Positions 1-40,395 of a DNA stretch of 40,395 bases are shown here, piece by piece. A program made the translations under genes and the position numbers. The DNA is taken from assembly GCA_947626035.1 (NCBI GenBank), contig CANQQR010000006.1, positions 1-40,395 of the forward strand, given 5' to 3'. The notes under the pieces were generated by a model. It was not told where the DNA came from, did no database searches, and saw only the letters and a list, made by a program, of their open reading frames with translations. This stretch comes from an uncultured Bacilli bacterium. Lineage in GTDB: Bacteria; Bacillota_I; Bacilli_A; RF39; UBA660. Within the stretch, counting starts at the first letter, position 1. Each line of letters begins with the position of its first letter.

Positions 1-78
1 ATTATAACATAAATATTTGATATTTTTCATTAATTATAATATAATAATAATATTTCCAAAAAAAAGGAGGAATTATAA

Positions 79-738
79 ATGGAAAATATTAAAATTTTTA
101 AACCTAGTAAAAGCAGTGAAACACAAACTAGTGACACTACAAAATTTAGTCTATACCCAATACTTCCTAACAGTAAAAAACTAGAAGAATTTAGACGTGA
201 ATATATAAGAACATTAAACGGTAATGTAATATATAGAATATTATGCACAAACCCTAGATGGTTTTATGAAAGAGGACTATACGACGTTGAAACAATACTT
301 AGAAAGCGTTTCTACGAATTTGCATTCATACCATACACAGAAGAAAGTAGAGACTTCTTACAAAACTACATCCAATACGGCGCAACTGACATTAAAGAAT
401 TAAAAGCTCTAAGAGTTTACGGAGAAAACAACTACATATATACTAATCGTGACTTAGACAAAAGAGGAAGAGTATATTCAGTCGCACCTATTATAAAAAT
501 AAATGAAGACTTATACAACCTAGACATGATAAGACTAAGAGAATTTTCACTTATAACAACAGACGACTTAAGTGCATATAGTAGTTTCTTCACTGTAGGA
601 ACAGACCCTTACTATGAAATAGAAGAATCTAGAATAGAAGACTTATATAGAACAGGTAAAATAACACCAAGTCAATACGAACAAAAAATAGCATCATACA
701 AAAGAGAAATGAAATTAGTAAAAACTCTAAGAGGCTAA
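79..738 (+). CDS. hypothetical protein (219 aa)
   Basis: Long ORF with AAAGGAGG ribosome-binding site upstream and a terminator hairpin immediately after the stop; no family recognised. Confidence 0.8.
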   Translation: MENIKIFKPSKSSETQTSDTTKFSLYPILPNSKKLEEFRREYIRTLNGNVIYRILCTNPRWFYERGLYDVETILRKRFYEFAFIPYTEESRDFLQNYIQYGATDIKELKALRVYGENNYIYTNRDLDKRGRVYSVAPIIKINEDLYNLDMIRLREFSLITTDDLSAYSSFFTVGTDPYYEIEESRIEDLYRTGKITPSQYEQKIASYKREMKLVKTLRG

Positions 739-766
739 AAGGTAATAATAAAGTTACCTTTTTTAT
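739..766 (+). terminator. intrinsic terminator of the 79..738 gene
   Basis: AAGGTAA-taataaag-TTACCTT followed by a T run. Confidence 0.75.
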
Positions 767-773
767 TTATTTA

Positions 774-798
774 CAAAAAAAAGAAGTGAAATCACTTC
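774..798 (-). terminator. intrinsic terminator of miaB, containing its stop codon
   Basis: Minus strand GAAGTGATTTCACTTC followed by T8; the TGA stop lies inside the stem. Confidence 0.75.
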
Positions 799-2204
799 AT
801 ATAAACACCATTCAAACTAAAACTCTTTGCTTCAACTATTCTCACATCAACTATCTTACCAATAATATCTTCATCACTTTCTATATTAACAAGCTTATTA
901 TTTTCAGTATAACCCATATACTTACTCTCATCCTTTTCACTCTTACCAAGAACTAAACACTTAACTATTTTCTTAACTTCCCTTTGATTAGACAAATTAC
1001 TATATTTATTAACTAAATTATTAAGTTCTTGTAACCTTTCATTCTTCTCTTCCATACTAACATCATCCAAAAATAATGAAGCAGGTGTACCCTCTCGAGG
1101 ACTAAAAATAAATGTATAAGCTCCATCAAATTTACAAGTATTAACAATATCTAAAGTCTCTAAAAAATCCTCTCTACTCTCTCCAGGAAATCCAACAATA
1201 ATATCAGTAGTAATACTAACACCCTTAACTCTTTCTCTAATCTTATTATAAAGAGTCAAATACTCTTCCCTAGTATATCTTCTACCCATCATCTTTAAAA
1301 TTCTATTACTTCCAGACTGAATTGGTAAATGTACATAAGGCATAACATTATCTAACTCACTTATAGCATCTATCATTTGATCTGTAAAGTCCCATGGATG
1401 GCTAGTAACAAAACGTATTCTAGGTATACCAGTCTTACTAACATCTCTAAGTAAATCTGCTAAAGTATATGAAGAATATAAGTCTTTTCCATAAGCATTA
1501 ACATTTTGTCCTAAAAGAGTAACTTCCTTATACCCCTTACTAACAAGCTCTTCTACTTCCTTAATAATATCTTCCTTTTTCCTACTTCTTTGCTTTCCCC
1601 TTGTATAAGGCACTATACAATAAGTACAAAACTTATCACACCCTAAAATAATATCAACCCAAGCAGTATACTTACTATCTCTAACCTCAGGAACACCCTC
1701 ACAAATATTACCAGAAGAACTTAAAACATCTATATTTTGCTTTCCAGTCCTAATCCTATCATTAATAACACTAATCATATTATCTAAATTAAAAGTACCA
1801 AAAACAAAATCAACATACTTATACTTGCTCATAATCTCTTCTATAACACTTTCTTCCTGAGCCATACAACCACATATACCAATAAGCAAATCTTTCTTAT
1901 CTTCCTTTAACTTCTTTAAAATACCCATAAATCCAAAAACCTTATCATGAGCATTTTCCCTAATCGCACAAGTATTTAAAATAACAAGTGAAGCATCCTC
2001 TAACACATCAGTCTCCACCATACCTTGATTACTTAAAATACCCTTAATTCTTTCTCCATCATGTTCATTCATTTGGCAGCCATAAGTTCTAACAAAAAAC
2101 TTTTTTCCTATTAATGTTGTATCTAATTTAACATCATTATAATCCACATTCTTAACATCTATATTTTCACGTTTCTTTGCTTCTAACATATTAGGTAAAT
2201 TCAT
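792..2204 (-). CDS. miaB: tRNA-2-methylthio-N6-dimethylallyladenosine synthase MiaB
   Basis: FVRTYGCQMNEHDGERI N-terminus, radical-SAM motif CDKFCTYCIVPYTRG, C-terminal TRAM-like region. Confidence 0.96.
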   Translation of the reverse strand: MNLPNMLEAKKRENIDVKNVDYNDVKLDTTLIGKKFFVRTYGCQMNEHDGERIKGILSNQGMVETDVLEDASLVILNTCAIRENAHDKVFGFMGILKKLKEDKKDLLIGICGCMAQEESVIEEIMSKYKYVDFVFGTFNLDNMISVINDRIRTGKQNIDVLSSSGNICEGVPEVRDSKYTAWVDIILGCDKFCTYCIVPYTRGKQRSRKKEDIIKEVEELVSKGYKEVTLLGQNVNAYGKDLYSSYTLADLLRDVSKTGIPRIRFVTSHPWDFTDQMIDAISELDNVMPYVHLPIQSGSNRILKMMGRRYTREEYLTLYNKIRERVKGVSITTDIIVGFPGESREDFLETLDIVNTCKFDGAYTFIFSPREGTPASLFLDDVSMEEKNERLQELNNLVNKYSNLSNQREVKKIVKCLVLGKSEKDESKYMGYTENNKLVNIESDEDIIGKIVDVRIVEAKSFSLNGVYMK

Positions 2205-2272
2205 AAAAAAACCTCCTGCACTAAATTATACCACCTAACAAATAAAAAGACTAGTTTTAAAAACTTAAAAAC

Positions 2273-2578
2273 CTAAACTTTCCTAATATCTATAATAGAA
2301 TCAATAGGAATACTTTCATTACTCAAAGTAAGAAGTGAATTATTATTTTTATGTATCAACGTAACTTCCTTATCTCCATCCTTAGTAGTAATAATAACAT
2401 TAGCTTTATAAACAAAATTCCTACTACTAAAAATATCATTTATCTTCTTCCTTATTATAATAGGCTTTATATTATCACTAACCTCTTCCTCTGAAACTTT
2501 AGAATAATACACTTCCTTATTATTATCATTAAGACTAGATTTATTATTATGAAAAACATTTGGTAACTTACTATTCAT
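2273..2578 (-). CDS. hypothetical protein (101 aa)
   Basis: ORF only. Confidence 0.55.
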   Translation of the reverse strand: MNSKLPNVFHNNKSSLNDNNKEVYYSKVSEEEVSDNIKPIIIRKKINDIFSSRNFVYKANVIITTKDGDKEVTLIHKNNNSLLTLSNESIPIDSIIDIRKV

Positions 2579-2638
2579 ACTTTATTTCCCCCACTTAAAT
2601 ATATTCAAAAATAAAATTAAAATACCTATTATTACCAT

Positions 2639-2667
2639 TTGAATAACAAACTAAAGTGTGCTATACT
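2639..2667 (+). promoter_or_regulatory. sigma-A type promoter of the Y-family polymerase gene
   Basis: TTGAAT - 17 nt - TATACT. Confidence 0.65.
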
Positions 2668-2696
2668 TAAATTACAAACAAAGGAGCGTGCTTTAT

Positions 2697-3949
2697 ATGG
2701 AAGAAAGAAATATACTATGTATAGACTTAAAAAGTTTTTTTGCATCCGTAGAATGTGTTGACCTAGGCCTAGACCCATTCACTACCCCACTAATAGTAGC
2801 AGACGAAGAAAGAGGTGGAGGCGCAATAACTTTAGCAGTAACACCAGCATTAAAAGCAAAAGGCGTTCCCTCTCGTGGAAGAGTCTATGAAATACCAAAA
2901 AACATAAAATACATAATAAGAAAACCAAGAATGAGTTTATACGTAAAAAAAAGTAAAGAAATAATAAACATATTTTTAGATTTCGTATCAATAGAAGACT
3001 TACACGTATACTCAATAGACGAATCATTCCTAGACATAACCGACTACTTAAAACTATACAAAATGACTGATATAGAACTTGCTAAAAAAATAATGAAAAG
3101 AATATATGATCAAACAGGCCTAACTTCAACATGTGGAATTGGTCCAAACCTTTTACTAGCTAAAGTTGCACTAGATACAGAAGCAAAAACAAATAAAGAC
3201 TATATTGCTAAATGGACTTACAAAGACATACAAACAAAACTATGGAACATAACACCTCTTACAGACATGTGGGGAATTGGGCCTAAAACTATGAAAAAAC
3301 TAAATGACCTAGGCATCAAAAAAGTTGGAGACATAAACAAATACCCTATCTCATTTTACAAAAAAAGATTTGGCATACTAGGAGAAGAACTATGGATGCA
3401 CGCGAATGGAATAGACACAAGCAACATAAAAAATGACAAATTTAAAAAAAAAACAAATCATACTCACTAAGTCAAATACTATATAAAGACTACACAAAAG
3501 AAAATATCACACTAATAATAAAAGAAATGTGTAATCGTCTAGCCAAAAGACTAAGAGACAATAAAAAAGTATGTAACATAGTAAGCTTTGGAATAGGCTA
3601 CTCTAAAAACACAGGTGGAGGCTTCCATCACTCAAGGAAATTATCAGAAAGCACAGCATCAGAAAATATAATATATGAATCATGCATGTGTATATTTAAT
3701 AACTTTATAGAAGACTTACCAATAAGAAAAGTCTCTATCGCCCTAGGAGGATTAGAAAACAATAATTACGTACAACTAAACCTATTTGAAGAAAATGAAA
3801 CCATAGTAAAAGAAGACAAAATGAATACAGTAATAGATTCAATAACTAAAAAATTTGGCGACAATTCATTACTAAAAGCATCAAGTTTAATTGAATATAG
3901 CACAATAAAAAAGAGAAATAATACTCTAGGTGGGCATAATAAATACTAG
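2697..3949 (+). CDS. Y-family DNA polymerase (UvrX/ImpB/UmuC type), split by a -1 frameshift in an A10 run at 3444-3453
   Basis: ORF 2658..3470 (likely start 2697 after AAAGGAG) has catalytic and thumb motifs (IDLKSFFASVEC, YSIDESFLD, WGIGPKTMKKLNDLGI); the next frame continues KNKSYSLSQILYKDYTKENITLIIKEMCNRLAKRLRDN... to 3949, as expected for the little-finger domain. Confidence 0.85.
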
Positions 3950-4264
3950 GTGATACTTATGAGAGGTATGATAAAATGGAGACCATTTAATAGTCTATTA
4001 AATAACAAAGACATAAAAGAAATTGAAAAAAATCGTCTAAAAATCACAAAACCAATAATAATGGAAGATAGAATAATTGAAATAAACGAAATACTAACAA
4101 ATGCACTTAACAATAACCTAAACATAAAAATAAAACACTATTCTATAAATTCATTAAAAATAACAACTGGAAAAATAGAAAAAATAAACATAATAGAAAA
4201 ATACATTCTAATAAATAAAACTAGAATATACTTTAAAAACATAATATTAGTTGACTACTTATAA
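3950..4264 (+). CDS. YolD-like family protein
   Basis: RGMIKWRPFNSLLN N-terminus plus beta-rich C-terminus, typical of YolD; located directly after a UvrX-type polymerase. Confidence 0.85.
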   Translation: MILMRGMIKWRPFNSLLNNKDIKEIEKNRLKITKPIIMEDRIIEINEILTNALNNNLNIKIKHYSINSLKITTGKIEKINIIEKYILINKTRIYFKNIILVDYL

Positions 4265-4785
4265 GACTTTATAATCATATTATCATAATAATCTACTAAA
4301 CTAGGTTCTTCTTTAAATATACTATCTATATCGTACTTTTTTATAACATTATGCCCAAGTTTCTTAAATCCATCCTGACTACCAGTAACAACCAAACTAG
4401 TATCAATACACAAAATACTTCCTTTAACATTTGTTTCAACATACCAGTGTCCTCCATACACACTTCCACTTGTACCTGCAAATGCTTCATTAACACACTT
4501 CACTGCTTCACTATAAATCCCTAACTTATCTAAAAGAAAAACAAGCTCAAAAGAACACGTCTTACATCTTCCATCATTCAAATTCAAATGAAACAAATCT
4601 TTAAAAGCAAGTGGCTCATTATTTATTCTAATAGGTGTTTTATCTGAAAAAATAATATTCCACAAAAAATCATCAAATTCATTAATCTCCTTACTATCTA
4701 AAAGAGAATTAAAAAGTAACCCAAACTCTTTATTATTACTAAGTAAATCATATCTAAACTTATTAATCATACACATGTCTCCCAA
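4255..4785 (-). CDS. hypothetical protein with transglutaminase/papain-like Cys-His-Asp arrangement
   Basis: GRCKTCSFELVFLLDKLGI ... GGHWYVET ... CIDTSL order of Cys, His, Asp. Confidence 0.55.
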   Translation of the reverse strand: MGDMCMINKFRYDLLSNNKEFGLLFNSLLDSKEINEFDDFLWNIIFSDKTPIRINNEPLAFKDLFHLNLNDGRCKTCSFELVFLLDKLGIYSEAVKCVNEAFAGTSGSVYGGHWYVETNVKGSILCIDTSLVVTGSQDGFKKLGHNVIKKYDIDSIFKEEPSLVDYYDNMIIKSYK

Positions 4786-4880
4786 TAATTAAAGTGTATC
4801 AAATTTTAAATATAAAATCAAACATTTTGTACCATATTAAGTATATTTTAATAAAAATAATAATAATTAAAATAAAAATA

Positions 4881-4910
4881 TTGACTTATACCCATAAATT
4901 ATGGTACACT
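4881..4910 (+). promoter_or_regulatory. promoter of tRNA-Ala
   Basis: TTGACT - 18 nt - TACACT upstream of the tRNA. Confidence 0.6.
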
Positions 4911-4944
4911 TTTCTTACTTGATTAATTCAAGTGCCTACCATAT

Positions 4945-5021
4945 GGGGAATTAGCTCAGCTGGCTAGAGCACCTGCCCTGCACGCAGGGGGTCGCGGGTT
5001 CAAATCCCACATTCTCCACCA
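4945..5021 (+). tRNA. tRNA-Ala(TGC), CCA encoded
   Basis: Cloverleaf; anticodon loop CCTGCAC; acceptor GGGGAAT/ATTCTCC. Confidence 0.93.
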
Positions 5022-5036
5022 ATAATGTTAACAAAG

Positions 5037-5058
5037 TCCCGAATATTCGGGATTTTTT
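5037..5058 (+). terminator. intrinsic terminator after tRNA-Ala
   Basis: TCCCGAATATTCGGGA + T6. Confidence 0.85.
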
Positions 5059-5186
5059 AATCCGCAATTTTTAATATATATTATCATATACTGTCTTTAC
5101 AAATGAATTTAGAAAATTTCATAAAAATATTTGGTAAAAATTATACAAAATTATTTAAAAGTTAGGCGAAATATGTTACACTCTAA

Positions 5187-5255
5187 TTAAGGAGTGTGTT
5201 TGGAAAATTTTATATAGACGGTCAATTTTCCTAGTTTAATATATAAAATTATCAT
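5187..5255 (-). CDS. candidate small ORF (22 aa, MIILYIKLGKLTVYIKFSKHTP)
   Basis: ATG preceded by TAGGAGG at 7-nt spacing; lies inside a GGCGAAATA/TATTTCGCC inverted repeat. Confidence 0.4.
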   Translation of the reverse strand: MIILYIKLGKLTVYIKFSKHTP

Positions 5256-5292
5256 AAAATTACCTCCTACTTCTTTTGGATTTATTTCGCCT

Positions 5293-5336
5293 GTTTAGTC
5301 AATTGCTTTTCTTCGTTAATCTTACTTTGACTAAAC
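5293..5336. repeat. 10-bp perfect inverted repeat (hairpin)
   Basis: GTTTAGTCAA ... TTGACTAAAC with 24-nt loop. Confidence 0.8.
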
Positions 5337-5356
5337 ATCGTTTATATAGAAACACA

Positions 5357-5400
5357 AAAAGAGTAAGTAAATACAATTATTTGTACTACTTACTCTTTTA
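5357..5400 (-). terminator. terminator of yvcK (also symmetric on the plus strand)
   Basis: AAAAGAGTAAGTA ... TACTTACTCTTTT inverted repeat with T tract. Confidence 0.7.
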
Positions 5401-5413
5401 TTTTCATACATTC

Positions 5414-6364
5414 TTAATCAATCAAATCTACAAAAATTTTAGTAGCCACCTTTAAAGCATCATGTCTAATCATATAATTTTCTATTATAAAAAAGTCTCC
5501 CTCAATAACCTTTACATCATTTAAATTTTCATAATCAATCTTAACCAAATCCTTTTGTTCCTCATTTTGATACTTCTCCAAAATATTATCATCAATACTT
5601 GTATTATTAACAAGAACAACATCTAACTTCTTTTTACCCAAATAAGAATTAAGAAGATTAACATGATCACTAACAGAAAAATCATCAGTTTCTCCCGGTT
5701 GAGTCATAATATTAGAAACATACATAATCTTAGCATGAGACTCATCAATAGCTTCAATTACATCCTTATTAATCAAATTAGGAATAATACTTGTATAAAT
5801 ACTACCCATACTCAAAATAATAGCATCAGCTTCCTTAATAGCATTTATAGCTTCAGGCGTAATAACAGGTTCTTCCTTATAATAAACCTTTTTTATCTTT
5901 TTATTAGAAAAAGTAATCTCACTTTCTCCCTCCACTACTGTATCATCATCCATAGTTGCCATTAACACTACATCATCTTCAGTAAGTGGACAAACCTTTC
6001 CCTTTAAATTAAACACCTTAGAAAGTGCTTCAATACCATCACTCAAATTACCAGTAATCTCTTTAGCTGCAGTCAAAATCAAATTACCAACAGTATGTCC
6101 ATTCAAATCACTACTAGTCTTAAACCTATAATTAAAAAGCTTCTCAACTAAAGGTTCAGTCTCACTCAAAGAAATAAGCACTCTCCTAATATCGCCAACT
6201 GCTGGTGTATGAAACTCATTTCTAAGCCTACCTGTACTACTTCCATTATCAGACACACTAACTATTGCAGTAATCAAAAGTGGAAACTTCTTAAGCCCCG
6301 AAAGCAAAACAGAAAGTCCAGTTCCTCCACCTAACACTACTATCTTTTTATTCATCAAAACCAC
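5414..6364 (-). CDS. yvcK: YvcK family protein (CofD-like, gluconeogenesis factor)
   Basis: KIVVLGGGTGLSVLLSGLKKFP, SVSDNGSSTGRLR, PAVGDIRRVLISLS motifs. Confidence 0.95.
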   Translation of the reverse strand: MVLMNKKIVVLGGGTGLSVLLSGLKKFPLLITAIVSVSDNGSSTGRLRNEFHTPAVGDIRRVLISLSETEPLVEKLFNYRFKTSSDLNGHTVGNLILTAAKEITGNLSDGIEALSKVFNLKGKVCPLTEDDVVLMATMDDDTVVEGESEITFSNKKIKKVYYKEEPVITPEAINAIKEADAIILSMGSIYTSIIPNLINKDVIEAIDESHAKIMYVSNIMTQPGETDDFSVSDHVNLLNSYLGKKKLDVVLVNNTSIDDNILEKYQNEEQKDLVKIDYENLNDVKVIEGDFFIIENYMIRHDALKVATKIFVDLID

Positions 6365-6370
6365 CTTACC

Positions 6371-7327
6371 TTACTTAACATAAAACGAATAATATAAATC
6401 AAACGTAATCCCCTCGTCATGTATAACCTTAGCTGCCTCTTTCCCTACATATCTGTATCTCCAATAATCTGTCTCAAAACCAGTCAAATCAGTCGTTCCC
6501 TCTGGATATCTCAAAATAAAGCCATACTTATAACTATTATCTTGTAACCACTTATATTCAGCACTAGTCTTAATATCAATACTGTCCTCTGCTAAATTAT
6601 ATGGTAAAATTCTAATACTAAGTCCAGTTTGATACTCAGAATGTCCTGCTCTAGCTGCAATAGAATCCGCATAACTTGTGCCATTTGCATCCTCTATAGA
6701 CTTATATATCTGTGCTTGGTCTTCATAACTTCTATACCCTTGTGACACAACCAAAGTATAACCAGCCTTCTTTGCCTTATCTAACATATCTACTAAATCA
6801 TCATAAATAATATCACTAACATAATTTCCTTCATAAGAATACATCATAGAAACCTCAGTCAAATCACTAGGTACATAATTTTCATCTAACTTATAAAACT
6901 TATTAACAAGCATCTTTTCATTTAAAGAAGTATCTGTACTCTTAATATTAGAATACCACTCTGTATCTGCTAAAACATTAACAATAGAAACAACATCCTT
7001 TGCATCCACATCACTATTATCTTCATAATAACTCAAATACTCATCCAAATTATCATAAATAAAATACTTCTCTTTAATAAACTTAGTCAAATCTTTCTTA
7101 TACTTAGCCTTAATAACCTCTTCTATTTTTTTATCATCTAAATACTTAATAATTGCTTTAACTTCATTAGTAGAATAACCTACCTCACTTAACCTATACT
7201 GAGGTGTTTTCCTTAACTTAGATTCATTAACTAAATTCCTAATACCAATAATTAAAGTCACTAAAATAATTAAAACAACTACACAAAAAATACTCAACTT
7301 CTTCTTATTCAATTTTCTCACTGTCAT
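6371..7327 (-). CDS. VanY/M15-type D-alanyl-D-alanine carboxypeptidase homologue, probable pseudoenzyme
   Basis: QGYRSYEDQAQIY, ARAGHSEYQTGLSIRI, YGFILRYPEGTTDLTGFETDYWRYRYVGKEAAKVIHDEG align with VanY but the metal-ligand positions are substituted. Confidence 0.85.
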   Translation of the reverse strand: MTVRKLNKKKLSIFCVVVLIILVTLIIGIRNLVNESKLRKTPQYRLSEVGYSTNEVKAIIKYLDDKKIEEVIKAKYKKDLTKFIKEKYFIYDNLDEYLSYYEDNSDVDAKDVVSIVNVLADTEWYSNIKSTDTSLNEKMLVNKFYKLDENYVPSDLTEVSMMYSYEGNYVSDIIYDDLVDMLDKAKKAGYTLVVSQGYRSYEDQAQIYKSIEDANGTSYADSIAARAGHSEYQTGLSIRILPYNLAEDSIDIKTSAEYKWLQDNSYKYGFILRYPEGTTDLTGFETDYWRYRYVGKEAAKVIHDEGITFDLYYSFYVK

Positions 7328-7390
7328 ATTTTCATTTTCACCTTACTTAAATATATTATACCCAAAATACTAAAAAAAAACTAGTACTAA

Positions 7391-8110
7391 TTACTTAATA
7401 CTAATTCTTTTATCAAAAGCTTGCTTTAATCTTAACTTATCTTTAGCACTTACCCTATAAGAATCATTAACCTTACTAATAGTCTTCCTAATAACAAAAT
7501 CATTAACAGGCTTATCTCTTAAAAACACAAGAGTCTCGTCTTTAAACTTAACATAACACTCACACAAAAGCCAAGAAACAGCCATATTAACATAATATTT
7601 ATCACTATTATTACTCAAAATAAAATCAAAAATATCACTTAAATACTCTTCTTTAACATAATAATTTAAAAGCAAAACAAACCCTAACCTCTTAGAAAAC
7701 TCATACTCATCCTTTAATAAATACGATATAAAACTAATCCCCTTATCATTATCTTTAAAAATCTTATAACTACTTGAAACAATATCACAAATAGCCCAGT
7801 TATCTATCTTATAAACAAATTTCTTTAAATAACAAATAAACAAATCATAATCTTTAATACATCCTAAAAGTAACCCATAAATTAATACAACCTCATAATA
7901 ATCATCATTAACAAGTTCTAATAATTTTATAAAATCAGTCTTAGAAATCCTCTTAACCAAATCCTTAATAACAGGCACCCTAATACCTAACATCTCATAC
8001 TTAGTATCAACAATTTTTTTATTAAATAATCTATACTCTTCTTCCTTTATACTATCTAAATAACTAAGTAACTTTTTATAATTTGCTTTATTCCACTTAA
8101 AACTATTCAT
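7391..8110 (-). CDS. DNA alkylation repair protein (AlkD-like HEAT repeat)
   Basis: YEMLGIRVPVIKDLVKRI and KIDNWAICDIVSSSYKIF; TAATG overlap with the proS stop. Confidence 0.85.
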   Translation of the reverse strand: MNSFKWNKANYKKLLSYLDSIKEEEYRLFNKKIVDTKYEMLGIRVPVIKDLVKRISKTDFIKLLELVNDDYYEVVLIYGLLLGCIKDYDLFICYLKKFVYKIDNWAICDIVSSSYKIFKDNDKGISFISYLLKDEYEFSKRLGFVLLLNYYVKEEYLSDIFDFILSNNSDKYYVNMAVSWLLCECYVKFKDETLVFLRDKPVNDFVIRKTISKVNDSYRVSAKDKLRLKQAFDKRISIK

Positions 8111-9525
8111 TAATACTGAATTCCCCACACAACTAAATGCTTAGCATCACTTCCACAAATCGCACACTTAGTATCATTAGGTTTCTCACTTTCTAAAATA
8201 CATCTACTCTTAATACCAGTTAAATTTTTAAGCTTAACTTCACACTCTTCACTACCACACCAACTAGCCTTTATAAATCCAGGTTGATTATTTACTATAG
8301 ACTCAAAATCACTTAAACACTTAGCTTCAAAAGTCATACTCTCCATACGCTTTTTAGCTTTTAAAAACAAATTAGACTGAATATCTTCCATAATTTCATT
8401 TAATTTACTAACAATATCTATATCTTTACTAACTACAATATTTTCTCTAGTATCTCTTCTAAAAATAGTAATATTACCATTATCTAAATCCTTTTTACCT
8501 ACAACAATTCTAATTGGTATACCATTAACTTCACTAGAAGCAAACTTAAATCCAGGTGTTTTATCACTCTCATCCACAATAAAACTAATAGAAGCATTAG
8601 ATAAAATATTTTTAAGTCTATTAACTTCTTCACTTACTTCGCCAATAGGAATAATAACAACCTTTGTAGGCGCAATCTTAGGAGGAAGCACTAAACCAAA
8701 ATCATCTCCATGCACCATAATTAAAGCACCTATCATCCTATTAGAAGTACCCCATGAAGTTTGATATGCATACTGATAACTATTATCTTTATCTAAAAAC
8801 TTAATATCATAAGCTTTACTAAACTTTTGACCAAAATAATGACTAGTCGCACTTTGTAAACAAACACCATTATACATAAGTGCTTCAAGAGTCAAAGTAT
8901 ACACAGCACCTGCAAACTTCTCCTTTTCAGTTTTTCTACCACTTATAACTGGAATAGCCAAATACTCATTAAAAAACTTCTTATAAACTTCTAACATACG
9001 TCTAGTCTCATTTTCTGCATCCTCACTAGTCGCATGAACAGTATGTCCCTCTTGCCAAAAAAATTCTCTACTTCTTAAAAATGGCCTAGTTTCCTTTTCC
9101 CACCTAACAACACTACACCATTGATTATATAAAAGTGGTAAATCCTTATAACTTCTAACAACACTACTATAATAATCACTAAACAAAGTCTCGCTAGTAG
9201 GTCTTACACAAAGCCTTTCCTCTAACTTTTTACTTCCACCATGTGTAACCCATGCAACCTCAGGCGCAAAACCCTTAACAAGTTCGCCTTCCTTTTCTAA
9301 CAAGCTTTCAGGTATAAACATAGGCATCTTTACATTCTTATGTCCAGTTTCTTTAAATAACTTATCTAAATTAAACTGAATATTGTCCCATAATTCACAT
9401 CCATTAGGCTCTAAAATAACACACCCCTTAACACTAGAATACTTAGCAAGTCTAGAAGCTTCCACTACATCTGTATACCACTTTGCAAAATCAACATCTC
9501 TACTTGTAATAGCTTTATTAGCCAT
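8110..9525 (-). CDS. proS: prolyl-tRNA synthetase, archaeal/eukaryotic-like short form (ProS type 3)
   Basis: KAITSRDVDFAKWYTDVVEASRLAKYS, RPTSETLFSDYYS, SREFFWQEGHTVHAT; start at 9525 after AAGGAGG. Confidence 0.95.
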   Translation of the reverse strand: MANKAITSRDVDFAKWYTDVVEASRLAKYSSVKGCVILEPNGCELWDNIQFNLDKLFKETGHKNVKMPMFIPESLLEKEGELVKGFAPEVAWVTHGGSKKLEERLCVRPTSETLFSDYYSSVVRSYKDLPLLYNQWCSVVRWEKETRPFLRSREFFWQEGHTVHATSEDAENETRRMLEVYKKFFNEYLAIPVISGRKTEKEKFAGAVYTLTLEALMYNGVCLQSATSHYFGQKFSKAYDIKFLDKDNSYQYAYQTSWGTSNRMIGALIMVHGDDFGLVLPPKIAPTKVVIIPIGEVSEEVNRLKNILSNASISFIVDESDKTPGFKFASSEVNGIPIRIVVGKKDLDNGNITIFRRDTRENIVVSKDIDIVSKLNEIMEDIQSNLFLKAKKRMESMTFEAKCLSDFESIVNNQPGFIKASWCGSEECEVKLKNLTGIKSRCILESEKPNDTKCAICGSDAKHLVVWGIQY

Positions 9526-9577
9526 AACTACCTCCTTAAAAAAAACAAAAGAACAGTACAAAAGAAGTGAATCCACG

Positions 9578-9780
9578 GTACCATCCTTTAATTAACTTAA
9601 TTTTGATAACGGTATAAACCGAAAATACTTTAAATATTTCTCATTAGAAAGCAGGAAAACATAAATTGTTATATAAACATCCCACCAATAGTTTACTCTC
9701 TTTAATAACAAACTTTAAGTTTATTCTTTCCTCATTTGATTTACAAATAAATTTTAACATTTAAGAAAAACATTTTCAAG
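9578..9780 (-). promoter_or_regulatory. T-box leader of proS (putative proline specifier CCT)
   Basis: Minus strand ATTAAAGGATGGTACCGTGGA T-box, upstream AAAGAGAG element, stem I arms GAAAG/CTTTC and TGTTA/TAACA, CCT-G at the specifier position. Confidence 0.85.
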
Positions 9781-9782
9781 AG

Positions 9783-10574
9783 TTACTTAACTAAACTAAT
9801 AACAGCATCCTTTTTACCACTTTCATGTAACTGATAATTAGCAGGGTCTACTAAATCACAATTAAACCCATAACTAACAAACTCATCATATTTTGAAGTC
9901 CAACAATACTGTGCTTGAATAACACCATCACTAGTCAAAAACTTTTTATAATTCTTTAAAAATTCCTTATATTGTTTAACTCTCATAACCAAATACATAT
10001 AAATATTAGAAAATAACATTAAATCATACTTAGTACTTAATTCCGAATGTAAATTCTCTAAAGATGCAAGTTTTAACTCTGGAAAACTTTGACTTTTAAG
10101 CATCTCTTGTAATTTATAATAATTATCTCTATCTAAATATGGAATAACCCTACCACTATTAAAGTCTCTCATATCACTTAATATAACTCTAGGTAAAACT
10201 AAACTAGACAAACCTTTAGTAACCATTACATTATCAAAAAACGCCCTAACTTTAATAGGCAAATACTCTCTTACCTTAATATAACTATCAGTATATTGTA
10301 AAGATGTATTTACAAAAAAATTTATAAACTCTTCATAACTAAGTACCATTATAGAATAAAACTTTAAATAAAAATAATATAAAGTATTAACATTATTATC
10401 AAACAAAGTAACTGAATTTGCACCAAATAAAATACTTGAAAAATACTGATCTCCACTTCCTACAACTGAAAGCACATCAGCGCCTTTAAAATCATATATA
10501 TCATTATAACTACTTAAATTTTCATTTGTAAATGGATAAACCTTTCCATAACATAGTGACTTACCTTTTTCCAT
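9783..10574 (-). CDS. DUF3419-like/SAM-methyltransferase-like hypothetical protein
   Basis: DFKGADVLSVVGSGDQYFSSILFGANSVTLFDNN. Confidence 0.65.
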   Translation of the reverse strand: MEKGKSLCYGKVYPFTNENLSSYNDIYDFKGADVLSVVGSGDQYFSSILFGANSVTLFDNNVNTLYYFYLKFYSIMVLSYEEFINFFVNTSLQYTDSYIKVREYLPIKVRAFFDNVMVTKGLSSLVLPRVILSDMRDFNSGRVIPYLDRDNYYKLQEMLKSQSFPELKLASLENLHSELSTKYDLMLFSNIYMYLVMRVKQYKEFLKNYKKFLTSDGVIQAQYCWTSKYDEFVSYGFNCDLVDPANYQLHESGKKDAVISLVK

Positions 10575-10631
10575 AAAACCCCTCTTTTCAAGTACTTTAT
10601 TTTATACCAAACAGACAAAAAAGTCAAGAAA

Positions 10632-10659
10632 ACAAAAAAAATAAAGCCTAAAACTTTAT
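10632..10659 (-). terminator. intrinsic terminator after tRNA-Arg/tRNA-Pro
   Basis: Minus strand ATAAAG-ttttagg-CTTTAT + T8. Confidence 0.7.
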
Positions 10660-10683
10660 CTTTAATACAATTAATATACAAAA

Positions 10684-10760
10684 TGGTCGGGAAGACAGGA
10701 TTTGAACCTGCAACCACTCGGTCCCAAACCGAGTGCTCTACCAAGTTGAGCCACTTCCCG
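10684..10760 (-). tRNA. tRNA-Pro(TGG), CCA encoded
   Basis: Cloverleaf; anticodon loop TTTGGGA with stem CTCGG/CCGAG. Confidence 0.93.
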
Positions 10761-10766
10761 ATATTA

Positions 10767-10843
10767 TGGCGTCCCCAAGAGGAATCGAACCCCTAACCTT
10801 TTGATCCGTAGTCAAACGCTCTATCCAGTTGAGCTATGAGGAC
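10767..10843 (-). tRNA. tRNA-Arg(ACG), CCA encoded
   Basis: Cloverleaf; anticodon loop CTACGGA with stem TTTGA/TCAAA. Confidence 0.93.
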
Positions 10844-10969
10844 AAATTCCTCTTTTTGCTAGTACGCCATTAATAATACCATACTTTTAAGCATTTGTGA
10901 ACACTTTTTTTTAAATTTTTTCAAATTTTATACTTAATATTATGTAATTAAAATATTTTTATAACCTCA

Positions 10970-12070
10970 TCAATTAACTTCTTTCTTTTTCATAACTCTT
11001 TTTTGATTCCCACCTTGCCTAAACTGTTCTATCTGTGTTCTTCTTTTCTCATCCATTGCCTTCAAATATTCCCTAAGTTCTATAACTTCCTCGTCTGTTA
11101 ACATCATATCAGGTTCAATAACACCATACCTATCTACTGAACCTTTATGTGCCATATAATACTCATACTTTCTCATTCTTATCCATTTTTCTCTAAACTC
11201 TGGACTAACAGCTTCTAAAACTTTACTTTCTACTTTCTCATCACTAATTCCAAAAACTTTTCTAAAGTCCACACTAGGAAATACTGGCTCATACAAATTA
11301 GAAAATGCTAAATTCATAAATGAATCTCTCCACATATAAGCATTTTTCTCAATTCCCTCTTCAATAGCTTCCCTATCAATACCAATTTTTAACAAAGTAT
11401 CTTCTACACCTTTTCTAAAACCCAAATCACAAACAGAAGTAAGAAAAACAATATCTCCTCCATAATCTTTATCACTAATCCAATTATCTCCACCTTTTGC
11501 CATCCACTTAATTTGAAATTTCACTATTTCCTGTTCATACTCATGTCTCTTTACTTGAAACACTGAAGAAGTCTTTACAAACTCTAAAATTCTATCAATA
11601 CTTATATTAAACAATTTCTGATTTTGTCTTAACATTTTAGCAAGCCACAAATCATCCCTCAAATGACAAGGCAAATTCTCCATACTTAATTCCTCTGGAC
11701 GACTAAAACAACTGCTATACCAAATTCCAGTCCTTGGAAAAAACTTTAATGTTGCTTTTTCTAATAAATACTCTATAGAACTATTTTCACTTTCATATAC
11801 AGCATCATCATTTATAACTATATACTTTTTTAATAATTCCCTTTTATCTAACTTTACAAATCTTAAAAATTCATAATCACATTTTGAAAATGATGAATAA
11901 TAACAAGAAAGCGGTTTAAAAATAATATCACTACCAGTTTTTATTTTCTCATTAGTAAAAATTTCAACAAAATTTCCACTTACCAAATTATATTGACAAA
12001 TTAAATAATATACATCCTTTCCTCTTTTAACTTCTAAAACATACAAATCACTTAAACTATACTTTTTCAC
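10970..12070 (-). CDS. hypothetical protein (366 aa)
   Basis: Long ORF; no family recognised. Confidence 0.75.
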   Translation of the reverse strand: MKKYSLSDLYVLEVKRGKDVYYLICQYNLVSGNFVEIFTNEKIKTGSDIIFKPLSCYYSSFSKCDYEFLRFVKLDKRELLKKYIVINDDAVYESENSSIEYLLEKATLKFFPRTGIWYSSCFSRPEELSMENLPCHLRDDLWLAKMLRQNQKLFNISIDRILEFVKTSSVFQVKRHEYEQEIVKFQIKWMAKGGDNWISDKDYGGDIVFLTSVCDLGFRKGVEDTLLKIGIDREAIEEGIEKNAYMWRDSFMNLAFSNLYEPVFPSVDFRKVFGISDEKVESKVLEAVSPEFREKWIRMRKYEYYMAHKGSVDRYGVIEPDMMLTDEEVIELREYLKAMDEKRRTQIEQFRQGGNQKRVMKKKEVN

Positions 12071-12089
12071 TTAAAATAACCCTCCATCA

Positions 12090-13724
12090 CTAACCTAATA
12101 AATTAATTCTTCTTTTTATTTCATTAATTCCTAATAACCTCATTATCTCATACAAGTCTGGTGTCATAGATTTACTTGTTAAAGTAACCCTAATAATCAT
12201 ACTAATATCAACAATACTACCCTTATAACTAAGAGAATTTTCTTTATACATCTTCAAATCAGAACAATAACCATACTTATCTGATAACATCTTCATCTTA
12301 TTAAACCAAGTCTCTTTATCATCTACTTCATCATAATAATTATCAATATAATCTGTAACAATAGTTTTAATTTCATTAATATCTTTTATATTTTGCCACT
12401 CATAATTAAAATTCTTAAATAACTCACTATACATAAACCATATATATGACTTTATCTCAGAATAACAACTAAAATCTTTCCTAGGCTTTTTTTGTTCTCT
12501 TTCAATATTCAAAATATTAATAGTATATTGTTTATACTTAGTTATTAAATCATAAAAAGGTTTATCAAATTCAAAAGTCCACTTTAATAACTTATCATAA
12601 ACTTGAATAGCTGACAATCTTGAAATATAATTTCTAGAAATACTTATTATTTTATCTAAATCAAATAGTGCACCATTTTTACTCATTTTACTAAACGAAA
12701 ACTCAAAATCTCTATAAGATTTATCCGTATTTTGCAAATACCATCCATCAAAATTTGAATTCATTAACGTAGCAAAATACAATTTTATTGCTTCAACTGG
12801 AACACCTTTTTCATGATAAAACATTGCAGCAGCTTCTGGATCTTTCCTTTTACTAATCTTTCTAATTGAATCCCCATCCTTTATATTTAAAGGTAAAAGA
12901 TGCGCAAATTTAGGTGGTTTAAACCCACAAGCATTCCATAATTCTAAATGAAAAGGAACAGAAGAAATATAAGAATCATCTCTTGTAACAATTGTAACTC
13001 TCATAAAATGATCATTACAAACATGCGCAAAAGCATAAGGTGGTATACCATCAGACTTTACTATAACTTGATCCAAATCATTATCTGGTAATTTTATTGT
13101 TCCTTTAACTAAATCTTTAAATATTATTTGATTATTAAAGTCTCCATTAGATTTAAGCCTTAACACCCACTTATCTCCTCTATCAATATGTTCCTTCACT
13201 TCATCATATGTTAAATTACGACACTTAGCATAATGTCCATAATAACCAATTCTATCTTTTTTACTTTCTTGAATTTTTCTCATATTATCTAAATCACTTG
13301 AAGAACAAAAACAAGGATATGCTCTTCCAATAGAAACCAAATATTTAGCCACAGTATGATAAATCTCTAACCTTTTAGACTGTATATATGGTCCATATTT
13401 TCCACCTTTAATAGGACTCTCATCCACTTCATAATTATAGTGCTCCAAATCATTTAACCCTAACAAAATACCATTCTCAATTTTTCTCTTCTGATCAGTA
13501 TCTTCAATTCTTACAATAAATACCCCATTAGTTTGCTTTGCAATAACTTCTGGAATAAAAGAAGCATACAAATTACCCAAATGCATTCTACCAGTTGGAG
13601 ATGGTGCAAATCTAGTTACCTCACTATTTTTTTCTAAATTTCTTTCAGGATACATCACTTCTAAATCATCAATTGTTTTTGTAACATTAGGATACAATAA
13701 ATTTGCTAAATCATTATTTGTCAT
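12090..13724 (-). CDS. gltX: glutamyl-tRNA synthetase
   Basis: TRFAPSPTGRMHLGNLYASF (HIGH region), VRIEDTDQKR, KISKRKDPEAA (KMSKS region); start at 13724 after AAAGGAGG. Confidence 0.92.
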   Translation of the reverse strand: MTNNDLANLLYPNVTKTIDDLEVMYPERNLEKNSEVTRFAPSPTGRMHLGNLYASFIPEVIAKQTNGVFIVRIEDTDQKRKIENGILLGLNDLEHYNYEVDESPIKGGKYGPYIQSKRLEIYHTVAKYLVSIGRAYPCFCSSSDLDNMRKIQESKKDRIGYYGHYAKCRNLTYDEVKEHIDRGDKWVLRLKSNGDFNNQIIFKDLVKGTIKLPDNDLDQVIVKSDGIPPYAFAHVCNDHFMRVTIVTRDDSYISSVPFHLELWNACGFKPPKFAHLLPLNIKDGDSIRKISKRKDPEAAAMFYHEKGVPVEAIKLYFATLMNSNFDGWYLQNTDKSYRDFEFSFSKMSKNGALFDLDKIISISRNYISRLSAIQVYDKLLKWTFEFDKPFYDLITKYKQYTINILNIEREQKKPRKDFSCYSEIKSYIWFMYSELFKNFNYEWQNIKDINEIKTIVTDYIDNYYDEVDDKETWFNKMKMLSDKYGYCSDLKMYKENSLSYKGSIVDISMIIRVTLTSKSMTPDLYEIMRLLGINEIKRRINLLG

Positions 13725-13744
13725 ATTTACTAACCTCCTTTTAA

Positions 13745-13980
13745 AATAAAAAAAGTAATTCATTCTTAAAGGACGAATCACTCGTGGTACCACCTTAATT
13801 TATAATAAATTATATTACCTCAAAATCTTAACGCGATAAACGGAATAGCTTGTATACACTATTCAACTCCAAAGCTTCATTCAAATAATCCGATTATTAA
13901 TTTGCACCAACCATTAACTCTCTTAAAATCAAAACTATTTTACTCTTCTTCTTCATTGCTTTAAATACAAACACATTTTA
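13745..13980 (-). promoter_or_regulatory. T-box leader of gltX (putative Glu specifier GAA)
   Basis: Minus strand ATTAAGGTGGTACCACGAG T-box, AAGAGAG element, antiterminator/terminator arms; GAA before TGAAGCTTT on the stem I 3' side. Confidence 0.88.
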
Positions 13981-14003
13981 ACACATAGGTTTTTACTTGT
14001 AAA
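13975..14003 (-). promoter_or_regulatory. promoter of the gltX leader
   Basis: TTTACA - 17 nt - TAAAAT on the minus strand. Confidence 0.6.
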
Positions 14004-14113
14004 GAACAAAACAGAATAAATTCCGCCAGATAACCTCACGATTATATATTTCTGCTTCATAGAATTTTACTTCTCCACAGACTATACTTTCCCTAGTCGC
14101 TAGGACGCTTTTT
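14003..14113 (-). mobile_element. dispersed repeat copy 1, resembling an IS200/IS605 right end / TnpB omega-RNA scaffold
   Basis: 14003-14095 matches 40303-40395 at 87 of 93 positions; minus strand reads GTCTGTGGAGAAGTAAAATTCTATGAAGCAGAAA then ATAATC-GTGA-GGTTAT hairpin. Confidence 0.55.
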
Positions 14114-14249
14114 TATTTAATAACTTAATTTATATTTATACTTTTTTGCATTCTTTCTATACTACTGCCACCTTTTGTTCTTTTTTATTAAGAACTTTCT
14201 AAAAAATAAATAATATGTTAGAATATAACAAAAAGAAGATGATTCAAAA

Positions 14250-14633
14250 ATGAATTCAGAAGAAAATGTTATAAACAAAGTAAAGGAAATTGCTAAATTA
14301 CTTGATTTATCAATTGAAGAAATGAAAAATAATCATAAAAAATTAGATGATTGTTATGCTATATATTATTGGAATCCTAATAATGACAAACTATCTATTA
14401 TTGTAGCATCAAATGGAGAATATTTATATGCAACATCAAGTATAAGTTTTGAAAAACTATTAGAAGAATTTAAAACAGGAAAAAGAAACGGAAAATTAAA
14501 TGGTAATAATGGAAATATTTTAAAATGTCCAAATTGCGATAGTAAATTAACATATATGATGCCAGATGAGAAAAGTTTTAAATTGTCGTAAATGTAACAA
14601 ATTTTGCACAAATGAAAATGGTGTTAACAACTA
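14250..14633 (+). pseudogene. zinc-ribbon protein, frameshifted
   Basis: ORF 14250..14591 contains LKCPNCDSKLTYMMPDEK; the -1 frame continues RKVLNCRKCNKFCTNENGVNN, restoring the second Cys pair. Confidence 0.6.
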
Positions 14634-14863
14634 ATCCATATACAGTGATAATTTAATATTTTAAAAGGACATAGTATCTATGAATTGGCTGAAAATGATA
14701 TTCAGCAAAAATTATTATTAAATGCAATAATGCTAAATAAAAAATATAGTAAAATTATTAATGAACAAATATTATACTATATATCTAAGCAAAATTCAGA
14801 TATAAAAAATACAAATGTTAAAAATAATTTATAAAATAGACAAATGAAAGGAAGTGAAGTAAA

Positions 14864-15559
14864 ATGACAAATGAACAAATAATATATATTTCTTTAGATG
14901 ATAGTGGAAAACTTAATAATAACGAAAAGTATTTAGTATATGCAGGTTTATTTTTTACTAACAAAAAAGAATTAGAAAAATTTAAAGCAATTTATAAAGT
15001 AATAAGAAATCAAATTGCTAAGAAAAAAATATACAAAAATATAGATGAACTTAAAGGCTATACTTTAGAAAATAAAGATAGATTAAGACTTTTAAGATTT
15101 ATTTATAAATATAGTTCTGCTGGATTAATAGTAGACAATTCTCAAATAACTAAACAAGATATTTTATTTAGTAAAGATGCTAGAGGAAGATACAGAGATT
15201 ATGTTATAAAATTATTAATTAAAGATATTGTTATCGAACTAATAAATAATAAAAAAATAAACCCATATAAGCCGGTTGTGTTAATAATAAACATGGACCA
15301 AGAAAGTGCTAAGACAAACGGAAGATACAGATTAGACGAGGGAATATATGAAGAATTGGTAAAAGGAATTATAAATTTTAACTATAGTTTTAAGACAACC
15401 CCAATATTATTTAGTTCTTTAGTAGTAAAAATATATACTCAAAATTCAAAAGATAGCATAATAATTCAAGCATCAGACATTATCGCAAATAACATTTGGA
15501 GAACTATAATGAGTAACAATAAAATAACAGGAATTGATATTATCAAATATTTTCCATAA
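14864..15559 (+). CDS. DUF3800 domain-containing protein
   Basis: IYISLDDSGKLNNNEKYLVYAGLFF N-terminus and QASDIIANNIWR C-terminal motif. Confidence 0.85.
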   Translation: MTNEQIIYISLDDSGKLNNNEKYLVYAGLFFTNKKELEKFKAIYKVIRNQIAKKKIYKNIDELKGYTLENKDRLRLLRFIYKYSSAGLIVDNSQITKQDILFSKDARGRYRDYVIKLLIKDIVIELINNKKINPYKPVVLIINMDQESAKTNGRYRLDEGIYEELVKGIINFNYSFKTTPILFSSLVVKIYTQNSKDSIIIQASDIIANNIWRTIMSNNKITGIDIIKYFP

Positions 15560-15561
15560 AA

Positions 15562-15670
15562 AAAGTGGATTGCTCCACTTCCCAGTTTATGTGGTGTATA
15601 TACATACACTTAGTCCACAGACCAACATAAATCTGTCCACCAAGACAAAGCATAAAATGCTTCCGGTACA
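15562..15670 (+). ncRNA. candidate structured RNA directly 3' of the DUF3800 gene
   Basis: AGTGGA-ttgc-TCCACT hairpin; TTTATGTGGT pairing ACC(A)ACATAAA around a GTAT-atac-ATAC hairpin; AGCAT-aaa-ATGCT hairpin. Confidence 0.55.
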
Positions 15671-15811
15671 AATAATATATCAAAAAATATATCATTTGTC
15701 AATTATAGTATATTCACTTTAAACAAAATTATGTATAAAATATTTCACGTATTTTTAAATAAAGATGAAGTTGATAGATATATAAATTTAATAAAAGCAA
15801 ATAAAAATTAA

Positions 15812-16000
15812 AAAACACATGCCACTATGTTAATAAGTAATGGTGTATCTATAAGAGCAGTTGCTGATAGACTTGGAGATACAGTTGAAGTTATAGAAAA
15901 AACATACTATCACGTACTACCTAAAACACGTAGCATTCCTGTCAATTTTATAAATGATTTTAATAAAAATCTTAAAAAACAGGTCGTAAATGATCCGTAA
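15812..16000 (+). pseudogene. tyrosine recombinase (phage-type integrase) C-terminal remnant
   Basis: Frame reads KTHATMLISNGVSIRAVADRLGDTVEVIEKTYYHVLPKTRSIPVNFINDFNKNLKKQVVNDP*; nothing upstream encodes the remaining domain. Confidence 0.75.
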
Positions 16001-16002
16001 AA

Positions 16003-16028
16003 AATATAAAAACCCCATAAATACGGGG
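16003..16028 (-). terminator. terminator of the tRNA array
   Basis: Minus strand CCCC-gtatttat-GGGG followed by TTTTTATATTTTTT. Confidence 0.75.
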
Positions 16029-16040
16029 AAATTATTAATC

Positions 16041-16116
16041 TGGTGGTTACAGTTGGAGTCGAACCAACGACACCAAGATTTTCAGTCTTGTGCTCTGCCA
16101 GCTGAGCTATGCAACC
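16041..16116 (-). tRNA. tRNA-Phe(GAA)
   Basis: Cloverleaf; anticodon loop CTGAAAA; CCA encoded. Confidence 0.94.
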
Positions 16117-16121
16117 ATAAC

Positions 16122-16197
16122 TGGCGGTTCCGACGGGAATTGAACCCGCGATCCCTCGCGTGACAGGCGAGTGTGATAACCGCTACACCACGGAACC
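16122..16197 (-). tRNA. tRNA-Asp(GTC)
   Basis: Cloverleaf; anticodon loop CTGTCAC; CCA encoded. Confidence 0.94.
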
Positions 16198-16199
16198 AT

Positions 16200-16276
<77 letters not shown>

Positions 16277-16286
16277 ATATTATAGA

Positions 16287-16379
16287 TGGCGGAGGAAAAG
16301 GGATTCGAACCCCTGCGCCGGTTTCCCGACCTCCCGGTTTTCAAGACCGGTCCCTTCAACCAGACTTGGGTATTCCTCC
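16287..16379 (-). tRNA. tRNA-Ser(TGA)
   Basis: Long variable arm; anticodon loop CTTGAAA. Confidence 0.94.
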
Positions 16380-16390
16380 ATAATATAATT

Positions 16391-16479
16391 TGGTGCCCCG
16401 GGCCGGACTTGAACCGGCACGAGCTTTAACACTCGAGGGATTTTAAGTCCCTTGCGTCTACCTATTCCGCCACCGAGGC
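16391..16479 (-). tRNA. tRNA-Leu(TAA)
   Basis: Long variable arm; anticodon loop CTTAAAA. Confidence 0.94.
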
Positions 16480-16497
16480 ATCATATTATAAATTAAA

Positions 16498-16573
16498 TGG
16501 TGACCCGCTGGGGATTTGAACCCCAGACCCCTTGATTAAAAGTCAAGTGCTCTACCGACTGAGCTAGCGGGTC
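16498..16573 (-). tRNA. tRNA-Lys(TTT)
   Basis: Cloverleaf; anticodon loop CTTTTAA. Confidence 0.94.
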
Positions 16574-16588
16574 ATAAACTAAAATAAA

Positions 16589-16663
16589 TGGTTGCCTCGG
16601 CTAGATTCGAACTAGCGAATGCACGAGTCAAAGTCGTGTGCCTTACCACTTGGCTACGAGGCA
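16589..16663 (-). tRNA. tRNA-Gln(TTG)
   Basis: Cloverleaf; anticodon loop CTTTGAC. Confidence 0.93.
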
Positions 16664-16670
16664 ATCTAAG

Positions 16671-16754
16671 TGGTGGAGAGACATGGATTCGAACCATGGA
16701 ACCCGAAGGAACAGATTTACAGTCTGCCGCGTTTAGCCACTTCGCTATCTCTCC
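16671..16754 (-). tRNA. tRNA-Tyr(GTA)
   Basis: Long variable arm; anticodon loop CTGTAAA. Confidence 0.94.
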
Positions 16755-16761
16755 AAAAAAA

Positions 16762-16837
<76 letters not shown>

Positions 16838-16844
16838 ATATCAA

Positions 16845-16921
16845 TGGTGGGCGACAAGAGACTCGAACTCCTGACCCTCTGCTTGTAAGGCAGATGCTCT
16901 AACCAACTGAGCTAGTCGCCC
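16845..16921 (-). tRNA. tRNA-Val(TAC)
   Basis: Cloverleaf; anticodon loop CTTACAA. Confidence 0.94.
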
Positions 16922-16942
16922 AAAACCTTGTTGACACTTACA

Positions 16943-16971
16943 AATATATCATTTAAAAGAACTTATGTCAA
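16943..16971 (-). promoter_or_regulatory. promoter of the 10-tRNA array
   Basis: TTGACA - 17 nt - TATATT on the minus strand just upstream of tRNA-Val. Confidence 0.8.
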
Positions 16972-17372
16972 CAATTTTTATTATTTTTATTACTTAAATT
17001 TATTTCTCTAAACTTAAATCTAGTCCACTTTTTCAAATTATCTTTAAGTAACAAAAAGCCATGACCAGATTCTGGAATCATAGATAATGACTGTTCCACC
17101 TTATAATCTATCTTCTTAATAGACAATTTCACTTGACTCTTATCTTCATCAATATCTACAATCTTAACATTAATAATATCGCCAATATTAAACTTACTAG
17201 GCAAATTCTTTACAAACTTATCAGACACCTCAGAAATATGAACAAGCCCAGTATAATCATCCTCCAAACTTACAAAAATTCCATAAGGTGTAACACCAGT
17301 AATCTGCCCCTTAACAATATTCCCTACTCTTATATTATTCATTTTCACATCACATATGTAATTATAACACAC
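16968..17372 (-). CDS. S1 RNA-binding domain protein (YugI/CvfD-like)
   Basis: VGNIVKGQITGVTPYGIFVSLEDDYTGLVHISEVSDKFV. Confidence 0.88.
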   Translation of the reverse strand: MCYNYICDVKMNNIRVGNIVKGQITGVTPYGIFVSLEDDYTGLVHISEVSDKFVKNLPSKFNIGDIINVKIVDIDEDKSQVKLSIKKIDYKVEQSLSMIPESGHGFLLLKDNLKKWTRFKFREINLSNKNNKNC

Positions 17373-17388
17373 ATTTATAAATTAATCA

Positions 17389-18366
17389 CTACCTAAGCCA
17401 CGTAACAGGCGGAATATTTGCTCTTTTACTAATCAAATTATAAATATCTAACAAAAAATCTTCATACATAGCACACTTACTAATATAACCCAAAACCTCA
17501 CTCTCACTATGATCTAAAGAAATAATCAAATTAACAGTATCAAAATAATAAGATGGGTAAAGTAACCTAGAAAACAAAATAGCTAAACTACTAGAAGAAT
17601 AATTACCATTCATAATCAAATCTTCAACCTCATCATAATTTATACTACCATTAAAAAACTTAACCTTAATATACTCTGCAACATCCCTAACCTCATAATC
17701 AATAGTAAAATTAAGAGGATTATTAATAAACCCACTATAAGTTTTAACAGGTATCCTCTTATGATTAATAGTAAGCTTAGAACTACCAAAATCACTCATC
17801 ATAGTAGCATTCAAAAAATAACTAACCGCATTTTCAGCAAGTCCTACATAATAATCATACGATTCCAAAATCAAAGGGTATTCCAAATTAAGTTCTCCTA
17901 TTGCCTCTTCAAAATCATCAATCTTCTTACACCAAAGACTAGCCCAATTACTATCAATACTTCTAATATTATTACTAACAATTAAATTATTAAAATAAAC
18001 AATATCACTTAAATCATAAACATCACTCTCAATAGAATTAACCCTAAGCATAACATAAATAACAGAATCAATAACCACATAAAATTCTCCATTTCTATTA
18101 CTAATAAAAGTATCAACTAACACATTCCTATTATACAAATCATTACTAATCTTAACTAAAAAATCAATCTCCTTAGGATCTCTATCATAAAACACAAAAT
18201 AATACTTAATATCATCATAAAAAAAGTAACATCCATTATCTAAATGAAAAATCTCTTCTGGATAAATATCATAATAATACTTTATACTTTCCCTCATATA
18301 ACTCACTAATAAATTATATGCAAAAAAAGAAAAAAACTGCAATTTATGCAGCCATATTTCCTCCAT
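17389..18366 (-). CDS. hypothetical protein, possibly a divergent YutH/CotS-like kinase-fold protein
   Basis: ORF; weak resemblance and proximity to yutD/yunB homologues only. Confidence 0.4.
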   Translation of the reverse strand: MEEIWLHKLQFFSFFAYNLLVSYMRESIKYYYDIYPEEIFHLDNGCYFFYDDIKYYFVFYDRDPKEIDFLVKISNDLYNRNVLVDTFISNRNGEFYVVIDSVIYVMLRVNSIESDVYDLSDIVYFNNLIVSNNIRSIDSNWASLWCKKIDDFEEAIGELNLEYPLILESYDYYVGLAENAVSYFLNATMMSDFGSSKLTINHKRIPVKTYSGFINNPLNFTIDYEVRDVAEYIKVKFFNGSINYDEVEDLIMNGNYSSSSLAILFSRLLYPSYYFDTVNLIISLDHSESEVLGYISKCAMYEDFLLDIYNLISKRANIPPVTWLR

Positions 18367-19102
18367 TAGTTGGATTTTGATAAACTAGCCTGGTACTATC
18401 TTCAGATGCCGCCATTCTAGCATTAGCAAGAGTAGTTTCAGCAGCCATCTTTTGAGACTCAGAAAGCTTTCTTGCTTCTTCACTTACCCTAAGTTGTTCC
18501 TCTAAAACTATAATCTTATCATTAAGAGCCTTAATTGTAGCATTCTTAGTATTAACTAACTCAGTAGCCTTTTTCATAAGTGTAATTAAAGGATCTTCTG
18601 AAGTATCTTCTACTACACTTCCACCAAGATTAGCACCATCTTGACTAGCCTCAGTTTTATTAAAAAAGTCTTGTGGAGTATCAATTGGAGTGCTAACTAC
18701 TTCTGGATTAATTACAGGTTCTGGAGTTACACTAGTTTGTACTACATCTGGTATAGGAGCATCAAAAATATTTGTGCTTGGATTTGTATTTGCATCAAAA
18801 GTAGGTCCCATATTATTAACTGGAGGAACAGGATTTACCGGTGTTGGTGTAGAATCCACTAGTCCAGGATTTGGATTATCAAAAATATTAGGTGCTTCTG
18901 GTGCTTGTGGTGTAGGTTCTACCCCCACTGTTTGTTGAGGTGCATTTGTAACCGCTTGTGCTTCAGGTACAGGCTCAACCACAGCTTCATTCACAGTAAA
19001 ACTAGAAACATACCTTTCTGCTAATTTATTCTTATCAGAATCTTTAAGTCCTATAGCCCTTGCACCCTCAAAACTAATTAATTTTGCATTCTCTAAACTC
19101 AT
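18344..19102 (-). CDS. hypothetical protein, Pro-rich linker and C-terminal coiled coil
   Basis: PVPEAQAVTNAPQQ... low-complexity followed by ALNDKIIVLEEQLRVSEEARKL. Confidence 0.7.
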   Translation of the reverse strand: MSLENAKLISFEGARAIGLKDSDKNKLAERYVSSFTVNEAVVEPVPEAQAVTNAPQQTVGVEPTPQAPEAPNIFDNPNPGLVDSTPTPVNPVPPVNNMGPTFDANTNPSTNIFDAPIPDVVQTSVTPEPVINPEVVSTPIDTPQDFFNKTEASQDGANLGGSVVEDTSEDPLITLMKKATELVNTKNATIKALNDKIIVLEEQLRVSEEARKLSESQKMAAETTLANARMAASEDSTRLVYQNPTNGGNMAA

Positions 19103-19107
19103 TTTCT

Positions 19108-19365
19108 CTACCCTCCTTGAACAATCTCTTTCATAGCTTGTTTAACTCTGTCCCAAATACTCTCATCAGTAATACCAATTAACTTATAAACACCAGGTTC
19201 AGTCTCTGTAACTTCAGAAATATAAACTTTACTCATACCCTCACCTAAAGCTTCGCCCTTAGAGAGTATAACAAAATTTCTGTTAATATCTTTAACATCA
19301 AATGAATTAACAAGTTCTACTTCTTCCATGGTTCCATCCATATTTTGTATAGTAATTTTCTTCAT
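19108..19365 (-). CDS. hypothetical protein (85 aa)
   Basis: ORF with ribosome-binding site; 5 nt upstream of the next gene. Confidence 0.65.
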   Translation of the reverse strand: MKKITIQNMDGTMEEVELVNSFDVKDINRNFVILSKGEALGEGMSKVYISEVTETEPGVYKLIGITDESIWDRVKQAMKEIVQGG

Positions 19366-19408
19366 AACTCACTCTCCTACTATAAAGATAATATCACAAA
19401 AAAGTGTT

Positions 19409-19684
19409 TTAATCAACATTTTCTCTTTCTAATATAAAATATTTACACCCATATGCACAATTTTCTTTAATATACACCCTAACTTTATCATAATCATTAA
19501 TATCTTTAAAATTCTTATTACCCTTTTTATTAAAACCCTTAAGCCTTAACTTTCCATACGCAATATCGCCAACAATATAATCAAAATCTTTAAAATAATC
19601 AGTACACTTATTCATAAACTCTTCCAAATTAAAAGCATCATTATAATTCTCTATTAACTTATACTCTTTATCAAATAATTTCAT
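19409..19684 (-). CDS. yutD: YutD family protein (DUF1027)
   Basis: FDYIVGDIAYGKLRLKGF and CAYGCKYFILE. Confidence 0.85.
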   Translation of the reverse strand: MKLFDKEYKLIENYNDAFNLEEFMNKCTDYFKDFDYIVGDIAYGKLRLKGFNKKGNKNFKDINDYDKVRVYIKENCAYGCKYFILERENVD

Positions 19685-19716
19685 AACTCTTCTCCCTAAA
19701 ATAATTATATATCAAA

Positions 19717-20475
19717 TTAATCAGTTAGTCCACTAATTGGACTACTAATAGAATAAGCACCTCCATACACTTCAGGAACACTACCATTAATAATTTTCAT
19801 CAAAACAGGAACATCTATTGAAACAACCACCTTTTTAGAAAGAAAAGGCAAAATAACTTGCTCACTCACAGTCACTTCCACATTAGCCTTTAAAAGTGCA
19901 TTATTAATCCCATAAGGTGTAATATCTGTCTTAACATCACTAAAAACACTACCAACAAAACTAATTTTAACAGGAATTCTAGGTCCTAAATCTGAAAGAA
20001 AAGGAATATCGAAAACCACACCAAAAGGAATCTCATAAATATGCTTGCTTCCTAACTCACGAATCTTATAAACACTACTAACTAACCCAGAATCTAAATT
20101 ATCTAACTTACCATCCTCTAAATACTTTAAATTAGCTTCTATAGTATTATTAATAGAAATAAGTGCTTTATTAACCAAATTAGTATCAAAGTCAACACTC
20201 ACAATTTCTCCACTATCATTAACCTTAGTCTTAACCAAATCTGATAAATCTGTATTTTCACTAACATAACTATTAACCGCCTCATTAATAATAATAGTAC
20301 TAATTCTAGTAGTATGTATCTCTGCATAACTAAGTAAAATTGGTGTAGCCGCTTTATTAAATAAATAAAAAATAACAGAAATGCAAAATAAAACCAAAAG
20401 AAATAACAAAACAAAAATATCTCTCTTTTTTAACCTAAAAACAAATCTTTTTCGCATTTTCATACGTCTTTTCAT
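19717..20475 (-). CDS. yunB: sporulation protein YunB-like
   Basis: AEIHTTRISTIIINEAVN, PFGVVFDIPFLSDLGPRIPVKISFVG, DITPYGINNALLKANVEV. Confidence 0.88.
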   Translation of the reverse strand: MKRRMKMRKRFVFRLKKRDIFVLLFLLVLFCISVIFYLFNKAATPILLSYAEIHTTRISTIIINEAVNSYVSENTDLSDLVKTKVNDSGEIVSVDFDTNLVNKALISINNTIEANLKYLEDGKLDNLDSGLVSSVYKIRELGSKHIYEIPFGVVFDIPFLSDLGPRIPVKISFVGSVFSDVKTDITPYGINNALLKANVEVTVSEQVILPFLSKKVVVSIDVPVLMKIINGSVPEVYGGAYSISSPISGLTD

Positions 20476-20513
20476 TACTAAAGTATATTAAATCAAAACA
20501 AAAAAAGACTACT

Positions 20514-21449
20514 TTAAAATAGTCCTAATTTAAACACATAATTAGCAATAATCACTAAAGTAACAACAATGAAAACAACCAAAAGTACTATAATAACACT
20601 ACTCATAATACTATTCTTTTTAACACTCTTTTCTAACTCTTCAAATCCCTCAAAATCTTTCTTATCAAAAGACATAGAACTAGTATAAAAACTATTATCA
20701 ATATTCATCTTTTCCTTTAAACTAACCAATTCTTGAGTTTTCTCCATTAGTTCCTTATCTTTATTTTCTAAACTCTTTTCCTTTATTAAATCTTCTTCCT
20801 CAATTTTCTTAATAACAGGAGCTTCTTCATTCTCCTCTTTATTAGTAAAACTCTTTTTCTCAACTTCCTCTTTAATAGGTAACGTAGTCTCTTCTTCGCC
20901 ATTACCAACTAACTCATCAAGTAAATTTAAATCTCCCTTATGAATAGTAACAGTATTAATTAAATCAATCAAAGTTCTCTCTTCAGTATTAAAATCTTCT
21001 TTACTAGGAATGGTATCATTTTCTTTTGCTTCTTCATACATCTTAATCTTACTCAAAATATCATACTGAGTATCTCTTAACTTCTTATACCTCTCATTTT
21101 CATAATCAACTTCCCTAGACTGCTTAGCTTTTTCTAATACACTATTTAAATCATAATCCTTTGGCTTAACTTGTTCCTTAGGTTCTTCACTATCACTACT
21201 TTCACTAATAGTAACACTCTTCCTAGTTTTCTTTATATCATTATTATTTTCTTCAATATATCTCTTAATCTTCTCAATATCAATAGTCTTACCATTACTC
21301 TCAATTACTCTAATATTATCATCACTTCTAACTTTAAGTTCACTATTTTTAATATCTTGATACAAAGAACTATTCCTATTAACCCTACTTAACCCATCAT
21401 CACTATTTTCTAAATTTTCCCTATTATATCTTTCCATTCTAGTATTCAT
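20514..21449 (-). CDS. hypothetical Glu/Lys-rich protein with one C-terminal TM helix
   Basis: ORF; C-terminal SVIIVLLVVFIVVTLVIIANYVF. Confidence 0.7.
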   Translation of the reverse strand: MNTRMERYNRENLENSDDGLSRVNRNSSLYQDIKNSELKVRSDDNIRVIESNGKTIDIEKIKRYIEENNNDIKKTRKSVTISESSDSEEPKEQVKPKDYDLNSVLEKAKQSREVDYENERYKKLRDTQYDILSKIKMYEEAKENDTIPSKEDFNTEERTLIDLINTVTIHKGDLNLLDELVGNGEEETTLPIKEEVEKKSFTNKEENEEAPVIKKIEEEDLIKEKSLENKDKELMEKTQELVSLKEKMNIDNSFYTSSMSFDKKDFEGFEELEKSVKKNSIMSSVIIVLLVVFIVVTLVIIANYVFKLGLF

Positions 21450-21552
21450 ACTATTTCACCATATTAATAATAACATAAATAGTAAAGTTTTTAAAGGGTA
21501 TATTGATTTTAAATCTTAATAAGTATTATAATAAATTAAAGGAGGTATCAAA

Positions 21553-21762
21553 ATGGAAAAAATAGTTATTGATAAACAAAAATGTATAGGATGCGGTTTC
21601 TGCGTACATAGCCACCCAGAATATTTAGTATTTGACGAAATGGGTCAAGCAGATCCAGTTGGAAAAGAAGTTGAAAGTAAAGACAAAAATGATTTACTAG
21701 AAACTATAGAACACTGTCCAACAGAAGCAATTAGAATTGAAGATATAAAAGAAGATAACTAA
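21553..21762 (+). CDS. ferredoxin, single [4Fe-4S]
   Basis: CIGCGFCV ... EHCPTEAI; AAAGGAGG ribosome-binding site. Confidence 0.9.
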   Translation: MEKIVIDKQKCIGCGFCVHSHPEYLVFDEMGQADPVGKEVESKDKNDLLETIEHCPTEAIRIEDIKEDN

Positions 21763-21789
21763 TGTTCACTCACTGTGAACATTTTTTCT
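21761..21789 (+). terminator. terminator of ferredoxin
   Basis: AATGTTCAC-tcact-GTGAACATT + T6. Confidence 0.8.
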
Positions 21790-22499
21790 TACCTTAAACT
21801 ATAAAGCTGCTTAACTTCCTTTAAACTTAACTTCCTATATTCTCCACTCTTTAAATTACCCAAAGTTAAAAAAGCATACCTCTCCCTCTTTAATTTTAAA
21901 GTCTCATACCCTAATAAAGAAAACATATTCTTAACCTGATGATTTCTTCCCTCACTAATAACTACCTTAACATAACTAGCATCACTTTTTTTATCATACC
22001 TCTCTAACTTAAAAACCGCGCGCTTAGTCTTAACCCCATCAATAACAACACCACGACTTAAAACCAAAGCATCTTCCTTTTTAAAAAAACCTCTAACCTT
22101 AGCCAAATACTCTTTTTCTACATCCTTACTAGGATGAGTCAAAATATTAGATAACTCTCCATCATTAGTAAGTAATATAATCCCAGTTGTATCATAATCT
22201 AACCTACCCACAGGAAAAATTCTACTATTAGTATCTATAAAATCAGTTACAACTCTTCTTCCCTTATCATCACTAACTGCACTTATAACTTCCCTAGGCT
22301 TATATAAAAGATAATACTCTTTTATCTCATTCTTTATAACATTACCAGAAACTTCTACTACATCACTTCCACTAACCTTAGTACCAAGTTCCCTAATAAC
22401 TTCCCCATTAACACTTACCTTACCTGACATAATTAACTCGTCAGCTTTTCTTCTACTACATACACCACTTTTACTAATATACTTATTTAATCTCTCCAT
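21789..22499 (-). CDS. rluB: pseudouridine synthase, RsuA/RluB family
   Basis: MERLNKYISKSGVCSRRKADELI, FPVGRLDYDTTGIILLTNDGELSN, GRNHQVKNMF. Confidence 0.93.
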   Translation of the reverse strand: MERLNKYISKSGVCSRRKADELIMSGKVSVNGEVIRELGTKVSGSDVVEVSGNVIKNEIKEYYLLYKPREVISAVSDDKGRRVVTDFIDTNSRIFPVGRLDYDTTGIILLTNDGELSNILTHPSKDVEKEYLAKVRGFFKKEDALVLSRGVVIDGVKTKRAVFKLERYDKKSDASYVKVVISEGRNHQVKNMFSLLGYETLKLKRERYAFLTLGNLKSGEYRKLSLKEVKQLYSLR

Positions 22500-22531
22500 A
22501 AAAACAGCCTCTTTACCAAATTTGTGTTACC

Positions 22532-22567
22532 ATTATAGCATACATTTTTTTATCGTACAAGTGTTTT
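22532..22567 (-). promoter_or_regulatory. rluB promoter with shared 19-nt element
   Basis: AAAACAC-TTGTAC-17 nt-TATAAT on the minus strand; the 19-mer recurs at 36735. Confidence 0.65.
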
Positions 22568-22578
22568 CGCTCTATTTA

Positions 22579-23640
22579 TTACTTAAAAATATTAAACAAA
22601 CTCTTAAACTTACTACTCTTACTCTTATAAGAAGTTATATAAATAGGTTCACTTTTTATAAACTCATCTTTAACATAAACACTAACCGTACCAACAGTAT
22701 CTCCATCACTATACTTTTTCTTCTTAATAATCTTAACCTTAACATCCACATCCTTCACTTCACTCTTACTAAGCATAACATTAATATCATTTTTAACATA
22801 CAAATGACTATCTTTATAATAATCTTGTGAAAGAAAAAATGTATACTTATCTACTACCTTATAACTATCATACAACTTAAAATACTTCTCATATAACTCT
22901 TTATGAGTATTAAACCTATCTTTATCTTTAAAAGTAGCAATCACTAAACTCTCTCTTGCCTTAGAAGCACTTGAAACAAAAATATGCCCACTATTACCAG
23001 TATAACCAATCTTACCACCAGTAGCATACTTATAAATACTAAGAAGCTTATTCTTATTATACCAAATATACTTTTCTACACTACTTTCCAAAACATACTT
23101 TTGTAATTTAGTAATCTCCATAAACACTTTATTATTAGTAGCATACCTCATAAGAAGTGCCATATCATATGCAGTACTATAATTTTTACTATCATCATCT
23201 AACCCATGAGGATTTTCAAAAACAGTATTATTCATTCCTATTCTAATAGCCGTTTCATTCATCTTCCTAATAAAATTATCATACCCAAGTGTTTGAGTAG
23301 CAATAACCATCGCCGCATCATTCCCACTTCTTAAATTAAGTCCAACAAGTAAATCATAAAGAGTCATACACTCTCCAGGATTAATATAAATCATAGACCC
23401 ATACACACTCAAAACTTCATCAGAAGCACAAAGAATATCAGTAACTGGTGTATTTTCTATTGCCACTATAGAAGTCATAACTTTAGTAGTACTAGCAATA
23501 AGCATCTCTTGGTCCATATTTTTACTACCTAATACTCTACCACTTTCTCTGTCCATAACAACAAATGACTGATACGCAAATAACTTAATTGGAAAAAAAC
23601 TACACAAAAAAATTGTTAAAATAATTATATATTTTTTCAT
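22579..23640 (-). CDS. D-alanyl-D-alanine carboxypeptidase (serine type, DacF-like PBP)
   Basis: Signal peptide, ASTTKVMTSIVAIE (SxxK), LRSGNDAAMVI, GGKIGYTGNSG. Confidence 0.88.
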   Translation of the reverse strand: MKKYIIILTIFLCSFFPIKLFAYQSFVVMDRESGRVLGSKNMDQEMLIASTTKVMTSIVAIENTPVTDILCASDEVLSVYGSMIYINPGECMTLYDLLVGLNLRSGNDAAMVIATQTLGYDNFIRKMNETAIRIGMNNTVFENPHGLDDDSKNYSTAYDMALLMRYATNNKVFMEITKLQKYVLESSVEKYIWYNKNKLLSIYKYATGGKIGYTGNSGHIFVSSASKARESLVIATFKDKDRFNTHKELYEKYFKLYDSYKVVDKYTFFLSQDYYKDSHLYVKNDINVMLSKSEVKDVDVKVKIIKKKKYSDGDTVGTVSVYVKDEFIKSEPIYITSYKSKSSKFKSLFNIFK

Positions 23641-23659
23641 CTCAAAATATTATATGAAC

Positions 23660-23876
23660 CAAAAGAAAAAATACTACTAAAAAGCAGTACTTTTCCCCGC
23701 ATTCTCTTAATTTACTTTAATTAAATAATTCTTTTCCACTAATAAGCACTAACATACTCATTATAAATGTAAATTATTAATTATAAAACTAAACATAAAT
23801 TAAAAAAGCATCTTCACTTTCTAAATAAATTGTAACTTAATAAATAACAAAAAATATAAGTAAAAAGAGAATGCTA
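23660..23876 (-). ncRNA. candidate structured RNA of ~210 nt with 6S-like closing stem
   Basis: GCATTCTCTT/AAGAGAATGC and TACTT/AAGTA closing pairs, then AAGTACTGCT-tttt-AGTAGTATTTT terminator on the minus strand. Confidence 0.4.
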
Positions 23877-23933
23877 ATGGCTTACTTGTAACACAAATAA
23901 TTTAACCCACGTTCTACGTGTGACCACTTATAT

Positions 23934-24434
23934 CTAAACCATAAACTCTTCTGAATTAAGTTTAGAAATCTCAAAGTCAGTATTTTGAATAGTATCATTT
24001 AAAACCTCTAACTTCTTTCTAATAGTATCACTATCAAAATTTAAACTACTAACTTCAAAATAAGAATTATTAACTTCTGATACCCTTTTCTTGCTATTCT
24101 TATAATTAAGAAGCCCCTCATAACAATTCTTTAATTTTCTTAAATTAGTGTTCATTACTATTGCTTCTTGAATTGTTCTTCCGTCACTTAACCTAAAAGA
24201 ATTATTTTTCTCATAAAGTATCTTCTTATGCTTAGATAAATCTTCATTTAACTTTTCTATCTCACTTAACTTTAAAAGAAAAGTCTCTTTATTATCTTCA
24301 ATAACATTAACTCTTCCATCTAACTCTTCTATAGTTTGATTAAACACATACCCCTTTATATCATATAACAAGTTGTTTAATTTTCTCTCTTCTTCACTTA
24401 TAACACCCATCAAAGCTTGAATATTAGTCTTCAT
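23934..24434 (-). CDS. hypothetical coiled-coil protein
   Basis: ORF; Glu/Lys/Leu heptad-like content; start after GGAGGG. Confidence 0.65.
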   Translation of the reverse strand: MKTNIQALMGVISEEERKLNNLLYDIKGYVFNQTIEELDGRVNVIEDNKETFLLKLSEIEKLNEDLSKHKKILYEKNNSFRLSDGRTIQEAIVMNTNLRKLKNCYEGLLNYKNSKKRVSEVNNSYFEVSSLNFDSDTIRKKLEVLNDTIQNTDFEISKLNSEEFMV

Positions 24435-24517
24435 TAATAATCCCTCCATTTCTAATAAACATTATATTCATTTTTAATTAATTTAGGTCGCTAAAAAAGC
24501 GACAAAAAAAACGCTGT

Positions 24518-24883
24518 TTATAAAACAGCATTCACATAACTAAACAAAGAGTCATTAATTATGTCTATGTCATAAATGTTATTTAAAATAAAATACTTAA
24601 TAATTGTATCAAACTTGGTATTACCAAGTGCATACCCAGCACTACTAAGCAACCTATCAAAGTCTATCTTGCTAAGCCTTAACGATAAGCATAACTTAAT
24701 AACAGTCTTCTTATTAGGTATATATTCTAAATTACACCTTATCTTTGAAAATAACTTCCTGTCAACATTCGCGCGCTTATAGATTGTAGAATCCTTTTCC
24801 CCACTTTTATCAATATAAGAAAAAAGTAAACTACTAAATCCTTGAGTAACTTCATGATCTAAATATTCTTTAATACCATTCAT
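24518..24883 (-). CDS. HTH (XRE-like) domain protein of the type often fused to macrodomains
   Basis: FSSLLFSYIDKSGEKDSTIYKRANVDRKLFSKIRCN...LLSSAGYALGNTKFDTIIKYFI. Confidence 0.65.
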   Translation of the reverse strand: MNGIKEYLDHEVTQGFSSLLFSYIDKSGEKDSTIYKRANVDRKLFSKIRCNLEYIPNKKTVIKLCLSLRLSKIDFDRLLSSAGYALGNTKFDTIIKYFILNNIYDIDIINDSLFSYVNAVL

Positions 24884-25037
24884 ATGAGTCCTCCTTAAAC
24901 TTAACCAAAACAAAAAATGTTTTAGTTATAACTCACATTCATTTAAATCACTAGTACTTTTCAAAAGCACAAACAAATAATACCAAAAAAAACAAAAAAT
25001 ATCAAGAACAAATTAAAAAGTAGACTTTATATCTACT

Positions 25038-25580
25038 TTATTCTACTTCATAATTATAAGTTCCATGTATCTTTTCCAAAGTACTTCTATCTAACTCATT
25101 AACTACCCACTTATCTTTTTCCTTTGACAAATTAAATGTAATAGTATAACTAACTCTCTCACTTGCATCCATCATACTATCAAGCTTATACTTTAAAAAC
25201 TTATCATCATCATAAACATTATCTGTCAAAAACTCATCGGGATTCTCTTCCAAATATTCTTTAGCATCATTATTAGATTTATAAAAATCATAGACAGAAA
25301 TCTTAACCTTAACAGTAGCTTCATCCCCATCTACATCTTCACTTTCAATTTCATACTTTAAATCACTATATTGCATCTTCATTGCTTTCATATAACTTTC
25401 TTTTTGCTTACTATTATAACTTGAAGCTTCAGTTGATAACTCTAAATCACTAACAACCTCATCATCTAAATTTTGATACTTCTTTAATAAACTTTCAACT
25501 TCCTTACTAGGAGTATCAGGAAAAAGAGAACATCCAACTAACAAAAAAACACTTAAAAATAGAACTAATAATTTCTTCAT
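25038..25580 (-). CDS. putative lipoprotein
   Basis: MKKLLVLFLSVFLLVGCS lipobox. Confidence 0.8.
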   Translation of the reverse strand: MKKLLVLFLSVFLLVGCSLFPDTPSKEVESLLKKYQNLDDEVVSDLELSTEASSYNSKQKESYMKAMKMQYSDLKYEIESEDVDGDEATVKVKISVYDFYKSNNDAKEYLEENPDEFLTDNVYDDDKFLKYKLDSMMDASERVSYTITFNLSKEKDKWVVNELDRSTLEKIHGTYNYEVE

Positions 25581-25628
25581 AATTCCTCCTCTAATAATAG
25601 ATTTAACTAATATACGAAAATTTATACA

Positions 25629-26258
25629 TTATTTTTTAACAGTAAGTAAATTTATCAAATTCAAAAACTCTTCATGCCTAAAAGTAAACCTTTTCTTTAA
25701 ATCCCTTACCAAAGTATCATACTTATTACTTCCCTCACTCTTATCAAACCACTCATAATATAAATAATCTATCTTCTCCTTATCATCCTTAATATTAGAT
25801 AACTCAAAAATAATACTATCTAAAATACTAGCTTCTCTCCTAATCATTTTATTAAACCTAACTTTACCACTCACTTTATAATCAATATTAGTTACACTAA
25901 GCCCATTAGTAAGAGAAATAATCTCTAACTCTTCATTAATTAAAAACTTAGAAACCTTAACAATATTCCCACACTTATCAAAAATAACACTAACTGCACT
26001 CTTAGAATCACTAAAAATAGCCATATAAGGAACTACCTCAATATTTTTACTAGAAAACATCTGTGTTTTATCTTTAATATTATTTAAAAACAAAGTATTA
26101 ACTTTAACCTTTCTATAAGAAAAATCTCTTATAACAAAAGTACTAACCTTAAATAATGGACATCTCCTAACATGAAAATAATCATCATCCTCTTCCCAAT
26201 CATAAAAATCAATAAGCCTTTCATTAAAATTAACTAACACATCATAAACATACACCAT
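25629..26258 (-). CDS. hypothetical protein
   Basis: ORF only; abuts 26259..26471. Confidence 0.65.
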   Translation of the reverse strand: MVYVYDVLVNFNERLIDFYDWEEDDDYFHVRRCPLFKVSTFVIRDFSYRKVKVNTLFLNNIKDKTQMFSSKNIEVVPYMAIFSDSKSAVSVIFDKCGNIVKVSKFLINEELEIISLTNGLSVTNIDYKVSGKVRFNKMIRREASILDSIIFELSNIKDDKEKIDYLYYEWFDKSEGSNKYDTLVRDLKKRFTFRHEEFLNLINLLTVKK

Positions 26259-26471
26259 TTATTTTTCACCCTTTCTTAAGCTTAAAAAAATAAAAAACAT
26301 ACCCACTAAAACTACTAAACACTCTAACTTTCTACTAATAAAATGAACATAAAAAGAAAAACTATACCCCATATTAAGTAAATTTAAATAAATAATTACA
26401 AAAGAAATACCTAAACTTAAAAATAAAGTACCTAATAAAAACAATAAAACTCTAAACAACAAATCACCCAT
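26259..26471 (-). CDS. small two-TM membrane protein
   Basis: Hydrophobic ORF directly upstream of 25629..26258. Confidence 0.6.
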   Translation of the reverse strand: MGDLLFRVLLFLLGTLFLSLGISFVIIYLNLLNMGYSFSFYVHFISRKLECLVVLVGMFFIFLSLRKGEK

Positions 26472-26524
26472 TAAATATTATTTATTTTATTAAAGATTTA
26501 TTATATAATTATAATGGTGATAAA

Positions 26525-27328
26525 ATGATAAAGATATTAAAATATATTTTCTTAGGAATAATTCAAGGCTTTACTGAGCCACTTCCAATTTCTTCCAGTG
26601 GACACGTCTTCATACTAAAAAAATTACTTAACCTTGGTAGTAATGACTTAAATTTTGAAATAATTGTTAACTTTGGAAGTTTACTTGCAATACTACTAAT
26701 ATACAAAAGCGACATAATAAGATTAATAAAAAACTTCTTCCTATACTTTAAAAAGAAAACAGAAGAAACTAAAACTGACTTTAAATATTGTTTACTAATC
26801 GTTTTAGGTAGCATTCCAGTTGGAATAATAGGACTATTATTTAAAGATACAATAGAAGAAAAATTAAACAACGTAAAAATAATAGGAATAGCATTCTTAA
26901 TAACATCACTATTTCTATTCTTAGTTAGAAATATTAAAGGTAAAAAAACAGATAAAGATTTAAGCATTAAAGATAGTATAATAATTGGACTAACACAAGT
27001 AGTAGCATTAATACCAGGAATAAGTAGAAGTGGTTCTACATTAATCGGTGGATTATTTAGAGACTTAGACAAAAGTACTGCACTTAAATATTCATTCATG
27101 CTATATATACCAGTAAGCTTTGGAACAATTTTATTAGGAATAAAAGACTTACTAGAAATAGGTAACATTCACGAAGTCATACTGCCATATGGTCTTGGAT
27201 TCATATCTTCATTTGTAGTATCATACTTCACTCTAAAATGGTTTATGAATGTTGTAAAAAAAGGAAACTTAAAATACTTTAGCATATACACATTAATACT
27301 TGGATTACTAATACTTATATTTATGTAA
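26525..27328 (+). CDS. uppP: undecaprenyl-diphosphatase UppP/BacA
   Basis: GIIQGFTEPLPISSSGHV and PGISRSGSTLIGGL. Confidence 0.96.
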   Translation: MIKILKYIFLGIIQGFTEPLPISSSGHVFILKKLLNLGSNDLNFEIIVNFGSLLAILLIYKSDIIRLIKNFFLYFKKKTEETKTDFKYCLLIVLGSIPVGIIGLLFKDTIEEKLNNVKIIGIAFLITSLFLFLVRNIKGKKTDKDLSIKDSIIIGLTQVVALIPGISRSGSTLIGGLFRDLDKSTALKYSFMLYIPVSFGTILLGIKDLLEIGNIHEVILPYGLGFISSFVVSYFTLKWFMNVVKKGNLKYFSIYTLILGLLILIFM

Positions 27329-27350
27329 CAGAAAAACTGTTACTTTTTTT
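27325..27350 (+). terminator. terminator of uppP, containing its stop codon
   Basis: GTAACAG-aaaaa-CTGTTAC + T7. Confidence 0.8.
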
Positions 27351-27936
27351 AATAATAAATTTGATTAACTAACTTAGCAATATAAACAATCTGTTTATCT
27401 TTAACATTATTTTTACAAGTAATAAGCGCTAAAAAATTACCTACATCATCTCTTTTAATAACTGCTTTACCCGTCTTCTCTATTTCATAATAATTTACAA
27501 TCTCATACACATATTTTACACCATTATAATAAACGTAAACCTGTAACCCATTATAAAGTTTATACAAATTCCTAAAATAAGAAGCACTAGTATTTCCAGT
27601 ATGTGAAGCTAAAACCAAAGTACCATTGACTTTATCAGGGTAATCTGATGTAAGAGGATTATATACATTTAAGTTTACATTATTTTTATAACTATACTTA
27701 TCATATACACCTTGCTTTAAACCAATATAAGGTATCTCAAGTAACATAACATAATCGTCTTCACTCTTTTCTATAACTTCATTTTCTTCACTAACTTCTT
27801 CTTCACTCACAAAAAACTCTTCTATCTTTTTTTCTTTTACCACCTCTTCTTCTACATTATTAAAACAATAAACAAAATACATTACTATACTACCAACCAT
27901 CAAAACAAAAGACAACTTAACTAAATTTTTCTTCAT
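27349..27936 (-). CDS. sortase family protein
   Basis: N-terminal TM, ASHTGNTSASYFRNLYKL (His), LALITCKNN (Cys). Confidence 0.85.
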   Translation of the reverse strand: MKKNLVKLSFVLMVGSIVMYFVYCFNNVEEEVVKEKKIEEFFVSEEEVSEENEVIEKSEDDYVMLLEIPYIGLKQGVYDKYSYKNNVNLNVYNPLTSDYPDKVNGTLVLASHTGNTSASYFRNLYKLYNGLQVYVYYNGVKYVYEIVNYYEIEKTGKAVIKRDDVGNFLALITCKNNVKDKQIVYIAKLVNQIYY

Positions 27937-29791
27937 AAAAGAAAACTCCTAACCCAACACAAAACATAAATAATGGTACAATTTCCTTAAAAGGAAAAGC
28001 ATAACTCAAAGTATCAGGAACTAAAACCTCTAACTCATCTTTCATAACACACTTAACAACTTCACCATTTTCTTTAATCTCAAAAAATAATTTCTCATTA
28101 TTTAAAAGATAGCCTAAAGGCGCTTCCTTTTCCAAAATATAATATTTTCCAACTGGTAACTCTTTAATAACTATATCTCCATTTACATCAGTTCTTCCAC
28201 TAAAAACTAAATTATCTTCTAAATCATATATCTCTATCAAAGTATCAGGTAAACCCTTTGACTCTACAAAATCAGTCTTCTTAAAATCTAACTCTCCCTT
28301 AGGAATATGATTAACTAAAGTTAAACTATATTCTACTTTTTCAGTATATTGGTCTATATAAAACAAATCAAAATAATATATCTCTAAATCAAGTACATGA
28401 CTACTATCTGTCTCTATCTCCTTTATATAATAACTTCCTAAATACAAATTATCAACATACGCTTCTCCCAAACTATCAGTAACAAGCACGCACACTAAAT
28501 CATCCTTAGAATAAACTAAATTTCCTAAAGAATCATAAATATCACTAAAAGCATAAAGCCCTAACTTAACATTAGGAAGTTCTATATTCGTATACGTATA
28601 CCCATCCTTTTCCTTAATAAGTTCTTCTCCAAACTTCTTAACATTAACTCTACCATAAACAGCCTTATTACTAAAATAAACTGTTAAAACCCCATCTACA
28701 ATATTTGAATTCTCATCAACACTAAACTCTACTACTTGATCATTCCACAAATACCCATCTATATAACTATCAACTTCTTCTAAAACATAAGTACCACTCT
28801 CTAAAAAAGACGTAAGAAAATAACCATCTTGATTAGTAGTAAACGTACACTCTGGGTTTTCACACACATAAGTACCTCTTACCTTATCATATATTTTAAA
28901 ACTAATATTACTTCTCTTAACAACTTGATTTGTATCATAATCTACTTTCACAACCTTAACTTTAGCACTCAAAACGTCCAAATTAATAACAGAATTAACT
29001 TCACTTTCTAATCTAAGACGTGCCATCTTTTGTGATAAACCATCACTTCCAAAATAAATAATAGTGTCTCCCTCTTGATAAACTTTCTTACTTAAAACAA
29101 CATTACCTCCACCACTTACTGGCGTAATATAAATACTGTTTCCATCTATTCTTACAATATTACCTCCATCATCACTCACTTCATACTCACTAAGTACATT
29201 ATTACTATCAGTTAAAACAATCTCCTTATTAACATAACCTTTAACACTAGTATTATCAAAAGATGGTTTCAAATAATGCCTATTAATAAGCTCTAATATT
29301 TGACCCTTTTCATAATCAACATTAATATTATCTCCCCATCCACTTGCTTGTGTCCAAAACTCAATAATTTGTCCACCAGTCTTTTCCCAAATAAGTGCTT
29401 GAGTAGCCATCCTATACCTGAGTGTTTGATGTCCTGGGTACTCATACCCATAATAAGCTACTAAAGAAATATAATCATTAATTTCTCTACTATAAGGCGA
29501 ATTAATAAACCCAAACTCTCCAACATAACTATCAGTAGTAATATGTGCTTCAGGTTCAATACAATAAACAACATCGCCATTCAAACTATAAAAACCTAAC
29601 TTATCAGACTGATAATCCTTTCCTCCTCCTCTTCTAGTAAACCACACATCATCATACTTAGTAATATCTAACTGTCCACTAGTAGTAGCATAAACTTTCT
29701 TCATATTAAAAAATATAACAAAAAGTAAAATACATACAAACAAAAACTTAAACTTAAAATATTCACAAATATATTGAACGCTCTTAATCAT
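27917..29791 (-). CDS. thioester-domain (TED) / SpaA-repeat surface adhesin
   Basis: Signal peptide, VVYCIEPEA ... RMATQALIWE Cys/Gln pair, several SpaA-like repeats (GKYYILEKEAPLGY), C-terminal VPDTL + TM + EEKFS. Confidence 0.85.
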   Translation of the reverse strand: MIKSVQYICEYFKFKFLFVCILLFVIFFNMKKVYATTSGQLDITKYDDVWFTRRGGGKDYQSDKLGFYSLNGDVVYCIEPEAHITTDSYVGEFGFINSPYSREINDYISLVAYYGYEYPGHQTLRYRMATQALIWEKTGGQIIEFWTQASGWGDNINVDYEKGQILELINRHYLKPSFDNTSVKGYVNKEIVLTDSNNVLSEYEVSDDGGNIVRIDGNSIYITPVSGGGNVVLSKKVYQEGDTIIYFGSDGLSQKMARLRLESEVNSVINLDVLSAKVKVVKVDYDTNQVVKRSNISFKIYDKVRGTYVCENPECTFTTNQDGYFLTSFLESGTYVLEEVDSYIDGYLWNDQVVEFSVDENSNIVDGVLTVYFSNKAVYGRVNVKKFGEELIKEKDGYTYTNIELPNVKLGLYAFSDIYDSLGNLVYSKDDLVCVLVTDSLGEAYVDNLYLGSYYIKEIETDSSHVLDLEIYYFDLFYIDQYTEKVEYSLTLVNHIPKGELDFKKTDFVESKGLPDTLIEIYDLEDNLVFSGRTDVNGDIVIKELPVGKYYILEKEAPLGYLLNNEKLFFEIKENGEVVKCVMKDELEVLVPDTLSYAFPFKEIVPLFMFCVGLGVFFYEEKFS

Positions 29792-29880
29792 AAACCCTCC
29801 AATCTTCATAACTTTCATTCATACACATCAATCCTTTCTTTATAAGGGAATTATTTCCCCCTCTAATTACTTATACGACA

Positions 29881-29915
29881 AAAAAACAATAAAACGCTTT
29901 TAATTTTATTGTTTT
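29881..29915 (-). terminator. intrinsic terminator
   Basis: Minus strand AAAACAATAAAAT-taaaagcg-TTTTATTGTTTTTTT. Confidence 0.7.
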
Positions 29916-29937
29916 ACACATAGTTTACAAAAAGAAA

Positions 29938-29961
29938 AACCCTGAGCTTACCCAAGGTTCT
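29938..29961 (-). terminator. terminator of the 29968..31455 gene
   Basis: Minus strand CCTTGGG-taag-CTCAGGG + T5. Confidence 0.6.
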
Positions 29962-29967
29962 ACTAAA

Positions 29968-31455
29968 TTACTCTAAAAAGTCAATAGATTCAACAGCATT
30001 ATCTTGACTAGAATTATTATCATCATACATACTACTTACTTCTTGCAAAATATCTTTTTCATCTTCCAAAGTCTCTACTTCCTCTTCATCATCCTCTTCT
30101 ACCACTGGCATTTGCTTTGGTGTATAACCTTTACTTTGAACTTTAGTAGTACTATCGTCTCCCTTATTCCATAAACTAATAACTTCATCTTTAATAACAT
30201 CTACATTAACATATAAATATTGTTGCTCATTTAACAAACTCTCAATTCTATTAGAATAAACTAAGAAATTAACCTTATCAGCAAACTTATTCATATTATC
30301 AAAAGCTTTATTATTATTTAATTTATCATGAATAATCTCTAAACTTCTCTCTTCACTAGCCATCTCAGCATTAATATTAGTATGATTAATATCTAAATTC
30401 TTAATCTCATCCTTAAATGCTTGAATATCAGAATTATACTTATTCTCTAAGAACTTATCATCAACAATCTCACTTCTTAAATCATTAACACTCTTCTTAT
30501 AATCCTCTTCTTCAACAATTAAATTAGACTCATTATATAAAACGCTAACTAAATAATCAAGCTTATCTTCCTTTTGATTAATCTCTTTATGAACACCATC
30601 ATATAACTTCTTAGACTCATCAATCAAAACTCTTAACTCTTCTTTTCTCTTCTCAATACCCTCTAAAGTCTTCTTAAATGTATCTAATCTACTATTATGA
30701 TATTTCTCCTTTTGAAACAAACTTTGTCTAATCTCTTCACTACTATACTCATTATTCTCCAAATTAGTAGAAGACTCTCTCTTCATAGTAGTATACTTAT
30801 CCATTAACTCAAATATATTAGAATCCTTAACTTCTCCATTAGTCCTATCATACTCAGTTCTAGCCAAATTAAGAAGTAACTCAAATTGACCATTAACCTC
30901 TTCAAAAGACTTATTATCTTTAAAAGCATCAAGTAACTTATTACCTAATATAACTGGATTATTATACTTAACCTCTAAACTAGCATTAACCTCATTAAGC
31001 TCATCTTGTAAAACAGCTAAAGTAACCTCATCCTTAGTCTTCATACCTGAATCAAAATAAGCCTTATTAACTATCTTTAAATTCACAAGCTCTAATAACT
31101 CATTAACCTTATCAATCTCTAAAGTTAAAATTGCCTTATCGCCAGTAAGCTTACGCTTAGTACCTAACTTAGTATTTTTATCATTTAACTTAGCATCCAA
31201 ATCAGCCAAACTATTCTTAAGTCCTTTTAAAGTCTCCTCTAAATAAGTCTTCTCATCCTCATCCTTAACTTTCTCTTCCTTATCAACATAAGGATTTGTA
31301 TCTAAAGTATTCTTTAAAGACTCAATCTCACTCTCCAAATATTTCTTTCTCTCTTCAAGAAAATCAATATCTTCTTCAACTTTCAAATCACTTAACTTAT
31401 AACCTGCTTTTTTAACTAAAATTCCTATTAAATCTTCCAATGCTCTATAATTCAT
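29968..31455 (-). CDS. large coiled-coil protein, paralogue of the next gene
   Basis: MNYRALEDLIGILVKKAGY; NKLLDAFKDNKSFEEVNGQFELLLNLA; VNVDVIKDEVISLWNKGDD. Confidence 0.75.
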   Translation of the reverse strand: MNYRALEDLIGILVKKAGYKLSDLKVEEDIDFLEERKKYLESEIESLKNTLDTNPYVDKEEKVKDEDEKTYLEETLKGLKNSLADLDAKLNDKNTKLGTKRKLTGDKAILTLEIDKVNELLELVNLKIVNKAYFDSGMKTKDEVTLAVLQDELNEVNASLEVKYNNPVILGNKLLDAFKDNKSFEEVNGQFELLLNLARTEYDRTNGEVKDSNIFELMDKYTTMKRESSTNLENNEYSSEEIRQSLFQKEKYHNSRLDTFKKTLEGIEKRKEELRVLIDESKKLYDGVHKEINQKEDKLDYLVSVLYNESNLIVEEEDYKKSVNDLRSEIVDDKFLENKYNSDIQAFKDEIKNLDINHTNINAEMASEERSLEIIHDKLNNNKAFDNMNKFADKVNFLVYSNRIESLLNEQQYLYVNVDVIKDEVISLWNKGDDSTTKVQSKGYTPKQMPVVEEDDEEEVETLEDEKDILQEVSSMYDDNNSSQDNAVESIDFLE

Positions 31456-31461
31456 TTATCT

Positions 31462-32832
31462 TCACCAATCCAATTCCATTTTATTATTTTCTTCTTTATT
31501 TATATCATCATCATCATCATCAGTTAATAAACTGTCAATTTTATCTAAAACTTCTTCATTCTCTTTAATAATTTCTTGTTCTGTACTCTCTAAAGTAGAA
31601 CTTTGTGGTTGTTCTTCCTTTTTATCTAAATTACTAGACAAATCTAACTTTTCTAAATCTCTTGAAGCTTTATTTATCTCTTCTTGAAATTCATCTAAAA
31701 TATCTTTTCTAGAAGACGGTATAACCTTTTCTTTAACCTCTATAACAGGCTCCTTTTCTTCACTATCTTCTATCAAGACTTCTTTCTTATCTTCCTTCTT
31801 ATCTACAAAAACATTACCGCTACCTTTATTCCATTCCTTAATAAGTTCTTCTTTTACTTTAATAGCATCGACATAAATAACATCCTTTTTATTATTTAAT
31901 GACTCAATCTCAAGTCTCATAATCTCACTATTATTAACATCAATCATCTTTAAAGTATTATTATCATACTTATTCTCTTCTATCTTAGTATTTATATTAT
32001 TAAGTTTAGTATTAGCGCGTGTCCTTTCAATCTCAAACTTACTTTTTCTCTCACTAATATTATCTTTACTCTTCTTTACCTCTTCAAGCATACTTTGTGT
32101 TTTAGAAAGTAAATCATTTGATTTATCTAACTTCTCTTTTGTCTCAGTCCTTGCAATCTCTAACTTTTGCCACACGTCTGTAGTAACATCACTATTTATA
32201 GAAGAATTAACAACTTTATCTATCTTATCTAAATCAATCTTTAACTTAGAAATATATTCTTTTATCTTAGACTCAATACCAACTTCTTTAATCTCTACTT
32301 CCCTAAGTCCTGCTAATTCATTATCTAAAGAAGTAACCTCATTTTCTAAAGAAGTTAACTTATTTTCTAAATAAGACTTATACTTTAAATCCATTTCCTT
32401 TTCATCAAGATTAGCATAACTAGTATTAGAAATCTTATCATTAAGTTCTTTATATTCCTTATTAAGTTTCTTTAAATCTTCATAAACAGAAGTAACAGTA
32501 ATATCTTGAGTTCCTTTAAGTGCTAGATTCCCTAAAAGATCAATTCGTGCTTTAACACTATTATAATCTTTTCCCTCCTCATAAGCTTTTAAAAGACTCT
32601 TACCAACAATTTCGGCATTATTTTCCCAATTAGCTTGTCTAACTTTTAAATTCTCAATCAGGCTATTTATCGTTTTCTTATCTTTTGAATGTCCTTTTTC
32701 TCTAGCTAACTCTGATAAACTATTCTTAGTTTTCTCTAGTTCTACCTCACTATAATCTTTATGAACATCAAATCCAGCCTTCTTGACTAAAAGCTCTACA
32801 AGACTAACAACAGCCTCGTAATTTGCATTCAT
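31462..32832 (-). CDS. large coiled-coil protein, paralogue of the previous gene
   Basis: MNANYEAVVSLVELLVKKAGF; GKSLLKAYEEGKDYNSVKARIDLLGNLA; VDAIKVKEELIKEWNKGSG. Confidence 0.75.
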   Translation of the reverse strand: MNANYEAVVSLVELLVKKAGFDVHKDYSEVELEKTKNSLSELAREKGHSKDKKTINSLIENLKVRQANWENNAEIVGKSLLKAYEEGKDYNSVKARIDLLGNLALKGTQDITVTSVYEDLKKLNKEYKELNDKISNTSYANLDEKEMDLKYKSYLENKLTSLENEVTSLDNELAGLREVEIKEVGIESKIKEYISKLKIDLDKIDKVVNSSINSDVTTDVWQKLEIARTETKEKLDKSNDLLSKTQSMLEEVKKSKDNISERKSKFEIERTRANTKLNNINTKIEENKYDNNTLKMIDVNNSEIMRLEIESLNNKKDVIYVDAIKVKEELIKEWNKGSGNVFVDKKEDKKEVLIEDSEEKEPVIEVKEKVIPSSRKDILDEFQEEINKASRDLEKLDLSSNLDKKEEQPQSSTLESTEQEIIKENEEVLDKIDSLLTDDDDDDINKEENNKMELDW

Positions 32833-32974
32833 CTCCAACCACCTTATTTTTCTATTAATATAATAACACATGGGTCAAACTTTTACAACATCTTTTTAAA
32901 GAAAAAATTACTTTACAAAACAAAAAATATATAATATAATAACAAATCGTGCAAAAAGAAAAGGGGTTTTTATT

Positions 32975-33655
32975 ATGTCAAATATAATTAAAAATTTGCC
33001 ACACGATACAAACTATCTAATATCTTCTTTTGTATCTAGTGATGGCATATTACATAGAATATATTTATCAAAATCATACTTTACTCTAGGACAAAGAGAT
33101 CAATACTTTTTAAAACTAATGAGAATTTCGCCTGACTTTGATATGAGATGTGAAGCATACATATATTTTTACATAAATCAAATCAAAAACAGTACTGAAT
33201 TTATAGGTGCATTTACTGACTATCAAAACAGAAACAAAGGATACGCGTCATTATTATTTTCTAGTTACATAAAACTATGCTTAGACGAAGGAATAAATGA
33301 ATTCACAACAAACAGAAAACAACGTAAACCTTTCTTATTATATATGCTAAAAACTTACTTTTATGAACTTAAAAACATAAACCTATATGAAGTAAGTCCT
33401 AATCTAATTTACATTTGTAAAAAGAATAATGATACAAAAAAATATCTGTTATTTAAAAACAAAGGCCAAGAAGAAACATTTAAACATGGTAAAATAATGG
33501 AACACGATAACTACTACATACTAGACTTTAAAGACGAAGACACTATTATCTTAGATAAAATTTTATTATCACAAATATACAGACTAGACCCAAGTAGCCA
33601 AACAGAAGCATATCAAAAAAGTATCAGTGTTTTAAAAAGACATATAGACAAGTAA
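32975..33655 (+). CDS. GNAT-like acetyltransferase (tentative)
   Basis: FIGAFTDYQNRNKGYASLLFSSYIKLCLDEGINEFTT resembles a GNAT acetyl-CoA-binding segment. Confidence 0.5.
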   Translation: MSNIIKNLPHDTNYLISSFVSSDGILHRIYLSKSYFTLGQRDQYFLKLMRISPDFDMRCEAYIYFYINQIKNSTEFIGAFTDYQNRNKGYASLLFSSYIKLCLDEGINEFTTNRKQRKPFLLYMLKTYFYELKNINLYEVSPNLIYICKKNNDTKKYLLFKNKGQEETFKHGKIMEHDNYYILDFKDEDTIILDKILLSQIYRLDPSSQTEAYQKSISVLKRHIDK

Positions 33656-33672
33656 CAAAACTACTTGTCTAT
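33644..33672. terminator. bidirectional terminator between convergent genes, containing both stop codons
   Basis: ATAGACAAGTA-acaaaac-TACTTGTCTAT, 11-bp perfect stem. Confidence 0.7.
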
Positions 33673-34424
33673 TTATCTTTCTTAGAAAATCCTTCTAATG
33701 CCTTTAAAACTTCAATTGGTAAAGCAAAAATAACAGTATTAGACTGATCACTACTTAAATCATTTATAGTTTCCAAAGTTCTAAGATGTAAAGCTCCAGG
33801 TACACTACTTAAATTACTAGCTGCTTTCTTTAAGTTTTCACTTGCCTCAACTTCGCCATGTGCTTTAGTAATAACTGCTTGTTTCTCCCTTTCAGCTTCT
33901 GCTACACGCGCAATTACTCTCTTCATTTCTTCTGGTAAACTAATATCTTTAAGTTCTACATTCTCAACTTTTATTCCCCATGGATCAGTTGCATCATCAA
34001 CAACCTTACATATAGTAGTACTTATCTTATCTCTTTCACTAAGTAACTCATCAAGACTAACAGAACCAACAGTATTTCTCATAGTCGTTTGTGCAAGTTG
34101 ACTAACAGCATAATTAAAATGTTCAACTGCAAGAATAGCTTTAGAAGCATCAAATATTTTATAATACAAAACTGCATTAATTTTAACAGACACATTATCT
34201 TTAGTAATAGCTTCTTGTTCAGGAACATCTACTGCCTTAGTACGTATATCTACTTTACTAAAACTTTCAATAACAGGTAAAACTATATTCCAACCTGGAT
34301 TCATAATACTATGATACTTTCCAAACCTAAACTTAATACCTCTTTCATATTCATTAATTTGCTTAATTGAAGTTACGAAAAACACAATAGCCAAAACAAT
34401 CAAAATCATAATCACCTCACTCAC
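33669..34424 (-). CDS. SPFH/band 7 (slipin/stomatin-like) protein
   Basis: INEYERGIKFRFGKYHSIMNPGWNIVLPVIESFSKVDIRTKAVDVPEQEAITKDNVSVKINAVLYYKI. Confidence 0.95.
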   Translation of the reverse strand: MSEVIMILIVLAIVFFVTSIKQINEYERGIKFRFGKYHSIMNPGWNIVLPVIESFSKVDIRTKAVDVPEQEAITKDNVSVKINAVLYYKIFDASKAILAVEHFNYAVSQLAQTTMRNTVGSVSLDELLSERDKISTTICKVVDDATDPWGIKVENVELKDISLPEEMKRVIARVAEAEREKQAVITKAHGEVEASENLKKAASNLSSVPGALHLRTLETINDLSSDQSNTVIFALPIEVLKALEGFSKKDK

Positions 34425-35493
34425 CTCCTTCTAATTTATCTTGAATATTTACATTACTAATAGAATCAAATCTTTTTGTAATTTTATCAGTAGTAATGTG
34501 AATATCTCTAACATCTTTACTAACAGTTTCAATATGTGAACTTAACTTATCCCATCTATCTTTATACCTCAAAAATTCTTCTCCAAGTTTATTAAGTTCA
34601 CTATGTATAACCCCAGCATACTTATCTCTCTCAATTCCCATCAAAATAGCTTCAATAACAGTAAGAAGTGACATAAGTGTAGTAGGACTTGCAATATAAA
34701 CATGTTTTTGATAAGCATAATTAACAAGCGCACTGTGATAAGCATTAATCTCAGCAAAAATTGCTTCAGCAGGTAAAAACATAATTGCTTGTTCACTAGT
34801 TTCGCCATTAATTATATACTTATTACTAATCGCATCAATATGTTTCTTAACATCAAACTCAAATAATCTTTCTCTTCTCTTTCTTTCTTCTAAAGTAATA
34901 CCCTTTTCTAACATATACCTATAATTCTCTAAAGGAAACTTACTATCTATACAAATATCTCCAAGAGGTTTAGGTGCATGCACTATAGCATCTGCTATAA
35001 CCCCTGTACTAAGAGTATATTGTATTTGATAAATTTTATCATTACTTTCTCCAAAAATACTACTCAAAATATGATTTAAATTAACCTCGCCAAAAATTCC
35101 TCTACTCTTTTTATCAGTTAACACAACTTGTAAACTAACAATATCATTACTAAGATTATCAATCTTCTTCTGTGCTTCATCAATTCTTGCAAGCCTCTCT
35201 AAAACATTATTAAAAGTCTTATTAGTCCTTTCAAAATTAACATCTAATCTCTCATTAACCCTATCATTAATCTCTCTAAGTTTTTCTTCCATCCTATCAT
35301 TCATATTATTAAAGTCACTCGTTAAAACACGTGAAAAATCTAACTTAAAATCTCCAATTTCTTTAACAATATCAGTCTCTATCTTACTCATAGTTAAAGT
35401 AATATCACTTTCATTTACTTTTTTAATTTTAAAAATTAAAACAACTACTAATATAATAATTATAATTAAAAGTAAAATTATTAAATATTCCAT
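34417..35493 (-). CDS. rmuC: DNA recombination protein RmuC
   Basis: N-terminal TM, coiled coil, GIFGEVNLNHILSSIF, DICIDSKFPLENY, FLPAEAIFAEI. Confidence 0.95.
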   Translation of the reverse strand: MEYLIILLLIIIIILVVVLIFKIKKVNESDITLTMSKIETDIVKEIGDFKLDFSRVLTSDFNNMNDRMEEKLREINDRVNERLDVNFERTNKTFNNVLERLARIDEAQKKIDNLSNDIVSLQVVLTDKKSRGIFGEVNLNHILSSIFGESNDKIYQIQYTLSTGVIADAIVHAPKPLGDICIDSKFPLENYRYMLEKGITLEERKRRERLFEFDVKKHIDAISNKYIINGETSEQAIMFLPAEAIFAEINAYHSALVNYAYQKHVYIASPTTLMSLLTVIEAILMGIERDKYAGVIHSELNKLGEEFLRYKDRWDKLSSHIETVSKDVRDIHITTDKITKRFDSISNVNIQDKLEGGE

Positions 35494-35658
35494 AACTACT
35501 TCTCCTCTTACTAATAAAACCATTATAGCACACTTCCATTTGCTAATAAAACAACTTTTAAACCATTTACATACAAAGAACAAACTAATCTAACTTTTGC
35601 AACAGCTGTTGCAAAATTCAAAAAAACTCTAAAACTAGAGCTTTTTCACAACAAAATG

Positions 35659-36681
35659 CTAGTCATCAATATCAATATGAAGATTAATATCATCCTCAGT
35701 TGGAAGTTCCTTAGTCAAATCCTCAGGTAAATATTTTGAAATTTCATAAGAGCTAACTCCAATAGGTTGGTCTACACCATTTAATGAATATTGGGCTGTT
35801 AATTTATCTTTATCTTTGCAAAGTATTAAACCAATTGATGGATTATCAAACTCACCCTTTAAAATATCATTAACAGCATTAAGATAAAAATTCATTTTTC
35901 CAACATATTCTGGCTTAAAACTATTTGCTTTTAACTCTACAACAACATAACATCTTAACTTCAAATGATAAAACAATAAATCAATAAAATAATCCTCATC
36001 CCCAACAGATATTTTATACTGATTTCCAACAAAACTAAATCCATTCCCTAACTCTAATAAAACATCACGTATTTTCTCTATCATAGCATTTTCTAATGTC
36101 TTTTCTTTATAATCCTCTTTTAAAGTTATGAAATCAAATATATAAGGATCCTTTACTATATTATTTACTAAATCACTATTAGGACTTGGTAATGTAATAG
36201 CAAAATTATTAGCACTTTTTCCTATTCTTAAATGATATTGACTGTCAATTTGGTGAAGCAAAACACTTCTGCTCCATCCATATTCTAATGTAGCTTTAGC
36301 ATAAAGTTCACGTATTTCCTTACTTTTAAACTTTTCAATTAATAATAAATTATGACCCCAAGGCAAATTAGTAACAAGTTGTAACATTTCCTCATCATTT
36401 TTATATTCATCATAAAACAACTTCATATAATTTAAATTTCTTTCAGAAAAGCCTTTCATATAAGGAAACTCTAATTTTAATTCTGTAGAAATATTCTTTA
36501 TAAAATTTTGACCATATTCATTCTTTTCAGAAATAATTTTACCCAACCTAAAATAAAGCATTATTAAATTTTTATTAGCCTCTAACATTGTTTTAGTTTG
36601 ACTATTCTTAATTTCATCTTTTATATTTGAAACTACTTCTTTAAAATCATTTTGTAACATTTTAATCATCCCCTCATACAA
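35659..36681 (-). CDS. YhcG-type PDDEXK nuclease (DUF1016)
   Basis: FSERNLNYMKLFYDEY, LPWGHNLLLIEK, DYFIDLLFYHLKLRCYVVVELK. Confidence 0.93.
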   Translation of the reverse strand: MYEGMIKMLQNDFKEVVSNIKDEIKNSQTKTMLEANKNLIMLYFRLGKIISEKNEYGQNFIKNISTELKLEFPYMKGFSERNLNYMKLFYDEYKNDEEMLQLVTNLPWGHNLLLIEKFKSKEIRELYAKATLEYGWSRSVLLHQIDSQYHLRIGKSANNFAITLPSPNSDLVNNIVKDPYIFDFITLKEDYKEKTLENAMIEKIRDVLLELGNGFSFVGNQYKISVGDEDYFIDLLFYHLKLRCYVVVELKANSFKPEYVGKMNFYLNAVNDILKGEFDNPSIGLILCKDKDKLTAQYSLNGVDQPIGVSSYEISKYLPEDLTKELPTEDDINLHIDIDD

Positions 36682-36717
36682 CTATTATTATAAGTTCATT
36701 TCTAACAAGATATTTTT

Positions 36718-36753
36718 ATTATATCACATTAATATTTATCGTACAAGTGTTTT
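36718..36753 (-). promoter_or_regulatory. promoter of the YhcG-type gene with shared 19-nt element
   Basis: AAAACAC-TTGTAC-17 nt-TATAAT on the minus strand. Confidence 0.65.
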
Positions 36754-36850
36754 TGTTATTTTTTAATTAAGGCAATTTCGCCATAATTAAAATCAACCAT
36801 AAATTCAGCAATCAAATTTTGTCTTAACAAAAAAATAACTTAAACCTAAG

Positions 36851-37432
36851 TTATCTTATCTTAAACTTCTTAGAAAGCATAAAACTAATTAAATAAACAA
36901 CAACTAATATAACACCAACCCTAACTAATATAATAGGATTCTTTAAACTATCAATTAAACTAGTACCAATATAACCCCAAAAATACACAAGTGAAACTTT
37001 ACCAATAACTAAAGCAAGAAAAAATTTTTTAAAATCAACTCTTGAAATACCTGAAGCAATATTAATAAGAAAAGCAGGTGTAAAAGGAATAGCAATAAGC
37101 GTAACTAAATTTGCAAAACTAATATTACTAACTAAATCTAAAAACTTACCTAACTTATCATTACTCTTAAATCTATTATATAACCTATCTGAAACACCAT
37201 TTCTAAATATATAATAAGACATCACACACCCTATAACGGTACACACCCAAGATATAATAAACCCTAAAAAATTACCAAAAGTAATAAAATTCAAAGTAAT
37301 AAAAACAGAAAGCGGTAAAATAGGAATAATAGACTCAAACAAAATAAAAACACACCCAAGTACTGCTCCAAAACTTCCTAACATTGCTAATAAATTTGTA
37401 ATTAACGAATCAATTGCTTCAAATATTTCCAT
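36851..37432 (-). CDS. DedA/VTT (TVP38/TMEM64-like) membrane protein
   Basis: Multiple TM; FVITLNFITFGNFLGFIISWVCTVIGCVMSYYIFR; ANLVTLIAIPFTPAFLINIASGISRV. Confidence 0.8.
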   Translation of the reverse strand: MEIFEAIDSLITNLLAMLGSFGAVLGCVFILFESIIPILPLSVFITLNFITFGNFLGFIISWVCTVIGCVMSYYIFRNGVSDRLYNRFKSNDKLGKFLDLVSNISFANLVTLIAIPFTPAFLINIASGISRVDFKKFFLALVIGKVSLVYFWGYIGTSLIDSLKNPIILVRVGVILVVVYLISFMLSKKFKIR

Positions 37433-37477
37433 AAATAAAATTACCTCTTTATCAAATACAATTATAAACTATTATTT

Positions 37478-37747
37478 CTAAATTTCAAGTAATATCACAT
37501 CATACCCCAAATAACTAAGAACCATAACTGCTCTTTTACTTAACTTTCCACTCTTACAATAAATATAATACCTACTATTCTTATTTAAATAACTTCTATA
37601 ATTTTGTATCAAATCATCATAAGGAATATTAATTGAATTATTAATATGACCTAATCTATAACTGTAACTATCTTGTACATCTATTATTTTTACACCTCTT
37701 TTAAATTTTATACTATCATACTTAACAGAATTCATAAACATCACCAA
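37478..37747 (-). CDS. rhodanese-like domain protein
   Basis: IIDVQDSYSYRLGHINNSINIPYDDL ... YYIYCKSGKLSKRAVMVLSYLGYDV. Confidence 0.88.
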   Translation of the reverse strand: MVMFMNSVKYDSIKFKRGVKIIDVQDSYSYRLGHINNSINIPYDDLIQNYRSYLNKNSRYYIYCKSGKLSKRAVMVLSYLGYDVILLEI

Positions 37748-37789
37748 TATATAATATGAAAAAAAGAAAAATAGTTCACATCTAATGAA

Positions 37790-40249
37790 CTATTCATCAT
37801 CCCCAAAAAAGTCATCAAAGAATTGATCATCTGTAATATTATTATCAACAATAATACTATCAGCATCGATATTAATCTTAGGTTTTTCTATCTCTTCTTT
37901 TACAACATCATCCTCTATCTCACGAGCAGCTTTCATAAATTCCTCTAATGCTTCATTTGACTCTTCACTTAACTTTGATTCTTCTTCTCTTCTTCTCTCT
38001 TCTTCTTCCTCTTTTTCAAGTTCTTGAATCTTTAAATCAATTCTCTTAATCAAATCATCAACATCAACAACTGTAGTTTCTTCATTCTTAACCTCTTTTG
38101 GTGGTACACTACTTAAAACATCAGGGCCTTTCTCATCTACTACACTACTAACTATATTATCTTTATTCATCTCTTCTTGCTTTTCTTCCTCCAAATGCTT
38201 CTCTCCTAATTTAAAATCTTCATACTTTTTATCAATTAACTTTTCAAAATCGTTAACTTCATCCTTAGTAGTACCCTCATTCTTTAGTCTTTCCTTTTCA
38301 AGTCTCTCCTCTTCTTCCAACTTAGCAATCTGAGCATCTATCTTCTTAACCAAATCATCAACACTACTAGAAGATGCTTCACTACCACCACCAAATGGAG
38401 GAACAATTCCAAATGGAGTATTACCACTAACATTACCCCTATTAGTTGTAGGCATACCAAATGGTGACACAAATGAATTAGGCGCACTAGTATCTCTATG
38501 TTCATCAACAAACTTTTTCAAATCAAAAGTCTTAATCTCTCTAAGTTCACGTGTAGGATAACCACTCATTGTCTCTTTATAACCCCATCCACCAGCTTTA
38601 GTAATTTCAAAACTTGTAGTATGCTTTGTCTTAAAAGGTTGATTTCTCCATCTTTTAATAATCATCTCAAATTGTTTCATTTGTTGTAAATCACTAACAG
38701 TAACTAAAGGTCTAATTGGAGGTTGTGGTTTATCTTTTTCTACCTTAGGTTTCACATCTCCCAAAAGCTTACTAATCTCTTCAAGTGCACTGTATTCAGT
38801 AGTAATCAAATAAAACATATTACCACAGTTACCCTTAATAGTCTCAGCAACTTCTTTTCCATAAACTTTATTAAGTTGACTAAAGTTTTGAATAGCAAAA
38901 TTAAACCTCATATTTCTACTACGTGAAGCAGTAATCATTGACTCAACATCCTTTAAAGCAGGCATATTTGCAAACTCATCAAGAATAAAATTAGTTCTAA
39001 CCTTAAGCTTTAAACTCTCTTCCTTTTGTGCTTCATCAATCAAACACTCATAAACTTGCTTAACAAAAATAGTAGCAAGAGCATGGTATGTAGTCTTCTC
39101 ATCATGTACCTTTAAAAACACAGCAGTTGGTTCTTTACCAATCCTAGTAACATCAAAATCAGTATAACTTAACATCTCAGCTAACTTAGGACGAGAAGAA
39201 AATATTCTTATCTTTTGTCTAAAAGTAGAAGTTATACCACCCTTAGTATCAGAAGGCGCTGTAATAGTTGCAGCAGCACTAATATAAGCACTTGATAACT
39301 CACCCTTTAACTTAAAATACTCTTGATCATACTTTTTAGCACCAATTCTCTCTTCTCCAAAAGTACTCATAGCATTAATACTATTTAAATTTACCTCATC
39401 TTCACTTGATGCATCCTCAAAAAGTCCAAGAGCAAGACCAGTAAAATAGTCAGCAGCACTCTTTTGCCAGAAAGGATCATTATTATTAGAATCAACTAAA
39501 ATATTTAAAGCTAGGTCTTCTAGTAATTCCATTGCTTTATCTTCTTTACCATCTTTATAATATCTATAAGGCAAACTAAGTGGATTCCATGCACTACCAT
39601 GTTCTGGATCACGGAAATTTATCAAAATAACATTATACCCACGCTCTTTAAGCATATTAGCATTATGTTCATAAATCTCTCCCTTAGGATCGGTAACAAT
39701 CATACTCTCTCCACTCTTACCTAAAATCTTAACAAGTGGATCAATAATAGTCCAAGTTTTACCACTACCAGATGCACCAATAATCAAACTATGATTTTCT
39801 CCATCATCAACATATGCTTCTTTTTCATTAATAATAATTGGAATTCCAGCAGACTCATACTTATCATCTTTAAGCACTATTTTTTTAACATTATAAGCTT
39901 TCTTCATCTCGTCTTCTTTCATCCATCTTGCCCATCCTGCTTCATCCTTATCTTTCTTTTTACCAAAACCAAAGCCTTTCTCTCTATCAAAGAAATAACT
40001 AGAACAACTCATAAAAATACCAATAAGTGCAAACAAATACAAAGTTAACGTAGAAACAATAAAATCAACTGTAAATGCTGGAAATGGATTAAAACCCCAT
40101 AACCTATTTTCATGTGCTAAATAATATAAATTTAAAACCCCTATAGCAACTAAATATAATAAAAATATACAAAATATTAAAAACATTATTGCATCCTTAG
40201 GTTTAGCAACAAATTTTAATTTAATTTTATCCTTAATTTTATCTTTCAT
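37790..40249 (-). CDS. VirD4/TraG-like type IV coupling ATPase
   Basis: Two N-terminal TM, Walker A GASGSGKTWT, TDPKGEIYEHNANMLKERGYNV, FILDEFANMP; long acidic coiled-coil C-terminus. Confidence 0.9.
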   Translation of the reverse strand: MKDKIKDKIKLKFVAKPKDAIMFLIFCIFLLYLVAIGVLNLYYLAHENRLWGFNPFPAFTVDFIVSTLTLYLFALIGIFMSCSSYFFDREKGFGFGKKKDKDEAGWARWMKEDEMKKAYNVKKIVLKDDKYESAGIPIIINEKEAYVDDGENHSLIIGASGSGKTWTIIDPLVKILGKSGESMIVTDPKGEIYEHNANMLKERGYNVILINFRDPEHGSAWNPLSLPYRYYKDGKEDKAMELLEDLALNILVDSNNNDPFWQKSAADYFTGLALGLFEDASSEDEVNLNSINAMSTFGEERIGAKKYDQEYFKLKGELSSAYISAAATITAPSDTKGGITSTFRQKIRIFSSRPKLAEMLSYTDFDVTRIGKEPTAVFLKVHDEKTTYHALATIFVKQVYECLIDEAQKEESLKLKVRTNFILDEFANMPALKDVESMITASRSRNMRFNFAIQNFSQLNKVYGKEVAETIKGNCGNMFYLITTEYSALEEISKLLGDVKPKVEKDKPQPPIRPLVTVSDLQQMKQFEMIIKRWRNQPFKTKHTTSFEITKAGGWGYKETMSGYPTRELREIKTFDLKKFVDEHRDTSAPNSFVSPFGMPTTNRGNVSGNTPFGIVPPFGGGSEASSSSVDDLVKKIDAQIAKLEEEERLEKERLKNEGTTKDEVNDFEKLIDKKYEDFKLGEKHLEEEKQEEMNKDNIVSSVVDEKGPDVLSSVPPKEVKNEETTVVDVDDLIKRIDLKIQELEKEEEEERRREEESKLSEESNEALEEFMKAAREIEDDVVKEEIEKPKINIDADSIIVDNNITDDQFFDDFFGDDE

Positions 40250-40302
40250 AGTGCACCCACTTCTTTCATTAAAAATTATACCAAAATTATTAATAAAATA
40301 CT

Positions 40303-40395
40303 AGAACTAAACGAAATAAATTCCGCCAGATAACCTCACGATTATCTATTTCTGCTTCATAGAATTTTACTTCTCCACAGACCATACTTCCCCTA
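40303..40395 (-). mobile_element. dispersed repeat copy 2 (truncated by window end), IS200/IS605 right-end/omega-RNA-like
   Basis: Matches 14003-14095 at 87 of 93 positions. Confidence 0.55.

Follow-up and report, generated by a model that had tools for sequence, protein, structure and literature searches.

What a DUF3800 protein does together with a small structured RNA encoded directly behind its gene is the question raised by a locus of an uncultured Bacilli bacterium (GTDB lineage RF39; UBA660; GenBank assembly GCA_947626035.1). The locus lies in a stretch of 40,395 nucleotides (contig CANQQR010000006.1, positions 1 to 40,395), which was analysed as a whole and is hereafter called the window. 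RNAs associated with DUF3800 genes are curated in Rfam, yet a function for them was not found in the literature searched. The open reading frame at 14864..15559 on the plus strand encodes a protein of 231 amino acids (pI 9.6) that matches PF12686 with 43.1 bits against a curated cut-off of 21, and the DUF3800 gene call of the initial annotation thus holds. The gene is preceded by the ribosome-binding region AAAGGAAGTGAAGTAAA (14847..14863, plus strand). An RNA gene of approximately 105–108 nt (15560..15667, minus strand), delimited by a covariance model and covariation, stands tail to tail with it on the opposite strand; the two genes are convergent.

The region 3′ of the stop codon had been described in the initial annotation as an elaborate structured RNA, read on the plus strand. 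The complementary segments were found where that annotation placed them, and none of 200 shuffles folds as well as the region (z −3.8 and −4.0), so the observation itself is real. A plus-strand element in the 3′ untranslated region was ruled out by the promoter, the terminator and the asymmetry between G-U and A-C pairs, which agree on an RNA transcribed separately from the minus strand. The sole sigma-70 site matching at 11 of 12 positions within 1.4 kb lies on the minus strand (15674..15702), with TTGACA at 15702-15697, a spacer of 17 nt, TATATT at 15679-15674 and a TG before the −10 element; an AT-rich stretch (15703..15742, minus strand) lies upstream of it. Across 43 loci the promoter match averaged 10.7 of 12 positions compared with 8.5 in shuffles, and in 42 of them the −10 element has its end precisely 5 nt ahead of UACCG. 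The predicted transcript starts at approximately 15667 with ACCGG and ends in AAGTGGA-GCAA-TCCACTT and a U run (15559..15580, minus strand), a hairpin that reads as an intrinsic terminator and overlaps the DUF3800 stop codon. A terminator scan of the region missed this hairpin, probably by extending its stem via G-T pairs into the U run, as the sequence was read here; a terminator occurs at the corresponding position in nearly all homologues. Read on the minus strand, the aligned pairs include 52 G-U cells and 2 A-C cells, a ratio that would be inverted for a plus-strand RNA and therefore places the RNA on the minus strand.

The operator-like dyad ACAAATGATAT-N10-ATATTATTTGT (15668..15699, assigned to neither strand) covers the spacer of this promoter. 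An 11-bp dyad over the promoter spacer was found in approximately 19 of the 43 loci, the window among them (0 of 2000 permutations). A role as host-wide operator was ruled out, since just two sites with 0–1 mismatch occur in the window's genome, namely the promoter of this RNA and that of an orphan RNA (C10:31804-31835); one additional weak site has 3 mismatches.

Covariation and conservation were then examined among DUF3800 homologues, and structure and position proved to be kept in nearly every homologue of the clade; the initial annotation had named the absence of covariation or conservation as its refutation, and that outcome is clearly contradicted. Homologues of the same genus, of the family and of the class (34–98% identity) have an element of this kind directly 3′ of the stop codon. 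A hairpin P1, a three-way junction (P2, P3 and P4) and the terminator are supported by an alignment of 37 RNAs (A5). In this alignment and its pair counts, P1 (15639..15667, minus strand) combines invariant ACC/GGU pairs, a covarying inner stem and a conserved internal loop G / G-N-C, and the junction (15583..15635, minus strand) has a conserved UAA before P4. Over the 24 pairs of the proposed structure, 91.6% of cells were paired, against 34–43% in slid controls; double changes occurred at 20 of the 24, and 0 of 500 shuffles matched any measure. Pairing reached 96.9% of cells in P2 and 99.4% in P4, with many double changes in both, and P3 was weakly supported (46.9%). Covariance model R1, built without the window's genus, matched the window at 15668..15556 on the minus strand (44.8 bits, E 3.3e-10). 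The TCCAC/GTCCAC repeats, earlier thought to allow alternative pairing, are not kept in the same-genus copies L004 and L018, and that reading was dropped.

The proposed link to known DUF3800-associated RNAs is supported: the RNA is related to DUF3800-I (RF02969), although the window copy itself falls under the Rfam cut-off. A search of the window with RF02969 gave no match up to E 10 (cut-off, 44.2 bits), so this copy is described as a divergent relative of DUF3800-I and is not filed as a member on score. At the same-genus locus L018, whose protein is 77% identical to the window DUF3800, the RNA scores 51.2 bits with the same model; the cut-off is likewise passed by the RNAs of L005, L006, L009, L010 and L012 and by the phage and plasmid loci L022-L026, L029 and L030. 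The 5′ hairpin (P1), the three-way junction with UAA before P4 and the terminator follow in the same order as in DUF3800-I, and both RNAs adjoin the gene of a DUF3800 (PF12686) partner. The base of P1, however, reads UACCG...GUCAGGU in the window clade and UACAG...CUGUA in DUF3800-I, and the window-clade RNA differs in being antisense and abutting the stop codon. A RUF2 match in the window (30.5 bits, cut-off 90) was dismissed as chance. Another DUF3800 subfamily (L014, L016, L019 and L020) has a different RNA downstream on the sense strand, with its own promoter and terminator and the elements ACAAGACCTG...AAGCGTA...UACGC...CAGGC; the L019 RNA is barely above the DUF3800-I cut-off. A weak DUF3800-I-like match of 27.6 bits (L031, G000:C46:150-264) was also seen elsewhere in the genome.

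The AlphaFold2 model of the DUF3800 protein (pLDDT 88) had its best Foldseek match in RNase HII, a class II RNase H (1eke; E 9e-7, TM 0.54, 14% identity). D12, E62, D145 and D205 are invariant across 36 clade proteins, with D or E at position 13; D12, D13, E62, D145 and D205 are candidate active-site residues. The DUF3800 motif D-[DE]-S-G resembles the D-E-A-G motif of RNase HII, from which DUF3800 differs in being paired with an RNA gene. The predicted RNase HII-like fold and the conserved acidic residues accord with the earlier description of the protein as nuclease-like, and it presumably acts as a nuclease. An RNase H fold for DUF3800 has been proposed before (PMC10910872; PMC12669027). 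The literature searched yielded no data on toxicity, binding or phages for any DUF3800.

An RNase H-class fold with a cognate RNA beside the gene, in a pair that moves as a compact unit, would fit an RNA-guided nuclease, in which DUF3800 is led by the RNA to a matching DNA or RNA target in the style of TnpB or IscB. This reading is improbable because the RNA contains no guide-like segment. It begins at P1 and stops at the terminator, has short loops and no variable unpaired terminal segment, and its longest variable loop is approximately 11 nt and AU-rich, unlike the RNAs of TnpB/IscB-type nucleases with their variable guide. Among the three mechanisms initially proposed, a guide is therefore disfavoured, and a type III toxin–antitoxin-like or defence system is favoured.

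The protein and the RNA are closely linked. Among the GTDB loci retrieved by their protein, 40 of 41 have the RNA, and in a survey of 386 family genomes it lies adjacent at all 24 clade DUF3800 loci, in agreement with the earlier idea of a protein plus cognate RNA; distances among the RNAs correlate with those among the proteins (Mantel r 0.84). In the same survey, 7 of 31 RNAs lacked the protein and 0 proteins lacked the RNA, and in G626 the RNA is retained beside a dead gene with four stops. Outside that survey, M. hyorhinis (L027) and a frameshifted Saccharibacteria homologue (L072) are exceptions. Orphan RNAs of G519, G728, G197:C62 and G435 retain a terminator-like U-rich end, P4 is missing from those of G062 and G696, and the window genome's own orphan has lost its terminator; since some are damaged, the orphans may have persisted as debris and not as antitoxins under selection.

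The main rival to an antitoxin role takes the RNA as a required cofactor or infection sensor, which would activate, position or license DUF3800 as an anti-phage nuclease. The perfect protein-to-RNA linkage in the family survey favours it, and the invariant ACC/GGU pairs and conserved internal loop look, on sequence grounds, like a protein-binding site. An accessory role at Cas12a2 and VI-F CRISPR loci, in association with RNA-guided effectors, has also been reported for DUF3800, and an RNA-assisted effector would fit this too (PMC10910872, PMC12669027). However, the RNA often persists without the protein and the reverse never occurred in the survey, and the RNA has its prophage slot and orphan loci in common with a known antitoxin RNA, so we consider the cofactor reading rather unlikely.

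Placement of the RNA varies among loci. It is antisense and downstream of the gene in most, sense and downstream in L012, L022-L025, L028, L030, L075 and L078, and upstream in L026 and L029; in L045 (1421-3327) a transposase gene is inserted between the DUF3800 stop codon and the RNA, and both the DUF3800 gene and the RNA are intact. Antisense pairing with the mRNA thus cannot be the common function, and the RNA probably acts in trans. At the window locus itself, the convergent overlap at the stop codon and the lack of an evident plus-strand terminator for the DUF3800 mRNA would suit an RNA that mainly represses this mRNA, through convergent transcription or by pairing with read-through mRNA. 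Where the RNA is inverted, upstream or split from the gene, however, its fold, promoter and terminator are kept, and compensatory changes maintain its structure; such antisense control is quite improbable.

The cassette of gene, RNA and promoter (14847-15742, approximately 0.9 kb) is 97% identical in G008, where the 4.4-kb contig has nothing else in common with the window. Homology begins with the ribosome-binding region, the left edge, and stops at 15742, the right edge formed by the AT-rich stretch. Almost the same span is common to L034, L004 and L018, and the edges are sharp and repeated in these loci and in L033, the locus of G008. Judged by sequence comparison, gene, RNA and promoter evidently travel between bacteria as one minimal mobile cassette. 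In the window, the cassette is carried by a variable island between tRNA-Arg and tRNA-Phe (10844..16040, no strand), which was delimited by comparison with relatives: in G005, G007 and G001 the island is absent and the tRNA-Arg/Pro pair lies approximately 20 bp from tRNA-Phe, and in G004 approximately 1.3 kb of other content occupies the site. The C-terminal remnant of a phage integrase (15827..16001, plus strand; phrog_1 integrase, E 3e-4) lies beside tRNA-Phe and is partly present in G004. The shared cassette, the tRNA-flanked island, the integrase remnant and the prophage contexts together uphold the association with mobile elements suggested initially. Many family DUF3800 loci sit among housekeeping genes.

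The sharp, repeated cassette edges and the RNase H-like fold might also be explained by a selfish element, in which the protein mobilises the cassette and the RNA is its cofactor or substrate. Carriers often have their own integrases, RNA copies occur alone and RNase HII, not a transposase, tops the fold search, and we regard this explanation as highly improbable.

The island and its surroundings hold further genes. A second gltX with a T-box leader lies inside the island (12090-13965) and is approximately 50% identical both to the gltX of the genus and to the other copy in the genome; gltX was tried as a synteny anchor and was unsuitable, the window copy being a paralogue, and the tRNA cluster worked instead. 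A zinc-ribbon open reading frame just upstream of the DUF3800 gene (14250-14640) is apparently frameshifted near 14588. A DUF1016/YhcG PDDEXK nuclease gene (35659-36681, minus strand) is a strong match to the PADLOC candidate PDC-S02, and such a nuclease is also found near the DUF3800 loci of two relatives.

Prophage contexts place the cassette next to regulators. In the prophage of G008 it comes immediately after a CI-type (HTH+S24) repressor gene, in two Streptococcus phages it follows and overlaps a Cro/CI-type regulator gene, and in L034 it lies after an ImmA-type M78 peptidase gene and before a serine recombinase. The window's genome has a prophage-like segment, C10 (L122, G000:C10:26000-32061, at 4289-5805), with an XRE gene and a 72%-identical CI (S24) repressor, and the flanks of the corresponding slot are 86–87% identical to those of G008. 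In C10 this slot contains AbiF with a hairpin RNA, followed by an orphan DUF3800-type RNA that has the window's promoter and no terminator. The AbiF-type hairpin precedes or adjoins AbiF in 7 of 10 family loci. Orphan DUF3800-type RNAs of G435, G062 and G696 (the latter two from one genus and not independent) stand beside AbiF-type RNAs, with no intact AbiF present. At L149, L150 and L086, near manganese catalase genes, an orphan DUF3800-type RNA adjoins an AbiF-type hairpin, and neither the AbiF nor the DUF3800 gene is intact. In viral contigs, no AbiF-type hairpin was found, and a scan of viral contigs with a single protein returned nothing.

The AbiF (Abi_2) system is one of the closest known: a prophage-borne protein with a small structured RNA that has its own promoter and terminator, and with the prophage slot and orphan RNA loci in common with the DUF3800 RNA. 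The AbiF RNA of C. difficile, RCd22, binds its toxin directly and thereby neutralises it both in cis and in trans (PMC12373285). Its antitoxin role is experimental, whereas that of the DUF3800 RNA is inferred; the AbiF RNA also lies upstream on the same strand as its gene, and AbiF shows a link to the ancestry of Cas13 rather than to RNase HII. That the DUF3800 RNA acts as an antitoxin is favoured by the shared slot and orphan loci, by the asymmetric loss of protein and RNA and by the nuclease fold.

On analysis of these data, the best single reading, held at roughly even confidence, is a type III-like toxin–antitoxin or abortive-infection module with the RNA as antitoxin. It would be a two-gene module of mobile-element origin, in which the RNA has a strong promoter of its own and serves in trans as the cognate RNA of the putative RNase HII-like nuclease, most likely binding and silencing it. 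Prophages and integrative elements carry the pair beside a repressor gene, where it would act as an abortive-infection or addiction module, the presumably toxic nuclease being freed upon infection or RNA loss. The module resembles type III systems (ToxIN, AbiQ, TenpIN and CptIN) in that a proposed nuclease toxin is held by a structured RNA. Unlike type III antitoxins, which typically form tandem repeat arrays and are cotranscribed upstream of the toxin, the DUF3800 RNA is a single unit, downstream on the opposite strand with its own promoter, and the DUF3800 fold is unrelated; the single unit and the lack of cotranscription count against the antitoxin reading, as do the damage to some orphan RNAs, the many family loci among housekeeping genes and the reported accessory role at CRISPR loci. 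In Tha/Ith of Staphylococcus prophages, a prophage defence nuclease is also switched off by an overlapping antisense gene (PMC11087260), but Ith is a protein and the antisense product at DUF3800 loci is a structured RNA.

We tentatively go further, with the chances leaning against us, and suggest a new class of abortive-infection module, in which an RNase HII-like toxin would be paired with an antitoxin RNA that forms a single unit, is transcribed separately and has an operator of its own, and paired orphan RNAs of DUF3800 and AbiF type would be kept as protection against incoming mobile elements. For this DUF3800 clade, the strand, transcription unit and fold are now fixed, and the common prophage slot and orphan RNA loci tie the DUF3800 RNA to a known RNA-antitoxin system. 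The role of DUF3800 RNAs thereby becomes testable as a simple question of toxicity and rescue.
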